A DNA stretch of 64,000 nucleotides from Asanoa sp. WMMD1127 (GTDB taxonomy: Bacteria; Actinomycetota; Actinomycetes; Mycobacteriales; Micromonosporaceae): positions 7,316,001 to 7,380,000 of the forward strand of contig NZ_JARUBP010000001.1 in assembly GCF_029626225.1 (NCBI RefSeq), in the 5' to 3' direction. Positions 1 through 64,000 of the stretch are shown here, in pieces (within the stretch, counting starts at the first letter, position 1; every line of letters starts with the position of its first letter). The notes under the pieces were generated by a model. That model had not been told where the DNA came from, did no database searches, and worked only from the letters and a program-made list of their open reading frames with translations. Made by a program: the position numbers and the translations under genes.

Positions 1-849
1 CGCCTCGCCCCGCAGCCGCGCCTCGTAGCGGACGCCGAGCACCGAGGACGAGACGTCGGTCAGCCGCAGGTCGGCGTCGTCGGCCACGCCGTAGGTCAGC
101 ACCCGGCGGCCCTCGGCGCGCAGCGTCTCGGCCAGCCGCCGGGTGCCGTCGTTGTCGGCGCACGTCACCACGAAGCCGGCCGGGTCGGTCAGCCGGGCGT
201 ACTCCAGGAACGCCGTCTCGAGCCCCGCCAGGTCGCCGTAGGTGTTGAGGTGGTCGGCGTCGATGTTCGTGATGATCGACACGAACGGCCGGTAGAGCAG
301 GAACGAGCGGTCGCTCTCGTCCGCCTCGGCCACGAACAGGTCGCCGCTGCCGTGGTGGGCGTTGGAGCCGACCTCGGAGATCTCGCCGCCGATCACGAAC
401 GACGGGTCGAACCCGGCGTGCTGCAGGATCAGCGTAACCATCGACGTGGTGGTGGTCTTGCCGTGCGTGCCGGCCACGGCGACGGTGCGCCGGCCGGTCA
501 TCGCGGCCGCCAGCGCCTCGGACCGGTGCATGATCCGCAGGCCGCGCCGACGGGCCTCCTCGAGCTCGAGATGGTCCTGCGGGATGGCGGTGGAGTAGAC
601 CACCGTGTCGACGCCGTCCAGGTTCTCCGGGACGTGTCGCATGTGGATGGTGCCGCCGAGCGCCCGCAGGCCGGCCAGCGCCGGCCACTCCCGCAGCTCG
701 CTGCCGGAGGTCGGGATGCCCCGGGTCAGCAGCAGGCGGGCCAGCCCGCTCATGCCGACGCCACCCACGCCGATCAGGTGGACCGTGCCCAGTTCTTCCG
801 CGGCCACCGTGCCGGCGGGGGTGAAGTTCGCGATGTCAAGCCCTGCCAC
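1..849 (-). CDS. murC: UDP-N-acetylmuramate--L-alanine ligase MurC (3' part outside window)
   Basis: Cytoplasmic Mur ligase that adds L-alanine to UDP-MurNAc at the first step of stem-peptide assembly. The N-terminal Rossmann motif (HLIGVGGVGMSGLARLL) sits about 20 residues from the start, and an ATP-binding GTHGKTTTTSM-type loop reads through around 440-485. The GTG at 847-849 is chosen because a GAGAGCGAGG ribosome site precedes it. The gene lies 25 nt downstream of murG on the same strand, as the last visible member of the dcw operon. About 283 of the usual 470-500 residues are inside the window. The frame stays open to base 1. Confidence 0.93.
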   Translation of the reverse strand, partial: MAGLDIANFTPAGTVAAEELGTVHLIGVGGVGMSGLARLLLTRGIPTSGSELREWPALAGLRALGGTIHMRHVPENLDGVDTVVYSTAIPQDHLELEEARRRGLRIMHRSEALAAAMTGRRTVAVAGTHGKTTTTSMVTLILQHAGFDPSFVIGGEISEVGSNAHHGSGDLFVAEADESDRSFLLYRPFVSIITNIDADHLNTYGDLAGLETAFLEYARLTDPAGFVVTCADNDGTRRLAETLRAEGRRVLTYGVADDADLRLTDVSSSVLGVRYEARLRGEA

Positions 850-874
850 CGTGCCTCGCTCTCGTCAGTCACAC

Positions 875-1984
875 TCAGCCGTGGGTAGCCGCTTCGTAAA
901 CGAAGTCGAGCAACGCCTCGTCACCGTCGCGCCGGCCGTAGGCGGCGGCCGCGTGCCCCATCTGGGCCAGCCGGTGCGGGTCGCGCAGCAACGGGATCAC
1001 CGTGCGCTCGACCCAGGCGGGCGTCATCTCGCCGTCGTCGACCAGGAGCCCGCCGCCGGCGTCGACCACCGGCTGGGCGTTGCGGCTCTGCTCCTGGTTG
1101 CTGTACGGGTACGGGACGAAGATCGTCGGCAGGCCGATCGCGGACACCTCGGCGACCGTCATCGCGCCGCCCCGGCTCAGCATCAGGTCGGCGGCCGCGT
1201 AGCCGAGCTCCATCTCGCTCAGGTAGGGCACGGTCACGTAGGGCACCGGCAGGTCGTTGGGCACCGAGACCGGCTCGTTGCGGGCGCCGATCACGTGCAG
1301 CACCTGCACGCCGGCCCGGGACAGCTCCTTGGCGGCGCCGGCCACGGCCAGGTTGATCGAGCGGGCGCCCTGCGAGCCGCCGGAGACGAACAGCACGGGC
1401 AGGTCGGGGCGCAGGCCGAAGCGGGCCCGGGCGGCGGCCGAGGCGGCCCGCCGGTCGAGGTGGGCGATCGAGGACCGCAGCGGCACGCCGACCACCCGGG
1501 CGTCCTTGAGCGAGTCGGCCTGCCGCGGCTGGTGCGGGAAGCCGACCGCCACGTATTTGGTGAAGCGCATGCCCATCCGGTTGGCCACGCCCGGCGGCAC
1601 GTTGACCTCGTGGACCACGATCGGCGTCTCGCGCCGCCACGCCGCCAGGTAGCCGGGCACCGACACGTAGCCGCCGAAGCCCACCACCACGTCGGCACGG
1701 ACCTCGTCGAGGACCTTGCCGGCCGCGCGGGTCGAGGTCACCATCCGGTCCGGCGTGCGCAGCAGCGCCATGTTGATCGACCGGGGCAGCTGGAAGGCCG
1801 GGATCTGCCGCAGGTCGTAGCCCTGCGGCGGGATGAGCTCGTTCTCCAGGCCCTTGGGGGTGCCGAGGCAGGTGATCCGGACCGATGGATCGTGGCGGCG
1901 CAGGCAGTCGGCGAAGGCGAGCAACGGGTAGATGTGCCCACCCGTCCCTCCACCAGCCAGCACGACCGACCGCAGCGGACCCAT
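875..1984 (-). CDS. murG: UDP-GlcNAc:undecaprenyl-PP-MurNAc-pentapeptide GlcNAc transferase MurG
   Basis: Peripheral membrane GT28-family transferase that converts lipid I to lipid II at the inner face of the membrane. The N-terminal GGGTGGHIYP loop, the central SGGSQGARSIN segment and the C-terminal donor-binding region (SRGGAMTVAEV, then PYSNQEQSRNA) are all visible. At 369 residues it is full length for the family. ATG at 1984 is preferred over the GTG at 1987. The AGGAGACG site is about 8 nt from the ATG, and this ATG shares one base with the ftsW stop, so translation is coupled. Confidence 0.95.
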   Translation of the reverse strand: MGPLRSVVLAGGGTGGHIYPLLAFADCLRRHDPSVRITCLGTPKGLENELIPPQGYDLRQIPAFQLPRSINMALLRTPDRMVTSTRAAGKVLDEVRADVVVGFGGYVSVPGYLAAWRRETPIVVHEVNVPPGVANRMGMRFTKYVAVGFPHQPRQADSLKDARVVGVPLRSSIAHLDRRAASAAARARFGLRPDLPVLFVSGGSQGARSINLAVAGAAKELSRAGVQVLHVIGARNEPVSVPNDLPVPYVTVPYLSEMELGYAAADLMLSRGGAMTVAEVSAIGLPTIFVPYPYSNQEQSRNAQPVVDAGGGLLVDDGEMTPAWVERTVIPLLRDPHRLAQMGHAAAAYGRRDGDEALLDFVYEAATHG

Positions 1985-3399
1985 CACCGTCTCCTCTCGC
2001 CACCCACGCCGGCGCGGTCACGCGCGGCGCGTCCGGCGGCGGGCGCCGTCGGACGGCTGGCCTTCGGCGCCTGGGGCAACGGAGGCAGCGGGGCCCAGAG
2101 TAGTCGGACCCACCTGGCCGGCGGGCGGGCATGCAGGGCACGCGCGGCATCGGGCTCGGCGCGGGCGAACGAGGCCAGCATGCCGACGCCGGCCAGGGTC
2201 ACCACCAGGGCGCTGCCGCCGTCGGAGATGAACGGCAGCGGCAGGCCGGTGATCGGGATGAGGCCGACCACCCCACCGATGTTGATCAGCGCCTGGGCCA
2301 CCAGCCAGGTGGTCAGCGCGGCGGCCACCAGGCGGCGGAACGGATCGTCGATCCGCCGGGCGATCCGCAGGCCGGTGTACGCCAGCACGCCGAACAGGGC
2401 GAGCACGACGGCGCAGCCGATCACGCCCAGCTCCTCGGCGATCACGGCGAAGATGAAGTCGTTGTCGGCCGCCGGCAGCCAGTTCCACTTGAGCCGGCCC
2501 TCACCGAGCCCGACCCCGAACCAGCCGCCATTGTCGATCGCGTTCCGGGCCTGAATGCCCTGGTAGCAGTCGTTGGAGGCGCAGTTCTCGGGCGGGTTGT
2601 ACCAGGTCAGCAACCGGGTGAACCGGTAGTTGCCCCCGTCCTCGCCGTCGGAGCCGCCGCCCCGGGACGCCGCGGCGATGAGCCCGCCGATGCCGACCAG
2701 GCCGACCGCGGAGAGCCCCGCGAAGACCCGCATGCGCACGCCGGCGGCCCACAGCATGCCGACCATGATGGCCAGCAGGATCAGCATCGTGCCGAGGTCG
2801 TTGTAACCGACCAGCACGAACAGCAGCGCGACCACCGGGAACAGCGGCATGGCCAGCTCACGCCAGTAGCTCAGCGCGGGTCCCTTGCGGCTGATCACGT
2901 CGGCGGCCCAGAGGATCAGACCGATCTTGACGAACTCGGACGGCTGCACCTGGACGGAGCCGATGTGCAGCCAGAGCAGGTCGCTCTGGATCGGGCCGAG
3001 CCGCACGACCTTGACGTCGCGGACGGCGGCCAGCGCGTTGAGGCCGTTGAGGAACAGCAGCAGCGCGATCGCGAAGCCCAGCACCGGGCGGGCCAGCGCC
3101 CGGAACGTGCGGGCCGGCAGCCGCTGGCAGACCCAGAAGGCCAGGACGCCGATCACGGCGAATATGGCCTGCTTGGTCACGGCCGAGAAGGGGTCACCGT
3201 CGGCGGCGATGTCGCGCGGACCGGTCGCCGAGAAGACCATGGTGAGGCCGATCAGCAGCAGCAGGCCCGCGCTGGAGATCAGCAGGTAGTAGGACGCCAG
3301 CGGACGGCCGAGCAGCCCGCGCAGCGCCGCCACGCCGCCGTCGAACAGCGAGCGGCGGGTCTGCGCGGCCACCGAACCCGGTTTCGCTTCCTCCCCCAC
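1984..3399 (-). CDS. ftsW: SEDS peptidoglycan glycosyltransferase FtsW
   Basis: Integral membrane glycan polymerase of the SEDS family acting with FtsI at the septum. About ten hydrophobic segments are visible, with the family signature PFISDGGSALVV near the C terminus (D replaces the more common Y) and a basic/proline-rich cytoplasmic tail. The first in-frame start is GTG at 3399, and the next is GTG at 3372. Neither has a good Shine-Dalgarno, so the N terminus is uncertain by 9 residues. Only 65 bp separate it from the mraY stop, leaving no room for murD. It has 471 residues, slightly longer than FtsW without tails. Confidence 0.92.
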   Translation of the reverse strand: MGEEAKPGSVAAQTRRSLFDGGVAALRGLLGRPLASYYLLISSAGLLLLIGLTMVFSATGPRDIAADGDPFSAVTKQAIFAVIGVLAFWVCQRLPARTFRALARPVLGFAIALLLFLNGLNALAAVRDVKVVRLGPIQSDLLWLHIGSVQVQPSEFVKIGLILWAADVISRKGPALSYWRELAMPLFPVVALLFVLVGYNDLGTMLILLAIMVGMLWAAGVRMRVFAGLSAVGLVGIGGLIAAASRGGGSDGEDGGNYRFTRLLTWYNPPENCASNDCYQGIQARNAIDNGGWFGVGLGEGRLKWNWLPAADNDFIFAVIAEELGVIGCAVVLALFGVLAYTGLRIARRIDDPFRRLVAAALTTWLVAQALINIGGVVGLIPITGLPLPFISDGGSALVVTLAGVGMLASFARAEPDAARALHARPPARWVRLLWAPLPPLPQAPKASRPTAPAAGRAARDRAGVGGERRR

Positions 3400-3464
3400 C
3401 GGCCCATCATCGACGCTCGGCGCGCCCGGACAGCGGAGAAACTTTCGGCGTGTCGGCCCTGGCG

Positions 3465-4601
3465 TCAGCTGACCGCGGCGAGGAAGTCGCTGTAGAAGAG
3501 GCCGAGGGCCATCGCGACGCCGATCCCGGCGATGATCCAGAAGCGCACGACAATGTTGACCTCGCTCCACCCCGCCAGCTCGAAGTGGTGCTGGAGCGGC
3601 GACATCCGGAAGACGCGCTTGCCGGTGGTCCGGAACGAGATGATCTGGATGACCACCGACATCGTGATGATCACGAAGAGCCCGCCGATGATCGGCAGCA
3701 GCAGCACGGTGCGGGTCGACATCGCCATGCCGGCGATCAGGCCACCGAGGCCCAGCGCTCCGGTGTCGCCCATGAAGATCCGGGCCGGCGAGGTGTTCCA
3801 CCAGAGGAAGCCCACACACGCGCCGGCGGCCGCGCCGGCGATCAGGGCTATCTCCAGCGGATCGCGTACGGCGTAGCAGTAGGTGTCGGCACCGGCCTTC
3901 ACGTAGGTCGGGTCGGCGCACCAGTGCCGGTACTGCCAGAACGCGATCAACGCGTACGCGCCGAGCACCATCGTGGAGGCGCCGGTGGCCAGGCCGTCCA
4001 GCCCGTCGGTCAGGTTGACGCCGTTGGTCGCGGCCAGCACCACGAACACGAACAGGATCACCGAGCCGACCTTGCCGATGTCGAGCCAGCTCACCTCGCG
4101 GATGAACGAGACCGCGGTGCTGCCGACGGTCTCCGTGTTGGTGCGGCTGCCCGTCGTGTCGAGCATCGTGCTCGGGAAGTAGAGCGCGACGATGCCGAAG
4201 GTGGCGCCGACCAGGAGCTGGCCGAGCAGCTTGCCCCGCTTGTTGAGGCCGCCGCTGTGCCGCCGGCGGACCTTGAGGAAGTCGTCGATGAAGCCCACGG
4301 CGCCGCAGAAGACCAGCAGGCCCAGCAGCACCAACGCGGTGATGGTCGGGCCGACCTGGAAGATCTGCTGGGACGGCAGGGTGGTCAGCGCGAGGTGCCC
4401 GGCGACGTACGCGATGACGGTGGCCACGATGAAGACCACGCCGCCCATCGTCGGTGTGCCCTTCTTGCCCATGTGCATCTGCGGGCCGTCGGCGCGGATC
4501 GGCTGGCCGGCCTTGAGCCGGGTGAACACCTTGATCGCGAGCGGGGTGCCGAACAGCGAGACGAGGAACGCCACCGCGATGGCGACGATGACCGCCCTCA
4601 C
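3465..4601 (-). CDS. mraY: phospho-MurNAc-pentapeptide transferase MraY
   Basis: Polytopic membrane enzyme that makes lipid I from UDP-MurNAc-pentapeptide and undecaprenyl phosphate. Visible family motifs are the acidic segment with DDFLK followed by [13 protein letters not shown], the [15 protein letters not shown] block and the [10 protein letters not shown] loop, with about ten membrane helices. At 378 residues it is somewhat longer than E. coli MraY (360), because of an insert around residues 115-130 and 195-205. Start GTG at 4601 overlaps the murF stop by 4 nt (GTGA). Confidence 0.95.
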
Positions 4602-5986
4602 GCCGTGGTCCCGTTCTCACGCAACGCGTCGACCACGTCCCAGGTGCGGTAGCGGGAGCCCTTCACCAGCACCACGTCGCCCGGCCGCAGATCGGCCCGC
4701 AGCGCGTCGATCGCCGCCGCCTGGTCGCCCACCACCACCGACCTGCCTTCCCAGCCCGGATGGGCCGTCGCGCCGTCGTGGATCGCCTCGGCCGCCGCGC
4801 TGACCACGACCAGCCGGTCGACGCCCAGCTCGGCGGCGAGCCGCCCGACCTCTTCGTGTCCGGAACGCTCGAACTCGCCCAGCTCGGCCATGTAACCGAG
4901 CACGGCGACCGTACGCCGCCCCCTGCCGATGGTCGCCAGCGCCCGCAGCGCCGCGCTCGTCGACGCCGGGTTGGCGTTGTAGGAGTCGTCGATGACGGTC
5001 ACGCCGTCGGACCGGTCGAACACGTCCATCCGGCGGCCGGACCGCAGCTCCAGCTCGCCCAGCGCCTCGCCCAGCTCGCGCAGGGGCATGCCCAGCTCGC
5101 GGGCCACCGCCGCGGCGGCGAGCGTGTTGGCGACCTGGTGGCGGCCGGGGATCCGCAGCCGCACGGGCACGCTGCCCCGGGCCACCCGCAGCGTGTAGGA
5201 AGCCTGGCCGCGGGAGTCGAGCGTCACGTCGTCGGCTCGCACGTCGGCGTCCGGCGCCTCGCCGACCAGCACGACCCGGCCACGCGTGCGCACGGCCATC
5301 TTCCGGACCCGCTCGTCGTCGGCGTTGAGGATCGCCACCCCGTCCACGGGTACGGCCTCCGCCAGCTCGCCCTTGGCCGTCGCGATGTTGTCGACCGAGC
5401 CGAACTCGCCGATGTGCGAGTTGCCGACGTTGAGCACCACGCCGACCCGCGGCCGGGCGATGCCGGCGAGGTAGCTGATGTGCCCGGCGCCCCGGGCGCC
5501 CATCTCCAGCACCAGGAAGCGGGTCTGCTCGTCGGCCTTGAGCACGGTGTGCGGGAAGCCGAGCTCGTTGTTGAGCGAGCCGGCCGGCGCGACCGTCGGG
5601 CCCAGCCGGGCGGTCAGCTGGGCGACCAGGTCCTTGGTGGTGGTCTTGCCGGACGAGCCGGTCAGCCCGATCACGGACAGGTCCGGCAGCCGGGACAGCA
5701 CGGCCCGCGCCAGGCCCGCCAGCGCCGCCAGCGCGTCGTCGACCAGGACCATCGGCACGCCCTCGACGGGGCGGGTGCCGAGCACCGCGACCGCGCCGTC
5801 GGCCACCGCGGCCGCGGCGAACTCGTGGCCGTCGACCTTCTCGCCGGGGAACGCGACGAACAGTCCGCCGGCCATGGGCTTGCGGGAGTCGTATTCCACC
5901 GGCCCGGTCACCACGGCGGCCGGATCGGCGCCGGCGAGCCGGCCCTCGACCGCGGCGGCCACCTCGTCGAGGCGCATGCCGATCAT
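4598..5986 (-). CDS. murF: UDP-MurNAc-tripeptide--D-alanyl-D-alanine ligase MurF
   Basis: Cytoplasmic Mur ligase that adds D-Ala-D-Ala to complete the pentapeptide. The ATP loop [13 protein letters not shown] is at about residue 108, the central-domain [15 protein letters not shown]-type segment follows, and the [10 protein letters not shown] motif specific to MurF lies near residue 335. It has 462 residues, normal for the family. ATG at 5986 overlaps the murE stop by 4 nt and is followed by a second in-frame ATG at 5977. It lies in the tightly coupled murE-murF-mraY block. Confidence 0.95.
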
Positions 5987-7548
5987 CGCTGGCCCACCAG
6001 GTGGCCGAACCGGGCGCGCAGTGCCGCCGCCAGCTCGACCCGGTCGTCGAACGGGTGCGTCACGCCGGCCACCTCCTGCCCTCGTTCGTGCCCCTTGCCG
6101 AGCACCGCGATCACGTCGTCGTCACCGGCCCGCCGGACCGCCTCGTCGATGGCCGCCCGCCGCCCGCCGGTGATCTCCTCGACCGCCGCCGGCCCGGCAC
6201 CCCGCGCGCCGGTCAGGACCTCGGCCCGGATCGCGGCCGGCTCCTCGGTGCGCGGGTTGTCGTCGGTCACCAGCACCAGGTCGGCGCCCTCGGCCGCGGC
6301 GGCGCCCATCAGCGGGCGCTTGCCCCGGTCGCGGTCGCCGCCCGCGCCGATCACGCAGATCAGCCGGCCGCCTCGCGACTGCGCCCGGGCGCGCAGCGCG
6401 CGCAGCGCGGCCACGATCGCGTCGGGCTTGTGCGCGTAGTCGACGACGCCGATGACGGGGCCCGGCGCGTCGACCACCTCGAGCCGGCCCGGCACGCCCG
6501 GGCAGGCGGCCACGCCGGCCGCCGCGGTGGCCGGGTCGACGCCGACCGCGGCCAGCGAGGCGATCGCGAGCAGCGCGTTGGCCACGTTGTGCAGGCCGGG
6601 CAGGGCGACGCCGGCGTCGACGGCGCCGGCCGGGCCGTGCGCCGTGAAGGCCTGGCCGTAGCCGGCGTCGGCGACCCCGTCGGCCCACCAGGTCGCGGCG
6701 CGGTCGCCGGCGGCCGAGTAGGTGACGGTGGCGGGCTTGCGCAGCGGCGTCAGGGCCGGGTCGTCGAAGTTGAGGATCTCGACCCGGCAGCGCCCGTCGA
6801 AGAGCCGGGCCTTGGCGGCGAAGTAGTCGTCGCGGTCGGCGTGGAAGTCGAGGTGGTCCTGGCCGAAGTTGGTGTAGCCGCCGACCGCGAAGCGCACGCC
6901 GCCGACGCGGCCCATCGCCAGGGCGTGGCTCGACACCTCCATGACGACCGCGGTGACACCCTGCTCGCGGGCGACCGCCAGCAGGGCGTGCAGGTCGGTG
7001 GCCTCCGGGGTGGTGCGCACGCTGTCGACGACGAGGTCGCCGAGGCGCGTCTCGACGGTGCCGATCAGCCCGGTCACGTGGCCGGCCGCGCGCAGCCCGG
7101 ACTCGACCAGGTAGGCGGTCGACGTCTTGCCTGCGGTGCCGGTGAGGCCGATGACGGCCAGGTCCGCCGTGGGGTCGCCGTAGACGCGGGCGGCGACCGC
7201 GCCGAGCGCCTCGCGCGGGTCGTCGACCACGATCGCCGGCAGGCCCGCCGCCGCCGCGGCGGGGGCGCCGGCCGGGTCGGTCAGCACCGCGACCGCGCCG
7301 GCCGCGGCCACCGCCGGGACGAACTCGGCGCCGTGCCGGCGGGCGCCGGGCAGCGCGGCGTAGAGGTCGCCGGGGCGCACCTCGCCGCTGGCATGGGTGA
7401 TCCCGGTCACCGCGACGTCGGTCGCGGCATCGATGCCGGCCCCGACCAGGGCCGCCAGGTCGGCGAGCCGGACGGGAGCGACGGCGCGGGGGCGCGGATT
7501 GCCGGGCACGGCGTCAGACCCTACCCGGTCCGTGCCCGGCTTCCGCAT
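5983..7548 (-). CDS. murE: UDP-MurNAc-L-Ala-D-Glu--2,6-diaminopimelate ligase MurE
   Basis: Cytoplasmic Mur ligase that adds the third stem residue. The ATP loop GLTGTAGKTSTAYL and the DNPRTEEP motif near the C terminus, which marks the meso-diaminopimelate-specific class, are both present. The N terminus is uncertain. GTG 7554, ATG 7548 and GTG 7509 are in frame, and none has a strong Shine-Dalgarno. The 7509 start (VPGNPRPRAV) fits the conserved N terminus best, while 7548 keeps the tight spacing to ftsI. The 3' end overlaps murF by 4 nt. Confidence 0.93.
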   Translation of the reverse strand: MRKPGTDRVGSDAVPGNPRPRAVAPVRLADLAALVGAGIDAATDVAVTGITHASGEVRPGDLYAALPGARRHGAEFVPAVAAAGAVAVLTDPAGAPAAAAAGLPAIVVDDPREALGAVAARVYGDPTADLAVIGLTGTAGKTSTAYLVESGLRAAGHVTGLIGTVETRLGDLVVDSVRTTPEATDLHALLAVAREQGVTAVVMEVSSHALAMGRVGGVRFAVGGYTNFGQDHLDFHADRDDYFAAKARLFDGRCRVEILNFDDPALTPLRKPATVTYSAAGDRAATWWADGVADAGYGQAFTAHGPAGAVDAGVALPGLHNVANALLAIASLAAVGVDPATAAAGVAACPGVPGRLEVVDAPGPVIGVVDYAHKPDAIVAALRALRARAQSRGGRLICVIGAGGDRDRGKRPLMGAAAAEGADLVLVTDDNPRTEEPAAIRAEVLTGARGAGPAAVEEITGGRRAAIDEAVRRAGDDDVIAVLGKGHERGQEVAGVTHPFDDRVELAAALRARFGHLVGQR

Positions 7549-7560
7549 ACCCACGCTGAT

Positions 7561-9921
7561 CTACGGAAAGGCCGTGTACTTCGGCGCGGCCTTGGTGCTC
7601 GGCGGCACGCGGTAGTGCTGCAGCGTGTACTGCATCATCTCGCGGAACGCCGGCCCCGCGACGTCGCCGCCACCCCCGCCCGGGGTGTAGGCGAACACCG
7701 CGACCACGTAGCGGGGCGCCTCGGCCGGCGCCATGCCGATGAACGACGCCACGTCGCCAGGCGCGTACTGTCCGTCGACCACGCGCTTGCCGGTGCCCGT
7801 CTTGCCGGCCACCCGGTAACCCTTGATCCGGCCGGACACACCGGTCGCGTCCGGGATCGTGGTCACCGCCTCCATCAGCGTGCGGAGCTCGGCCGCGTGC
7901 TTGGGGCTGAGCACCTGCCGGGTCTCCGGGGCCGTCGGGGCCACGTGCCGCCCGTCCCCCGTGACGGTCTCCTTGATCAGGTGCGGCTGGATCCAGGCGC
8001 CGTCGTTGGCGATCGCGGCGTAGACGGCCGCCATCTGCAGCGGGGTCACGTCGACGCTGTGCCCGATCGGGATCGAGCCCGGCGAGGAGCCGTTCCACTC
8101 GTCCGGCGGCAGCACGCGCCCGCTCGCCTCACCCGGCATCCCCTCTCCCGTCGGCTTACCGAGGCCGAACTTGAGCTGGTAGTCGTAGACCTTCTGCGCA
8201 CCGAGCTGGTCCGCGATCTTGATGGTCGTGACGTTCGACGAGTACGCCAGCGCGCCGGCCATCGACATCTTCGCGTTGTTGGCCGGGTGCGTGTCGGCGT
8301 AGGTCACGTCGGCCTTGCGGATCGTCGAGGGGATCCGCCAGACCGTCTTCGGCGTGATCACCCCTTCCTCGAGGCCCGCGCCGAAGATGATCGCCTTGTG
8401 CACCGAGCCCGGGTCGACGACGAACGAGGTCGCCGCGTCCTCCCGGTCGGTGGCCTTGAAGCCCTCCCAGTCGGCCGCGTTGTAGGTCGGCTGGCTCGCC
8501 TGGGCCAGCACCTCGCCGGTCTTGACGTCGAGCACCACGGCCGCGCCGACGGTGCCCTTCCGGGCGCGGATGTTCTCGCTGAGCGACCGCTGGATCTCGT
8601 ACTGCAGGTCTCGGTCGATGGTCAGGGTCAGCGAGCTGCCGGGCTTGGCCGGTACGACCTCGTTGTAGCCGCCGGGGATCGGGGTGTCGAGGTTGCCGTT
8701 GCCGGCCTCGAACCGGTGCTTGCCGTTGGTGCCGCGCAGCACGTCGTCGTAGCGCATCTCCAGCCCTTCCAGGCCGGTCATGTCCTCGCCGGTGAAGCCG
8801 ATCAGGTTGGCGGCCAGGTCGGCGCCCGGGATCTCCCGGCGCTCGTCGCGGCCGATGCCGATGCCGGCGATGTTGAGCGCCATCACCTGCTGGGCCTGCT
8901 CGATCGGCACACCGCGGGCCAGCCACGAGAAGTTCGACCAGACGCCGGTGGGCAGCTTGCGCTTGGCCATCCGCTTCTCGAGGTCGGAGCGGGCCACCCC
9001 GAGCAGCGGCGAGAGCTTCGTGGCGGCCTCGGCCGGGTTCTTGACCATCTCCGGGTCGGCGTAGATGTAGCGGGCCTCGACGCTGTGCGTCAGGGGCACG
9101 CCCGAGCGGTCGTAGATGCCGCCCCGGGAGGCGAACAGGGTCACGCTGCGCAGGCGGTCCTCGATGCCGCCGTCGGCGTACGCGGGGGTCGGCATGATCT
9201 GCAGGGTGACCAGCCGGATGCCGATGCAGGCGAACATGGCCAGCGCGAGGAACGCGCCCAGGCGCAGGCGCCGGTTGGGGTCGGCCAGCTTGGGTCGCGC
9301 CCGCGGCTTGCGGCGCAGGGGCGGCCGGGGCGCGGTCGCCCCGCCCTTCGCCGGACCGCCGGTGCGGCCGGTCGTCGTCCGGGTCGCCTTCTTCGCCGGG
9401 CCGCCGGCCGAGCCGGCCCGCCCGGCGCCCGTCGTGCCACGGCCCGCGGCCCCGGTGCGGCCCCCCGCCGCGGTGCCGGCGCCACGGCCCGTCGCCTTCG
9501 CCGGACGCCCGCCGGCCGCGGTCCCGGTCCGGGCGGCCGCACCGGCGGTCCGGCCCGCCGCGCCACCGGCCCGGCCCGCCGCGCCACCGGTCCGGCCCGC
9601 CGCCCCGCCGGTCCGGTCCGATGGCGCGGCCGTCCGGGCCGCCGGTGGGCGCGTGGTGGTGCGTGGCTCGTCGGCCCGGCCACCGTCCACGACCCGCAGC
9701 GTCGGCGGCTCCGCCGGCGCTTCCGGCGTGGCCCGGGGCGTCCGCGTCCGCGCCTGCTCGCGCACGGACCGCCCGCGCGGCGTGTAGGCCTGCGCCTCGA
9801 AGATCCCGCCCCGGCCGCTGCGGGCCGGGGCGGGACCGTCGTCGTCGGGCCGGCCGCCCCGTGGCGGGTTCCGGCGCGCCGCGGGCGGGTCGCGCCGGGG
9901 GTCCGGCGTCCGCGGCGGCAC
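7561..9921 (-). CDS. ftsI: septal class B penicillin-binding protein FtsI/PbpB with long disordered N-terminal tail
   Basis: Transpeptidase that cross-links septal peptidoglycan with FtsW. Residues 1-215 are a proline/alanine/glycine/arginine-rich cytoplasmic tail containing GGAAGRTGGAAGR-type repeats (about 103-125). One membrane anchor lies at 221-240, followed by the dimerisation domain and the transpeptidase domain with SVHK (catalytic serine), SSN and KTGTGK motifs. No PASTA domain is present. At 786 residues it is well above the roughly 600-680 usual for actinobacterial FtsI, because of the tail. Start GTG 9921 lies just after the ftsL stop. Confidence 0.93.
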   Translation of the reverse strand: MPPRTPDPRRDPPAARRNPPRGGRPDDDGPAPARSGRGGIFEAQAYTPRGRSVREQARTRTPRATPEAPAEPPTLRVVDGGRADEPRTTTRPPAARTAAPSDRTGGAAGRTGGAAGRAGGAAGRTAGAAARTGTAAGGRPAKATGRGAGTAAGGRTGAAGRGTTGAGRAGSAGGPAKKATRTTTGRTGGPAKGGATAPRPPLRRKPRARPKLADPNRRLRLGAFLALAMFACIGIRLVTLQIMPTPAYADGGIEDRLRSVTLFASRGGIYDRSGVPLTHSVEARYIYADPEMVKNPAEAATKLSPLLGVARSDLEKRMAKRKLPTGVWSNFSWLARGVPIEQAQQVMALNIAGIGIGRDERREIPGADLAANLIGFTGEDMTGLEGLEMRYDDVLRGTNGKHRFEAGNGNLDTPIPGGYNEVVPAKPGSSLTLTIDRDLQYEIQRSLSENIRARKGTVGAAVVLDVKTGEVLAQASQPTYNAADWEGFKATDREDAATSFVVDPGSVHKAIIFGAGLEEGVITPKTVWRIPSTIRKADVTYADTHPANNAKMSMAGALAYSSNVTTIKIADQLGAQKVYDYQLKFGLGKPTGEGMPGEASGRVLPPDEWNGSSPGSIPIGHSVDVTPLQMAAVYAAIANDGAWIQPHLIKETVTGDGRHVAPTAPETRQVLSPKHAAELRTLMEAVTTIPDATGVSGRIKGYRVAGKTGTGKRVVDGQYAPGDVASFIGMAPAEAPRYVVAVFAYTPGGGGGDVAGPAFREMMQYTLQHYRVPPSTKAAPKYTAFP

Positions 9922-9923
9922 GC

Positions 9924-10475
9924 CTACCGCCCCGCGGTCTGGTCGCTCGTCACCGACGGCGCGCCGGCGCCCGGCTTCGGGATCCCGATGACCTTGCCGT
10001 CCTGCAGCCGGATGTAGGCCGGGTCGCCCCCGCCGACCATGCCGAGCTTGCGGGCCTGCGCGGTCAGGTTGCCCGGCGCCTTCGCCTGGGCGATCTCCCG
10101 CTGCAGCTCCTGCTGCTGGAGGTCGAGCGCGGCGCCCGACTCCTTCAGCCGCTCGATCCGGAACGCGTTCTCGGCGATCTTCGTGTTGACCACCAGGATG
10201 CCGAGCACGCCACCGACCACCAGCACCAGGATCAGCGCCACGAACGGCACGCGCGGCCCGGTCACCGGCGGCGGCGGAGCGACCTTGAGCCGTGGCCCCG
10301 CGGCCGCGGGCTGCTTCGGCTGCTCCTTCGGACGCAGGGCGGCACTGCCCTCCGTCGGGAACCGCCGCGCGGCGTCCCGGCCCCGCGGGTCCATCCGGTG
10401 TGCGCGGATGCCCCGCCCCACCTGGCGCTCCGTGGTCCGGCCCCCCGACCGCGGCGTGCGCGTCTGCTCTGTCAT
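9924..10475 (-). CDS. ftsL: FtsL-like septum formation initiator protein
   Basis: Bitopic division protein: a basic cytoplasmic segment of about 85 residues, one membrane helix ([20 protein letters not shown], about 92-111), then a short extracytoplasmic coiled coil ([14 protein letters not shown]) ending in a low-complexity tail. This topology and the position between rsmH and ftsI are those of actinobacterial FtsL (Rv2164c equivalent), expected to act with FtsQ/FtsB. Sequence identity to E. coli FtsL is not recognisable, so the assignment rests on topology and synteny. ATG 10475 overlaps the rsmH stop by 4 nt. Confidence 0.82.
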
Positions 10476-11578
10476 GTTCCCTCCCCCTCGTGCTCGTCGT
10501 CCTCGTGGGACTCCACGGCCGGCTGGCGGCGGTCGCCGCCTCCGGTCCGGCCCGCCGTTCGCGCGGCGGGTTGGTGCAGTGCCTTCACCCGGCGCGGCCG
10601 GTCGCGTGCGACCGCGTCGGGGTCGATCCGTTCCGCCGCCCGCAGCCGCACCGACGCGGCCCGCGGGTTCTGCGCCACCTCGTCGTCGGTGGCGGGTTCG
10701 CCCCGGGCGACCAGGCGCAGGGTCGGCCCGGTGCCGGGCAGCTCGACCGGCAGGTCGATCGGCGCGGACGAACGGGCCCGTTCCGCCATGGCCCGCTTCG
10801 TGATCCGGTCCTCCAGCGAGTGGTAGGACAGCACCACGATCCGGCCGCCCAGGGCGAGCGAGTCCAGCGCCGCCGGCACCGCCCGCTCGAGCGTCTCGAG
10901 CTCCCCGTTGACCTCGATCCGCAGTGCCTGGAAGGTACGCTTGGCCGGGTTGCCGCCGGTGCGCCGCGCGGGCGCCGGGATGCTGTCCCGGACCAGCTCG
11001 GCCAGCCGCGCCGACGAGGTGATCGGCTGCCGGGCCCGTTCCCGCACGATCGCCGCCGCGATCCGGCTCGCGAACCGCTCCTCGCCGTAGACCCGCAGCA
11101 CCCGCGTGAGGTCCCCGGCGCTGTAGGTGTTGACGACGGACTCGGCCGTGGCGCCCCGCGTCTGGTCCATCCGCATGTCCAGCGGCGCGTCCTGGGCGTA
11201 CGAGAAGCCCCGGTCCGGCACGTCGAGCTGCAGGGAGGAGACGCCGAGGTCCATCAGCACGCCGTCGACCGCCGGGATGCCCAGGTCGTCGAGGACCGCG
11301 GGCAGCTCGTCGTAGACGGCGTGGACCAGGCGGACGCGGTCGTCGAACCGGGCCAGCCGCTGCCGGGACGCCGCCAGCGCCTCGGTGTCACGGTCGAGCC
11401 CGACCAGCACGACGTCGGGATGCGCGGTGAGGATCGCCTCGGCGTGACCACCGAGACCGAGGGTGGCGTCGACGTGGACGCGCGGGCCCTGCCGGGCGGG
11501 ACGGCGCAAAGCCGGAGCGAGCAGCTCGAGCGTCCGCTCGAGCAGCACCGGCACGTGGGTGCCGCGTGGCTCCTGCAT
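10472..11578 (-). CDS. rsmH: 16S rRNA (cytosine(1402)-N(4))-methyltransferase RsmH
   Basis: SAM-dependent methyltransferase of the small-subunit rRNA (formerly MraW). The conserved N terminus [14 protein letters not shown], the SAM loop [14 protein letters not shown], the [14 protein letters not shown] block and the C-terminal [12 protein letters not shown] motif are all present. ATG 11578 is chosen because GGGGGGACA precedes it by 6 nt and homologues start just before HVPVL. Upstream in-frame GTGs would add poorly conserved sequence. The protein has 368 residues. It is separated from mraZ by about 200 bp without an evident gene. Confidence 0.94.
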
Positions 11579-11775
11579 CGGTTGTCCCCCCACTGACCCG
11601 CCGTCTTCCGCCAGGCCAGACGGCTGCAGCGCTCGCCGTGCCGCCAGATCCCCATCCGCCGCCATGCCTGGCACCGGGGAAGGGACGCCAGGGACGGGAC
11701 GGGTGGAGATCTAGCGGTACGGCAGGCGTTCGGCGGCGGAACCCGGGTCTTCGCGGGACCCGGTGCCACGTCGCC

Positions 11776-12207
11776 CTACAGTCCGCCCGGCAGCACCCCC
11801 TCTTCGATGTCGGCGAAGTCGTCTTCGCTTTCCGCGAGGTAGGTGTCCCAGGCCTGCTTGTCCCAGATCTCCACCCGGGTGCTGGCGCCGATCACGACCA
11901 GCTCTCGGGACAGACCCGCGTATTCCCGCAGGTGTGCCGGGATGGTGACCCGACCTTGCTTGTCGGGCACCTCGTCGTGCGCGCTGGCGAAGAAGACCCG
12001 GCTGTAGGCCCGTGCGGCCTTGTGGGTCATCGGCTGCTCGCGCAACTGACCCGCGATCCGCTGGAACTCGGGCGTCGGGAAGACGTAGAGACAGCGCTCC
12101 TGCCCTTTGGTGATCACGACACCTCCCGCCAGCTCGTCCCGGAACTTCGCCGGCAGGATCAACCGGCCCTTTTCGTCCAGGCGGGGGGTATGCGTGCCGA
12201 GAAACAT
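11776..12207 (-). CDS. mraZ: transcriptional regulator MraZ
   Basis: DNA-binding regulator of the dcw operon, built from two AbrB-like beta domains. It starts [26 protein letters not shown] and carries the second DxKGR-type repeat ([15 protein letters not shown]) near residue 85. Start ATG 12207 gives 143 residues, the usual MraZ length, and is preceded by GAGGGGGTGG. It is the first gene of the cluster. Its promoter is overlapped by three MraZ-type boxes (12285-12310), consistent with autoregulation. Confidence 0.95.
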
Positions 12208-12284
12208 TCGGCCCACCCCCTCGCGCGGCGGGCGGATTCGCGGTCCACCCGAGGCCGGCGGACCCTCCCGGCCCCGCCATTGAT

Positions 12285-12310
12285 CCCCACTCTACTCCAC
12301 TTCCCTCCAC
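12285..12310 (-). promoter_or_regulatory. MraZ operator: three direct GTGG(A/G)G boxes at 10-bp intervals
   Basis: Reading the minus strand, GTGGAG (12310-12305), GTGGAG (12300-12295) and GTGGGG (12290-12285) recur every 10 bp, one helical turn apart. They lie about 80 nt upstream of the mraZ ATG. MraZ is known to bind short G-rich direct repeats upstream of its own gene. The spacing and position fit that exactly. Confidence 0.8.
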
Positions 12311-12316
12311 CCGCAA
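12289..12316 (-). promoter_or_regulatory. probable mraZ (dcw operon) promoter
   Basis: TTGCGG (-35 like, 12316-12311) is followed after 16 nt by TAGAGT (-10 like, 12294-12289). The MraZ boxes lie between and across these elements, so MraZ binding should exclude RNA polymerase. No transcription start data are available. Confidence 0.5.
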
Positions 12317-12372
12317 CCAGAATCCGGCTTCACATCCGGCCCGCTCCCGCGCAAAACCGCACGTCAAAGGGG

Positions 12373-12388
12373 GTGGGGCGCAGTGGAG
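12373..12388 (+). promoter_or_regulatory. second, inverted pair of MraZ-like boxes
   Basis: On the plus strand GTGGGG (12373-12378) and GTGGAG (12383-12388) occur exactly 10 bp apart, facing away from mraZ and about 65 bp upstream of the main operator. No plus-strand gene starts nearby. This may be an auxiliary MraZ site or chance in G-rich DNA. Confidence 0.35.
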
Positions 12389-12519
12389 GGCCGCGCCGTC
12401 CCACCCCTTGTCCAAATACCGACAAGCTCGGTGAGACGCGTAACGCTGTGCCCAATGGCCTCGTTAACACCGCCTGTTACGCGAAATCGGTGGTTCGCGG
12501 GGAAGCCGGGGAGAGAAGT

Positions 12520-12552
12520 GGAGGGCGCCGCGGCATGACCGCGACGCCCTCC
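12520..12552 (-). terminator. terminator after the NlpC/P60 gene
   Basis: A two-part perfect hairpin: outer arms GGAGGGCG (12520-12527) and CGCCCTCC (12545-12552), inner arms CGCGG and CCGCG around a CATGA loop. It begins 24 nt past the stop codon of the wall hydrolase. It has no U-run, as is common for actinobacterial hairpin terminators. Confidence 0.75.
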
Positions 12553-12575
12553 GACACAGAGAGAGAAGGAGACCC

Positions 12576-13373
12576 TCAGACGATCCGGCGCACCACGTAG
12601 CTGCGCGTCCAGATCTTGTGCTTGCCGACCCGGGTGCCCGGATGCGGCGCGTCGTACATGTAGCCGCCGCCGGCGTAGACACCGGCGTGCGTGCCGTACG
12701 AGCCGCTGCGGACGATGATCAGGTCGCCCGGGCGGGCGGCCGACTTCGACACCGACCGGCCGTACCGCTGCTGGCTGTTCGCCTTGTGCGGCAGCTTCTT
12801 GCCGGCGGCCTTGCGGTAGACGTACATCGTGTAGCCGGAGCAGTCGAACGCCGACGGCCCCGAGGCGCCGTAGCGGTACGGCCGCCCGACGTGCCGCTTC
12901 GCCTCGGCGAGCACCTTGGCGCCGCTGGGCTTGACGGTGACGCGCATGGTCGGCGTCCAGTAGCGGGCGTAGCCGCCACCACCCTTGAAGACGATGCGGT
13001 ACGAGGTGGTGGACAGCGGCTTGACGGAGAACCAGTTGTAGCCGTTGCCGTACAACCGCTTGGTGCCCCGAGCCTTCCAGGTCCGCGAGGAGGCGGACCA
13101 CTGCTCGAGTGCCACCACCGTCCCCGCGCCGGCCGGTTTCCCGGTCTTCGGATTCTTGATTGTGATCCGCAACGTGGCGCTGCTGCCCCACGGAAGCGAC
13201 GGCCGGCTGTTGCTTGCGGAGATCGCCGGCCGGGGAGCGGCCGCGCCGGCGGCCGAAGCCGGCGGCGTCGCGATCAGTTGGCCGGCGCACAGGCAGGCGG
13301 CGGCGGTGGTCGCGGCGATCCTGCCGGCCCGGGCGGCGGACCGCCCCGACCGGCGTGAACGAAGTTCGAGCAC
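12576..13373 (-). CDS. secreted NlpC/P60 peptidoglycan endopeptidase
   Basis: Predicted exported cell-wall hydrolase cleaving stem peptides. A signal peptide (basic start, hydrophobic AATTAAACLCAGQLIA, then ATPPASAAG) occupies about residues 1-43. An Ig-like/beta-rich region follows, and the C-terminal NlpC/P60 domain carries catalytic Cys (FDCSGYTMYVY, about 177), His (GTHAGVYAG, about 228) and the third polar His (APHPG). GTG 13373 has GGAGGGAA 8 nt upstream, immediately after the 3' strand of the upstream riboswitch stem. It is monocistronic, with its own terminator. Confidence 0.9.
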   Translation of the reverse strand: MLELRSRRSGRSAARAGRIAATTAAACLCAGQLIATPPASAAGAAAPRPAISASNSRPSLPWGSSATLRITIKNPKTGKPAGAGTVVALEQWSASSRTWKARGTKRLYGNGYNWFSVKPLSTTSYRIVFKGGGGYARYWTPTMRVTVKPSGAKVLAEAKRHVGRPYRYGASGPSAFDCSGYTMYVYRKAAGKKLPHKANSQQRYGRSVSKSAARPGDLIIVRSGSYGTHAGVYAGGGYMYDAPHPGTRVGKHKIWTRSYVVRRIV

Positions 13374-13390
13374 GAACGAGTTCCCTCCGG

Positions 13391-13571
13391 CACGCCTGCG
13401 AAGGGAGCCGCCGCGCGCACGGGCACGGCCGCTGCCGTGCCTGTCCGGCGCCCGGCGTCCGCCCCGGCCGCTGGCGGCGGCGTGGCGACGCGGGATCCCC
13501 CCTCCCCCGCTCTGGCTCGCCGTGGGTGAGGTGTCAGTGAGACGTCGCGGGGATGAGCGGGGTTCGGCGTG
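13391..13571 (-). ncRNA. candidate c-di-AMP (ydaO-yuaA type) riboswitch
   Basis: The minus-strand leader of the NlpC/P60 gene contains actinobacterial ydaO landmarks in order: CACGCCGAACCCCGCUCAU, then GAGCGGGGGA, an internal perfect hairpin GGCACGGC-AGCG-GCCGUGCC, then CUCCCUUCGCAGGCGUG. The ends pair as P1 (CACGCC, 13571-13566, with GGCGUG, 13396-13391). The gene's Shine-Dalgarno follows P1 directly. Wall hydrolase genes are the standard context of this class in Actinobacteria. Assigned from memory of the consensus, not by a covariance model. Confidence 0.65.
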
Positions 13572-13585
13572 TCCCGACGCGGCGC

Positions 13586-13615
13586 GGCCGGTCGCGCAGC
13601 GCTGCGTGACCGGCC
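13586..13615. repeat. 30-bp near-perfect palindrome upstream of the riboswitch
   Basis: Arms 13586-13600 (GGCCGGTCGCGCAGC) and 13601-13615 are complementary except for one pair, with no spacer. It precedes the aptamer in the transcript or lies at its promoter. It could be an operator or a 5' stabilising hairpin. Confidence 0.6.
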
Positions 13616-13886
13616 ATCAGTTTGTAACCGATCGCGACGTATACGCAGGGATACGACTTGATTACCCACTGAAGTTGGCACGCTCCGTCTCGCCCTTCTC
13701 GACAATGTGTGTCCGATTCATCACCGACAGTGGGTTACTGTCCGATCCGCAGTCCGTAATAACGATCAGTGACGATGGGCACACAACTCGTTCGAGGCTG
13801 CTCGGACAAAACGGGCTATATTTCCTCGGCCCGTGGTCTGCGCGCGACCGGCCGCGTGCTATGTCCTGTCCGGTAACCTCGCTCGC
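13616..13886. other. intergenic region between divergent NlpC/P60 and murT
   Basis: Less G/C-rich than the surroundings and without a credible gene. It should hold the divergent promoters. The only clear element is TAACCT at 13874-13879, 7 nt before the murT GTG, which suggests a leaderless murT transcript. Confidence 0.5.
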
Positions 13887-15125
13887 GTGACGGACGCGAA
13901 AATGCCCCTGCGGGCAAAGGTGGCCAGCTCGGTGTCGCGCACCGCGGCGGCGCTGTCCCGCGCCGCCGGCCGCGGCGACGGGTCGGTGATCGGCGGCTGG
14001 ATCGGCCTCAAGATCGACCCGGAACTGCTCGCCCATCTGGCCGCCGGCCGCAAGGTCGCGCTGGTGTCGGGCACCAACGGCAAGACCACGACCACCAAGC
14101 TCACCGTGGCCGCCCTCGAAGGGCTCGGCCGGGTCGCCACCAACGCGTTCGGCGCCAACATGCCGACCGGGCACACCTCCGCCCTGGCCAAGGCCGGCGC
14201 CACGCCGTTCGCGGTGCTCGAGGTCGACGAGCACTACCTGGCCCGCGTCCTGGACGAGACCCAGCCGCGCGCGGTGGCCCTGCTCAACCTCTCCCGCGAC
14301 CAGCTCGACCGGGCGAAGGAGGTGGCGATGATGGCGCAGATGTGGCGGACGGCGCTGGCCGCGCACCCCGGCGTCCACATCATCGCCAACGCCGACGACC
14401 CCATGGTCACCTGGGCCGCGCTCGGCTCACCGGCGGTGACCTGGTTCAGCGCGGGCCAGCGCTGGCACGACGACTCCTGGGTGTGCCCCGAGTGCGGCGG
14501 CGCCATCGAGCGGGCCCACGGCGACTGGCGCTGCAGCAACTGCCCGCTGCGCCGGCCCAAGCCCGACTGGGTGGTCGAGGACGACGGCGTGGTCGACCCG
14601 ACCGGCGCCTGGCACCAGGTGCGGCTCCAGCTGCCCGGCACGGTCAACATCGGCAACGCGGCCACCGCGCTCGCCGTCGCCGCCCAGTTCGGCGTGCGGC
14701 CCGCCGACGCGGTCAAGCGGCTCGGCGCGGTCACCTCGGTCGCCGGCCGCTACGCCCAGGTCGAGCGCGACGGCCGGCTGATCCGGCTGCTGCTGGCCAA
14801 GAACCCGGCCAGCTGGCTCGAGGCGTTCGACATGGCCGAGGCCGCGCCGACGCTGCTCTCGATCAACGCGCGGGACCCCGACGGGCTCGACACGTCGTGG
14901 CTGTTCGACGTCGACTTCTCGCCGCTGCGCGACGGGCGCCAGGTGCTGATCACCGGCGACCGGGCGTACGACCTGGCGGTCCGCCTCCAGGTCAACGGCG
15001 TGCCGTTCGCGCACGTCACCTCGTTCGCCGACGCCATCGCCGCCGTGCCGCCCGGCCGGCTCGAAGTGATCGCCAACTACACCGCCTTCCAGGACATCCG
15101 AGCGGAGCTGGACCGTGTCAACTGA
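13887..15125 (+). CDS. murT: lipid II isoglutaminyl synthase, ligase subunit MurT
   Basis: Mur-ligase-like subunit that, with GatD, amidates the alpha-carboxyl of D-Glu in lipid II. The ATP loop GTNGKTTTTK is at residues 61-70. A four-Cys zinc ribbon (CPEC...CSNC, about 199-222), typical of MurT, splits the central domain, and a DUF1727-type C-terminal domain follows. GTG 13887 has no Shine-Dalgarno but a TAACCT box 7 nt upstream, so the mRNA is probably leaderless. ATG 13902 is the alternative. It overlaps gatD by 11 nt. It has 412 residues. Confidence 0.93.
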   Translation: MTDAKMPLRAKVASSVSRTAAALSRAAGRGDGSVIGGWIGLKIDPELLAHLAAGRKVALVSGTNGKTTTTKLTVAALEGLGRVATNAFGANMPTGHTSALAKAGATPFAVLEVDEHYLARVLDETQPRAVALLNLSRDQLDRAKEVAMMAQMWRTALAAHPGVHIIANADDPMVTWAALGSPAVTWFSAGQRWHDDSWVCPECGGAIERAHGDWRCSNCPLRRPKPDWVVEDDGVVDPTGAWHQVRLQLPGTVNIGNAATALAVAAQFGVRPADAVKRLGAVTSVAGRYAQVERDGRLIRLLLAKNPASWLEAFDMAEAAPTLLSINARDPDGLDTSWLFDVDFSPLRDGRQVLITGDRAYDLAVRLQVNGVPFAHVTSFADAIAAVPPGRLEVIANYTAFQDIRAELDRVN

Positions 15126-15825
15126 AGCCCTGCGCATCGTCTGGATCTACCCCGACCTGCTGTCGACGTACGGCGACCGGGGCAACATGCTGATCCTCGC
15201 CCACCGCGCGCAGGCCCGCCGCATCCCCGTCGAGACCATCGAGGTCCGCTCCGACCAGCGGATGCCAGACTCCGCCGACCTCTACCTGATCGGCGGCGGC
15301 GAGGACGGCCCGCAGGCCCTGGCGGCCCAGCGCCTCAACGCCGACGGCGGCCTGCACCGCGCGGTCGCCCGGGGCTCGGTGGTGTTCGCGGTCTGCGCCG
15401 GCTACCAGCTGCTCGGCACGTCGTTCTTCGCCAAGGGCGCCTCGTACCCCGGGCTGTCGCTGATGGACCTGCAGTCCGACCGCGGCCCGACCCGCGCGGT
15501 CGGCGAGCTGCACGGCGTGATCGACCCGCGGCTCGGGCTGCCGCCGCTGTCGGGCTTCGAAAACCACGGCGGCCGCACCCACCTCGGCCCCGGCGTCTCG
15601 CCGCTGGCCCAGGTGACCACCGGCGTCGGCAACGACGGCGCCAGCGAGGGGGCGTGGCGGGGCAACCTGCTCGGCACCTACTCCCACGGGCCGGCCCTGT
15701 CGCGCAACCCGGCCATGGCCGATCTGCTGCTGCGCTGGGCGACCGGCGCGGCCTACCTGCCGCCGCTCGACGACGCCTGGGCCGACCGCCTGCGCCACGA
15801 GCGCCAGGCCGCCGTCGCGCCGTGA
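15115..15825 (+). CDS. gatD: lipid II isoglutaminyl synthase, glutaminase subunit GatD
   Basis: Class I glutamine amidotransferase that supplies ammonia to MurT. Nucleophile Cys lies in VFAVCAGYQLLG (about residue 94) and the active-site His in GTYSHGPAL (about 190). The IGGGEDGPQ segment is the usual GatD N-terminal signature. At 236 residues it is normal length. Start GTG 15115 lies inside the end of murT, and the stop overlaps the next gene by 4 nt, so all three genes are translationally coupled. Confidence 0.93.
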   Translation: MSTEALRIVWIYPDLLSTYGDRGNMLILAHRAQARRIPVETIEVRSDQRMPDSADLYLIGGGEDGPQALAAQRLNADGGLHRAVARGSVVFAVCAGYQLLGTSFFAKGASYPGLSLMDLQSDRGPTRAVGELHGVIDPRLGLPPLSGFENHGGRTHLGPGVSPLAQVTTGVGNDGASEGAWRGNLLGTYSHGPALSRNPAMADLLLRWATGAAYLPPLDDAWADRLRHERQAAVAP

Positions 15826-16592
15826 CCACCGAGCCGGAGCCGCGGCGGGCGCTCGCCGCGCCGCCGGCCCGGCCCGCCCTCCCGGCGGGCCGGTCGCGCC
15901 TGGCGCTGCCCGCGGGCCTGCGCCGCCGCTGGCACCGCCACCCGGTGCTCCGGTTCGCGCTCCTGGTCGCGCTGCTCGGCAGCTTCGGCCTGCTGCTGCT
16001 GCTCGCCCCGCCGGACCTGCAGGCCATCCCCGATGCCGTCGACCGGCTCGGCCCGTTCGCTCCGCTCGCCGCCGTCGGGGTCGGCGCGGCGCTGCTGATC
16101 GTGCTGGTGCCCCGCACCCTGATCACCGTCGCCTGGGGCGCCCTGTTCGGCCCGCTGGGCGGCGCCGGCTACACGCTGGCGGCCGCGCTCCTGGCGGCCC
16201 TGCTGGGCTTCGGGGTGGGCCGCTGGCTGGGCCGCGACTTCGTCGCCGAACGCGTCCGCGGCCGCCTCGCCCGCCTCGACGGCTGGTTCTCCCGCCAGTC
16301 CCTGTTCGGCGTGATCACCGTCCGCCTCCTGCCTATCGGCGGCTTCGGCCTGGTCAGCTACGGCTACGGCACCACCGGCGCCCGCCTGCTCCCCTACCTG
16401 GCCGGCAGCGTCATCGCCTCGGCCCCGTCCGCTTTCGGCTACGCCGCCATCGGCTCGGCGGTGGTCTCCCCGGGCTCGATCAACTGGTTCGCCGTGGCCC
16501 CGGCCACCTTCGGCCTCTTCGCCACCGCCATCATCCTGTGGCGCTGGCGCCGCTCCGCGCGGCCTCCCACGCGAACCCGTCCGGATCGCTGA
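15822..16592 (+). CDS. TVP38/TMEM64 family membrane protein
   Basis: DedA/VTT-superfamily membrane protein. A proline/arginine-rich N terminus is followed by about five hydrophobic segments and the VTT-domain motif region (LITVAWGALFGPLGGAGYTLAAA, then FGVGRWLGRDF and FGVITVRLLPIGGFGLVSYGYG). Related proteins are implicated in lipid scrambling or membrane homeostasis, but the substrate here is unknown. GTG 15822 overlaps the gatD stop (GTGA), tying it to lipid II amidation genes. The last 62 nt overlap the convergent VOC gene. Confidence 0.82.
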   Translation: MTTEPEPRRALAAPPARPALPAGRSRLALPAGLRRRWHRHPVLRFALLVALLGSFGLLLLLAPPDLQAIPDAVDRLGPFAPLAAVGVGAALLIVLVPRTLITVAWGALFGPLGGAGYTLAAALLAALLGFGVGRWLGRDFVAERVRGRLARLDGWFSRQSLFGVITVRLLPIGGFGLVSYGYGTTGARLLPYLAGSVIASAPSAFGYAAIGSAVVSPGSINWFAVAPATFGLFATAIILWRWRRSARPPTRTRPDR

Positions 16593-17157
16593 ACGCCCCG
16601 GCGTCCCCGCCGATCACGATCCGATGCGCCCCACTGCCCTCGGCCGCGACACCCGCGTTCTTCGCGAGCGCCTTGCGCTTGTTGAGCGTCAGCTTCACCG
16701 GCCCACTGTCGAACTCGACGTACCGCCCACCGAAGCTCTTGGAAACGGTCAGCCCGCGCTCGGCATAGAACCGCTTGCTGGCGCCCACGTCCTCGCACCC
16801 GAGCTGAAGCACGACCGCCTCCACCTCGCGGGTGGCCGGCCCGCTGTTCTTCTTCGACGAGGACGCGATCGTCCAGATCGTGCCGTCCGGCGCCTGCACG
16901 ACCGCCCCATAACCCCAGAGCGACTTCTCGGCCGCCTTGACCACCTTGGCGCCGGTCGCGACAGCACTGTCGACGAACCCGTCCACGGTCGCGGGCTGCG
17001 AAACGATCAGGGACATGGTGAACCCCCGAAACCCGCTGGTTGCCGCGTCCGAGACCCGCGTCCGCACCCGGCTGCCAAGCCCGAAGGCCGCGTCGTAGAA
17101 CCGATCGGCGGCCGCGGTGTCGGCCACCTCGATGGTGATGAACTCGATGGAAGTCAT
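16531..17157 (-). CDS. VOC (glyoxalase/bleomycin-resistance fold) family protein
   Basis: Two beta-alpha-beta-beta-beta units typical of the vicinal-oxygen-chelate fold: MTSIEFITIEVADTAAADRFYDAAFG at the start and VVLQLGCEDVGASKRFYAERG near residue 115. Each unit ends in a D-P-x-G-type strand (APDGTIW, SDPDGFAWE). This resembles the small glyoxalase-like proteins annotated as hydroxylases or resistance proteins. Metal ligands and substrate cannot be assigned. It has 208 residues and its own ATG at 17157. The 3' end overlaps the TVP38 gene convergently by 62 nt. Confidence 0.8.
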   Translation of the reverse strand: MTSIEFITIEVADTAAADRFYDAAFGLGSRVRTRVSDAATSGFRGFTMSLIVSQPATVDGFVDSAVATGAKVVKAAEKSLWGYGAVVQAPDGTIWTIASSSKKNSGPATREVEAVVLQLGCEDVGASKRFYAERGLTVSKSFGGRYVEFDSGPVKLTLNKRKALAKNAGVAAEGSGAHRIVIGGDAGAFSDPDGFAWEAARSGASATG

Positions 17158-17228
17158 GCGAGAAACGCTAGGTCACCCCAGCCCACCAACGCTTCTCGAA
17201 ACCTGACCGGATGCGGCCGGGCACCCTG

Positions 17229-17264
17229 ACCCACCGACCGGGACCGTGATCGCGGTCGGTGGGT
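17229..17264 (-). terminator. terminator after leuS
   Basis: Twelve-bp perfect stem (ACCCACCGACCG, 17229-17240, with CGGTCGGTGGGT, 17253-17264), 12-nt loop, starting 23 nt after the leuS stop and before the VOC gene on the same strand. No U-run. Confidence 0.65.
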
Positions 17265-17286
17265 GGGTCCGGGACATCGGAACCGG

Positions 17287-20148
17287 TCAGACGACGACGC
17301 TGACCATCCGCCCCTTGACGACGATGACCTTCTTGGGCGCCTTGCCGTTCAGCGCCTCGGCCACCGAGGACAGCGCCGCCTCGCGAACGGAGTCCTCGCC
17401 GGCGTCGGCCGCCACGGACACCCGCCCACGGACCTTGCCGTTGACCTGGACCGGATACGTGACCTCCTCCGCCACCAGCAGCGACGGGTCCGCGACCGGG
17501 AAGTCCACATAGGCCAGCGACGAGGTGTGTCCCAGCCGCTGCCACAGCTCCTCGGCCACGTGCGGGGCGAACGGCGCCGTCATCAGCACCAGTGGCTCCA
17601 CGGCCTCGCGCGGGGGCGGCCCGCCCAGCGCCGTCAGGGCGTTGGTCAGCTCGATCAGCTTGGCCACGCCGGTGTTGAAGCGCAGCTCGTCCAGGTCGCC
17701 GCGGACCCCGTCGATGATGCGGTGCAGCACCCGCCGCGTGGCCTCGTCGGCCGGCGCCTCGCTGACCCGGGTCACGCCGGTCTCCTCGTCGACCACCAGG
17801 CGCCAGACCCGCTGCAGGAACCGCTGTGCGCCGATCACGGCGCGGGTCTCCCACGGACGGGACACGTCAAGCGGACCCATCGCCATCTCGTAGACCCGGA
17901 ACGTGTCGGCCCCGTAGGCCTCGCACATCTCGTCGGGCGTCACCACGTTCTTCAGCGACTTGCCCATCTTGCCGTACTCGCGCCGGACCTCGTCGCCCTC
18001 CCAGAACCAGCGGCCGTCGCGCTCCTCCACCTCCTCGGCGGGCACCACCATGCCGCGCTCGTCGCGGAACGCGTACGCCTGGATGTAGCCCTGGTTGAAC
18101 AGGCGGCGGTAGGGCTCGAACGACGAGACGTGGCCCAGGTCGAACAGGACCTTGTGCCAGAAGCGCGCGTACAGCAGGTGCAGGACGGCGTGCTCGACGC
18201 CGCCGACGTACAGGTCGACGCCGCCCGGGTCGCCGTCGTGCCGCGGGCCCATCCAGTAGGCCTCGTTCTCCGGGTCGACGGCCTGCTTGTCGTTGTGCGG
18301 GTCCAGATAGCGCAGCGAGTACCAGCACGAGCCGGCCCAGTTGGGCATCGTGTTGGTGTCGCGGACGTAGCGCTTGGGGCCGTCGCCCAGGTCCAGCTCG
18401 ACGTCGACCCACTCGCGGGCCCGGGACAGCGGGGTCTCCGGGTTGCTGTCGGCGTCGTCGGGGTCGAAGGTGCGCGGCGCGAAGTCGTCGACCTCGGGCA
18501 GCGAGACGGGCAGCATCGAGTCGGGCAGGGCGACCGGCATCCCGGTCTCGTCGTAGACGATCGGGAACGGCTCGCCCCAGTAGCGCTGCCGGCTGAACAG
18601 CCAGTCCCGCAGCCGGTAGGTGGTGGCGCCCTGGCCCGCGCCGTGCGCCTCCAGCCAGGCGATCATCGTCGCCTTGGCCTCGGTGACGCCCAGGCCGTCC
18701 AGCACCAGGCCGCGGTCGGGCGCGGCGGAGTTGATCGCCGGACCGTCCCCGGTGTACGCCTTGCCGTCGAAGCCGTCGGCCGGCCGCACCGTGCGGATGA
18801 TCGGCAGCTCGAAGACCTCCGCGAACTCCCAGTCGCGCTCGTCCTGGCCGGGCACCGCCATGATCGCGCCGGTGCCGTAGCCGGCCAGCACGTAGTCGGC
18901 GATGAACACCGGGACGCGGGCGCCGTTGACCGGGTTGACCGCGTAGGTGCCGGTGAAGACGCCGGTCTTGTCGCGCGCCTCGGCGGCCCGCTCGACCTCG
19001 GTCTTGCGGGCGGCCGCCCGGCGGTATTCGGCCACCGCGACGACCGGGGTCTCGTGCCCCCCGGTCCAGGCGTCGTGGGTGCCCTCGGGCCAGTGCGCCG
19101 CGGTCAGCGTGTCGACGATCGGGTGCTCCGGCGCGACCACCATGTAGGTGGCGCCGAACAGCGTGTCGGGCCGCGTGGTGAAGACGGTGATCTCACCCTC
19201 GGCGCCGGCCGCGGTCTCGAACGGGAAGTCGACGTGCGCGCCGGTGGAGCGGCCGATCCAGTTGCGCTGCATCAGCTTGACCGGCTCCGGCCAGTCCAGC
19301 ACGTCCAGGTCGTCGACCAGGCGATCGGCGTACGCGGTGATCCGCATCATCCACTGCTTCAGCCGCCGCTTGAACACCGGATAGTTGCCGCGCTCGCTGC
19401 GGCCGTCGGGCGTGACCTCCTCGTTGGCCAGCACGGTGCCCAGCCCGGGACACCAGTTGACCGGCGCCTCCGAGACGTACGCCAGCCGGTGCTCGTCCAG
19501 CAGCGCGCGGCGCTCGACCCCGGACAGCTCCGCCCACGGCTTGTCACCGGGCGTCGGCCGGGTGCCCGCGGCGTACTCGGCGATCAGGTCCTCGATCGGG
19601 CGCGCCTTGCCGGCGGCGGTGTCGTACCACGAGTTGAAGATCTGCAGGAAGATCCACTGGGTCCAGCGGAAGAACTCGGGCTCGCTGGTCGCGATCCGCC
19701 GGCGCTCGTCGTAGCCCATGCCCAGCCGGCGCAGCTGCGCCCAGAACCGGACCATGTTGCGCTCGGTGGTGATCCGCGGGTGGGTGCCGGTCTGCACGGC
19801 GTACTGCTCAGCGGGCAGGCCGAACGCGTCGAAGCCCATCGGGTGCAGCACGTTGAAGCCGGTCATCCGCTTGTAGCGGGTGAACACGTCGGTGCCGATG
19901 TAGCCCAGCGGGTGGCCGACGTGCAGCCCGTCGCCGGACGGGTACGGGAACATGTCGTGCACGTACATCTTCGGGGCGCCGGCGCGGGGGTGCTCCGGAT
20001 CGGCCAGCTCGCCGACGGGGTTGGGCGCGCGGAAGGTGCCGCGGGCCTCCCAGTAGTCCTGCCATTTGCGCTCGACGTCGCCGGCCAGCGCGGCCGTGTA
20101 TCGGAACGGGGGAACGTCCTGGTCGGGACGCTCGGCTGCCTCGCTCAT
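17287..20148 (-). CDS. leuS: leucyl-tRNA synthetase
   Basis: Class I synthetase charging tRNA-Leu. HIGH-type motif is [16 protein letters not shown] near residue 70. The large CP1 editing insertion follows (threonine-rich [20 protein letters not shown]). The KMSKS-type loop reads KMGKSLKN at about 728, and the anticodon-binding and C-terminal domains are complete. It has 953 residues, full length. ATG 20148 is preferred over GTG 20157, because GAGGTGG ahead of it overlaps the GTG. Expression is probably controlled by the leucine attenuator at 20225-20324. Confidence 0.95.
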
Positions 20149-20224
20149 CTTCGCCACCTCGGTATTTTCGTAGTCAGGGCCTGGGGTGCGTCCTTCGGGG
20201 TTGCGCTCACCGGAATGAGGGCAT

Positions 20225-20250
20225 AAAAAAGCCCCTCACGCAGGAGGGGT
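20225..20250 (-). terminator. attenuator terminator in the leuS leader
   Basis: Minus strand CCCCTC-CTGCGT-GAGGGG followed by C and six T residues: a textbook intrinsic terminator placed between the leader peptide and leuS, about 75 nt before the leuS start. A second perfect stem (AGCCGTGC with GCACGGCT, about 20252-20285) overlaps the leader stop codon and would be the ribosome-sensitive upstream hairpin. Confidence 0.88.
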
Positions 20251-20273
20251 AGCCGTGCCGTCGCGTCAGCGCG

Positions 20274-20312
20274 TCAGCACGGCTCGGTAAGGAGCAGGAA
20301 GGCCCTGGCCAT
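20274..20312 (-). CDS. leuL: leucine leader peptide of the leuS attenuator
   Basis: Twelve-codon ORF encoding MARAFLLLTEPC, with three consecutive Leu codons (CTG CTC CTT), ending just inside the first arm of the leader hairpin. Stalling at the Leu codons when charged tRNA-Leu is scarce should favour the antiterminator and raise leuS expression. The ATG lies 6 nt after a TACACT box, so the transcript appears leaderless, as is common for actinobacterial leader peptides. Confidence 0.85.
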   Translation of the reverse strand: MARAFLLLTEPC

Positions 20313-20318
20313 GGGGGC

Positions 20319-20324
20319 AGTGTA
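20319..20324 (-). promoter_or_regulatory. -10 element of the leuS attenuator transcript
   Basis: TACACT (TANNNT) on the minus strand, 6 nt before the leader-peptide ATG. No strong -35 is seen. The promoter abuts the 3' end of the upstream GPP34 gene. Confidence 0.6.
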
Positions 20325-20330
20325 CCGCGC

Positions 20331-20957
20331 TCACCGATAGATCGCGAACGCCGCGCTGGCCACCAGGGTGCCCACGGCATCGACGATCTCGCGTACGGGG
20401 TCCGACAGCTTGGCCCGGATCTCGCGCAACCGCTGGTCGAGCCCGGCCAGCGGCATCGTGGTGAACACGTGCTCGTGCAGCAGCACCGCGTGCACCAGCC
20501 CGCACAGCGCCGCCGTCGGCTCGTCGGGCTGCGAGCGACCGTGTGCCGCGTACCACAGCCGCACCGTGATCGCCCGGACCACCGCCTCGTCGGCCGGGTA
20601 CCGGGTCACCGGGACCAGGCCGAGCCGGCGCTGGGCGACCTTGGTGACCACGCCCTCGGCCACCAGGTCGGTCCGGACGGCCTCGCCGGCGCCGAGGCGG
20701 AGCTGGGCCAGCGCGCCGGCCAGCGGTGGCGGCTGGGCGGCCAGCCTGATCGCGGCGAGCAGGCCGTCGTCGGTGTGGTCGCCGGTCGGCTCGACGCCGA
20801 TCGCGCCCAGCCGGCCGCCGCTGACGGCGACCCGGCCGGCCAGCACGAGCTCGACCAGCCGGGCGCCGCCCACGCCGATGTCGAGGCTGTCCGGGTGGAC
20901 AGCCGGCTTGCCGGCGTTGTCGAAGCCGAGCAGGAACAGCTCTTCACGCAGGCGCAC
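20331..20957 (-). CDS. GPP34 (GOLPH3-like) family phosphoprotein
   Basis: Full-length GPP34-domain protein: LREELFLLGFDNAGKP at the N terminus, the GVGGARLVELVLAGRVAVSGG helix-turn segment, then TKVAQRRLGLVPVTRYP and a C-terminal helix. The fold is that of eukaryotic GOLPH3/Vps74, which binds phosphoinositides. The bacterial role is unknown. Related proteins occur in multiple copies in actinobacteria, often with regulatory clusters. It has 208 residues. It lies 28 nt downstream of the acetamidase gene and may be co-transcribed with it. Confidence 0.85.
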   Translation of the reverse strand: MRLREELFLLGFDNAGKPAVHPDSLDIGVGGARLVELVLAGRVAVSGGRLGAIGVEPTGDHTDDGLLAAIRLAAQPPPLAGALAQLRLGAGEAVRTDLVAEGVVTKVAQRRLGLVPVTRYPADEAVVRAITVRLWYAAHGRSQPDEPTAALCGLVHAVLLHEHVFTTMPLAGLDQRLREIRAKLSDPVREIVDAVGTLVASAAFAIYR

Positions 20958-20985
20958 CGCGTCCGTCCCTCCCCCTCGGCGGCGC

Positions 20986-21990
20986 TCAGCGGTAGCTGTC
21001 GGCGAGGGCGCGTAGTCGGGCGTGGGCGCCCTGATACATGTCGACGGAGGGAAGGTAGCGCTTGGCCACCTTGGCGACCATCGTGTAGTTGGCGTCGCAC
21101 ACGTTGCCCACCGGTGCCTCGCCCGCCTGGCTGATCAGTTGATACGAGTCGAGGACGTCCAGCTTGCCGGCGTCGGCCACCCAGGTCACGAGGTCGTGCT
21201 GGCTCATCCGGAACGCGTCCTCGAGCGGCCGGGCCGATCCCGCCGACATCAGGTGGTCGTCGGTCTCCAGCCGCGGCGTGGGGGTGGCCACGCCCTTGAC
21301 GAGCTCGACCGCGACCACGGTGTCCATCGCGGACTCGACGGCGACGCCGCTGACCTCGCCCTGGCCCTGCCGGGCATGCCCGTCACCGAGGGCGAACAGC
21401 GCGCCCGGCACGTTGACGCCGAAGTAGACGGTGGTGCCGGCGCGCAGCTCGGGCGTGTCCATGTTGCCGCCGTGCACGTCGGGCACGATCGTCATCCGGG
21501 CCTCGAACGCGCCCGGCGCCAGGCCCACCGTGCCGTGCATCGGGTCCAGCGGCAGGTCGACGGTGAAGTCGCTGTTGCGGGCGGTGTAGCGGACGAGCTT
21601 GTTGACCTTGTCCACTTCGTACACCCAGACCCGCTCCTCCAACGGGTCGTGCAGCATCGCCGTGGTGTGCGTTGCGGTGAGCGCGCCGAAGTGCGGGAAG
21701 GTGGACGAGACGGCCCAGTCGCGGGCCGGGGCGATCGACACGAAGTGCAGGGCGAGCGTGTCGCCGGGCTCCGCGCCCTCCACGAAGAACGGCCCGGTGA
21801 CCGGGTTGAGGTAGGGGAACTCGCAGACCTGCGAGGGCAGGTCGCCGACGCCGCGGACCACACCGCCGAAACAGTCCTCGGTGTACGTGTCCAGGATGTC
21901 GCCGGGCTTGATGCGGGCCACCGGCTCGCGGCCGCCGAACGTGTAGCTCAGTTCGGCGGCCGTCGGCCGGTAGCGGAGAACGTCGGTCAC
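20986..21990 (-). CDS. acetamidase/formamidase family protein
   Basis: FmdA/AmdA-family amidohydrolase, expected to release ammonia from short-chain amides. Landmarks include the conserved GDILDTYTEDCFGG segment, HTHWRT-free HFGALTATHTT region, PDVHGGNMDTPELRAGTTVYF and GDGHARQGQGEVSG, which carry the metal/active-site residues of the family. It has 334 residues, within the usual range. It sits just downstream of an APC permease on the same strand, so the pair may import and use an amide or amine. Substrate not determinable. Confidence 0.88.
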   Translation of the reverse strand: MTDVLRYRPTAAELSYTFGGREPVARIKPGDILDTYTEDCFGGVVRGVGDLPSQVCEFPYLNPVTGPFFVEGAEPGDTLALHFVSIAPARDWAVSSTFPHFGALTATHTTAMLHDPLEERVWVYEVDKVNKLVRYTARNSDFTVDLPLDPMHGTVGLAPGAFEARMTIVPDVHGGNMDTPELRAGTTVYFGVNVPGALFALGDGHARQGQGEVSGVAVESAMDTVVAVELVKGVATPTPRLETDDHLMSAGSARPLEDAFRMSQHDLVTWVADAGKLDVLDSYQLISQAGEAPVGNVCDANYTMVAKVAKRYLPSVDMYQGAHARLRALADSYR

Positions 21991-22026
21991 GCTTCCGCCT
22001 TCCGTGGGGCTGTTCGAGTGTGGATC

Positions 22027-23490
22027 CTAGGGGGCCGCGGTGACGTTGTCGTCGGGGTCGACCGTCTTCTCCTCGGACATGCCGGCGAGCACCGGCGTCC
22101 GCTTGGTGGCGACGAGGAAGGCCACGACGACGACGCCGATCAGCACCCAGATCCCGCCGATCAGCTGGGCGAAGATCTTCTGGTTGACCACGACGTAGAT
22201 CAGCATGGCCAGGCCCAGCGCCGGCAGGATCGCGTGGCGGACCCAGTCGCGGCTGCCGTTGCGGACCACGTACCACCAGAACACCGTCACGTGCAGCACG
22301 ATGAACGCGACCAGGGCGCCGAAGTTGACCAACCGGCCGAGGTCGGCGATCGCGTCGGCCTCGCGGGTGAACCACAGCGTCAGGCCGAGCACCAGCGACA
22401 GGCCGGCGACCAGGAAGACCGCGTTGGTCGGCACCGCGTGCTTCGGCGAGACCCGGGCCAGGAACGAGGGCAGCTGCCGGTCGCGGGCCATCGCGAAGAG
22501 CAGCCGGGAGGTGGCGCCCTGCGCGACCATGGCGTTGGCGATGCCCCAGGCGAGGGCGGTGGCGAGCGAGGTCAAGACGTACATCCAGTGGCCGCTGGCC
22601 GCCTCGGCCGCCTGGGCGAACTCGTCGCCGGCGACGGGGCCGCCGTTGAGCAGCGCGTTCGGGTCGGGCACGAGCATCGAGCCGAGCCAGGTCTGGAGGA
22701 CGAACAGCACGCCGGCCACGATCAGGGCGCCGCCCATCGCACGCCCGATCTTGCGGGCCTCCTCGCGGTTCTCCTCGGCCAGCATCGAGATGCCGTCGAA
22801 GCCGAGGAAGGACAGCATCGCGACGCCGACCGCGGCGAAGATCAGGGACCAGCCGAACAGGTCACCGTTGAACAGCGCGGTGCCGGCGGAGAGCCCGTTG
22901 CCCTTGCCCTGCCCGAGCGCGATCAGGAAGACGACGACGACCAGCGCCAGCACGGCCAGTTCGGCGATCAGGAACCAGCGGGTGACGTTCGCCGTGATCT
23001 TGATGCCCAGGTAGTTGACGACCGTGTTGACGACGACGAAGACGACCAGCCAGACAGCGGTCGGAATGGCCGTCACGATCGCGTTCATCGAGAATGCGGC
23101 GACGACGTAGAGAAGGCTCGGCACGAGGATGTAGTCGAGCAGGATCGCCCAGCCCGCGACGAATCCGACCGGCGGCGCGATTCCGCGGCTCGCGTAGTTG
23201 TAGACGGATCCGGCCATCGGGAATGCCTTCACCATCTGCGCGTACGAGTTGGCCGTGAACAGCATGGCCACGAGCGCGACCAGATAGGTCAGCGCGACCA
23301 TGCCGCCGGAGACCTGGAAAACCGAGCCGAAGATCGCGAATGGGGCGATCGGCACCATGAACACGAGGCCGTAGGCCAGCATGTCGGTGAAACGGAGCTC
23401 CCGCCGGAGCTCCTGGCGGTAACCGAAATTCTCGAGGGATGCCGCACCCTCGGTCGGTTGCGGACGCGCGTCCGCCGCAGGGGTAGCCAT
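22027..23490 (-). CDS. APC-superfamily amino acid permease
   Basis: Twelve-helix cytoplasmic-membrane transporter of the amino acid/polyamine/organocation family. TM1 contains FMVPIAPFAIFGSVFQVSGG and TM6 the broken-helix region AMLSFLGFDGISMLAEENREEARKIGRA, both APC hallmarks. It has 487 residues. It precedes the acetamidase by 36 nt on the same strand, which suggests a linked substrate such as an amide or amino acid derivative. Specificity cannot be read from sequence. Confidence 0.9.
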   Translation of the reverse strand: MATPAADARPQPTEGAASLENFGYRQELRRELRFTDMLAYGLVFMVPIAPFAIFGSVFQVSGGMVALTYLVALVAMLFTANSYAQMVKAFPMAGSVYNYASRGIAPPVGFVAGWAILLDYILVPSLLYVVAAFSMNAIVTAIPTAVWLVVFVVVNTVVNYLGIKITANVTRWFLIAELAVLALVVVVFLIALGQGKGNGLSAGTALFNGDLFGWSLIFAAVGVAMLSFLGFDGISMLAEENREEARKIGRAMGGALIVAGVLFVLQTWLGSMLVPDPNALLNGGPVAGDEFAQAAEAASGHWMYVLTSLATALAWGIANAMVAQGATSRLLFAMARDRQLPSFLARVSPKHAVPTNAVFLVAGLSLVLGLTLWFTREADAIADLGRLVNFGALVAFIVLHVTVFWWYVVRNGSRDWVRHAILPALGLAMLIYVVVNQKIFAQLIGGIWVLIGVVVVAFLVATKRTPVLAGMSEEKTVDPDDNVTAAP

Positions 23491-23741
23491 GGCGAATCAC
23501 GATAGTGGTCGATGATCGTTTCTGAAAGGCATCGATCCCCGAATTCACCGCGGCGAAACCACCCATCCTGGACAGCGACCGCCGGCGGGTCGGCGCTGCC
23601 TGAAAATCCGGTTAGCCTGATGGGACGGGTGGGGTCGGCGGTGTCGCGGCGGCTTGCCGATTTCCCCTCGCTCCGGGTGAACCAAACCTCGGGCCCAGAC
23701 GCTCTTGCATATGAAGCCGCAACATCCCGAGGAGGAGGCCC
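23491..23741. other. divergent intergenic region (permease / MoxR operon)
   Basis: 251 bp without a gene, holding the divergent promoters. The only clear element is the GAGGAGG ribosome site before the MoxR GTG. Confidence 0.5.
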
Positions 23742-24788
<1,047 letters not shown>

Positions 24789-24789
24789 C

Positions 24790-26097
24790 GTGCGCGAAGC
24801 GCTGCGCGGGCTGACCACGCGCGGTCGCTCGTTCCTGGCCGCGGGCGGCGCGGCCGCCCTGTCGGCCCTGATCCTGGGCGAGAAGGACCTGCTCCGGGTC
24901 GCCGTGCTGCTGGCGATCCTGCCGCTGCTGGCCGCGGCCTACGTCGGGCGCAGCCGCTACAAGCTGGCCTGCAGCCGGTCGCTCGAGCCACACCGCGTGC
25001 AGGTCGGCGCCAGCTCGCGGGTGATCCTGCGGCTGCAGAACCTGTCCCGGCTGCCGACCGGCACGCTGCTGCTCGAGGACCGGCTGCCGTACGCGCTGGG
25101 CAGCCGTCCCCGGGTCGTCCTGGAGCGCCTCGGCGCGCACCAGGCCAGCTCCGTCGCCTACACCGTCCGCGCCGACGTGCGCGGCCGCTACGAGGTCGGC
25201 CCGCTGGTGGTCCGGCTGACCGACCCGTTCGGGCTGTGCGAGCTGTCCCGGTCGTTCCCCTCGGTCGACCGGCTCACCGTGATCCCGCAGGTCGTGCCGC
25301 TGCCCTCGGTCCGCCTCGTCGGCGAGTTCGCCGGCACCGGCGACAGCCGGGCCCGCTCGGTCGCCGTGCACGGCGAGGACGACGCCGCCACCCGGGAATA
25401 CCGGCGCGGTGACGACCTGCGCCGGGTCCACTGGAAGTCGACCGCCCGCGTCGGCGAGCTGATGGTGCGCCGCGAGGAGCAGCCCTGGGAGAGCCGCGCC
25501 ACGGTCGTGCTCGACACGCGGCAGTACGGGCACCGCGGCGAGGGACCCACCTCCAGCTTCGAGTGGGCGGTCTCGGCCGCCGCCTCGATCGCCGTGCACC
25601 TGCGCGCCGCGGGCTACAAGCTGCGCCTGGTCACCGACGCCGGCGTCGACGTCGACGCGGGCGAGGCCGGCGGCGAGGGCACGCTCCTCGACCACCTGGC
25701 CGACGTCAAGCTGACCCCGCGCGGCGACGTGGGGCTGCTGGTCGAGCGGGTGCGCCGGCGGGCCGACGGCGGTCTGGTGATCGCCGTGCTCGGCGGGCTG
25801 GAGCCCGGCGAGACCGAGCTGCTGGCCGCGCTGCGGGGCAACAACGCGACCTGCATCGCGGTGCTGATCGACACGTCGACCTGGCTCAACCTGGCCCCCG
25901 AGGCCCGGGCGCAGGCCGACGCCGCCCGCGAGGCCGCCGCGCTGGGCCTGCTCAGCAGCGGCTGGCGGGTCGTCGGCGCGGCCCACGGCGACAAGCTGCC
26001 GGCGCTGTGGCCGCAGGCGGCGCGCGGATCGCAGGGCTTCGCCTACCGGGCCACCATGGCCGAGACGGTCGCCGGCACGTTGGGAGTGGCACGATGA
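24790..26097 (+). CDS. DUF58 domain-containing membrane protein
   Basis: Two N-terminal hydrophobic helices (about 12-50), an extracytoplasmic-type beta domain, and the DUF58 motif GEDDAATREYRRGDDLRRVHWKSTAR (about 195-220), followed by a von Willebrand A-like fold (VVLDTRQYG). It has 435 residues. GTG 24790 begins 1 nt after the MoxR stop, and the gene ends with a 4-nt overlap into the transglutaminase gene. It is presumed to be the MoxR client. No enzymatic motif is seen. Confidence 0.9.
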   Translation: MREALRGLTTRGRSFLAAGGAAALSALILGEKDLLRVAVLLAILPLLAAAYVGRSRYKLACSRSLEPHRVQVGASSRVILRLQNLSRLPTGTLLLEDRLPYALGSRPRVVLERLGAHQASSVAYTVRADVRGRYEVGPLVVRLTDPFGLCELSRSFPSVDRLTVIPQVVPLPSVRLVGEFAGTGDSRARSVAVHGEDDAATREYRRGDDLRRVHWKSTARVGELMVRREEQPWESRATVVLDTRQYGHRGEGPTSSFEWAVSAAASIAVHLRAAGYKLRLVTDAGVDVDAGEAGGEGTLLDHLADVKLTPRGDVGLLVERVRRRADGGLVIAVLGGLEPGETELLAALRGNNATCIAVLIDTSTWLNLAPEARAQADAAREAAALGLLSSGWRVVGAAHGDKLPALWPQAARGSQGFAYRATMAETVAGTLGVAR

Positions 26098-28535
26098 GGA
26101 GTCGGCGGCACATGGGGCTCGTGGCGGCGATCGCCACGCTGATGGCCTCGGCGCCCCTGAGCACGATCTTCGAGCAGTGGACCTGGCTGATCCAGTGCAC
26201 CATCGTGATCGCCCTGATCGCCGGCGGCGCGACGCTGGCCCGCACCGCGCGGGCGCCCGTCTGGGCCCAGTTCCTGGCCATGGTGGTCACCCTGCTGCTG
26301 GCCCTGACCTGGCTGTTCCCCAGCGGCGAGGAGATCGCCGGCATCGTGCCGTGGACCGGCACGCTCGAGCACTTCGGCGCGCTGCTCACCCAGAGCGCCG
26401 ACGACATGCGCACGTTCGCGGTCCGGGTGCCCGACAGCGACCCCCTGCTTTTCGTCACCGCGCTCGGCATCGGCTCGGTGGCCGTGATGGTCGACCTGGC
26501 GGTGGTCGGCCTGCGCCGGCCGGCGCTGGCCGGGCTGCCGATGCTGGCCATCTACTCGGTGCCGGTGGCGGTCTACTCCGACAGCGTCTCGTTCCTGCCG
26601 TTCGTGGTCGGCGCGATGGGCTTCCTCTGGCTGCTGGTCGCCGACAAGGTCGACGGGGTGCGCCGGTTCGGCCGGCGGTTCACCGGCGACGGGCGCGACG
26701 TCGACGTCTGGGAGCCCTCGCCGCTGGCCGCGGCCGGGCGCCGCCTGGCGATCGTCGGTGTGCTGGCCGCGGTCGCGCTGCCGGTCGCCGTACCCGGGAT
26801 GACCTCCGGTCTGCTGGCCCGCTTCAACAGCGGCGCGGGCGACGGGGTCGGGCTCGGCGACGGCTCCGGCCGGCCGGGCCGGATCAACCTGTTCGCCGCG
26901 CTGCAGGGCCAGCTCCGGCAGACCGAGCTCGTCACCTTCGCGCGCGTGACGACCACCGACCCGGACCCGTTCTACCTGCGGTTCGCGGTGGCCGACGACC
27001 TCACGTCGGAAGGCTTCCGGAGCCGGACGCCGCAGGGCCGCAGCCTGCGCCAGCTCGAGGACCCGCGGGAGGCGCCGCGGGCCGGGGTGAGCTACCAGCA
27101 GTATTCGGCCGAGGTGGAGATGTCCACCGACTACCAGATGCAGTTCGTGCCGCTCTACGGCCAGCCGATCGCCACCGAGGGCCTCGACAACCAGTGGCTC
27201 TACGACACCAACCAGCAGGTCGTCTTCTCCAACCGGCAGACCGCGCGCGACAAGGACTACCGGTTCGACTTCGTGCGCGGCAACTACACCGAGGAGGCGC
27301 TGCGCACGGCGGGCGAGCCCGACCCCAACAGCCTCGAGGTCAAGCGCTTCACCCAGGTCCCGCCGGTCCGGCAGGTGCAGACGCAGGTCAACTCGCTGAT
27401 CACCGGCGAGGACACGACGTACGACAAGGTGATGGCCATCTACCGGTTCTTCTCGGCGGCCAACAACTTCCGTTACGACCTGCAGACCGAGGGCGGCACC
27501 TCCGGTGAGGACATCGTCAACTTCCTGACCAACCGCAAGGGCTACTGCCAGCAGTACGCGGCCACGATGGCCTGGATGGTCCGAGCGGCCGGCATCCCGG
27601 CCCGGGTGGCGTTCGGGTTCACCAACGGCACCTCCCGCGACGGCGACGCGATGGTGTTGACCAACTTCAACCTGCACGCCTGGACCGAGGTCTACTTCGG
27701 GCCGGAGTACGGCTGGGTGCCGTTCGACGCGACGCCGCGCACCGGGGTGCCCGGCGCGGTCCGCCCGGACTACGCCCCCGACCCGGACCAGCCCCAGTTG
27801 ACGCCGTCGGCGACCCCGTCGGCCGGCCCGGGCGGCGCCGACGACGACGCCGCCGACGCCCGCGGCAAGGAAGACCCGGGCGGCAACGAGGCCCTGCCGG
27901 TCGCGCCGCCGCCGACGCTGCCGAAGTGGCCGTTCTACACGGGCGGCGGGATCCTGCTCGGGCTGCTGCTGCTCGGGACCCCGGCGTTCCGCCGGACGCT
28001 GCTGCGCCGGCGGCGCCAGGCCTCCACCGCGGCGGCCGCGGACTCCGATCTGCAGCCGGGCGCCGCGACGGTGCTGCCGACGAGCGAGGCGGCGGTACGC
28101 AGCCGGGCACACGCCCACGCGGCCTGGGACGAGCTGATGGACACCCTGGTCGACTTCCGGGTGCCGATCGACCGCACCGAGACACCCCGGGCGACCGCGG
28201 AACGGTTGGCCACGCACGAGCTACGCGGCGACACGGTCGGCGCGGTCGACGGCGTGCGGCTCCTGGGCCGGGCGGAGGAACGGGCCCGCTACGCCCGCAG
28301 CCCGCTGACCGGCCCCGGCCTCGGCGCGGCGGTCCGCGACGTGCGGCGTGGCCTGGCCGGCCGGGCAACGCGGCGCACGCGCCTGGTGGCGGCGGTCTTC
28401 CCGCCGTCGGTGCTGGGCCGCTGGCGGGGCGCGCTGGTCGACGCCTCGACCGGCGTCCTGACGGCGATGTCCCGGGTCCGCGAACGCCTGGGCCGGCTCA
28501 GCCCGCGGCGCCTGCTCACCAACCGGGCCCGCTAG
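26094..28535 (+). CDS. TgpA-like transmembrane transglutaminase
   Basis: About six N-terminal membrane helices (residues 8-235), an extracytoplasmic transglutaminase-like core with Cys (RKGYCQQYAATMAWMVRAAGIPAR, about 484), His (NFNLHAWTEVYF, about 527) and Asp (WVPFDATP, about 544), then a proline-rich linker, a further helix (about 610-630) and a cytoplasmic DUF4129-like tail. It has 813 residues. ATG 26094 overlaps the DUF58 stop (ATGA). It may act as a peptidase or transpeptidase on envelope proteins. The operon ends at the 28550-28581 terminator. Confidence 0.9.
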   Translation: MRSRRHMGLVAAIATLMASAPLSTIFEQWTWLIQCTIVIALIAGGATLARTARAPVWAQFLAMVVTLLLALTWLFPSGEEIAGIVPWTGTLEHFGALLTQSADDMRTFAVRVPDSDPLLFVTALGIGSVAVMVDLAVVGLRRPALAGLPMLAIYSVPVAVYSDSVSFLPFVVGAMGFLWLLVADKVDGVRRFGRRFTGDGRDVDVWEPSPLAAAGRRLAIVGVLAAVALPVAVPGMTSGLLARFNSGAGDGVGLGDGSGRPGRINLFAALQGQLRQTELVTFARVTTTDPDPFYLRFAVADDLTSEGFRSRTPQGRSLRQLEDPREAPRAGVSYQQYSAEVEMSTDYQMQFVPLYGQPIATEGLDNQWLYDTNQQVVFSNRQTARDKDYRFDFVRGNYTEEALRTAGEPDPNSLEVKRFTQVPPVRQVQTQVNSLITGEDTTYDKVMAIYRFFSAANNFRYDLQTEGGTSGEDIVNFLTNRKGYCQQYAATMAWMVRAAGIPARVAFGFTNGTSRDGDAMVLTNFNLHAWTEVYFGPEYGWVPFDATPRTGVPGAVRPDYAPDPDQPQLTPSATPSAGPGGADDDAADARGKEDPGGNEALPVAPPPTLPKWPFYTGGGILLGLLLLGTPAFRRTLLRRRRQASTAAAADSDLQPGAATVLPTSEAAVRSRAHAHAAWDELMDTLVDFRVPIDRTETPRATAERLATHELRGDTVGAVDGVRLLGRAEERARYARSPLTGPGLGAAVRDVRRGLAGRATRRTRLVAAVFPPSVLGRWRGALVDASTGVLTAMSRVRERLGRLSPRRLLTNRAR

Positions 28536-28549
28536 CGGTTCTGTCCACA

Positions 28550-28581
28550 CGGCCGCGCCACCCTGCTGGGTGGCGCGGCCG
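28550..28581 (+). terminator. terminator after the MoxR/DUF58/transglutaminase operon
   Basis: Fourteen-bp perfect stem (CGGCCGCGCCACCC with GGGTGGCGCGGCCG) around a TGCT tetraloop, followed by TTT, starting 15 nt past the stop codon. Confidence 0.9.
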
Positions 28582-28690
28582 TTTCGCGTGCCGGCTGCCG
28601 CCCGCGTCCGGGCAGGCGCGGCGATCGCCCGCGTCGCTCGGCCGCCAGGCGATGGCCATGTCGAGGCAGCCGGCGCCACCCCGGCGGCGG

Positions 28691-29305
28691 TCAGGGGCGG
28701 TGGGCGATGGCGCGGGCGTCCGGCCAGGTGATGCGGAGCTTCGTCGGTCGGCCGTTGAGCCGGCCCGGGACGCCGCCGGGGTCGGAGATCCGGGCACGCT
28801 CCACGACCTGGCCACCGTGTGCGGCGTAGAAGGCCTGGGCCGCGGTGTTCTGTTCCTGCACCCAGAGGTAGAGGGCGGGTGTGGTGGCGCGGTCGGCGAC
28901 GTGGCGGGCGGCGCGGGTGATCAGCGTCGATCCGAGGCCGCCGCGGCGCCGGGCGTCGGCGACGTGCAGGTTGTCGACCAGCGAACCCCAGCGCTCGTCG
29001 TGGTCGAGGTAGACGTGGACGAATCCGGCGAGCGGCGGCTGTCGGGTTCCGGACTGTGGGGCCGCGCCGGCCACGTCCGGGTGGCGCACGGGCGGTTCGT
29101 CGGTCTTTCCGGGCTCGGCCACGATGGTCAGTTGCCGGCGGTCGGGGTCGGCGAGCCGGTCGGTCCAGACGGCGAGGCGGTCGGCGAGGACGTCGCCGTC
29201 GAGGTACGCGTCGGTGTAGGCGCCGCGGTAGAACCGCCGCCAGCTGTCGGCGTGGAGGGCGGCGATGGCGGGGGCGTCGGTGTTCAGGGCGGGCCGGAAG
29301 CGCAT
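28691..29305 (-). CDS. GNAT family N-acetyltransferase
   Basis: Single GNAT domain of 204 residues. It begins MRFRPALNTDAPAIAALHADSWRRFYRGAY. The acetyl-CoA loop is DNLHVADARRRGGLGSTLI (R-R-x-G-L/G-S type), followed by the C-terminal NTAAQAFYAAHGGQVVER motif. ATG 29305 has GGAAGG 9 nt upstream. An insert of about 25 residues (proline-rich, after AEPGKTD) splits strands beta3 and beta4. Substrate unknown. It lies downstream of the DUF3040 terminator and is probably transcribed alone. Confidence 0.85.
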   Translation of the reverse strand: MRFRPALNTDAPAIAALHADSWRRFYRGAYTDAYLDGDVLADRLAVWTDRLADPDRRQLTIVAEPGKTDEPPVRHPDVAGAAPQSGTRQPPLAGFVHVYLDHDERWGSLVDNLHVADARRRGGLGSTLITRAARHVADRATTPALYLWVQEQNTAAQAFYAAHGGQVVERARISDPGGVPGRLNGRPTKLRITWPDARAIAHRP

Positions 29306-29328
29306 GGGGACGGGCCTTCCGTGGACGC

Positions 29329-29358
29329 AAAAAGGCGTCGGACGCATGGTCCGACGCC
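29329..29358 (-). terminator. terminator after the DUF3040 gene
   Basis: Ten-bp perfect stem (GGCGTCGGAC with GTCCGACGCC), 5-nt loop, followed on the minus strand by a run of five T. It lies about 50 nt downstream of the DUF3040 stop. Confidence 0.9.
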
Positions 29359-29408
29359 ACCAGAGAGTTGTACCGATGTGGCGGCCCGGGCGCCGCCGCA
29401 GCGGTTTG

Positions 29409-29792
29409 TCAGCGGTGTCCCTCGGGGCGCTGACGCCAGCGCTCCTCGAGACGGTCGAGTAGGCCCGATCGCCGCGCGCGCGTGCGGCGGCTGGCGGTGC
29501 CACCGACGACGTGCAGGTCGGGCTGCTGTCCCTTGCGGTGCGACTGCATGGCGAACGCCGCGGCACCCAGCATGATGACGAAACCCGCCACGCCGAGCAG
29601 CGGTGTCTTGTTCACCGTGCCGAAGACAACCAGGGCCAAGCCAGCGATGATCACGACGGCGGCCAAGATCAGACGACGCCGCGCGTGGAAACGCGGGTCG
29701 CTGGCGCGCACGGCCGAGGCGAACTTTGGGTCCTCGGCAAGCGACCGCTCGATCTGCTCGAACAGCCGCTGCTCGTGCTCTGAGAGCGGCAC
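29409..29792 (-). CDS. DUF3040 membrane protein
   Basis: Small actinobacterial membrane protein: the conserved start MPLSEHEQRLFEQIERSLAEDPKFA, two membrane helices (about 41-60 and 64-82), and a basic cytoplasmic tail. It has 127 residues. Function unknown. A homologue lies close to mraZ in mycobacteria, and here it sits 78 bp downstream of dinB on the same strand. Confidence 0.88.
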   Translation of the reverse strand: MPLSEHEQRLFEQIERSLAEDPKFASAVRASDPRFHARRRLILAAVVIIAGLALVVFGTVNKTPLLGVAGFVIMLGAAAFAMQSHRKGQQPDLHVVGGTASRRTRARRSGLLDRLEERWRQRPEGHR

Positions 29793-29870
29793 GGCACTCC
29801 TCCCCGGTCGCGAGGTCGACCCGGGCGGGCCGACAGACCGTGACAGTCAACCGACTGCTTACCCGCAAGT

Positions 29871-31157
29871 CTACGAGGGGCTTCGCGGGTCGGAAAGCGG
29901 GACGACCGACGGCCGGGGTCGAATTTCCATCCGTTCGCCCGTGAGGAGGCTGGCCGGCCGGACGACAGAGCGCCCGAAACGGGCAGCGGCCGCATCAGCC
30001 GCCGCTTCCGCCTCGCGCCACCCGCGCTCCGGCGCACCCAGCTCAGGCTGCCGCACCGCGCCCGCCGACCCGGTCAGGCCCTCCACCCGCACCCCCACCA
30101 ACCGGACCCGGTCGCCGGGCCGAAGTGCCTGGTAGAGGGCCCAAGCGGTAGCGAAGATCTCCCGCGCCACATCGGTCGCGGTGCCCATGGTGCGCGAGCG
30201 GTTGACGGTGCGGAAATCGGCCAACCGCACCTTGATCGACACGGTCCGCCCGGCCTGCCCGGCCCGCCGCAGCCGCGCGCCGACCTTGGTCGACAACTCC
30301 AGCAGGGCCCGCTTGATCACTTCGACATCCGCGACGTCAGTGTCGAAAGTAACCTCAGCGCCGATCGATTTCTCCACGTGCTCGACCGAGACCCGCCGCG
30401 GATCACGCCCCCAACTGAGCTCGTGGAGGTGGGCCGCCGCCGCGTCACCCAACGCCGACCGCAACATCCCGACCGGCGCCTCGGCCACCGCGCCCACGGT
30501 CGCGAGCCCGAGCCGGCGCAGGGTCTCGGCCGCCTTCTCCCCCACGCCCCAGAGCGCGTCGACCGGCAAGGGGTGCAGAAAGTCGAGGACCTGGTCGCGC
30601 GGCACGACCACGACGCCGTCGGGCTTGGCCCGGGCCGACCCGAGCTTGGCCACGAACTTGGTCGAGGCGACCCCGACGGAGCAGCTGAGCCCCTCCTCGT
30701 CGGCCACCCGCTTCCGGATCAACCCGGCGATCGTGGCTGGCGACCCGAGCAGCCGCGCCGCCCCGGCCACGTCGAGAAACGCCTCGTCGACCGAGAGCGG
30801 CTCGACCAGCGGCGTGACGTCACTGAAGATCGCCATCACGGCCCGCGACGCCTCGCCGTAGGCCGCCCCGTCGACCGGCAGGAACACCGCACCGGGACAG
30901 AGCGCCCTGGCCCGCGCGGTCGGCATGGCGCTGCGTACGCCATATTCCCGCGCCTCGTAGCTCGCCGAGCTCACGACCCCGCGCGGCCCGATGCCGCCGA
31001 CCACCACGGGCCGCCCGGCCAGGTCGGGCCGCTTGCGCACCTCGACGGACGCGAAGAACGCGTCCATGTCGACATGCAGGATCGAGCACCCGGTGTCATC
31101 GGCATCGGGCCCGAACCGCGCATCACCCCCACGCGGCACCACCGCACTGCGTCCCAC
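29871..31157 (-). CDS. dinB: DNA polymerase IV (Y family)
   Basis: Translesion polymerase. The palm carries ILHVDMDAFFASVE (catalytic Asp) and PLSVDEAFLDVAG (Asp-Glu pair), both intact. The little finger ends near residue 380, followed by a proline/arginine tail. It has 428 residues. GTG 31157 lies 7 nt after a TAGCCT box with no Shine-Dalgarno, so the mRNA may be leaderless. No beta-clamp motif was assigned with certainty. A LexA box is not visible upstream. Confidence 0.94.
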   Translation of the reverse strand: MGRSAVVPRGGDARFGPDADDTGCSILHVDMDAFFASVEVRKRPDLAGRPVVVGGIGPRGVVSSASYEAREYGVRSAMPTARARALCPGAVFLPVDGAAYGEASRAVMAIFSDVTPLVEPLSVDEAFLDVAGAARLLGSPATIAGLIRKRVADEEGLSCSVGVASTKFVAKLGSARAKPDGVVVVPRDQVLDFLHPLPVDALWGVGEKAAETLRRLGLATVGAVAEAPVGMLRSALGDAAAAHLHELSWGRDPRRVSVEHVEKSIGAEVTFDTDVADVEVIKRALLELSTKVGARLRRAGQAGRTVSIKVRLADFRTVNRSRTMGTATDVAREIFATAWALYQALRPGDRVRLVGVRVEGLTGSAGAVRQPELGAPERGWREAEAAADAAAARFGRSVVRPASLLTGERMEIRPRPSVVPLSDPRSPS

Positions 31158-31164
31158 GGGAGAC

Positions 31165-31170
31165 AGGCTA
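31165..31170 (-). promoter_or_regulatory. -10 element of a probable leaderless dinB promoter
   Basis: TAGCCT on the minus strand, 7 nt before the dinB GTG. No clear -35. Confidence 0.4.
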
Positions 31171-31269
31171 ACCAGGGGGTACGACGAAACCGGCCTCGAC
31201 GCTTCCAGGGCCTCGCCGCCAACGGGCGTCCGGGGCCGTCTCCCGGGACGGACATCAGGAAACGCGTGG

Positions 31270-31289
31270 CTACATGCTTCGACATGTAG
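31270..31289. repeat. short inverted repeat upstream of dinB
   Basis: CTACATG and CATGTAG around a CTTCGA loop, a compact hairpin with a UUCG-type core, between dinB and the IS element. It could be a terminator remnant or an operator. Confidence 0.45.
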
Positions 31290-31338
31290 GACTTCGCAGC
31301 GCCCCCCTCGGTGGCCGCGCCCAGTGGCGACCGGACGG

Positions 31339-31344
31339 ACTAGC
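31339..31344. repeat. IS target-site duplication, left copy
   Basis: ACTAGC, repeated at 32460-32465 on the other side of the element. It supplies the transposase stop codon. Confidence 0.9.
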
Positions 31345-32338
31345 TGTGCTGTCCAGGGAGGTTGGTCAACCTGGTGATGGGTGGTTGGCCGCCGATGGCG
31401 GTGTGGGGTCGGTGGTGATTGTAGTGATGCAGGAAGGCCGGTAAGGCCTTCCTGCGGGCCTGTTCGCTGGTGTAGAGCCGGGCCAGTGCCCAGCCGTCGG
31501 TCATGGTCCGGTGGAACCGTTCGACCTTCCCGTTGGTCTGTGGCCGGTAGGGGCGGGTTTTGCGCGGCTTGATGCCCAGTTGGGTGCAGGCCTGGCGCCA
31601 GGCGTGGGACTTGTAGGCCGATCCGTTGTCGGACAGGACTCGTTCGACGGTCACACCGCGGGCGGCGAACCAGGCCACCGCGTGGCGCAGGACGTCGATG
31701 GCGGTGGCTGCCTTCTCGTCGTCGCGGATCTCGGCGTAGGCGACGCGGGAGTGGTCATCGATGACGGTATGGACGAACGCGGTCCCGACCCTGGGTTCCC
31801 ACTTGGCGTTGCGCACTCCGGTGCGCTGGGCGGTGGCCTGCCGGTTGCGGTCGCCCTGGCGGCGCCCGACGAAACGCCAACCGCCCCCGTCGGGGACGTT
31901 CCCGTATTTCTTCACATCGACGTGCAGCATCGCCCCGGGATGATCGTGTTCGTAACGGCGGACAGGTTCCCCGGTGACCCGGTCTATGTGGGTGAGCCGG
32001 TTGACCCGGCAGCGGACCAGAACCGCGTACACGGTCGAGGCCGCCATCGCCAGCCGGGCGGCGATCTGGACCGGTCCGAGACGGCGTTTCAATCGCAGGT
32101 GCACGATCGTGCGGACCAGCGGCTGCGGCGTGCGCGTCGGGCTGCGGTGCGGCCGGCTGGAGCGGTCCTGCATACCGGCCTCACCCGCGGCGTGGTACCG
32201 GTCAACCCACCGTTTCGCGGTCCGGTACGACACGTCGAACCGCCGCGCGGCCGCGGCGATCGTCCAGCCCTGCTCGACTACCAGCCGGGCCAGTTTCAGA
32301 CGTGCTATCGGAGTCAGAGCTGCGTTAGCGTGTGCCAC
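31340..32338 (-). CDS. IS481 family transposase
   Basis: DDE transposase of 332 residues: N-terminal helix-turn-helix (RLKLARLVVEQGWTIAAAARRFDVSYRTAKRWVDRY), then an rve catalytic core with Asp in MLHVDVKKYG, Asp in VIDDHSRVAYAE, and Glu in NGKVERFHRTM. GTG 32338 has GGAGG 5 nt upstream. An in-frame ATG at 32380 lacks one. The last codons run out of the element: the TAG stop lies in the flanking CTAG target sequence. Confidence 0.93.
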   Translation of the reverse strand: MAHANAALTPIARLKLARLVVEQGWTIAAAARRFDVSYRTAKRWVDRYHAAGEAGMQDRSSRPHRSPTRTPQPLVRTIVHLRLKRRLGPVQIAARLAMAASTVYAVLVRCRVNRLTHIDRVTGEPVRRYEHDHPGAMLHVDVKKYGNVPDGGGWRFVGRRQGDRNRQATAQRTGVRNAKWEPRVGTAFVHTVIDDHSRVAYAEIRDDEKAATAIDVLRHAVAWFAARGVTVERVLSDNGSAYKSHAWRQACTQLGIKPRKTRPYRPQTNGKVERFHRTMTDGWALARLYTSEQARRKALPAFLHHYNHHRPHTAIGGQPPITRLTNLPGQHS

Positions 32339-32459
32339 GAGGCCTCCAGTCAACGTGAAGCGGTTCTTCGACAGCTCCACTTCACGACCGGAGGCCTCAC
32401 CCGTTCAAGACCTAGATCGTCTCGTCACACAACCTTGACCAACCTCCCTGGACAGCACA
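31345..32459 (-). mobile_element. complete IS481-family insertion sequence (1115 bp)
   Basis: Ends are 25-bp perfect inverted repeats beginning TGTGCTGTCCAGG (31345-31369 and 32459-32435). They are flanked by a 6-bp direct duplication ACTAGC (31339-31344 and 32460-32465), which fits the NCTAGN target of IS481. One intact transposase gene fills the element. Perfect ends and duplication imply a recent or still active insertion between dinB and the phosphodiesterase gene. Confidence 0.93.
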
Positions 32460-32465
32460 ACTAGC
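32460..32465. repeat. IS target-site duplication, right copy
   Basis: ACTAGC, identical to 31339-31344. Confidence 0.9.
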
Positions 32466-32539
32466 CACCGTTCCAGCCAGGAGCGACCGCGATCAGGGGC
32501 CCGACGTCCCAGGGCCTGCCCGCAGCACGCGGCGGGAAA

Positions 32540-32685
32540 GCCCAGGCCCCGCCGCCACGCGCGGAAACGGCCCAGGCCCCGCCACGCGCGGGAACGGCCC
32601 CGGACCCCGCCGCCACGCGCGGAAACGGCCCAGGCCCCGCCACAACGCGCGGGAACGGCCCGGGCCCCGCCGCCGCTCCCGGGGC
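32540..32685. repeat. degenerate ~30-bp tandem repeat
   Basis: Five units of roughly GGCCCAGGCCCCGCC + CACGCGCGGAAACG, alternating between a longer form (GCCGCCACGCGCGG) and a shorter one (GCCACGCGCGGG). Unit length varies from 27 to 31 bp, which argues against a coding repeat. Confidence 0.7.
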
Positions 32686-33012
32686 TGCCGCGATCGACAG
32701 GGCGACTCGCGGACGCTGCCGCGACCGGCGCGACCGGCTGGCGCGACCCGCTTGATGACGGGCAGCACGATGCGCGGTCGGCGGAACGGCGTCGCGCACC
32801 TGGCGGCCGCCCCCTCGGCCACGCGCCGTTCGCGATCTTTGTCGGCTTCCTCGGCTTTCTCGCCGGACCACGTCAGACGGTGCGGCCAGGACCGGCCTCA
32901 GCGGCAACGGCTTTGGACAAACGGCGTAATGCCCGCGGTTGACCGCCGCGCTGTGCCGCGGTTGACGCCGCTGCGGCCTGGCGTGATTGATCAAGGTTTG
33001 AGGCTGGGCTGC

Positions 33013-33087
33013 CGCGGAGGTGGCAGCGGAGCGAAGCGGAGCGGTCTCCGGCGGGAGCGGCGGTCCGGACCGCCGCGGACCCGGGAC
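33013..33087 (+). repeat. 75-bp dispersed intergenic repeat, copy 1
   Basis: Begins CGCGGAGGTGGCAGCG and ends CGGACCCGGGACC, and matches 50199-50273 along its whole length. This copy includes a 20-bp perfect palindrome (GCGGCGGTCC/GGACCGCCGC). Confidence 0.7.
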
Positions 33088-33107
33088 CGGATCCCGATCT
33101 TCGTTCG

Positions 33108-34259
33108 TCAGGAGCGGCCGCGGGAGATCAGCAGGGGGATCTCCATTTCGACCGCTGAGTAGGCGCCGTGGTAGGCGATCAGCATTGCCTTGATCGCGTG
33201 TTCGGAGGTGGGGGCGACGACCGCGTGGGTGCCGTGGCAGATCGCGACCACGTCGCCGATGCGGGGCAGGTTGCGGGCCGGGACCGGGCCGAACCAGCCC
33301 TGGGCGATGACCTCTTCGCGGTGGGCGACCCAGGCGGCGTCGCCGAGGATCTCGGTCCAGGTGGCGAGTACGTCCTCGGTGGCGCCGGGGAGCGTGTGCA
33401 GGTAGCGGACGCGGGGCTCGCCGGCGACGACGCGGACGCCGGCCTGGAGCCTGGGGTCGGCGTCGAAGTCGAAGCGGTGGTGCGGCGGGACGTCGAGCTG
33501 GCCGTGGTCGGCGGTGACCAGCAGCGCGGCGTCCGCGGGCAGGCCGTCGAGGACGCGGTCGAGCAGGCGGTCGACCTCGGTGGCGGCCTCGCGCCAGGGC
33601 TCGGAGTCGACGCCGAAGACGTGGCCGTAGCGGTCGAGGTCCGGGAAGTAGCCGTAGGACAGGGCCGGCGGTGACCCGGCCTGGCCGAGGCCGGCCAGCA
33701 CGGCGGCGGCGAGCTCGTCGACGTCGGACGCCGGGTGGTAGGTGGCGCCGCGGTTGGCCGCCTGGGTCAGGCCGCTCGCGGCGAACTCCGGGCGGTTGGC
33801 GACGCCGACGGTGAGGCCGGCGGCGCGGGCGCGCTCGAACAGGGTCGGCACCGGCTGCCAGGTCGCGGGGTCCGGGTCGGTGCGCCAGTGGGTGTGCGTC
33901 AGCACGGTGTCGGTGCCGGGGATGGCGACGCGGAAGCCGAGTACGCCGTGGGTGCCGGGGCTGGCGCCGGTGCCCAGCGAGACCAGGCTCGTCGGGGTGG
34001 TCGACGGGAATCCGGTCGTGATCATGCGGGGTGCGCGGGCGGCCAGGTCGGCGAGCGTCGGCGCGAAGGGGGCGGCGGTCGGGATCTGGTGCCAGCCGAG
34101 ACCGTCGATCAGGAGTACGGCGATCCGGCGCACGCCGTCGAGCTCCAGGCCCAGGGTGTCGGTGACGCCGGGCATGCCGAGTTGGGCCAGCGCGCTCGGC
34201 AGCACGTCCATCAGGCTGTCGGCGCCGTAGCGCGGGAGGACCTGGTCGAACTCGCTCAT
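33108..34259 (-). CDS. alkaline phosphatase-superfamily nucleotide pyrophosphatase/phosphodiesterase
   Basis: Type I phosphodiesterase fold of 383 residues: metal-binding Asp in IAVLLIDGLGWHQI, the nucleophile Thr region FPSTTPTSLVSLGTG, GTHGVLGFRV, then PDLDRYGHVFG and TADHGQLDVP carrying the second metal-site Asp/His residues. A final His lies in CHGTHAVV. No signal peptide, so cytoplasmic. ATG 34259 overlaps the stop of the upstream methyltransferase gene by 4 nt. Natural substrate unknown. Confidence 0.88.
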   Translation of the reverse strand: MSEFDQVLPRYGADSLMDVLPSALAQLGMPGVTDTLGLELDGVRRIAVLLIDGLGWHQIPTAAPFAPTLADLAARAPRMITTGFPSTTPTSLVSLGTGASPGTHGVLGFRVAIPGTDTVLTHTHWRTDPDPATWQPVPTLFERARAAGLTVGVANRPEFAASGLTQAANRGATYHPASDVDELAAAVLAGLGQAGSPPALSYGYFPDLDRYGHVFGVDSEPWREAATEVDRLLDRVLDGLPADAALLVTADHGQLDVPPHHRFDFDADPRLQAGVRVVAGEPRVRYLHTLPGATEDVLATWTEILGDAAWVAHREEVIAQGWFGPVPARNLPRIGDVVAICHGTHAVVAPTSEHAIKAMLIAYHGAYSAVEMEIPLLISRGRS

Positions 34260-34990
34260 ACCGGGCGGCGGGCCAGCAGGTGGAGCTGGGCGGCGATGTC
34301 GCGGTAGGGCGGCCTCGCGGCGGCGGCGAGCTCCAGGTCGAGCAGGGTCCGCGGGTCGTCGTCGGCCGCGGCGGCGGGGACGAGGTCGGCGAGGACGCGT
34401 ACGCCGTGGATGTCCTCGACCGCGAGCCCGGCCCCGTGCAGCAGGTCGCTGGCGCCGTCGGCGTCGTAGCGGCGGCGCAGCGTGTCGCGCGGGCCCGTGC
34501 GGCCGTCGGGATCGGCGAGGAGCGCGGCCGCCGCTTCCAGGTGGCCGCCGGTCGCGCGGGCGAGGACGGCGGCGGCGCGGGAGGCGACCAGCACCGAGGC
34601 GGCGCCGCCGGGGCGCAGGGCGGCGGCGATCGCCGTGACCACTGCGCGGGGGTCGTCGACGACCTCGAGGACGGCGTGGCAGAGGACGAGGTCGACCGAG
34701 CCCGGGGTGATCAGGCCGGTGAGCGCGTCGCCGTCGCCCTGGACGGCGCGTACGCGGGGCGCGACGCCGGCCTCCACCGCGCGGCGGTTGAGCGCGGCCA
34801 GCGCGTCGGGGCTGGCGTCGACGACGGTGACGCGGTGGCCGGCCTCGGCCAGCGGCACCGCGAAGCCGCCGGTGCCGCCGCCGACGTCGAGGATGGTGAG
34901 CCCGCCGTCGGGGGCGCGGTCGAGCTCGCGGCGCAGTACCTGCCAGACGACCGCGGTGCGGGGGCCGGGACGGACCGTTGTTCGCTCCAC
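34256..34990 (-). CDS. class I SAM-dependent methyltransferase
   Basis: Rossmann methyltransferase of 244 residues: motif I ILDVGGGTGGFAVPLAEAG (about 33-52), acidic motif II VTVVDAS, motif IV VDLVLCHAVLEVVDDP. The C-terminal half, rich in alanine, has no family-specific marker. It is translationally coupled (4-nt overlap) to the phosphodiesterase gene downstream. Target molecule unknown. Confidence 0.87.
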   Translation of the reverse strand: MERTTVRPGPRTAVVWQVLRRELDRAPDGGLTILDVGGGTGGFAVPLAEAGHRVTVVDASPDALAALNRRAVEAGVAPRVRAVQGDGDALTGLITPGSVDLVLCHAVLEVVDDPRAVVTAIAAALRPGGAASVLVASRAAAVLARATGGHLEAAAALLADPDGRTGPRDTLRRRYDADGASDLLHGAGLAVEDIHGVRVLADLVPAAAADDDPRTLLDLELAAAARPPYRDIAAQLHLLARRPV

Positions 34991-35147
34991 GCGCCGAGCC
35001 TAACGGTCCCGCGCCGGTCGGGGTTCGGTGGAACCACGCCGCTGATCACTCCAGTTCCGTGCGTGTTCCGTTGCGTGGCGGTCGGGGTCGGCTGGATGGT
35101 TGTTCCAATCATTTGATGCTGATTCCATTGAAAGGGAGGTCCGTCTG

Positions 35148-35795
35148 ATGACGCTCGCCGAGAAGCTGGCCCGTGGGGTGCTCGACGCGATGAACGCCGG
35201 CGACATCGCCTTGGTCGGGTCGTTGGTCGCCGAGGACTTCGTCGACCACGGCGCGCCGCCGTGGGCGCCGCAGGGGCGATCCGGCTATCTGGAGATCCTG
35301 GGGTTCGTGACGGGGGCGCTGCGGATCCGGTACGAGGTGCACGACATCGTGTCCGCCGACGACAAGGTGGCGATCCGGGCCACCGCGCACGGGATCAACG
35401 CGGTCGACACGACGGGGTTCGCGCCGACCGGCAAGGTGTACGCGATGCACACCATGCACCTCTATCGGGAGGCCGGAGGGCTGTTGGTGGAGCACTGGGG
35501 TGTCCGGGATGAGCTCGGGGTGCTGTGGCAGGTCGGCGCCCTTCCGCGGCCGGCGCCGGTCGGGTTCGGCCGGCCGGCCGAGGCCGGCGCGGGGGCCGAG
35601 CCGGGCGTGGGGGCCGAGCCCGGCGTGGGGGCCGAGCCGGCCGTGGGGGCCGAGCCGGCCGTGGGGGCCGAGCCGGCCGTGGGGGCCGAGCCGGCCGTGG
35701 GGGCCGAGCCGGCTGGGTTCGGCCGGCAGGTCGAGCCGGCCGCGAGCGCCGGACCGGCTGGGTTCGGCCGGTCGGCCGCGCCGCTGGGAGACTAG
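35148..35795 (+). CDS. SnoaL-like/ester cyclase family protein with a hexapeptide-repeat tail
   Basis: Residues 1-130 form a SnoaL-like NTF2 fold (LAEKLARGVLDAMNAGDIALV, FVDHGAPPWAPQGRSGY, LYREAGGLLVEHWGVRDELGVLWQ). Residues 145-190 are tandem hexapeptides of the GAEPAV type encoded by an 18-bp minisatellite, followed by a PAGFGR-rich end. ATG 35148 is preceded by GGGAGG. The enzymatic role is not known, and the tail is probably disordered and may vary in length between strains. It is followed 4 nt later by a TetR gene. Confidence 0.8.
   Translation: MTLAEKLARGVLDAMNAGDIALVGSLVAEDFVDHGAPPWAPQGRSGYLEILGFVTGALRIRYEVHDIVSADDKVAIRATAHGINAVDTTGFAPTGKVYAMHTMHLYREAGGLLVEHWGVRDELGVLWQVGALPRPAPVGFGRPAEAGAGAEPGVGAEPGVGAEPAVGAEPAVGAEPAVGAEPAVGAEPAGFGRQVEPAASAGPAGFGRSAAPLGD
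35591..35716 (+). repeat. in-frame 18-bp minisatellite
   Basis: Seven 18-bp units of GGGGGCCGAGCCGGCCGT. Units 3-6 are identical, units 1, 2 and 7 differ by 1-3 bases. Encodes GAEP(A/G)V repeats. Confidence 0.92.
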
Positions 35796-35799
35796 TGGG

Positions 35800-36444
35800 G
35801 TGACCACCCGGCGCTATCAGAGCGCGGTCCGTGCCGAGCAGTCCCGCGCCACCCGGCAGCGGGTGCTCGACGCGGCCCGCGCCCTGTTCGTGCGCCGCGG
35901 CTACACGGGCTCGACGGTCGAGGCGATCGCGGCGCGGGCGCAGGTAAGCGTGCAGACGGTCTACAACACCGTCGGCGGCAAGGCCGCCGTGCTCAAGGCC
36001 GTCTACGACGTGACGATCGCCGGCGACGCCGACCCGATCCCGATGATCGACCGGCCGACCGGCCGCGCGCTGCGCGCCACCCACGACGCCCGCGAATGCC
36101 TGATGTTGTACGCGCGGATGAGCCGCGAGATCTACGAGCGCATCGGCCCGCTGGTGCCCATCCTGCTCACCGAGGGCGCCGCCGGCGACCGCGAGGTCCG
36201 CACGTTCATCGACACGATCGAGAACGAGCGCGCGATCGGCACGAAGAACATCGCCCAGCACGTCGCCGACCGGTTCGGCCTGCGGCCGGACCTGTCGGTC
36301 GACGACGCCGCCGACGTGCTGTGGACCCTGACCGCCCCGGACGCCCTCCACCGGCTGGTCCGCCGGCGCCGATGGTCGCTCGACCGCTACGAGACCTGGC
36401 TCGGCCAGACCCTCGCCGACGCCCTCCTCGGCCCGGGCCGCTGA
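35800..36444 (+). CDS. TetR/AcrR family transcriptional regulator
   Basis: N-terminal TetR helix-turn-helix: QRVLDAARALFVRRGYTGSTVEAIAARAQVSVQTVYNTVGGKAAVLKAVYD (about residues 23-72), then a helical ligand-binding domain of about 140 residues. It has 214 residues. GTG 35800, with GGGAG about 10 nt upstream, lies 4 nt after the stop of the SnoaL-like gene, so the two are probably one operon. Ligand and targets unknown. Confidence 0.9.
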   Translation: MTTRRYQSAVRAEQSRATRQRVLDAARALFVRRGYTGSTVEAIAARAQVSVQTVYNTVGGKAAVLKAVYDVTIAGDADPIPMIDRPTGRALRATHDARECLMLYARMSREIYERIGPLVPILLTEGAAGDREVRTFIDTIENERAIGTKNIAQHVADRFGLRPDLSVDDAADVLWTLTAPDALHRLVRRRRWSLDRYETWLGQTLADALLGPGR

Positions 36445-36750
36445 CCGCGTCGCCGCCTCCGTCGGCCTCGACCACTGACCGCGACCCGCCCTACTCGGGG
36501 GGCCGGTCGCTGACCGCGTGCCGCCTCGCCCCGCCCCGCCCACCGACCGCGATCGCGACCCTCCTCGGACCCCAGCCGCCGGCCGTGTCGCCTTTCGCCG
36601 GTCCGGCCGCTGACCACGTTGCCTCGTGCTGGATCCGGATGGGCTTCATCGCCTCGACGCGTTCCTGGTCGCCGCCGGGCAAGGTCTGCGGCTTGGCGCG
36701 CTCGCCATGATCACGTGCACCGGGTCAGGTCTGCTGTCGGGCGTTTGCAA

Positions 36751-36847
36751 GATCGTGTGCGTCCGGTCTGGACGACACACCGGGCAGCGACCAGGCGAGC
36801 CGCACACGATCATGGCGGTGCAGCCCTGATCGCCGGTTGGGCTGCAC
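36751..36847. repeat. cluster of inverted repeats
   Basis: GATCGTGTGCG (36751-36761) with CGCACACGATC (36801-36811), and GTGCAGCCC (36818-36826) with GGGCTGCAC (36839-36847, 12-nt loop), all perfect. Could be a structured transcript or a decayed element end. Confidence 0.6.
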
Positions 36848-37080
36848 TTGATCAAGCCGGCATCCGTGGATGCCCGCGTTGGGCGTGCGGGTCTGGCGGG
36901 ATGCCTGAAGTTGGGCCGGATCGAAGGTGGCGCGGCAATCCGCCAGCGTTGCGGCCAGGGTCCGTGGCTTGTGTTTCTCCGTGGCATGGCGGGCCAGGTC
37001 CGCGGCCGGTGTCGCGCGGCCCGGCGGCCCGGCGATGCCGCCAGGTCCGCGGCCGGTGTCGGTAGTCGCGCCGCCCGGCG

Positions 37081-37444
37081 GCCCGGCGATGCCGCCGGGT
37101 CCGCGGTCGGTGTCGGTTGTGGCGACGACAGCGGCGAGTCGACACAAGCAGCACCGCGGTTCGAGCCGAGACGCCTCCCGCGCGGCGGCCCGGCGATGCC
37201 GCCGGGTCCACGGCTGGTGTCGGTTGTGGCGACGACAGCGGCGAGTCGACACAAGCAGCACCGCGGTTCGAGCCGAGACGCCTCCCGCGCGGCGGCCCGG
37301 CGATGCCGCCGGGTCCACGGCTGGTGTCGGTTGTGGCGACGACAGCGGCGAGTCGACACGAGCACCACCGCGGTTCGAGCCGAGACACATCGCGCGCAGC
37401 GGCCCGGCGATGCCGCCGGGTCCACGGCTGGTATCGGTTGTGGC
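37081..37444. repeat. 107-bp direct tandem repeats
   Basis: Units start GCCCGGCGATGCCGCCGGGT at 37081, 37188, 37295 and 37402 (last one partial, about 43 bp). The first two complete units differ by a few bases, and the third has several changes near its end. Shorter, related units precede the block from about 37007. Confidence 0.92.
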
Positions 37445-37635
37445 GTCGCGCGCGGCGGGTGCCGCCGGGTCCGCGGCTCGTGGCAGGTCGCGGCGTGCCC
37501 GCAGCAACGACACGACGCCGCAGCGGGCTCGTGTCAATGCAGCCGCAGCGGGCTCGTGTCAGTGCAGCCGCAGCAGGCGCGACCACCCGGCCACGAGAGC
37601 GCCCCTCGCCCCCCGGGCGGCCGGGCTGGAGGTCC

Positions 37636-40600
37636 TCATCGGAAGTCGCGGGAGGCCGGTGTGACGGGTGGGGTGATGGCGTCGAGACGGTCCGCGCGTA
37701 GGTTGATCACCCCCTCGGCCATTTCCAGGCGGCCGCGGACGACCAGGGCCGCGCTGCGTCGGGCGACCCGCTGGTACCGCTGCCACAGGCCCTGTGAGCA
37801 GGTGACGTTGAGCATGCCGGTCTCGTCTTCGAGGTTGATGAACGTGACCCCGCCGGCGGTGGCCGGGCGTTGGCGGTGGGTGACGATGCCGCCGACGCGG
37901 ACGCGTTGGCCGCTTTCGCAGCGGCCCAGGCGGGAGATCGGGATCGCGCCGATCGCCGCGAGCTGTGGGCGGATGAACTGGGCCGGATGGCTGTCGGGTG
38001 ACAGGCCGGTGGCCCAGACGTCGGCGACGAGGCGGTCGACCTCGTCCATGCCGGGCAGGGCGGGCGCCTGGGTCGCGGCGGTCGTGCCGGGCAGCCGGCC
38101 GGGGCGTTCCTGGGCCGCGGCGCCGGCCGCCCAGAGCGCTTCGCGGCGGCTCAGGCCGAAGCAGGCGAAGGCGTCGGCGGTGGCCAGGGCCTCCATGTTG
38201 GCGGTGGTGAGGCCGACCCGGCGGGCCAGGTCGGACATGTCGCGGTAGGGGCCGTTGGCCACCCGCTCCTGCTCGATCTTCTCGGCGAGGTCGGACCCGA
38301 TGGTGCGTACGCCGGACAGGCCGAGCCGGACCGCGGGGCCGCCCAGGCCCCACTGGTGCGGCGGCTCGCCCGGCGCACTGCCCCAGCGGGTGTCCCTGGT
38401 GGACTCCAGGAGCGCGTGGGCGTTGCTGGCGTTGATGTCGGGGCGGCGCACCTCGACGCCGTGGCGGCGGGCGTCGTCGGCCAGGGTCTGCGGTGAGTAG
38501 AAGCCCATCGGCTGGGCGTTGAGCAGCGCGGCCAGGAACGCGGCCGGGTGGTAGCGCTTGAGCCACGAGCTCGCGTAGACGAGGTAGGCGAAGCTCATGG
38601 CGTGGCTTTCCGGGAAGCCGTAGCTGGCGAACGCCGACAGCTTGAGGAAGATGTCGTCGGCCAGGGCGCCGGTGATGCCCCGCTCGGCCATGCCGCCGTA
38701 GAGCCGGTCGCGGATCCGGTCCATCTTCTCCGCCGAGCGCTTGGAGCCCATCGCCCGGCGGAGCTGGTCGGCCTCGGCCGCGTCGAAGCCGGCGACGTCG
38801 ATGGCCAGCTGCATCAGCTGTTCCTGGAACAGCGGCACGCCGAGCGTCTTGTCGAGCGCCTTCGCCATCAGCGGATGATCGTGCCGCCACTGCTCCTGGC
38901 CGTTCTTGCGCCGGATGTAGGGATGCACCGAGCCGCCCTGGATCGGACCGGGCCGGATCAGCGCGACCTCGACCACCAGGTCGTAGAACTCGCGGGGCTT
39001 CAACCGGGGCAGCGTCGCCATCTGGGCCCGGCTCTCCACCTGGAACACTCCGACCGAGTCGGCCCGGCAGAGCATGTCGTAGATCTCGGGATCGTCGAGC
39101 GGCATCGTGCTGATGTCGAGATCATCTTCGATCATGTCGTACGCGTAGCGCAGCGCGGACAGCATGCCGAGCCCGAGCAGGTCGAACTTGACCAGGTCGA
39201 TGGCGGCGCAGTCGTCCTTGTCCCACTGGAGCACGGTGCGCCCCGGCATCCGGCCCCACTCGACCGGGCAGACCTCGATGATCGGCCGGTCGCAGATCAC
39301 CATGCCGCCGGAGTGGATGCCCAGGTGGCGGGGGAAGGTCTGCAGCTCGTTGGCGAAGTCGACGACATGGCCGGGGATGTCTTCGACGTCGACCTTGGCC
39401 ACCGAGCCCCACCGGTCGATCTGCTTGCTCCACGCGTCCTGCTGGCCCGGCGAGAACCCGAACGCCTTGGCGATGTCGCGCACCGCCGACCGCGGCCGGT
39501 AGGAGATCACGTTGGCGACCTGGGCGGTGTGCCGCCGGCCGTATTTCGTGTAGACGTGCTGGATGACCTTTTCCCGCTGGTCGGACTCGATGTCGACGTC
39601 GATGTCGGGCGGCCCGTCGCGCTCCGGCGCCAGGAACCTCTCGAACAGCAGCCCGTGCTGCACGGCGTCGACGTTGGTGATCCACAGCGCGTAGCAGACC
39701 GCGGAGTTGGCGGCGCTCCCCCGGCCCTGGCAGTAGATGCGGTTGTCGCGGCAGAACTTGACGATGTCGTAGACGACCAGGAAGTAGCCGGGGAAGCCGA
39801 GCTGCTCGATCATGTCGAGCTCGTAGTCGAGCTGCCGGTAGGCGTCGGGGTGGGCCGCGCGAGGCCCGTAGCGGATCAGCGCCCCCTCCATGGTCAGCTT
39901 GCGGAGATGGTCCATCTCGGACTCGCCGGGATCGACCGGGTAGTCCGGCAGCCGCGGCGCCACCAGCTGGATGTCGAAGGCCAGGTCGCGCCCGTATTCG
40001 GCGGCCCGCGCCACGGCGCCCGGGTAGGCCGCGAACCGGTCGGCCATCTCGGCGCCCGTGCGCAGGTGGGCGGTCGCCGCGGCCGGCAGCCACGGGTCGA
40101 TGTCGTCGAGGCTGCGCCGCGCGCGGACGGCCGCCACCGCCGTCGCGAGCCGTCGCCGCGCCGGTGTGGCGTAGTGGACGTTGTTGGTCGCGACGGTCGG
40201 CAGCCCGCGTTGGGCGGCCAGCGCGGCCAGCGCGTCGTTGCGGTCGCCGTCGCTCGGGTCGCCGTGGTCGGTCAGCTCGACCGCCACGTTGTCGGGCCCG
40301 AACAGCCTGGCCAGCCGGTCGAGCTCGCGCGCCGCCGCGTCGACCCCCTCGGTGAGCAGCGCCGCCGGGACCGTCCCCTTGCGGCACCCGGTGAGCACCA
40401 GCACGTGGTCGCGCAGCTGCTCGGCGACGTCTTCCAGCGAGCCGTAGGCCGGGCGGCCCTTCTCACCGCCGTCGAGCTGGGCCTGCCCGATGACCGCGGA
40501 CAGCCGCGCGTAGCCCTCGGTGCCGTGGGCCAGCGCCAGCAGGTGCCGGCCGTGCGGGTCGGGCTCGCCAGAACGGATCACCGTGTCCCGGCCCGTGATC

Positions 40601-41019
40601 CCCTGGGACAGCGACAGCTCGGCGCCGAAGATGGTCGGCAGACCGAGCGCCCGCGCCGCCTCGGAGAAGCGCACCACGCCGTAGAAGCCGTCGTGGTCGG
40701 TCATCGCCAGCGCGGTCAGCCCGAGCCGGCGCGCCTCCTCGGCCAGCTCCTCGGGGTGGCTGGCCCCGTCGAGGAAGCTGAAGTTGGAGTGGCAGTGCAG
40801 CTCGGCGTAGGGCACCGTCGCCGTGGGCTGCTCCTGCGGCTCCGGCGGCGGCTCGTAGGGCTGGCGTTTCCGGGTCCACGCCGGCGAGTCGCCACCGTCG
40901 GCGTCGACCGCGAGCGGGTCGACGACGTGCAGGTGACGCCGGCCGGAGAGCGTCCCCTCCAGCTGCGACCACGGGATCCCCGGGTTGTTAAACCCCATCG
41001 GGCACGTCCGCGTCGTCAT
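37636..41019 (-). CDS. dnaE2: error-prone DNA polymerase III alpha subunit DnaE2
   Basis: C-family polymerase of the inducible mutasome. The PHP domain is at the N terminus (AELHCHSNFSFLDGASHPEELAEEA, then MTDHDGFYG). The polymerase active site (PDIDVDIESDQREKVIQHVY, with catalytic Asp residues), thumb and fingers, and a C-terminal OB domain (RVGGIVTHRQRP) follow. DnaE2 lacks the C-terminal tau-binding domain of DnaE1. It has 1127 residues from ATG 41019. The family-conserved start MGFNNPGIPW is at 40998. It is last in the HEPN-imuA'-imuB-dnaE2 operon. Confidence 0.94.
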   Translation of the reverse strand: MTTRTCPMGFNNPGIPWSQLEGTLSGRRHLHVVDPLAVDADGGDSPAWTRKRQPYEPPPEPQEQPTATVPYAELHCHSNFSFLDGASHPEELAEEARRLGLTALAMTDHDGFYGVVRFSEAARALGLPTIFGAELSLSQGITGRDTVIRSGEPDPHGRHLLALAHGTEGYARLSAVIGQAQLDGGEKGRPAYGSLEDVAEQLRDHVLVLTGCRKGTVPAALLTEGVDAAARELDRLARLFGPDNVAVELTDHGDPSDGDRNDALAALAAQRGLPTVATNNVHYATPARRRLATAVAAVRARRSLDDIDPWLPAAATAHLRTGAEMADRFAAYPGAVARAAEYGRDLAFDIQLVAPRLPDYPVDPGESEMDHLRKLTMEGALIRYGPRAAHPDAYRQLDYELDMIEQLGFPGYFLVVYDIVKFCRDNRIYCQGRGSAANSAVCYALWITNVDAVQHGLLFERFLAPERDGPPDIDVDIESDQREKVIQHVYTKYGRRHTAQVANVISYRPRSAVRDIAKAFGFSPGQQDAWSKQIDRWGSVAKVDVEDIPGHVVDFANELQTFPRHLGIHSGGMVICDRPIIEVCPVEWGRMPGRTVLQWDKDDCAAIDLVKFDLLGLGMLSALRYAYDMIEDDLDISTMPLDDPEIYDMLCRADSVGVFQVESRAQMATLPRLKPREFYDLVVEVALIRPGPIQGGSVHPYIRRKNGQEQWRHDHPLMAKALDKTLGVPLFQEQLMQLAIDVAGFDAAEADQLRRAMGSKRSAEKMDRIRDRLYGGMAERGITGALADDIFLKLSAFASYGFPESHAMSFAYLVYASSWLKRYHPAAFLAALLNAQPMGFYSPQTLADDARRHGVEVRRPDINASNAHALLESTRDTRWGSAPGEPPHQWGLGGPAVRLGLSGVRTIGSDLAEKIEQERVANGPYRDMSDLARRVGLTTANMEALATADAFACFGLSRREALWAAGAAAQERPGRLPGTTAATQAPALPGMDEVDRLVADVWATGLSPDSHPAQFIRPQLAAIGAIPISRLGRCESGQRVRVGGIVTHRQRPATAGGVTFINLEDETGMLNVTCSQGLWQRYQRVARRSAALVVRGRLEMAEGVINLRADRLDAITPPVTPASRDFR

Positions 41020-41057
41020 ACCTATTACATCGAGATGACCTTGCCGGCCGGTTCACG

Positions 41058-42788
41058 CTAGTCATAGATCGCCTCCACGGACCATTGCCCGGCGGAGAGC
41101 GACAGCAGGAAGGCGCTGCCGTCGGCCAGGGCGACCTGGAAGCGGGCGCGGCGGCGGGCCTCGGTGGGCGCCCACCAGCGTTCGTCGACCGGCCACGGGC
41201 CGGCCCAGCCGACGATCTCGGCGGGCTGCCCCTTGCCGATCGTGAGCCGGGCCGGCGCGGCCGTGACCAGCAGCCGGGCGGACACCCCGACGGGTTCCCC
41301 GGCCGCGTCGCGGACCGTCGCGGGCAGCGGGGCCGGCAGGACCAGCGCGGGCGCCGGCGGCGGCAGCCGACCGGGCCAGGGCGCGGCGGGCCGGGCCGGG
41401 GTCGGCTCGTCGCCCCAGGGCACCAGCCGCACCTGGTCGGCCGGGGACCGGCCGCCGCCGAGCACCGCGGTGACCACGGACTCCGGCCCGAGGATGCCCT
41501 GGATCCGGTTGAACGAGCGGTGCGCGCGCTCCTTCTCCTCCCCCGTCTCGCCCCACAGCCCGGGCTGAAGGCCGGCGTGCGGCAGCACGCCCTCGGGCAC
41601 GAGCCGGAGCCGGATGATGCCGGCGGTCGGCCGGGCCGGCGCGGTCCGGGCGCCCGGACGGGACGTGCCCGACAGCCACCCGTCGAGCTGCCAGCGCACC
41701 CGGTCGGCGATCGCCGCGGTGGTCAGCAGCCCGTCGTGCCGCCAGACCCGGTGCAGCTCCTGGCCGTGCGCGGTGACGGCGCCGATGGCGAGCCGCGTGC
41801 AGGCCAGCCCGTAGCCGGCCAGCCGCTCGTGCAGCCGCTCCGCCAGCGCCCGGGCGGCGAACGCGGCCACGTCGACGCGTTCCAGCGGATCGTCGCCGTA
41901 GTCTTCGCTGACCTCCAGATCCGGTGGCGGGCGGCGGACCGCGAGCGGCCGCTCGTCGCCGCCGGAGGCCAGCCGGTGCGCCAGCGCCGCGTCGAACCCG
42001 AACCGCGCCAGCACGTCGCCCCGGGCCAGCCCCGCGAAGGCGCCCAGGGTGCCGATGCCGAGCCGGCGCAGCAACTCGGTGAGCGCGGGCCGGGCCAGCG
42101 CCTCCACCGGTCGGGCCGCCAGGAACGCCACGGTGTCGCCGCTCGGGACGATCAGCCCCTCCCGGGCGGCCAGCCCCGCCGCGAACCCGCCGTCGGCCAC
42201 CCCGACCTGGCTCTCCACGCCACACGCCTGCGCGACGTGCTCGACGATCCGCTCGGCCGCGGGCTCCTCGCCACCGAAGTAGCGGGCCGGCCCCCGCGCC
42301 GCGAACCCGCAGACGCCCGGCCGGACCACCTCGACCCCGGCCACCATCTCCTCGACCGCGGCCACGACCGGCTCGAACGCCCGCGCGTCGCGGGCCGGGT
42401 CGTGGTCGACCGCCACCAGCCCCGGGCACCGGCTCTGCGCCTCCCGCTTGCGCAACCCCCGCCGCACACCCTCGGCCCGGGCCGCCTCGGACGCCGCCAC
42501 CACCCGGTTGGCGTGCAACACCGCGACCGGTCCGATGGCCGGCACCCCGTCGACGATCTCGGCCGCGATGACAGGCCAGTCCGGACACCACAACACAGCG
42601 GTACGCGCGACCGCGCCATCACCGCCCACCCGCTCGGAACCGCCCGCGTGCCCGGCGCCGCCCGCGTGCCCGGCGCCGCCCACCCGCTCGGAACCGCCCA
42701 CCCGCTCGGAACCGCCCACCCGCTCCGAACCGCCCACCCGCTCGGAGCCGGCCGCCCGCTCGGAGCCGGCCGCGTGCCCGCCGGTCAT
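41058..42788 (-). CDS. imuB: ImuB, Y-family polymerase-like mutasome hub
   Basis: Non-catalytic Y-family homologue that bridges the clamp and DnaE2. After a repetitive N terminus (about 55 residues of GSERVG hexapeptides), the conserved region starts TAVLWCPDWPVIAAEI. The palm aspartates of active polymerases are not in their usual motifs (no DMDAFF or SVDEAF), as expected for ImuB. Helix-hairpin-helix LTELLRRLGIGTLGAFAGL, little finger and a long C-terminal region follow. It has 576 residues. ATG 42788 overlaps the imuA' stop by 4 nt. A 38-nt gap separates it from dnaE2. Confidence 0.9.
   Translation of the reverse strand: MTGGHAAGSERAAGSERVGGSERVGGSERVGGSERVGGAGHAGGAGHAGGSERVGGDGAVARTAVLWCPDWPVIAAEIVDGVPAIGPVAVLHANRVVAASEAARAEGVRRGLRKREAQSRCPGLVAVDHDPARDARAFEPVVAAVEEMVAGVEVVRPGVCGFAARGPARYFGGEEPAAERIVEHVAQACGVESQVGVADGGFAAGLAAREGLIVPSGDTVAFLAARPVEALARPALTELLRRLGIGTLGAFAGLARGDVLARFGFDAALAHRLASGGDERPLAVRRPPPDLEVSEDYGDDPLERVDVAAFAARALAERLHERLAGYGLACTRLAIGAVTAHGQELHRVWRHDGLLTTAAIADRVRWQLDGWLSGTSRPGARTAPARPTAGIIRLRLVPEGVLPHAGLQPGLWGETGEEKERAHRSFNRIQGILGPESVVTAVLGGGRSPADQVRLVPWGDEPTPARPAAPWPGRLPPPAPALVLPAPLPATVRDAAGEPVGVSARLLVTAAPARLTIGKGQPAEIVGWAGPWPVDERWWAPTEARRRARFQVALADGSAFLLSLSAGQWSVEAIYD
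42622..42780 (-). repeat. in-frame 18-bp minisatellite at the imuB 5' end
   Basis: Tandem 18-bp units, GGCGGTTCCGAGCGGGTG on the coding strand, with variants giving AGHAGG and GSERAA, encoding GSERVG-type hexapeptides between the start codon and the conserved ImuB domain. Confidence 0.85.
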
Positions 42789-43852
42789 CGGACGCCGCCC
42801 GCCACCAGCGTGAGCCGCGGCCGCTCCTCCGGCTCGTCGGCCGGCTCGGCGCCCGCGGGTCCGCCTCTCCGCTCCGGCGGATCCGACAGGCCGCCGAGCT
42901 CCCAGACGAGCGGCAACTGGTCCGGCTCGCCCGTTTCGGCGGACTCCGCGGCGCCCGCGGCCGGCTGCTCCCCCACCCTCGACCTGGAAGTGCCGGCCTC
43001 GGCCTGGCCACCACTGCCCGACGGACCGGCCGCGACCCGGTCGCCATCCGGCGAAGCCAGCGTGCCGGCCGCCGCGACGGCCGTCGCTGGGTCGGCGGTC
43101 GCTGGGTCGGTCGCCGCGGCGAAGGCTGCCGGGTCGCGGACCGCGTGCAGGGCCGGCAGGTTGATGGGCTCGAAGGGCGCGATGGCGACCGTGCCGGACA
43201 GGGGTCGGAAGCCCGGCATCCAGACGGTGATCTCGCGTGGCTGGGTGGCCGCGCCGCGGCCGCGGGCGACGATGGTGACCTCGCGGCGGCGGAGCCGGCC
43301 GCGACCGGCGGACAGGCCCTCCCAGCGGCCGCGGGTGACGCGCAGGGTGAGGTCGGCGCCGTCCCAGTGGCCGTAGGGCACCAGGACGCTGCCGCGTTGC
43401 CGGGCCCGCGCGGCCAGGCGGGCGGTGACCGAGTCGGAGACCGCGCCGGGGCCCGGGACCGCGAGCACGACGACGTCGACGCCGTCGATCAGGGCGGCGA
43501 CCACCGTGGCCCACTCGGGGCCCGGGTTGGGCACCAGCGCCAGCCGGTCGAGGGCGACGCCGCCGTCGGCGGCCGCGACCGCGCCGAACGCCGGCACGCC
43601 CACCACCGCGCACCACGAACCGGCCCGGGACGCCTCGGCGATCAGGGCGTAGACCAGCGAGGTGCCCCCGCTGGGCGACCGCGGCCCGGTGCCCACCGCC
43701 ACGGTGCTGCCCCGGCGCAGGCCCCGCCCGGGCAGCAGCCCGCGCAGCTCGGCCGGCACCGGCAGCGTGCGGTGCGCGTCGTCGGGGGCGGCGCTGGCCG
43801 GTCTCACCAGACCTGACAACGCCGCTGACCCCAGCGTCATCTGTCCCGCCAT
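42785..43852 (-). CDS. imuA': ImuA'-type RecA-like mutasome protein
   Basis: RecA/SulA-like protein required with ImuB and DnaE2 for SOS mutagenesis. RecA-fold features: LLPGRGLRRGSTVAVGTGPRSPSGGTSLVYALIAEA (degenerate Walker A region), ALDRLALVPNPGPEWATVVAAL, and a DVVVLAVPG strand in the Walker B position. Residues 235-355 are low-complexity and alanine/proline-rich. It has 355 residues. ATG 43852 is preceded by GGGGGTGAG. Identified by fold and by its place directly before imuB. Confidence 0.85.
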   Translation of the reverse strand: MAGQMTLGSAALSGLVRPASAAPDDAHRTLPVPAELRGLLPGRGLRRGSTVAVGTGPRSPSGGTSLVYALIAEASRAGSWCAVVGVPAFGAVAAADGGVALDRLALVPNPGPEWATVVAALIDGVDVVVLAVPGPGAVSDSVTARLAARARQRGSVLVPYGHWDGADLTLRVTRGRWEGLSAGRGRLRRREVTIVARGRGAATQPREITVWMPGFRPLSGTVAIAPFEPINLPALHAVRDPAAFAAATDPATADPATAVAAAGTLASPDGDRVAAGPSGSGGQAEAGTSRSRVGEQPAAGAAESAETGEPDQLPLVWELGGLSDPPERRGGPAGAEPADEPEERPRLTLVAGGVR

Positions 43853-43867
43853 GCGCTCACCCCCGTC

Positions 43868-43906
43868 GTGCTGGTTGTGCTGGTTGTGCTAGTTGTGCTG
43901 GTGGCG
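43868..43906. repeat. 9-bp tandem repeat between the HEPN gene and imuA'
   Basis: GTGCTGGTT in four copies with minor variants (43868-43903), then GCGCTAG. It fills most of the 54-nt gap between the two genes. Confidence 0.75.
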
Positions 43907-44350
43907 CTAGGCGGCGAGGCCGTCGAGGGAGGGCTGGTGCGCGATGCCGAGCGCGACCTCGACCACGGCCACGAACTGCTCGGCGGCCCGGAGCAGGTCG
44001 TCGGCCTCACGGGCGGTGACCACCCGCGGGATGCCGGCCTCGGCGGCGGCGCGCTTGGTGGCGCCGGCGGCGAAGTAGGTCGCCCACTCGTCGAGCTCGG
44101 GCGCGACCATGACGAGCAGCGTCCAGACGCTGGTGACCCGGTTGCGCCGGGTCGGCGAAGGGCGGGCGCGGGCCGCGAGCATCGCCGCGGCCGCGCGTAG
44201 GGCGGCTAGGTGCGCGGCGGCGTAGCGCAGCCCGTCGGGGCGGGTCTGCGCCGCCTCGGCGAGCCCGTTGCGGGCGATCGCGAGCAGCTGGGCCGGCGTG
44301 CGGTGCGGCAGCACGTGGGCCGGCACCGTCGGCGCCTGGCTGGTCGTCAT
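43907..44350 (-). CDS. SAV_6107 family HEPN-domain protein
   Basis: Helical protein of 147 residues resembling the SAV_6107 HEPN family: HRTPAQLLAIARNGLAEAAQTRPDGLRYAAAHLAALRAAAAML, then RVTSVWTLLVMVAPELDEWATYFAAGA and a C-terminal helix. HEPN proteins are often RNases or toxin parts, but the RxxxxH signature is not evident, so catalysis is doubtful. ATG 44350 has GGAGGAG 8 nt upstream, inside the Cys-rich upstream ORF whose stop overlaps this start. It is first in the mutasome operon, behind a LexA box. Confidence 0.82.
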   Translation of the reverse strand: MTTSQAPTVPAHVLPHRTPAQLLAIARNGLAEAAQTRPDGLRYAAAHLAALRAAAAMLAARARPSPTRRNRVTSVWTLLVMVAPELDEWATYFAAGATKRAAAEAGIPRVVTAREADDLLRAAEQFVAVVEVALGIAHQPSLDGLAA

Positions 44351-44391
44351 GAACTGTCTCCTCCGCGTATGCAGCAGCCTGTGCAGGACAT
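44347..44391 (-). CDS. 14-codon cysteine-rich upstream ORF
   Basis: Encodes MSCTGCCIRGGDSS. Its TGA overlaps the ATG of the HEPN gene (ATGA), and its GGA GGA G codons double as that gene's Shine-Dalgarno. Three Cys codons lie 15-30 nt ahead of the ribosome site. The weak GGCGGGG upstream could serve its own start. The layout recalls mycobacterial polycysteine leader ORFs. Translation is not proven. Confidence 0.5.
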   Translation of the reverse strand: MSCTGCCIRGGDSS

Positions 44392-44427
44392 GCCCCGCCG
44401 CGGAGGAAGACGCAGCGGTGGTGCTTA

Positions 44428-44558
44428 GTTGCCGGTCGGGCGTGACGCTTCCCCACACCACACCCGACCGGCAAGGTCGGCTGGTCCGTCGTCCGCCGCC
44501 CGGGGGTCGAGGGCGGCGGACGACGGTCCTGCCTGATGTGCGGCCCGCGAAGCCGCAC
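44428..44558 (-). ncRNA. structured leader RNA of the mutasome operon (three hairpins)
   Basis: Between LexA box and first gene, three perfect stems follow each other: 44429-44440 with 44463-44474 (12 bp, TTGCCGGTCGGG), 44486-44501 with 44511-44526 (16 bp, 9-nt loop), and 44538-44544 with 44552-44558 (7 bp). No U-run follows any of them. I do not recognise a known RNA family. Confidence 0.55.
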
Positions 44559-44619
44559 CTCCCCGGAAGCCACGCCGCGAATCGCGCCTCCGGAGCGCCA
44601 GAACGAGTGTGCGAGCTAA

Positions 44620-44635
44620 TCGAACACGCGTTCTA
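44620..44635. promoter_or_regulatory. LexA (SOS) box of the mutasome operon
   Basis: TCGAACACGCGTTCTA, matching the actinobacterial TCGAAC-N4-GTTCGA consensus at 11 of 12 fixed positions. On the minus strand it sits between a TTGTAG element (44642-44637) and TTAGCT (44619-44614), as expected for repression of the HEPN-imuA'-imuB-dnaE2 promoter. It could also influence the divergent ybaK. Confidence 0.88.
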
Positions 44636-44797
44636 ACTACAAGAAGAGTACACCTTGGGTACGACAAAAACGCAACGTGGCGCGCGCTGATGTCCACTGA
44701 TGTTCCCGGCCGCCGCTCCGAACCGCGGAAACCCCCGCCGACCAGCGCCGACAGAAACCGAAGGCGCGGGCGCCCCCGGCATGAGAGCCTGTCCCGC

Positions 44798-45289
44798 ATG
44801 CAGGAGCACCCCAACGTCCGCGCCGTGCAGGAGGCGCTCGACGCCGCCGGGGCCCGCGCCGCCGACGGCCGTCCCAGCCGGGTAAGGATCCTCCCGGACG
44901 CCGCGCCCACCGCCGCCGCGGCCGCGGCCCAGCTCGGGGTCGAGGTCGGCCAGATCGCCAACTCGCTCGTCTTCGACGCCGACGGCGCGCCGTTGCTGGT
45001 GCTGACCAGCGGCGCCCACCGGGTCGACACCGCCCGGATCGCCAAGGAGCACGGCATCGAGAAGGTGCGCCGGGCCAACCCCGACTTCGTCCGCACGCAC
45101 ACCGGCCAGGTCATCGGCGGCGTGGCGCCGATCCACCCCGGGCGCCCCGCGATGCGTACCCTCGTCGACACCGCTCTTTTCTCGTTCGCCGAGGTCTGGG
45201 CCGCCGGCGGCGTCGCGCACGCCGTCTTCCCGATCACCCCGGCCGAGCTCGAGCGACTAACCGGCGGCGCCGTCACCGACGTCGCCTGA
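44798..45289 (+). CDS. ybaK: YbaK/EbsC-type aminoacyl-tRNA deacylase family protein
   Basis: Single YbaK/ProX-like domain of 163 residues. Conserved elements are APTAAAAAAQLGVEVGQIANSLVF, LLVLTSGAHRVD, the VIGGVAPIHP loop and the C-terminal TPAELERLTGGAVTDVA. Such enzymes hydrolyse mischarged Cys-tRNA-Pro or Ala-tRNA-Pro. The substrate is not decidable here. ATG 44798 lacks a good Shine-Dalgarno. It diverges from the SOS operon. Confidence 0.88.
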   Translation: MQEHPNVRAVQEALDAAGARAADGRPSRVRILPDAAPTAAAAAAQLGVEVGQIANSLVFDADGAPLLVLTSGAHRVDTARIAKEHGIEKVRRANPDFVRTHTGQVIGGVAPIHPGRPAMRTLVDTALFSFAEVWAAGGVAHAVFPITPAELERLTGGAVTDVA

Positions 45290-45294
45290 CGGCG

Positions 45295-45440
45295 CCCCAC
45301 CCACCCGCCGCGGAAGCCGCCCACCCGGACTCGGCGAAAGCCGCCCCACCCACTCGCCGCGAAAGCCGCCCACCCGGACTCGGGGGAAGCCGCCCCACCC
45401 CACCCGCCGCGGAAGCCGCCCCACCCGCGCGGTGCAAGAC
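45295..45440. repeat. ~49-bp tandem repeat upstream of the carotenoid operon
   Basis: About two and a half units, each made of CCCACCCGCCGCGGAAGCCG followed by CCCACCCGGACTCGG-type sequence. It fills almost the whole gap between ybaK and the crtA-like gene. Confidence 0.75.
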
Positions 45441-45448
45441 TGGGCGGG

Positions 45449-46144
45449 ATGGACACGGTCGTCACCCTGCACGTCTGGCGGATGCCCACGCGGTCCCTTC
45501 CCCAGGTGCTGGGCCGCATGGCGACCGACCGCGCCCGGCTCAGACGGCATCCCGGCGTGCGGTTCGCCAAGCTGCTCGGCACGGGCACCGGCACGGGCTT
45601 CGGCCCGACCGACGTCGACGTCACCCGATGGGCGGCTCTCCTTGTCCACGATCCGACAGCCACGCCGCCGCCGCAGATCGCCGCCTGGACCCACCTGAGC
45701 GACAGCCACGCCCGGGTCGACCTGGCCCCGATCAGCAGCCGCGGCACCTGGAGCGGCCGGGAGCCGTTTCCCGCGAACGGCACACGTACCGACGGAATGG
45801 TCCTGGCCCTGACCCGGGCCCGCCTGAAAGCGACCCGCGCGGCGACCTTCTGGCGCGCCATCCCGCCGGTCGCCGCGGCCTTGCACGACGCGCCCGGGCT
45901 GCTCGCCCGGTTCGGCATCGGCGAGGCGCCGATCGGTTGGCAGGGCACCGTCTCCGTGTGGCGAAGCGCGGCGGATCTGGTCGCCTTCGCGTACCGTCAG
46001 CCGGAGCATCGTGCCGCCATCGCGCGCACGGCGCGGGTCGGCTGGTACGCCGAGGAGCTTTTCGCCCGGTTCGCGGTGTCCGGCATCATGGGTGACCGCG
46101 GGGTGCTCGGCTGGGAACAGATGACAAGGAGCGATCCGGCATGA
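45449..46144 (+). CDS. crtA: CrtA-like (spheroidene monooxygenase) carotenoid oxygenase
   Basis: 231-residue protein resembling spheroidene monooxygenase: VVTLHVWRMPTRSLPQVLGRMATDR, HPGVRFAKLLGTGTGTGF, then PISSRGTWSGREPF, and the conserved end RTARVGWYAEELFARFAVSGIMG. In purple bacteria CrtA inserts a keto group at C-2 of acyclic carotenoids. Here it probably oxidises a carotenoid end group, inferred from its place at the head of a five-gene carotenoid operon. Overlaps the GNAT gene by 4 nt. Confidence 0.7.
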   Translation: MDTVVTLHVWRMPTRSLPQVLGRMATDRARLRRHPGVRFAKLLGTGTGTGFGPTDVDVTRWAALLVHDPTATPPPQIAAWTHLSDSHARVDLAPISSRGTWSGREPFPANGTRTDGMVLALTRARLKATRAATFWRAIPPVAAALHDAPGLLARFGIGEAPIGWQGTVSVWRSAADLVAFAYRQPEHRAAIARTARVGWYAEELFARFAVSGIMGDRGVLGWEQMTRSDPA

Positions 46145-46695
46145 GGCTGGTGCCGTGGAAGCCCGACGACCTGGCACGTCGGCTCGACGACGTGGTGGCC
46201 GTCTACGGCGAGGCGATGGGCTACCGGCCTGAGCTGATGGAGGCGCGGCGGGGGATCATCGCGACGCACGTGCGCCGGTCCGGCTTCCGCGCGGTCGCGA
46301 CGCTCACCACCGACGGCCACCTCGCCGGCTTCGGCTACGGCTACGTCTCGGGCGGCGGCCAGTGGTGGCACGACCAGGTGCGCTCCGCGCTCAGCGAGGA
46401 ACAGCGCAAGCGCTGGCTGACCGACTGCTTCGAGGTCGTCGAGCTGCACGTCCGGCCGGCCGCGCAGGGCCACGGCCTGGGCGCCCGCCAGCTCAAGACG
46501 CTGCTCGCCATGGCGCCCGGCGCGACCACGCTGCTGTCCACACCGGAGGCCGACGAGCGCACGTCCCGCGCGTGGCGGCTCTACCGCAGCTTCGAGTTCG
46601 TCGACGTGCTCCGCCAGTTCCGCTTCCCCGGCGACGAGCGGGCCTTCGCGGTGCTCGGCCGCGACCTGCCGGTGCGCGCGCCATCCGGGGAATGA
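46141..46695 (+). CDS. GNAT family N-acetyltransferase in the carotenoid operon
   Basis: 184 residues with the GNAT core: VVELHVRPAAQGHGLGARQLKTLL (V-x-P-x-x-Q-G-x-G-x-G/A acetyl-CoA loop, about residue 100) and a C-terminal RTSRAWRLYRSFEFVDV segment. It is translationally coupled to both neighbours by 4-nt overlaps, so it must be expressed with the carotenoid genes. Its substrate there is unclear, perhaps acylation of the sugar or an unrelated amine. Confidence 0.83.
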   Translation: MRLVPWKPDDLARRLDDVVAVYGEAMGYRPELMEARRGIIATHVRRSGFRAVATLTTDGHLAGFGYGYVSGGGQWWHDQVRSALSEEQRKRWLTDCFEVVELHVRPAAQGHGLGARQLKTLLAMAPGATTLLSTPEADERTSRAWRLYRSFEFVDVLRQFRFPGDERAFAVLGRDLPVRAPSGE

Positions 46696-47462
46696 CACCC
46701 AGACTGCCCTGGTACGGGCTGGGTCTGCTGATCCTCGCCCAGATCTGCTATCCGCTGACCGACGGCGGCGCCCGGGCGGCGGTCACGATCACCACGGTCG
46801 TGCTCGGCTACCTGCTGTCCGTCTCGCACGCGGCGCTCACCCGCGGCCTCCGCGTGGCCGGCGCCCTCGTGCTGGTCACCACCGGCGGCGGACTGCTGGT
46901 CGAGGCGGCGGGCGTGTCGACGGGGCTGCCGTTCGGCGACTACACGTACTCCGGTCAGCTCGGTCCTAAGCTCGTCGGCGTGCCGTGGATCATCCCGCTG
47001 GCCTGGACGTGGATGGCGTGGCCGGCCTGGCTCGCCGCGGTCCGGCTGGTCCGGCACCCGGCGGCGCGGATCGGGGTCGCCGGGGTCGGCCTCGCCGCGT
47101 GGGACCTCTTCCTCGACCCGCAGATGGTCGGCGAGGGTTACTGGACCTGGTCGGATCCGTCGCCGAGCCTGCCCGGGGTGCCGGACGTGCCGCTGCGCAA
47201 CTACGCCGGCTGGCTGGTGGTGGCCGTGCTGATGATGGCCCTGTTCAGCGCGCTGGCCGGCCCGGCGGCGCGGTTCGCCGACGCCGACGCCCCGATGCAC
47301 GCGCTCTACCTCTGGACCTACTTCTCCAGCATCCTGGCGCACGCCGCGTTCCTCGGCCTGCCCGCGTCGGCGGGTTGGGGCGCGCTGGCCATGGGGCTGG
47401 TCGCGCTGCCGCTGGCCGGCACGCTGGTCAGGATCAAGACCGTGCACGGGGTACGGGCGTGA
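46692..47462 (+). CDS. cruF: carotenoid 1',2'-hydratase, CruF family
   Basis: Integral membrane protein with about seven helices and the CruF/DUF422 blocks: GVSTGLPFGDYTYSGQLGPKLVGVPWIIPLAWTWM, AAWDLFLDPQMVGEGYWTW and RNYAGWLVVAVLMMALF. The family hydrates the terminal double bond of acyclic carotenoid ends, as in myxol and C50 bacterioruberin pathways. It has 256 residues. ATG 46692 overlaps the upstream stop, and its own stop overlaps the glycosyltransferase start. Confidence 0.87.
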   Translation: MTPRLPWYGLGLLILAQICYPLTDGGARAAVTITTVVLGYLLSVSHAALTRGLRVAGALVLVTTGGGLLVEAAGVSTGLPFGDYTYSGQLGPKLVGVPWIIPLAWTWMAWPAWLAAVRLVRHPAARIGVAGVGLAAWDLFLDPQMVGEGYWTWSDPSPSLPGVPDVPLRNYAGWLVVAVLMMALFSALAGPAARFADADAPMHALYLWTYFSSILAHAAFLGLPASAGWGALAMGLVALPLAGTLVRIKTVHGVRA

Positions 47463-48586
47463 CGGCGCTCGCCTGGCTGCCGGCGCTGCTGGCCGGTGCG
47501 CTGACCTTGCACGCCGTGGTCAACGCCCGATTCCTCCGCCGGCCGTCCGCCGCGGATTTCCCGGACCGCGTGGCGGTGCTCCTGCCCGTGCGGGACGAGG
47601 CGGCCCGGGTCGGGCCCTGCCTGCGGGCGTTGCTGGACCAGCGTGGCGTGCCCGAGCTGTCGATCCTGGTCCTCGACGACGGGTCGACGGACGGCACCGC
47701 CGACGTTGTTCGGTCGATCGCCGGCGCCGACCCGCGGGTGCGGCTGCTGACCGGCGCACCGCTGCCGCCGGGGTGGCTGGGAAAGCCGCACGCCTGCCAG
47801 CAGTTGGCCGCCGCGGCCGGTCCCGACGCCTCGGTGCTGGTGTTCGTCGACGCGGACGTGGTGCTGGCGCCGTCGGCCGTCGCCTCGTGCGCCGCCCTGT
47901 TGCGGGCCGCAGGGGTCGGGCTGCTGTCGCCGTACCCCTGGATCGTGGCGGAGTCGTGGGGTGAGCGGCTCGTGCAGCCGTTGCTGCAGTGGTCGTGGCT
48001 GACGTTCCTGCCGTTGCGGGCGATGGAGCGGTCGGCGCGGCCGTCGCTCACCGCGGCCGGTGGGCAGCTGCTCGTGGTGGACCGCACGGCCTATGACGCG
48101 GCCGGCGGGCACGCGGCGGTCCGGTCGTCGGTGCTGGAGGACATCGCGCTGGCGCGGGCGGTGAAGCTCTCCGGCGGGCGGATCGCGCTGGCGGACGGGT
48201 CGCGGGTCGCGTCGTGCCGGATGTACGGGTCGTGGTCCGCGCTGGCCGCCGGCTATTCGAAGTCGTTGTGGGCGTCGTTCGGCTCGCCGGCCGGGGCGCT
48301 CTCGGTGGTCGTCTTCCTTTTCCTCGTGTACGTGGCGCCGGTGCTGCTCTTCGTCGCCGGGCTGGCGGTGTCGTCGGTCTCGCTGATCCTGGCCGGAGTC
48401 GCCGGTTATGCGCTCGGGGTGCTGGGCCGGGTGGCGACCGCGGCCGCGACCGGCGGGCGATGGTGGCCGGACGCGCTGGCCCAGCCGGTGTCGGTGGTGC
48501 TGTTCGGCGCTCTGGTGGCGCGGTCCTGCCGGCTGCGGAGGGCGGGCGCGCTGCGCTGGCGGGACCGGCCGGTGGTGCCGTCGTGA
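47459..48586 (+). CDS. membrane glycosyltransferase family 2 (CruG-like)
   Basis: N-terminal membrane helix, GT-A fold with VAVLLPVRDEAARVGPCLRALL, LDDGSTDGTADVV and the metal-binding VDADV (about residue 135), the Q/R-rich acceptor region, then three or four C-terminal helices (about 275-350). It has 375 residues. Paired with cruF by a 4-nt overlap (GTGA), it is the expected 2'-O-glycosyltransferase for the hydroxylated carotenoid end. Sugar donor not known. Confidence 0.85.
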   Translation: MTALAWLPALLAGALTLHAVVNARFLRRPSAADFPDRVAVLLPVRDEAARVGPCLRALLDQRGVPELSILVLDDGSTDGTADVVRSIAGADPRVRLLTGAPLPPGWLGKPHACQQLAAAAGPDASVLVFVDADVVLAPSAVASCAALLRAAGVGLLSPYPWIVAESWGERLVQPLLQWSWLTFLPLRAMERSARPSLTAAGGQLLVVDRTAYDAAGGHAAVRSSVLEDIALARAVKLSGGRIALADGSRVASCRMYGSWSALAAGYSKSLWASFGSPAGALSVVVFLFLVYVAPVLLFVAGLAVSSVSLILAGVAGYALGVLGRVATAAATGGRWWPDALAQPVSVVLFGALVARSCRLRRAGALRWRDRPVVPS

Positions 48587-48607
48587 CGGGGTGCGAGGCT
48601 GGTCACC

Positions 48608-50056
48608 GTGGCTGAGGTGGTGGTGATCGGCGCCGGCGTCGGCGGTCTGGCCTGCGCGGCCCGGCTCGCGGCGGCCGGGCACCGGGTGACGGTCCTCGAA
48701 CGGTCCACAGTGGTCGGCGGCAAGCTCGGCCGGCGGGTGGTGGAACGGCCGGAGGGCACCTACCGGTTCGACACGGGGCCGAGCCTGCTGACGTTGCCGC
48801 AGGTGTTCGACGAGCTCTTCGGGGATCTCGGCGCTCCGCCGCCCGACCTGGTGCCGCTGGACCCGCTGGTGCGGCACGTGTTCGCCGACGGGACCGTGCT
48901 CGACTCGTGCGCCGACCCGGGCGAGTTCGCGGACCGGATCGGCGCCGCCCTGGGCGCGACGGCGGCCGCCGACTGGCGCCGGCTGTGGCGGCGGGCGGGA
49001 CGGGTGTGGGACGCGTCGTGGCGCGACATCCTGCGGCGGCCGGTCGACTCGCCGGCGGCGCTGGCCGGGTTGGCGTGGCGGCTCGGCGACCTGGCCGCGG
49101 TGGCGCCGGGGCAGACGTTGCGTGGGCTGGGCCGGCGGACGCTGGGCGATCCGCGGCTGCGGATGCTGCTGGACCGGTACGCGACCTACACCGGCGCCGA
49201 CCCCCGCCGGGCGCCGGCCGCGCTGGCCGCGGTGCCGTACGCGGAGCTGTCCTTCGGGGGTTGGTACGTCCCCGGCGGGCTGGGCACGCTCGCGGACGCG
49301 CTGCTGGAACGGTGTGCGGCGCTGGGGGTCACGGTGCGCACGGAGGCCGCGGTCTCGGGTGTGGTCGTCGCGGGTGGCCGGGTGACCGGTGTGCGGCTGG
49401 GCTCGTCGTTCGTGCCGGCCGACGTCGTGGTGTCCAATGTGGATGCAGCGACGCTCTACCGGGACCTGCTCCCGACGCCGCGCCGGCTGACCCGGCTCGC
49501 CGATCGGAGCCTGGCGGGTTTCGTGCTGCTGCTGGGGGTGGCGGGTGCGACGCCCGGCCTGGCACACCACACGGTGTTCTTCCCGGCCGACTACGACGCG
49601 GAGTTCGACGCGGTCTTCGGGGGCCGGCCCGCCACGGACCCGACGGTGTTCGTCACGGTGGCCGACGACCTGACCGTCCGACCGGCGGGCCACGAGGCCT
49701 GGTTCGTCCTGGTCAACGCGCCCCGCCACGGCGTGGGCTCGGGAGCGGTGGACTGGTCGCGGCCGGGGCTGGCGTCGGCGTACGCCGATCATGTCCTGTC
49801 CGTGCTCGCCGCCCGCGGGGTCGACGTCCGCGACCGGGTGCTGTTCCGGGAGGTGCTGACGCCGGCGACCCTGGAGCAGACGACCGGCGCCCCGGGGGGC
49901 GCGATCTACGGAACGGCCGGCGGCCTGCTCCGCCCGGCCAACCGCGGGCCGGTCGACGGCCTGTTCCTGGTCGGCGGCTCCACCCACCCGGGCGGCGGCC
50001 TCCCGATGGTCACCCTGTCGGCCCGCATCGTCGCCAACCAGATCGGCCCGGCTTAA
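48608..50056 (+). CDS. phytoene desaturase-family carotenoid desaturase (CrtD/CrtI-like)
   Basis: FAD flavoprotein of 482 residues: N-terminal dinucleotide motif VVVIGAGVGGLACAARLAAAGHRVTVLE, FDTGPSLLTLPQVFDELF, RYATYTGADPRRAPAALA, and the C-terminal carotenoid desaturase signature GLFLVGGSTHPGGGLPMVTLSARI. Given the CruF and glycosyltransferase neighbours, a C-3',4' desaturase (CrtD) role is more likely than phytoene desaturation. This is inference from context. GTG start, 21 nt after the glycosyltransferase. Confidence 0.85.
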   Translation: MAEVVVIGAGVGGLACAARLAAAGHRVTVLERSTVVGGKLGRRVVERPEGTYRFDTGPSLLTLPQVFDELFGDLGAPPPDLVPLDPLVRHVFADGTVLDSCADPGEFADRIGAALGATAAADWRRLWRRAGRVWDASWRDILRRPVDSPAALAGLAWRLGDLAAVAPGQTLRGLGRRTLGDPRLRMLLDRYATYTGADPRRAPAALAAVPYAELSFGGWYVPGGLGTLADALLERCAALGVTVRTEAAVSGVVVAGGRVTGVRLGSSFVPADVVVSNVDAATLYRDLLPTPRRLTRLADRSLAGFVLLLGVAGATPGLAHHTVFFPADYDAEFDAVFGGRPATDPTVFVTVADDLTVRPAGHEAWFVLVNAPRHGVGSGAVDWSRPGLASAYADHVLSVLAARGVDVRDRVLFREVLTPATLEQTTGAPGGAIYGTAGGLLRPANRGPVDGLFLVGGSTHPGGGLPMVTLSARIVANQIGPA

Positions 50057-50295
50057 CCGCGCACGGGGCGGCTCGGCTTCTCTCCGCGGCGGGTAGGCCG
50101 AAGCGCGTTCATGCGCCGCGGTCCTTGGGCGGCGACCAACCACGCCCGCCGTCATCACCCTTACGGCCGCGCGTAGCGCTCCGAAGTTGGTTGTGTGTCG
50201 CGGAGGTGGCAGCGAAGCGGAGCGAGCGGTGTCTGGCGGGAGCGGCGGTCGTGCCCCCGGCGGACCCGAGTCCATCTTGGACTGTTCCGTCTCGG
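50057..50295. other. convergent intergenic region
   Basis: 239 bp between convergent genes, without a gene. It holds the second copy of the 75-bp dispersed repeat. No strong U-tailed terminator is seen. Confidence 0.5.
50199..50273 (+). repeat. 75-bp dispersed intergenic repeat, copy 2
   Basis: Begins CGCGGAGGTGGCAGCG and ends CGGACCCGAGTCC. Aligns end to end with 33013-33087 with scattered changes, and the central palindrome is lost in this copy. Confidence 0.7.
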
Positions 50296-50973
50296 TCAGC
50301 GGAGGTGGCGGCGGACCGCGCGCAGGAGTTGGGCCAGGCCGAAGGCCGCCAGGAGGATCCAGACGGCGAGGAAGACGGTGAGGGTGCCCGGGGTCAGATC
50401 GCGGTCGAGGGCACCGGCGGCGGCTGCGGCGAGGAAGGCGACGGCGGTGACGCTGACGCGGCTCGGGCGTTCGCCGACCGTTACCGTGCCGATCTCGGTC
50501 ATGCCGGCGGCGGTGGCGCGGGCGCGGACGTACTCGTGCAGCCAGGACAGCGCGCCCGCCGTGAAGACCAGGGGGGCCGGGGCGCCGGCCACCCAGAAGG
50601 CGGTCAGCCAGCAGATCTCGCTGACGCGGTCGGCGACCGAGTCGTAGACGTAGCCGAGGCGGGTGGTGCGGTCGCTGGCGACGGCCACGGCGCCGTCGAC
50701 GCTGTCGGCGATCGCGGCCAGCAGCACCAGGGTCGCGGCTGTCAGCAGGCCCGACGGGGCCCGGGTGGCGGCGATCGGGGTGGCCGCCGACAGCGCCAGA
50801 CCGGCGACCGTGACCGCGGTGGGGCTGACGCGCAGGCGGCCGAGGCGGGAGCCGATCTCGTAGGACAACCGGACCCAGCCACGGACGACGACGCCCGCCT
50901 GGCGCGGGTCGAAGCCGCCGTGCAGTGCCGCCCATCGGGACGCGTAGTCGTGCCAACCCAGCCGTGTGCCCAC
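50296..50973 (-). CDS. CDP-alcohol phosphatidyltransferase family protein
   Basis: Membrane enzyme of the CDP-OH-P family with about six helices. The signature D-x2-D-G-x2-A-...-G-x3-D-x3-D is present as IADSVDGAVAVAS...LGYVYDSVADR, with all four metal-binding Asp residues, but the Arg that usually follows the motif Ala is replaced by Val. It would join a CDP-activated lipid to an alcohol. The acceptor is unknown. It has 225 residues. It lies 29 nt downstream of metF on the same strand. Confidence 0.85.
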   Translation of the reverse strand: MGTRLGWHDYASRWAALHGGFDPRQAGVVVRGWVRLSYEIGSRLGRLRVSPTAVTVAGLALSAATPIAATRAPSGLLTAATLVLLAAIADSVDGAVAVASDRTTRLGYVYDSVADRVSEICWLTAFWVAGAPAPLVFTAGALSWLHEYVRARATAAGMTEIGTVTVGERPSRVSVTAVAFLAAAAAGALDRDLTPGTLTVFLAVWILLAAFGLAQLLRAVRRHLR

Positions 50974-51002
50974 GTCAGCTCAACGTCGATCGGCGGTCGA
51001 GG

Positions 51003-51920
51003 TCACACCCGGGCGTCGGCCCGTAGGTGCTGCCAGACCTCGCGGGTCGCGGTCGACCGGTTGAGGGTGATGAAGTGGATGCCGGGCACGCCCTCGTCGA
51101 GCAGGCGCCGGCACATCTCGCTGGCCTGCTCGATGCCGAGCTTGCGGACGGCCTCCGGATCGTCGGCCACCCGCGCGAACTGCTCGGCCAGCGCCGGTGG
51201 GAACGGCGCGCCGGACAGCTGCTCGGAGCGGGCGATCGTGCTCATCCGGGTCACCGGCATCACGCCGGGCAGGATCGGGGTGTCGCACCCGGCGGCGGCG
51301 ACCCGGTCGCGTAGTCGCAGGTAGTCGTCGCCGTCGAAGAACATCTGGGTGATGGCGAAGTCGGCGCCGGCCCGGCACTTCTGGATGAAGTAGTCGGTGT
51401 CGCTGGCGATGTCGGGCGAGCGCGGGTGCTTGTAGGGGAACGCGGCGACGCCGACGCAGAAGTCACCGGACTCGCGGATGATCCGGACGAGATCCTCGGC
51501 GTAGTCGACGCCCGCCGGGTGCCGCACCCACTCACCGCCGGGGTTGCCGGGCGGGTCGCCGCGCACGGCGAGGATGTTGCGGATGCCGGCGCCGGCCAGG
51601 CGGCCGATCACGTTGCGCAGCTCGGCCACCGAGTGGTTGACGGCCGTGAGGTGGGCCATCGGCAGCAGCGTGGTCTCGGTCGCGACCCGCTCCGTGACCG
51701 CCACGGTGGTGTCGCGCGTGGTGCCGCCCGCGCCGTAGGTGATCGAGACGAAGGACGGCTGGAGCGACTCGAGCTCGCGGATCGCCCGCCACAGCTGCAC
51801 CTCGCCCTCGGGAGTTTTGGGCGGGAAGAACTCGAACGAGAAGGTCGGTGCCCCATCGCGGATGAGGTCACCGATCGACGGTTGCGATCCGGGAAGGACC
51901 GAAGGAAGTCCGAGCGCCAC
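51003..51920 (-). CDS. metF: methylenetetrahydrofolate reductase
   Basis: FAD-dependent reductase producing 5-methyl-THF for methionine synthesis. TIM-barrel landmarks are FSFEFFPPKTPEGE, VSITYGAGGTTRD, HLTAVNHS, ILAVRGDPP and FAITQMFFD, then PILPGVMPV. It has 305 residues from GTG 51920. That start follows TACGCT by 6 nt with no Shine-Dalgarno, so it is probably leaderless. An upstream in-frame start at 51965 is less likely. The M. tuberculosis homologue (Rv2172c) sits next to the idsA2-mptA-Rv2175c-pknL block, as here. Confidence 0.94.
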   Translation of the reverse strand: MALGLPSVLPGSQPSIGDLIRDGAPTFSFEFFPPKTPEGEVQLWRAIRELESLQPSFVSITYGAGGTTRDTTVAVTERVATETTLLPMAHLTAVNHSVAELRNVIGRLAGAGIRNILAVRGDPPGNPGGEWVRHPAGVDYAEDLVRIIRESGDFCVGVAAFPYKHPRSPDIASDTDYFIQKCRAGADFAITQMFFDGDDYLRLRDRVAAAGCDTPILPGVMPVTRMSTIARSEQLSGAPFPPALAEQFARVADDPEAVRKLGIEQASEMCRRLLDEGVPGIHFITLNRSTATREVWQHLRADARV

Positions 51921-51926
51921 GAAATG

Positions 51927-51932
51927 AGCGTA
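51927..51932 (-). promoter_or_regulatory. -10 element of a probable leaderless metF promoter
   Basis: TACGCT on the minus strand, 6 nt before the metF GTG. No clear -35. Confidence 0.5.
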
Positions 51933-52032
51933 CCGGCTGCGTGGTCCGTCGGGTCGCCGCGCCAAGGGCCTGTGGACAACTGGAGTACGCGCTGGTCACG
52001 GCGCTGGCGGCGGATGGTGGCGGGAAAACGTC

Positions 52033-52047
52033 GTACCCCAGGGGTAC
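52033..52047. promoter_or_regulatory. candidate palindromic operator GTACCCCAGGGGTAC
   Basis: Perfect 7-1-7 palindrome in the metF/XRE divergent region, followed by ATATGTTCTACG. The C4/G4 core flanked by TA resembles CsoR-type operators. No csoR gene is in the window, and autoregulation by the adjacent XRE protein is the simpler idea. Confidence 0.4.
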
Positions 52048-52163
52048 ATATGTTCTACGCGTCGCGGGCCGCCCCCACGGTCGGTTGGCCGGCGCGTGGG
52101 GATGCCGGGCTCGGTGTCCGGGGGCCACAGGCGTGCACAGCGGCTTGCGTTCGGGGAGGGTCC

Positions 52164-53549
52164 ATGATGTCGGCGTCGCCACCGCATCCGTTCGACGCGG
52201 CCGGTCCGCGTCCGTCCTTCGGTCCCTATCTGGCGCAGCTGCGGCTACGCCGGGGGTGGAGCCAGCTGCGGCTGGCCGAGCAGCTCTGCGCCGCGTCGGG
52301 CAGCCCGACGGTCACCCGACACGAGGTCAGCCGGTGGGAACGCGAAGATCGGCTGCCGGCCGACTTCTGGCTGGGCTGGCTCGCCGCCGTGCTCGACGTG
52401 CCGGTCGACGGCCTGGCCGAGGCGGCCGAGCGCAGCCGGGTGCGGCACCGGCTGAGCGCGCCGGGCCGCGCCGGTCCTGGGCAGCCGGACGGCGGCGTCC
52501 CCGTCGGGCTCGACCTGCTCGGCCTCGCACACACCTGGCTGGCCGGCGACGAGCCGCCACTGATCGGTCCGCCCCGCGCCGCTCCCCCGGTCGGGGCGGA
52601 GACCGGCGGGTCGACAACGGCCGAGCTGACCGCCCGGTTGACCGCCATGCGCCGGCTCGACGACGTCGCGGGTGGCGCCGACCTGCTGAGCGCGGTGCGC
52701 CGGCTCGCCACCGCCACCGCCGAGGCCACGACCGCTCCGGCCGGCACGGCGCCGAGCCGCCGGACCCTGCGCCTGCGAGCCGAGGTCGCGCAGCTCAAGG
52801 GCTGGACGCTGGCCGACGCCGGCGACCCGGCCGGTGCGCTGGCGGCCTACCGGTCGGCGCTCGCCGCGGCGGTGGGCGCGGGCGACCGGCCATTCGCGGG
52901 GCACGTCCTCGGCTCGGCCAGTCACCTGCTGGCCGGGTCCGGTCAACCAGCACCGGCGCTGCTGCTGGCCCGCACCGCCTATGCGGGCGCGCGCCGGGCC
53001 CTGTCGGCCTCCGGCCGGGCGTTGCTCCTGCACCGCATCGCGTTCGCGGCGGCGTCGGCCGGGCTGCGTGGCCCCGCCGAAGCCGCGCTCACCGCGGCCC
53101 AGCGGGCGAGCGAGCGCCTCACCGGCGCGCACGACCCGCCCTGGCTCTACTGGCTCGACGAGGGCGAGCTCGACGCGCTGGCCGGGCGCTGCCTCGTGGC
53201 GCTCGGCCGGCCGGCGCGGGCGCTGCCGCTGCTGTCCCGAGCGGCGGAGCGTTCCGGCCAGCCGCGCACCGCCGCCCTCGACAAGGCCTGGTTGGCCCGG
53301 GCCCGGCTCGACGCCGGAGAGGCCGAAGGCGCCGCGCTGACGGCCGGCGCCGCGGTGCTCGACACGATCCGTTCCGGTTCGACGCGAGCGGTCGACCTGC
53401 TCGGCGCCTTCGGCGACCGGCTCGCGCCGCATGGCCGGCTGCCCGCGGCGCGCGACTACGCCGAGCTGTTGGTGGCGGCGCGGCCCTACCTGCCGCGGCC
53501 GCTGGCCGGCGAGGCGGTCGCGCACCCCCGGGCGGCCGGCGATGGCTAG
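52164..53549 (+). CDS. XRE-family regulator with TPR-like C-terminal domain
   Basis: N-terminal helix-turn-helix (FGPYLAQLRLRRGWSQLRLAEQLCAASGSPTVTRHEVSRWEREDRLPADFW, about residues 17-68), then an alanine/leucine-rich helical domain of tetratricopeptide-like repeats (LRAEVAQLKGWTLADAGDPAGALAAYRSALAAA and further units). It has 461 residues. ATG 52164 (or 52167) follows GGGGAGGG. This architecture is common in actinobacterial pleiotropic regulators. Targets unknown. A palindrome lies 117 bp upstream. Confidence 0.85.
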   Translation: MMSASPPHPFDAAGPRPSFGPYLAQLRLRRGWSQLRLAEQLCAASGSPTVTRHEVSRWEREDRLPADFWLGWLAAVLDVPVDGLAEAAERSRVRHRLSAPGRAGPGQPDGGVPVGLDLLGLAHTWLAGDEPPLIGPPRAAPPVGAETGGSTTAELTARLTAMRRLDDVAGGADLLSAVRRLATATAEATTAPAGTAPSRRTLRLRAEVAQLKGWTLADAGDPAGALAAYRSALAAAVGAGDRPFAGHVLGSASHLLAGSGQPAPALLLARTAYAGARRALSASGRALLLHRIAFAAASAGLRGPAEAALTAAQRASERLTGAHDPPWLYWLDEGELDALAGRCLVALGRPARALPLLSRAAERSGQPRTAALDKAWLARARLDAGEAEGAALTAGAAVLDTIRSGSTRAVDLLGAFGDRLAPHGRLPAARDYAELLVAARPYLPRPLAGEAVAHPRAAGDG

Positions 53550-53693
53550 CGGGCGGGTCCGCGGCGCCGCGCGCCTGGCGCGGGTCGCCGCGCCGCCGTG
53601 GGCGGCGCCGGCGGCTCGGCGACGGCCAGGCGGCCGGGGGCGCGGTCCGCCGCCGGGCCGGCGGGTCCCGGTCACCGGCGGTTACGCCTCCGG

Positions 53694-53722
53694 TTGTCGT
53701 TACGGCGGAATGACCCTAGTTT
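53694..53722 (+). promoter_or_regulatory. promoter of the leaderless prenyl synthase gene
   Basis: TTGTCG (53694-53699), 17-nt spacer, TAGTTT (53717-53722), then 6 nt to the GTG. There is no Shine-Dalgarno, so transcription should start at the start codon. Confidence 0.7.
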
Positions 53723-53728
53723 CGGGGC

Positions 53729-54871
53729 GTGACCGAGCCGACGAGCCCATCCGACGCCGCCGGCCCGGGCCCGGCCGGCCCCAGCCGGCCGATCGCCGCC
53801 ACGAGCGTGCCCGCCACCGACCGGGTCCACCTCCGGCAGCGGGTCGACCATTCGCTGGCCTGGTTCCTGGCCGACCGGCGGGCGTGGATGGCCAAGGTCG
53901 ACAGCGCGCTCGCGCCGGTCGCCGACGCGATCGAGGGCTTCGTGCTGCGGGGTGGCAAGCGGCTGCGGCCGGCGTTCGGCTACTGGGGGTTCCGCGGCGC
54001 CGGCGGGCACGACTCCGACCAGGTGGTGACCGCGCTGGCGGCGCTGGAGCTGGTCCAGGCCAGCGCGCTGATCCATGACGACCTGATCGACCGCTCCGAC
54101 ACCCGGCGCGGCGAGCCCGCGGTGCACCGCCGCTTCGCGGGCCGGCACCGCGACCACGGCTGGTCCGGCGACGCCGACGGCTTCGGCGACTCCGCCGCCG
54201 TCCTGCTGGGTGACCTGTGCCTGGTCTGGTCCGACGAGCTGCTGCACGCCGGCGGCCTCGACCCCGAGGCGCTCTTCCGCGCCCGCCCGGTATTCGACGA
54301 GATGCGCACGGAGGTGACGATCGGCCAGTACCTCGACGTGCTCACCCAGGTCACCGGCAACACCTCGATCGAGCGCGCCGGCAAGGTCGCCCGCCTGAAG
54401 TCGGCGAAATACACGGTCGAACGCCCGCTCCTGCTCGGCGCCGCGCTCGCGGCCGCGCCGGAGCCGGTCGCCGCCGCCTACTCGAGCTACGGCCTGCCGC
54501 TGGGCGAGGCCTTCCAGCTCCGCGACGACATGCTGGGCGTCTTCGGCGATCCGGCGCTGACCGGCAAGCCGGCCGGCGACGACCTCCGCGAGGGCAAGCG
54601 CACCTTCCTGGTCGCGGCCGCCTTCGAAGCCGCCGACGAGCCGGGCCGCGCCGACCTCCAACAGCTGCTCGGCGCGCCCGACCTGGACGCGGCCGGCATC
54701 ACCCGCCTCCGCGAGGTGATCGTCCTCAGCGGCGCCGCCGAACGCACCGAACGGCGCATCACCGCCCTCCTGGACCTGGCACTGTCGGCGATCGACGCGG
54801 CCCCGATCGAGGTCGAGGCCAGGGACGCCCTGATCGACCTGGCCCACGCGGCCACGACCCGCACGGACTGA
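53729..54871 (+). CDS. idsA: polyprenyl diphosphate synthase (GGPP synthase type, IdsA/CrtE)
   Basis: Trans-prenyltransferase of 380 residues. The first Asp-rich motif is ALIHDDLIDRSDTRRG (DDxxD, about residue 118), with GGKRLRP upstream and the second Asp-rich region QLRDDMLGVFGD near 270. It probably makes geranylgeranyl diphosphate, which would feed the carotenoid genes. Product length cannot be fixed by eye. It corresponds in position to mycobacterial idsA2 (Rv2173). Confidence 0.9.
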   Translation: MTEPTSPSDAAGPGPAGPSRPIAATSVPATDRVHLRQRVDHSLAWFLADRRAWMAKVDSALAPVADAIEGFVLRGGKRLRPAFGYWGFRGAGGHDSDQVVTALAALELVQASALIHDDLIDRSDTRRGEPAVHRRFAGRHRDHGWSGDADGFGDSAAVLLGDLCLVWSDELLHAGGLDPEALFRARPVFDEMRTEVTIGQYLDVLTQVTGNTSIERAGKVARLKSAKYTVERPLLLGAALAAAPEPVAAAYSSYGLPLGEAFQLRDDMLGVFGDPALTGKPAGDDLREGKRTFLVAAAFEAADEPGRADLQQLLGAPDLDAAGITRLREVIVLSGAAERTERRITALLDLALSAIDAAPIEVEARDALIDLAHAATTRTD

Positions 54872-55080
54872 CCTCGCCAGGAAGGATCGCCGCGAGCGGA
54901 AATCCGGCGACGGCGCCGAAGGCACCCACCAGTCGCACCGCGGCCATGCGCTGGAACGGCGAGCCCGGGCAGGGTGGTCGGTGGTCGCGGGCCCGTCCGC
55001 GGCGGTGGCTCGTCGGCCGGCAGGCAGTCGCCGGGCGGCGGCGGGAAGCAGGCCCTGGCGAGCGTGGGATCATCGACGGC

Positions 55081-56664
55081 GTGCGTGGCCTGGACGGCCC
55101 GTGGGGTCTGCGCGTCGCCGGGCTTGTCGGGGTCGCTGTTGTCGCCGCTGGGGCATACGGAGCGGGGGCGTTGCCGGGGCGGGATCCCGGTGCGGGGCTG
55201 CGTGGTGCCGGGAGCCCGGACGCCGGGTACTGGTGGGGGTTGGCCGCCTGGGTGGTCGGTCTCACGATTCTGTCCGGCGCCTGGTGGCGGCTCGGGAACC
55301 GGCTCGCGCAGGTCAGCAGCCGTTGGTTGATCGTCACTGGCGCGCTGTGGGCCGTGCCGTTGCTGTTCGCGCCGCCGTTGGCCAGTCGGGACGTCTACTC
55401 CTACGCCTGCCAGGGGGAGATCTGGCGTGCCGGGCTCGATCCTTATGCGGTCGGCGCCGCTGACGGGGGGTGTCCCTGGGCGTACGCGGTGCCTAATCTC
55501 TGGCAGCACACGCCCGCGCCCTACGGGCCCGTCGGGATCGCGTTGTCGGGCGCGGCCGCGACGGTCGGCCGGGCCGTCGGTGGGCCGGCCGATCATCAGC
55601 TGCTCGCGGCGGTCAGCCTGCTCCGGGTCGTCGCGCTCATCGGTGGCGTGTTGATCGCCGCGTACGCCGGGCGGCTCGCCACCGCCGCCGGTGTCGATGC
55701 CGGCGCCGCGCGTTGGCTCGGGCTGCTCTCGCCGCTCGTCGCGGTCCATCTGGTCTCCGGCGCGCACAACGACGCCATCACCGCCGGGCTCGTCGTGGCC
55801 GCCCTCGCGGTCGCCGTCCCGGCCGCCGGACGGCGGGGCGCATCGGTCGCCCAGGCTGCCGGCGGGGACCACTCCCCACTACGCCGCGCGGGAGCGGGCA
55901 TCGCCGCCGGGGCGTTCCTCGGCCTTGCCGTCGGGGTCAAGGTCACCGCCCTCATCGCCTTGCCGTTCGTGGTGCTCCTCGTCGCCGGACAACAGCTGCG
56001 CCGCAGCGAGCACGGCTGGCGGAACATCGCCGGGTCCGCCGCCGTCGTGACCGGCACGGCGGCATCGGTGTTCGCCGCCGCCAGCCTCGCCACCGGCCTC
56101 GACCTCGGCTGGATCGGGGCGCTCTCCGACACCGGCAGCCTGATCCAGTGGACCTCGCTGCCGACGGGCATCGGCATGGCCTTCGGCTACCTGTTCCGCG
56201 CAGCCGGCTGGCCCGGCGCGGTCGACCCCGCGATCGACATCGCCCGCATCTGCGGCGTCGCAGCGCTGGCGGCGATCGGCCTCGCACTCTGCTGGCGAGC
56301 GCTGCGAGCCACGCTGGGGCGTCCCAGCCAAGCTGACGCGCACGACCACGGTGCTGACGGAACCCGGAAGGTCATCGCGGCATGCGGGTGGGCATTGGCC
56401 GCGGCCACGATCCTGCTTCCGGTCTTCTACCCCTGGTACGCGCTCGCGCCCCTGGCCGTCCTCGCGTGCGCCACCCCACCCGGCCGAACCCGCACCGGCC
56501 TGGCCATCGCCGCCCTCGCGATCACCGCGCTCGTCCTGCCCAACGGCCTCGGCCTGGCGGTCCTCACGAAACTCCCCGGCGCCATCCTCGACGTCGTCAT
56601 CGTCGTCGCCCTCGCCTACCGCTTCCGCGGCCGTCTCAGCCTCGACAAGCCGGCACAGACCTGA
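55081..56664 (+). CDS. polyprenol phosphomannose-dependent alpha-1,6-mannosyltransferase (MptA/MptB family)
   Basis: GT-C glycosyltransferase of 527 residues with about 12-13 membrane helices. The first extracytoplasmic loop carries the catalytic-type acidic motif ASRDVYSYACQGEIWRAGLDPYAVG, followed by NLWQHTPAPYGPVGI and the SGAHNDAITAGL segment typical of the family. It extends mannan cores of envelope lipoglycans using lipid-linked mannose. GTG 55081 is the first in-frame start, with a poor Shine-Dalgarno. It matches mycobacterial mptA (Rv2174) in gene order. Confidence 0.87.
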   Translation: MRGLDGPWGLRVAGLVGVAVVAAGAYGAGALPGRDPGAGLRGAGSPDAGYWWGLAAWVVGLTILSGAWWRLGNRLAQVSSRWLIVTGALWAVPLLFAPPLASRDVYSYACQGEIWRAGLDPYAVGAADGGCPWAYAVPNLWQHTPAPYGPVGIALSGAAATVGRAVGGPADHQLLAAVSLLRVVALIGGVLIAAYAGRLATAAGVDAGAARWLGLLSPLVAVHLVSGAHNDAITAGLVVAALAVAVPAAGRRGASVAQAAGGDHSPLRRAGAGIAAGAFLGLAVGVKVTALIALPFVVLLVAGQQLRRSEHGWRNIAGSAAVVTGTAASVFAAASLATGLDLGWIGALSDTGSLIQWTSLPTGIGMAFGYLFRAAGWPGAVDPAIDIARICGVAALAAIGLALCWRALRATLGRPSQADAHDHGADGTRKVIAACGWALAAATILLPVFYPWYALAPLAVLACATPPGRTRTGLAIAALAITALVLPNGLGLAVLTKLPGAILDVVIVVALAYRFRGRLSLDKPAQT

Positions 56665-56684
56665 CCCGCCGCCCGACCATAACC

Positions 56685-56795
56685 ACGACCACGGCGCGCG
56701 ACCACGACCACGGACGGCCACGGCACGGCACGGCGCGCGAACACGACCACGGCCACGGCGCTCGACCACGACCACGACCAAACGAGCCACGCCAG
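56685..56795. repeat. imperfect ACGACC/CCACGG short-sequence repeat
   Basis: Runs of 6-bp units (CCACGA, CCACGG) fill the intergenic gap between convergent genes, with interruptions. Array length could vary by slippage. Confidence 0.75.
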
Positions 56796-56874
56796 AACCG
56801 CCGACGATCCCGAGGCCGCACCTACAGCCCCTGCCTGACCCGGGCATGCCCGAAGCCAAACCGCAGGGCCATCG

Positions 56875-57231
56875 CTAGCGCTTGCGGAGCCACCGCAGCA
56901 GCCAGGACGTGCCGTCCCCCGCCGCCGGTTCCCGCTGCACCCCGCGCCGACCCCAGTACACCCACAGCGACAACGTCCCCAACACCAGCGCGAACCCGAA
57001 GAACAGATCCTCGACCGGCGCGTACACGAGACGAAGTCCGACGATCGCGGCCGGGTCGTAGCGGACGATGTCGCGGCCCGTCAGGATCCCGTTCGACAGG
57101 AGCTGGAAGAACACGATGATCGGGTACGTGGCCCAGAAGACGGTGCGGGTCACCAGGCGGGTACGCAGGACGAAGAGGTCCAGGATCACGGCGCAGACGA
57201 CCCCGACCAGGGCCGCCGTCGTGTAGGTCAT
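56875..57231 (-). CDS. lycopene cyclase domain protein, second subunit (CrtYd-like)
   Basis: Small three-helix membrane protein of 118 residues: MTYTTAALVGVVCAVILDL, ATYPIIVFFQLLSNGILTGR, then the catalytic-type acidic motif YAPVEDLFFGFALVLGTLSLWVY and a basic C terminus. Actinobacterial lycopene cyclases are heterodimers of such proteins. Beta (CrtYc/Yd) versus C50 (CrtYe/Yf) type cannot be settled by eye. ATG 57231 overlaps the stop of the first subunit (ATGA). Confidence 0.85.
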   Translation of the reverse strand: MTYTTAALVGVVCAVILDLFVLRTRLVTRTVFWATYPIIVFFQLLSNGILTGRDIVRYDPAAIVGLRLVYAPVEDLFFGFALVLGTLSLWVYWGRRGVQREPAAGDGTSWLLRWLRKR

Positions 57232-57551
57232 TCGTCGCCCGCCGGCAGGCGCAGCACGGCGCGGACGGCTTCGAAGCCGAGGATCGCGCACAGGGGTACG
57301 ACCAGGAAGAACAGCAGCTCGTCGAGCGGCAGCCCGCCGGGCAGCAGCACGCCGGTGGTCTGGCGGGGGTCGAAGGACCAGTGGCCCGCGGCGATGGCGG
57401 CGATGTCCCAGGCGGCGAAGACGCCCATCACCGGCAGCACGGTCAGCAGGAGCCGCCGCCAGCGGCGCAGGACGTTGACCCGAAGGACCGGCTCCAGCCA
57501 GAGGGCGCCGGCCAGGCAGCCGACGAGGACCGCCAGGTAAGCGAACCGCAA
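57228..57551 (-). CDS. lycopene cyclase domain protein, first subunit (CrtYc-like)
   Basis: Three-helix membrane protein of 107 residues: LRFAYLAVLVGCLAGALWLEPVLRV, VLPVMGVFAAWDIAAIAAGHWSFD, and the motif LPGGLPLDELLFFLVVPLCAILGFEAVRAV. The start is taken as TTG 57551, two bases after the Rv2175c-like stop, because homologues begin at this point and no ATG or GTG is nearby. Translation is probably coupled to the upstream gene. It pairs with the CrtYd-like gene as a split cyclase. Confidence 0.8.
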   Translation of the reverse strand: MRFAYLAVLVGCLAGALWLEPVLRVNVLRRWRRLLLTVLPVMGVFAAWDIAAIAAGHWSFDPRQTTGVLLPGGLPLDELLFFLVVPLCAILGFEAVRAVLRLPAGDE

Positions 57552-57553
57552 CG

Positions 57554-57895
57554 TCAGAAGCCGAGCGCCTGGGCCCGGCGCTTGACCTCGGTGGCCTGGT
57601 CGCCGCCGAGGGCCACCGCTGGGAAGCCGGGCAGCGTCTCGTCCTCGGAGTAGAGCCACCGCAGGCACTCTTCGTCGTTGTACCCAGCGTCGTGCAGCAA
57701 CGTGATGACACCCGGCAGGTGCTTGAGCACGGTGCGGTTGGCCACCAGCTCGGCCGGCACCCGCAGGATGCCCTCACGGCGGACCGCCAGCAGCGAGCCG
57801 TCGCGGACCATCTGGTTCACCTTGCTGATCGACACGTCGAGGCGCTCCGCCACGTCGGGCAAGGGCAGCCACTGAGCGGGAACGGTTTCGGTCAC
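57554..57895 (-). CDS. Rv2175c-family DNA-binding protein
   Basis: Winged/MerR-like helix-turn-helix protein of 113 residues: LPLPDVAERLDVSISKVNQMVRDGSLLAVRREGILRVPAELVAN, then a C-terminal helical part (GVITLLHDAGYNDEECLRWLYSEDETLPG) typical of the Rv2175c family. In M. tuberculosis this protein is a substrate of the divergently encoded kinase PknL, and pknL is likewise nearby here on the opposite strand. Phosphorylation is expected to release DNA. GTG 57895. Confidence 0.9.
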   Translation of the reverse strand: MTETVPAQWLPLPDVAERLDVSISKVNQMVRDGSLLAVRREGILRVPAELVANRTVLKHLPGVITLLHDAGYNDEECLRWLYSEDETLPGFPAVALGGDQATEVKRRAQALGF

Positions 57896-57987
57896 CCGCT
57901 CACATTGCCACGCCGACGCGGCGCGACACCACCGAACCACCCGGTACGGGTTACCGAGCCCGCCGGACGATCATTTCGGAAGGACCT

Positions 57988-58671
57988 ATGACCACCTGGC
58001 GGGGTGTGCGCAAAGAGGTCGTCGGCGCGTGGCGGTCGGTGCAGTACGACCTGTCCCGCGTCCGGCGGTCGCGTCGCACGGACGGCGAGGAGACCACCGA
58101 GCTGATCTTCCCGGAGCGCAGCCGGCCACCTCGGCGGCTGGCCGCCACGGGCGCGTTCGTCCTGGTCAGCCTGGCCGGGGCGGTCGGCACGTACGTCGCG
58201 GTCGTCAGCGGCCTCGGCGCCCTCCTCGAGCCGGCCGACCAGAACCGGCAGGAGGAGAAGCCCGCCGCGATCCTGGCGGAGGCCGACGGCACCGGACGCC
58301 GCCCGGCGCAGGCCCGCCCCGACGACCCGACGACCATCCGGATCGCCCGCCAGGGTGGCCCCCTCACCGTCGCCGGCCGCGAGGCCGCGGCCGGTCGCGC
58401 CGCTTCAGACGGCCAGCGGCGCGGCGACGACGGACCAGCCGCGAAGCCGGCGCTCCCCCGCGGCGTCCCGATGCCCGAAGAGTCGGAAGACCCCGACACA
58501 CCGGCACCGACCGCCAGCGCGACGGAGTCTCCGACCCCGAGCCCGGCGCCGAGCGAAACCGCGTCCCCGACGCCCACCCCCGACGACGAGCACAGCGCCG
58601 AACCGTCCACCGACCCCACCGGTGAACGGCGCCACCGACACCACCGCCGCGACCAGGACGAAAACCCCTGA
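57988..58671 (+). CDS. single-pass membrane protein with Pro/Ser/Thr-rich extracytoplasmic tail
   Basis: Not a family I recognise. Residues 1-50 are basic and cytoplasmic, a membrane helix spans about 52-76 (ATGAFVLVSLAGAVGTYVAVV), and the outer part is low-complexity with a TPSPAPSETASPTPTP stretch and a His/Arg-rich end. It has 227 residues. ATG with GGAAGGA 5 nt upstream. It lies between the Rv2175c gene and pknL, so it could be a PknL partner or target, but this rests only on position. Confidence 0.75.
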   Translation: MTTWRGVRKEVVGAWRSVQYDLSRVRRSRRTDGEETTELIFPERSRPPRRLAATGAFVLVSLAGAVGTYVAVVSGLGALLEPADQNRQEEKPAAILAEADGTGRRPAQARPDDPTTIRIARQGGPLTVAGREAAAGRAASDGQRRGDDGPAAKPALPRGVPMPEESEDPDTPAPTASATESPTPSPAPSETASPTPTPDDEHSAEPSTDPTGERRHRHHRRDQDENP

Positions 58672-58744
58672 ATGCGCGGTTACCGGTGAAGTTGCCGGCA
58701 CGGCTGTGTCGCACCGACCGGAGAGGCACATAGACTCCCTGCCG

Positions 58745-60727
58745 ATGGACATCCAGGTCGCTGACTCGCTCTTGGGCACGCTGGTCGACGGGCGTTACCG
58801 CATCCGTGGCCGCGTGGCCCGTGGCGGCATGGCGACCGTCTACACGGCGACCGACGAGCGCCTCGAGCGCACGGTCGCCCTGAAGATCATTCATCCGACC
58901 CAGGCGCGCGATCCCCAGTTCCTCGAGCGGTTCACCGACGAGGCCAAGACGATCGCCCGGCTGACCCACCCCAACGTGGTCGCCGTCTACGACCAGGGCC
59001 ACCATTCGGGCCTGCCCTACCTGGTCATGGAGTACGTGCGCGGCCACACCCTGCGCGACGTGCTGGCCCAGCGGCGCCGGCTCAACCCGGGTGAGGCGCT
59101 GGCGATCCTCGAGCAGATGCTCGCCGCGATCTCCGCCGCCCACCGCGCCGGCCTCGTGCACCGCGACGTCAAGCCCGAGAACGTGCTCGTCGCCGAGGCG
59201 CCCAGCGGCGGCCCCGGCAACCTGGTCGACAGCGTGGTCAAGGTGGCCGACTTCGGCCTGGCCCGCGCGGTCGAGGCCAGCGCCACCGACGCCGACGGCG
59301 GCCAGCTGATGGCCACGGTCGCCTACGTCGCGCCGGAGCTCGTCACCGACGGTCGCGCCGATCCGCGCAGCGACGTCTACTCGGCCGGCATCGTGCTGTT
59401 CGAGATGCTCACCGGCCGGGTCCCCTACGACGGCGCGCAGCCGGTCGAGGTCGCCTGGCAGCACGTCGACCGGGACGTGCCGGCGCCCTCCTCGCTGGTG
59501 CCCGGCATCCCGCCGGTCGTCGACGAGCTGGTCGCCCGGGCCACCCGGCGCGACCCGCAGAGCCGGCCGACCGACGCCGGGGCCTTCCTGTCGCAGGTGC
59601 AGGTCGCCCGCGACGACCTGGGCACGGCCAACGCCAACACCGCGGTGCTGCGGCAGGTCTCCGACCGCACGGTGACGATCCCCCGGGTGGCCGGCGAGCC
59701 GGCGCGGCCGTCCTGGGCCCGCCTCCCCGGTCAGGCCGAGCCGCCGGCGACCGGCCGGCGCCGCGCGCCCGAGCCGGACGACTACGACGACTACGACGAC
59801 GGCGGCGGTGGCCTGCGCGGCCGGATCGGCGAGCGCTACCGCATGGTGATGGCCAACCCCCGGGGCCGGATGGCGGTCGCCGCGGCGATCGTGGTGGTCG
59901 GCCTGGTCGCCGCGATCAGCGGCTGGTGGTGGGGCATGGGCCGCTACACGGTCGCGCCGCAGCTCGCGACGATGACCAAGGCGGCCGCGCAGGAGCAGGC
60001 GACGCGGGGCGGTTTCACGATCGCCTACGGGCCGGCCCAGTTCGACGAGCGCGTGGAGAAGGACGTCGTGCTCAGCCAGAGCCCCGCGGCCGCCGGCCGG
60101 ATCCTCAAGGGCGGCACGATCACGCTGGTGCTCTCGCTCGGTCCGGAGCGCTACGAGGTGCCCGACGTGGTCGGCCTGACGCTCGACCTGGCCACCGCCC
60201 AGCTCGAGGAGGCGAAGCTCCAGATCGCCAAGGGCGCCGACCGCTACGACGACAACCTGCCCAAGGGCGTCGTGGTCGCGGTCGACCCGGAGCCGGGCAC
60301 CGAGACCAAGCCCGGCGACAAGATCACCGTGTTCGTCAGCAAGGGCAAGGCGCCGCTGACGGTGCCGCGCGTCGTGGGCAAGAACGTCAACGAGGCGCGT
60401 ACGGAGCTGGTGGGTCTCGGTCTCGAGCCGTTGATCTCCTACAAGCAGTCCGACCAGCCGCGCGACACGGTGATCAAGCAGACGCCGATCGACGGCGCCG
60501 GCGTGGAGCCGGGCGCCAAGATCGAGCTGCAGGTCAGCGAGGGTCCGCCGCAGCTGCTCGTGCCCCGGCTGATCGGCCTGCCCTGCCAGCAGGCGGTGCA
60601 GCAGCTCCAGGGCATGGGGCTGACGCCGAACCCGCAGATCAACCCCAACGGCACCGTGTTCGCCCAGCAGCCCAACGAGAACACGCCGGTGGCTCCGCAG
60701 AGCCAGGTCGTACTGTTCTGCCAGTGA
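58745..60727 (+). CDS. pknL: PASTA-domain Ser/Thr protein kinase PknL
   Basis: Eukaryotic-like kinase with all catalytic elements: GRVARGGMATVY loop (about 24), ALKII lysine, HRDVKPENV (about 141), DFG (about 168), an activation loop with Thr residues (SATDADGGQLMATVAYVAPE). An acidic juxtamembrane segment, one membrane helix (about 378-397) and four extracytoplasmic PASTA repeats (about 400-660) follow. PASTA domains sense muropeptides or lipid II. It has 660 residues. A TAGACT box lies 8 nt before the ATG. It is coupled to the nfo gene by a 4-nt overlap. Confidence 0.94.
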   Translation: MDIQVADSLLGTLVDGRYRIRGRVARGGMATVYTATDERLERTVALKIIHPTQARDPQFLERFTDEAKTIARLTHPNVVAVYDQGHHSGLPYLVMEYVRGHTLRDVLAQRRRLNPGEALAILEQMLAAISAAHRAGLVHRDVKPENVLVAEAPSGGPGNLVDSVVKVADFGLARAVEASATDADGGQLMATVAYVAPELVTDGRADPRSDVYSAGIVLFEMLTGRVPYDGAQPVEVAWQHVDRDVPAPSSLVPGIPPVVDELVARATRRDPQSRPTDAGAFLSQVQVARDDLGTANANTAVLRQVSDRTVTIPRVAGEPARPSWARLPGQAEPPATGRRRAPEPDDYDDYDDGGGGLRGRIGERYRMVMANPRGRMAVAAAIVVVGLVAAISGWWWGMGRYTVAPQLATMTKAAAQEQATRGGFTIAYGPAQFDERVEKDVVLSQSPAAAGRILKGGTITLVLSLGPERYEVPDVVGLTLDLATAQLEEAKLQIAKGADRYDDNLPKGVVVAVDPEPGTETKPGDKITVFVSKGKAPLTVPRVVGKNVNEARTELVGLGLEPLISYKQSDQPRDTVIKQTPIDGAGVEPGAKIELQVSEGPPQLLVPRLIGLPCQQAVQQLQGMGLTPNPQINPNGTVFAQQPNENTPVAPQSQVVLFCQ

Positions 60728-61575
60728 CCGATCGACCGCTGGGCTCGCACACGCCCACCGCCGGGGGCATCGCGAAGACCGCGCTGCCCTACCTCGACGC
60801 GGCCGGGTCCGGGGCGGCCCAGGTCTACGTGTCGAACTCGCGCGGCTGGGCGCTGCCGCCCGGTGACCCGGCGCAGGACGCGCTGTTCCGGGAGGGCTGC
60901 GAGGAGCGCGGCGTCCCGGTGTACGTGCACGCCTCGCTCCTGGTCAACCTCGGCTCACCGACCGCGGCCACCGTCGAACGCTCGGCCGCGACGCTGGCCC
61001 ACGCGCTGGCCCGGGGCACGGCGATCGGCGCCCGCGCGGTCGTCTTCCACGCCGGGAGCGCGGTCGACCCGGCCCACTACGACGCGGCTCTCAAGCAGGT
61101 ACGCGAGGCGCTGCTCCCGCTGCTCGACCGCGCGGACGGGCCGGAGCTGCTGGTCGAGCCGAGCGCCGGCGGCGGACGGTCACTGGCGTCCAAGGTCGAG
61201 CACCTGGCGGACTATTTCGAGACCGTCGACCGCCATCCCCGCCTCGGCGTCTGCTTCGACACCTGCCACGCCTGGGCCGCCGGTCACGACCTGGCCGCGC
61301 CGGGCGGCATGACCGCCACGCTGGACCTGCTCACGGAGACGGTCGGCCCGGGCCGGCTGCGCCTCGTGCACGCCAACGACTCCAAGGACACCTGCGGCTC
61401 CCTGCGCGACCGCCACGAGACCATCGGCCAGGGGACGATCGGCACGTCCGCATTCGCGGAGCTGCTCCGCCACCCGTCCACCGCCGGCCTCCCGGTGATC
61501 GTGGAGACCCCGTCCGGCAAGGCGCACGAGGGCCACGCCGCCGACATCGCCACCCTGCGCGACCTCCTGCCCTAG
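60724..61575 (+). CDS. nfo: deoxyribonuclease IV (endonuclease IV, AP endonuclease)
   Basis: TIM-barrel AP endonuclease of 283 residues for base-excision repair. Zinc-ligand motifs: VYVHASLLVNLGSP, ARAVVFHAGS, LLVEPSAGGG, CFDTCHAWAAGHD, VHANDSKDTCGSLRDRHETIGQG and IVETPSG. GTG 60724 overlaps the pknL stop by 4 nt, an unusual partner for a signalling kinase. The gene ends inside a hairpin shared with the convergent MFS gene. Confidence 0.93.
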   Translation: MTDRPLGSHTPTAGGIAKTALPYLDAAGSGAAQVYVSNSRGWALPPGDPAQDALFREGCEERGVPVYVHASLLVNLGSPTAATVERSAATLAHALARGTAIGARAVVFHAGSAVDPAHYDAALKQVREALLPLLDRADGPELLVEPSAGGGRSLASKVEHLADYFETVDRHPRLGVCFDTCHAWAAGHDLAAPGGMTATLDLLTETVGPGRLRLVHANDSKDTCGSLRDRHETIGQGTIGTSAFAELLRHPSTAGLPVIVETPSGKAHEGHAADIATLRDLLP

Positions 61576-61633
61576 TTCCGGCCAAGCCGATCGAACGCCG
61601 CAGCGCCGGCTTCGCCAGCCCGCTCCGGAACTA
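61573..61633. terminator. bidirectional terminator containing both stop codons
   Basis: TAGTTCCGG (61573-61581) pairs with CCGGAACTA (61625-61633). The left TAG is the nfo stop and the right arm, read on the minus strand, starts with the MFS TAG stop. Inner arms AAGCC/GGCTT strengthen the fold. Confidence 0.65.
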
Positions 61634-62851
61634 CGCGCCCACCGGCTCGGGCGTCGGGTCCGTGCGGGCGCCCGGCAGCGTGCGCACCGCGCGGGACGCC
61701 AACGGCGCCAGCGCCGCGACCGCGAACACCACCCCGCACACCAGCGCCACCCGCGCCCCACCCCAGGCCGCCGCGGCCGGCCCGACCAGCAGCTGGCCCA
61801 GCGGAATCGCGGCGAACGAGAGCAGGTCGTCGATCGACGACACCCGCCCGATCCGCTCCGAGCCGACGTGGCGCTGCACGGCACTCTCCCAGGTGATCCC
61901 GGACGCGGCGAAGCCGAGCCCGCCCACGAACGCCGCCGTCGCCAACCAGACCGGATCCAGACCGAGCCCCAGCGCCAGCAGCGAGCAGGCCCCGAGCGCC
62001 CCCGTCAGGCGCCCGAACCGCAGCGGATGGCGGGGAACGAAGCGGTACATCACCACGCTCATCGCCAGCAACCCCGCGGCCCGCACGCTGAGCACGACAC
62101 CCCAGACCGCCTCGCCGGACCGCTGCTGGGTCAGCGTCGGCCCCAACACCTGCCACGGCCCGACGTTGACCAGGTTGATCACGGAGTACGCGAGCGCCAC
62201 CGGCCACACCCACGGGATCGCGAAGAACGCCCGCCAGCCGGCGCCCAGGTCGCGCAGCAGCGAAGAAGCGGCAGCGGCCGGGGCCGGCGCGACGCGGGGC
62301 AGCCGCGACAGGAACGCCGCCGCCGCCACGAAGCTGACCGCGTCGACCGCGATCGCCCAACCCCCGCCCGCCGCCACCACCACGAGCCCGGCCACCGTCG
62401 GGCCCACGATCAACACGGCGGCCCGGGTGCCGGACAGCAGCGAGTTCGCCCGCTCGAGCTCAGCCGAACCGACCAGCGACGGCACGATCCCCCGCAGCGC
62501 CGGCGAGGTGAACGCCTCGAGGGCACCAGCCACCAGCGCCAGCCCGGCGACCAGCCACAGCCGGTAGAGGCCGCCGATCAGCACGAACGCGATCGCGCCC
62601 TGGGTCAGCCCGGCGCCCAGGTTGGCGACGATCAGCACGAGCCGGCGCGGCAGCCGGTCCGCGACCACGCCGCCGACCAGGAGCAGGGCCAGGTGCGGCA
62701 CGAGCTGGCAGGCCAGCACGATGCCGAGGTCGCCGGGCCGGCCGCTGGCGTCCAGCATGGCGAAGGCGAGCGCGACCGGGGTCATCGCGCTGCCGGCGAG
62801 CGACACCAGCCGCCCGAGATAGAAGGCGCGGAACGCCGGGTTCAGGAGCAC
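61631..62851 (-). CDS. MFS transporter (EntS/enterobactin-exporter type)
   Basis: Twelve-helix major facilitator of 406 residues. N-terminal FRAFYLGRLVSLAGSAMTPVALAFAML, the loop 2-3 motif GGVVADRLPRRLVLI (G-x3-D-x2-x-R-R), and a duplicated second half with IGRVSSIDDLLSFAAIPLGQLLVGP are all present. Probable drug or siderophore exporter. Substrate unknown. It diverges from an ArsR-type regulator gene 59 bp away, which likely controls it. Confidence 0.9.
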   Translation of the reverse strand: MLLNPAFRAFYLGRLVSLAGSAMTPVALAFAMLDASGRPGDLGIVLACQLVPHLALLLVGGVVADRLPRRLVLIVANLGAGLTQGAIAFVLIGGLYRLWLVAGLALVAGALEAFTSPALRGIVPSLVGSAELERANSLLSGTRAAVLIVGPTVAGLVVVAAGGGWAIAVDAVSFVAAAAFLSRLPRVAPAPAAAASSLLRDLGAGWRAFFAIPWVWPVALAYSVINLVNVGPWQVLGPTLTQQRSGEAVWGVVLSVRAAGLLAMSVVMYRFVPRHPLRFGRLTGALGACSLLALGLGLDPVWLATAAFVGGLGFAASGITWESAVQRHVGSERIGRVSSIDDLLSFAAIPLGQLLVGPAAAAWGGARVALVCGVVFAVAALAPLASRAVRTLPGARTDPTPEPVGA

Positions 62852-62910
62852 CCGGGGAGCATTCCGGCCGGCGGGCGCCGCCCGCTAACCTTGCGGCGAA
62901 AGGCGTAACG

Positions 62911-63891
62911 ATGACTCTCCTGCGGCTCTCCCCCACCGCGCTGTCCCGCTGCCGGTTCGCGATCTCCCCGCTGGCCGAGACGCTGGGCGCGCTGATCACC
63001 CTGCACCGGCCCGCCCCGGAGCCCTGGGCCCGGCGATGGCACGACGAGCACCGGCCCGCGTACACGGAATGGCTGGCCCGGGACACCTTCGCGACCGGCC
63101 TCATGAGCCTCGTCGCGGCCACGAAATGGCTTCCGGACCTGGTGGCCGTCCCGCCGACCGGCGGCACCGGCACCCGCCTGCGTGACGAGCTCGCCGAGGT
63201 CGCCCGCTTCGGCGACGAGGAGACGAGAGCGACGATGACCCAGTCGCTGGCGGCGAGCTGGCAGGACCAGGACACGCGCTGGCTGGAGAGGCACGCCGAT
63301 CTCGGCCCGCGCACGGCCGCCGTGCTCAACGACGGCTGGGCACGCTTCGTCGCTCCCGACTGGCCCCGCCGCCGCGCCCTGCTCGAACGCGACATCATGC
63401 ACCGCGCGGGACTGCTCGCGGCGTACGGCTGGAAGGAAGCGGTCCGGACCATGACCCGCCGCTCGGAGTGGGTCGGCGACGACGCGATCCGGTTCAGCGA
63501 CCAGGACTTCCCCGACCGCTGGATCAGCGACGAGGGGCTGGTGTTCGTCCCGAAGACCACCGGCGACGGCTCGTGGACCTGCGAACGCCCGCCCCGGTAC
63601 GCGCTGGTCTACCCCGCCCGCGGCCCCGCCGCCGAGGTGACCGACCCGGCCGGCGACCCGCTCGCCGCGCTGCTGGGCCCCGGCCGCGCCCGGGTGCTCC
63701 GCGAGCTGCGCCAGGCGGCGACCAGCACCCAACTGGCGTACGCCCTGGAGATCTCGCTCGGCACGGTCAGCACCCACCTGGCCGTGCTCCGGGACGCCGG
63801 GGTGGTCACCGGTGGGCGCGCCGGGCGGTCCGTGGTCTACCGGCTCACCGAACGCGGCGCCGACCTGCTGGCCACCCTCAGCGCGGCTTGA
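62911..63891 (+). CDS. ArsR-type winged-helix regulator with long N-terminal domain
   Basis: 326 residues. The C-terminal 80 residues form an ArsR winged helix (LGPGRARVLRELRQAATSTQLAYALEISLGTVSTHLAVLRDAGVVTGGRAGRSVVYRLTERG). The N-terminal 230 residues are a DUF5937-like domain of unknown role. No metal-binding Cys pair is seen, so it is probably not a classical metal sensor. TAACCT lies 19 nt before the ATG, with AAAGG in between. It probably regulates the divergent MFS exporter. Confidence 0.87.
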   Translation: MTLLRLSPTALSRCRFAISPLAETLGALITLHRPAPEPWARRWHDEHRPAYTEWLARDTFATGLMSLVAATKWLPDLVAVPPTGGTGTRLRDELAEVARFGDEETRATMTQSLAASWQDQDTRWLERHADLGPRTAAVLNDGWARFVAPDWPRRRALLERDIMHRAGLLAAYGWKEAVRTMTRRSEWVGDDAIRFSDQDFPDRWISDEGLVFVPKTTGDGSWTCERPPRYALVYPARGPAAEVTDPAGDPLAALLGPGRARVLRELRQAATSTQLAYALEISLGTVSTHLAVLRDAGVVTGGRAGRSVVYRLTERGADLLATLSAA

Positions 63892-64000
63892 CGCGCAGCC
63901 CGGGCGGGGCCAGGGTCGGCCGGTACGCCGCCACCCGGTCCTTGCCGGCCGCCTTGGCCGCGTAGAGCGCCAGGTCCGCCTCCCGCAGCAGGTCGCCCGA
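63878..64000 (-). CDS. GGDEF-domain protein, C-terminal fragment (5' part outside window)
   Basis: Forty residues reach the window edge: SGDLLREADLALYAAKAAGK, then DRVAAYRP and a short tail ending in a TGA at 63880-63878. The ADLALYxAKxxGKDRV pattern is the conserved end of GGDEF (diguanylate cyclase) domains. Upstream domains and the GGDEF motif lie outside, so activity cannot be judged. It overlaps the convergent ArsR-type gene by 14 nt. Confidence 0.8.
   Translation of the reverse strand, partial: SGDLLREADLALYAAKAAGKDRVAAYRPTLAPPGLRVKPR

Follow-up and report, generated by a model that had tools for sequence, protein, structure and literature searches.

The leucyl-tRNA synthetase gene (leuS) of Asanoa sp. 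WMMD1127 is preceded by a short Leu-rich leader ORF and two adjoining hairpins. The arrangement is not due to chance; it is a known kind of element, met here in another family. In our reading, it represents within the Micromonosporaceae a leuS attenuator that is widespread among actinobacteria, in which the hairpin at the leader stop codon (H1) would oppose the intrinsic terminator (T) without a base-paired antiterminator, and we give this reading a probability of about one half. The features lie in the window, the whole stretch of 64,000 nt that was analysed, and their coordinates are collected in Table 1.

Table 1. Features of the leuS leader region in the window.
Feature	Position	Strand	Remarks
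-10 box TACACT of the leader promoter	20319..20324	-	ATG 6 nt downstream
Leader peptide ORF MARAFLLLTEPC, 12 codons, ATG to TGA	20274..20312	-	Sequence and relatives
Three Leu control codons CTG CTC CTT	20289..20297	-	Last one (CTT) nearly invariant among leaders
H1, stop-codon hairpin AGCCGTGCTG...CGGCACGGCT	20251..20284; arms 20284-20275 and 20260-20251	-	Fold, covariation
T, intrinsic terminator hairpin CCCCTC-CTGCGT-GAGGGG	20232..20249	-	Begins 1-2 nt past H1
U-tract, six T (preceded by C)	20225..20230	-	Sequence
ATGCCC 3' of the U-tract	20219..20224	-	Sequence; RTGYCC-like in many relatives, by eye
leuS, leucyl-tRNA synthetase	17287..20148	-	Probable start ATG 20148; mechanical ORF from GTG 20157

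The sequence-only reading had described TACACT, 6 nt, a 12-codon ORF, a hairpin over its stop codon and a six-T terminator before leuS, and this is exactly what is read on the minus strand in the 100 nt from 20324 to 20225. The codons of MARAFLLLTEPC are ATG GCC AGG GCC TTC CTG CTC CTT ACC GAG CCG TGC TGA, with the ATG at 20312. Because this start codon is just 6 nt past the -10 box, a leaderless start is expected, and transcription would probably begin at or next to the A of the ATG. The likely leuS start, ATG 20148, is preceded by GAGGTGG as judged by eye. A fold of the 103-nt leader is more stable than 200 of 200 dinucleotide shuffles (z -3.85). No Rfam covariance model, whether of the T-box or of another family, matched the leader: at gathering score the sole match in the window was mraW RNA (RF01746; 11626-11728, minus strand, 57.4 bits), and a scan of nine related loci with E up to 1 gave one match, to a viral microRNA family, far below the cut-off.

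Relatives were sought with the N-terminal 582 residues of LeuS as query, and the best 80 of 592 loci were taken. By title, 79 of these 80 are from genera of the Micromonosporaceae, and one is an 'Actinobacteria bacterium'; the closest LeuS among the best 80 of 592 are three from Asanoa, at 96% identity. The sequence-only reading had asked for an alignment across Micromonosporaceae, and it is partly supported. A leader with TAnnnT, an LL-containing peptide, H1 and T is present at 80/80 leuS loci (the best 80 of 592), H1 and T show compensatory changes, and the Leu codons have a fixed place and a bias. TAnnnT stands 6-7 nt ahead of the start codon (ATG or GTG) in 81/81 cases, the 80 relatives and the window, although the leader-finding script favored candidates having TAnnnT; every locus had one. 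This spacing leaves no room for a ribosome site, and the leader is probably leaderless, as had been proposed.

Some further sequences near the leader were noted by eye. In many relatives, an RTGYCC-like stretch comes after the U-tract, though it lies beyond the expected release point, and the terminator loop CTGYGY (20238-20243 in the window) is kept in several families beyond the needs of hairpin formation. In several Actinoplanes/Paractinoplanes, an 11-bp inverted repeat, ACCGGTCGCCG...CGGCGACCGGT, is upstream of and touches the leader -10 box (L062:2346-2375; also L043, L060, L063, L066, L071, L072, L075, and L079). It may be an operator, or possibly the terminator of the upstream gene.

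The distribution of the element was followed in the class and in the phylum. The class search covered 394 genomes, of which 393 matched, and 109 upstream regions were taken (29 directly and 80 further). These were picked among the matches most like the LeuS of the window, and hence the regions of other families are no survey. A leader was parsed in 55 of the 109 regions. By family, all regions had one in f1 (2/2), f21 (19/19), f22 (21/21), f3 (2/2), f11 (2/2), f33 (1/1) and f46 (1/1), and part of them in f31 (3/5), f36 (3/6) and f42 (1/2). None was parsed in f2 (0/24), f29 (0/8), f20 (0/7), f15 (0/5), f4, f45, f47, or f48 (0/1 each). Among all the regions taken as negative, leader-like ORFs occur in L124, L141 and L150, and L166 and the region of L226 were matched by the later model. 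That covariance model, built from 39 leaders, matched 28 of 396 phylum genomes (E <= 0.01, strict filters). The match is beside leuS in 21 of the 28, four of which are outside the class, in one family, with LeuS only about 40% identical. In all, 136 leaders were collected and 135 parsed; the one left out, L056, has an H1 that did not fit the pattern, yet it pairs in the pairing check. The leaders of one family are not independent of each other.

The spacing of the parts is kept more strictly than their size. H1 spans 27-68 nt (s.d. 9.4), whereas the gap from H1 to T is 0-3 nt in 134/135 leaders. The gap was rechecked, since part of the class-search leaders had been collected with a pattern allowing at most 4 nt. 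It is 0-3 nt in 80/80 parsed leaders of the LeuS scan (window included), which were collected without a gap pattern, and a gap-blind parse of the 109 regions gave 58 leaders, with gaps of -1 to 5 nt in 57 and 11 nt in one. The last Leu codon starts 8 nt ahead of H1 in 134/135 leaders; in the gap-blind parse, where H1 may gain one pair, the distance is 8 nt in 39/58 and 7 nt in 19/58. The stop codon is ahead of H1 in 11/135 leaders and past the H1 5' arm in 10/135.

The pairing of H1 is canonical in 1248 of 1350 cells, with the register chosen for best pairing, and its pair 5 alternates between T-A (74) and C-G (58). In the covariation alignment (81 rows, 77 distinct), 17 cells of H1 and T changed on both sides compared to 6.2 in shuffles, with 0/500 shuffles as high. 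Seven of these changes are in H1 and 10 in the outer pair of T, which is unpaired in 26 rows. The covariation score of H1 and T is 0.070 against 0.055 in shuffles (0/500 as high) and two weaker measures were equalled by 41 and 16 of 500 shuffles, comparisons in which related rows may beat shuffles even without structure. In several species, L004, L005 and L009 among them, an early TAG stops the peptide after FLLLT, and CCGTGCTGA of the stem is retained in spite of it, which indicates that the sequence past the Leu codons is under constraint at the RNA level. The U-tract is weaker in f22.

As in classical attenuators, the amino-acid control codons are near the leader stop codon. The three successive Leu codons to which the sequence-only reading had drawn attention are there in the window but are not universal, being found in 68/82 parsed leaders of its family. 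The last Leu codon is CTT in 131/135 leaders and CTC in 4/135, and exactly two CTT/CTC codons are present in 127/135. In the leuS genes themselves, CTT accounts for 1 of 2479 Leu codons and CTG for 97.7% (500-codon segments from 80 genomes; the bias of leuS may exceed that of an average gene). CTT and CTC are read by one shared tRNA. The order of the control codons is CTG CTY CTT in leaders of the window's type and CTT CTG CTT in f21, and leuS leader L226 (G081) retains H1, T and CTT, but CTT is its single Leu codon. Biased control codons have precedents: rare codons in the leu leader and the selective charging of isoacceptors have been discussed (PMC1183508, in the portion accessible). A rival reason for the CTT bias is that the stretch has to stay free of G-C pairing.

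The claim that all parts of a ribosome-mediated attenuator are present could not be upheld. No antiterminator was found by a test that was positive in trpL and thrL of E. coli and in a trpS leader of the Asanoa genome itself, so not all of the classical parts have been shown. In this test, a ribosome was represented by keeping 30 nt around the A site unpaired. When full-length leaders were folded, the family-average probability of T, P(T), was 0.87-0.99 in every ribosome state, the exceptions being the window leader (0.04) and L003 (0.56) with the ribosome at the start codons, and L022 (0.07) without ribosome. Since T wins all states in the E. coli controls too, full-length folding decides nothing, and therefore transcripts ending before the T 3' arm were used and the probability that the T 5' arm is paired upstream was taken as the measure. 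With the ribosome at Leu codon 2, this probability is at most 0.25 in 135/135 leaders (means: f1 0.00, f21 0.01, f22 0.00, others 0.04). Its mean is 0.07, 0.12, 0.21, and 0.26 in the same four groups with the ribosome at the last Leu codon, and 0.34, 0.23, 0.73, and 0.31 with the ribosome at the stop codon. In the window leader, the values are 0.00-0.08 in the stalled states and 0.13 at the stop. Whichever of three footprint sizes and three Leu positions is taken, at most 10/135 leaders exceed 0.5. Two leuS leaders found later behave differently: in L228 the probability is high whatever the state (0.80-0.98), and in L227 it is 0.57 with a stalled ribosome versus 0.26 at the stop.

Among the controls, the stalled and stop states are well apart in trpL (0.34-0.67 vs 0.06) and thrL (0.90 vs 0.05), weakly separated in leuL (0.41-0.54 vs 0.34) and not separated in hisL (0.64-0.68 vs 0.67). 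The separation is 1.00 versus 0.07 in the trpS leader of the same genome. The latter (L205), MRISARLGWWRP, is a Trp leader that also looks leaderless, its TAnnnT being 6 nt ahead of the ATG, and it has a textbook antiterminator signature; the trpS copy that it precedes is at 7666763-7667716, minus strand, in the Asanoa genome (G000:C1). When leaderless leaders were sought at four loci of that genome (trpE, ilvB, and two trpS), this was the only one found.

Individual candidates for an antiterminator in the leuS leaders were also tried and rejected. Extension of the H1 foot into T by base pairing is possible in just 3/135 leaders. Pairing of the H1 loop with T is not above shuffles, or weakly so in f1 and f22. 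As a general antiterminator, a helix of the Leu codons with the T 3' arm fails because its covariation is that of shuffles; it does win in the window leader if coverage is limited to the start codons. In the folding model, then, no antiterminator exclusive of T is predicted upon a control-codon stall, pseudoknots lying outside what such folds cover. The classical wiring is either absent or hidden from plain folding, which is blind to pseudoknots and proteins.

How H1 could work without such a helix is suggested by the states of the ribosome. The transcript would begin at the leader ATG, and a ribosome would load at its 5' end. With ample leucyl-tRNA the ribosome would reach the stop codon and, because the stop codon is within the H1 5' arm in most members, would melt H1, allowing T to form and transcription to terminate ahead of leuS. 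With leucyl-tRNA scarce, above all the isoacceptor for CTT/CTC, the ribosome would wait on the Leu codons and H1 would be able to fold. In f1, the computed probability of H1 drops as the ribosome advances, from 0.95 (start) through 0.85 (Leu codon 2) and 0.45 (last Leu codon) to 0.01 (stop). For a shortage of leucine to increase LeuS, H1 would have to act against T. We propose a steric effect, because H1 hardly competes for the bases of T and the distance from H1 to T is evolutionarily kept: a helix touching the foot of T might be unable to follow T into the RNA exit channel. Read-through into leuS is predicted to rise under leucine limitation.

Several results do not fit easily with opposition of T by H1. 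Abutting 'V-shaped' hairpins are, as far as the accessible text of the study goes, about as effective terminators as single ones (PMC8355165), which argues against it. If the ribosome sits on the last Leu codon, the conserved CTT, the lower 4 bp of H1, which abut T, are masked (P 0.00); a ribosome on codon 2 leaves them free. Upstream pairing of the T 5' arm is more frequent with the ribosome at the stop codon (0.23-0.73, depending on the family) than with a stalled one, and this difference, if real, would act in the wrong direction. In the window leader with the ribosome at the start codons, P(T) is 0.04, as the Leu codons then pair with the T 3' arm. The leaders whose stop codon is ahead of H1 (11/135) or past its 5' arm (10/135) also count against the reading, as does L226 with its single Leu codon.

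The element could instead be a true attenuator with an antiterminator invisible to plain folding, such as a pseudoknot, an H1-loop contact, or an effect of a protein or of NusG/NusA, which we consider unlikely. A model is available in Corynebacterium ilvB-II, where the right shoulder of the terminator is proposed to pair with the P1 loop region (PMC10272879, from the part of the paper available), and the T loop is conserved beyond need. Complementarity of the H1 loop weakly exceeds that of shuffles in f22, toward the T 3' arm (mean z -1.10), and in both f1 (-0.88) and f22 (-0.90) toward the T loop plus 3' arm. However, it is not above shuffles to the T 3' arm in f1 (+0.45), f21 (-0.05), or the others (-0.15), and to the T 5' arm in no group. 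Also, the H1 loops vary widely in both length and sequence.

Quite improbable is a classical trp-type attenuator with a long-range antiterminator helix formed by the Leu codons GCTCCTTAC and the T 3' arm GTGAGGGGC. This helix is within the minimum-energy fold of the window leader plus downstream sequence. If nothing but the start codons is covered, it prevails in the window leader (5.7 expected pairs, P(T) 0.04) and by half in L003 (2.6 pairs, P(T) 0.56), and 88.4% of the cells in 77 distinct rows are able to pair. But the helix works in the wrong direction, because a ribosome on the Leu codons covers that very strand. Its covariation equals that of shuffles (111-179/500 as high), the expected pairs with the start codons covered average 0.4 in f1 and 0.0 in f21 and f22, and complementarity measured against shuffled Leu segments has mean z of -0.91 in f1, -1.87 in f22, -0.19 in f21 and -0.77 in the others. 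It is very doubtful that H1 and T form a composite V-shaped terminator, more or less constitutive on leuS and either just tuned by the leader peptide or weakened when, with leucine plentiful, the peptide melts H1: tandem hairpins are a known terminator form (PMC8355165, in its accessible part) and the family-average P(T) is 0.87-0.99 in all ribosome states, but the sign is wrong for a synthetase gene, and the fixed Leu codons, the extreme CTT bias and the fixed distance to H1 are left unexplained.

The sequence-only reading had held that control of leuS by attenuation is much less commonly described, a weak claim in view of the Streptomyces cases. In 2005, Seliverstov et al. predicted classical attenuators before leuS in Streptomyces avermitilis and S. 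coelicolor (PMC1262725); in 2021, LeuL2-leuS of S. lividans TK24, with the peptide MRAVRLLLSEPR, a hairpin and a uridine stretch, was reported as leaderless (PMC8079986), so far as the available parts of the two papers tell. The exact LeuL2 peptide is encoded by 14/19 parsed f21 leaders, which makes the element of the window the same thing in another family. The Streptomyces attenuators, as they appear in the accessible text, share with it a short Leu-rich leader ORF directly upstream of leuS, a hairpin and a U-tract terminator in between, and the H1-T layout of f21 is that of the window. They differ in that the 2005 paper, in its available part, has an antiterminator hairpin (PMC1262725), whereas f21 yielded no fold here that competes with T. 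As to such a hairpin, H1 is present and covaries, but only in 3/135 leaders is its foot able to claim a base of T, and the search for another fold in competition with T gave none.

The trp, thr, leu, and his leaders of E. coli resemble the leuS leaders in having control codons near the leader stop codon, hairpins and a U-tract terminator, and the stop codon is 25-65 nt from T compared to 27 nt in the window leader. The E. coli leaders have ribosome sites. They differ from the leuS leaders in the antiterminator signature, which is clear in trpL and thrL and weak in leuL, with the two states not separated in hisL, and of which the leuS leaders show none. Our literature search found no paper joining leuS, a leader peptide and Micromonospora. 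Attenuation of synthetase operons was reportedly treated by Lopatovskaya and colleagues in 2010, and more leuS cases are possible. In the accessible part of a Term-seq study of S. clavuligerus, neither leuL nor leucine is mentioned (PMC8269248).

The likeness extends to ilvB. The Corynebacterium ilvB-II leader has a two-hairpin layout, uORF-P1 and P2-terminator, with a proposed antiterminator (PMC10272879, so far as its available part goes). It and the ilvB leaders found here have in common with the leuS leaders a uORF with a hairpin followed by a terminator, and branched-chain codons. It differs in its place before ilvB, in its mixed Ile/Leu/Val codons and in the antiterminator proposed between the terminator and the P1 loop, a contact whose counterpart with the H1 loop finds at most weak support in the leuS leaders, in one or two families.

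In the seven genomes where the covariance model did not match beside leuS, its eight matches are upstream of ilvB (L229-L236; families f49, f55, and f98). Control codons such as CTC GTA CTT ATT ACC stop are followed in these leaders by a hairpin adjoining the terminator. Seven of the eight have GTA and CTT and then an Ile codon (or CTT ATT); L233, which looks AT-rich, has GTT CTC CTT. H1 is at or just past the stop codon in all eight and the gap to T is -1 to 4 nt, in a search limited to helices whose end is at most 16 nt from T. Rfam matched none of the five ilvB loci scanned (L231, L232, L233, L234, and L236). A tentative and rather unlikely generalization would be that Actinobacteria possess an attenuator without antiterminator, serving leuS and ilvB, in which a stop-codon hairpin 0-3 nt before T is the switch and sterically blocks the completion of T. 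It would apply to a ribosome waiting on rare-codon control positions, and for leuS to several families, also outside the class.

The results expose a gap, in that the hallmark of textbook attenuation was not found in the members examined, while the distance between hairpin and terminator and the rare codon are kept. The classical-looking trpS attenuator in the same genome provides an internal control for how such switches work. The leuS attenuator of Streptomyces is not peculiar to a few genomes; in many actinobacteria it is conserved as the control of a synthetase gene.
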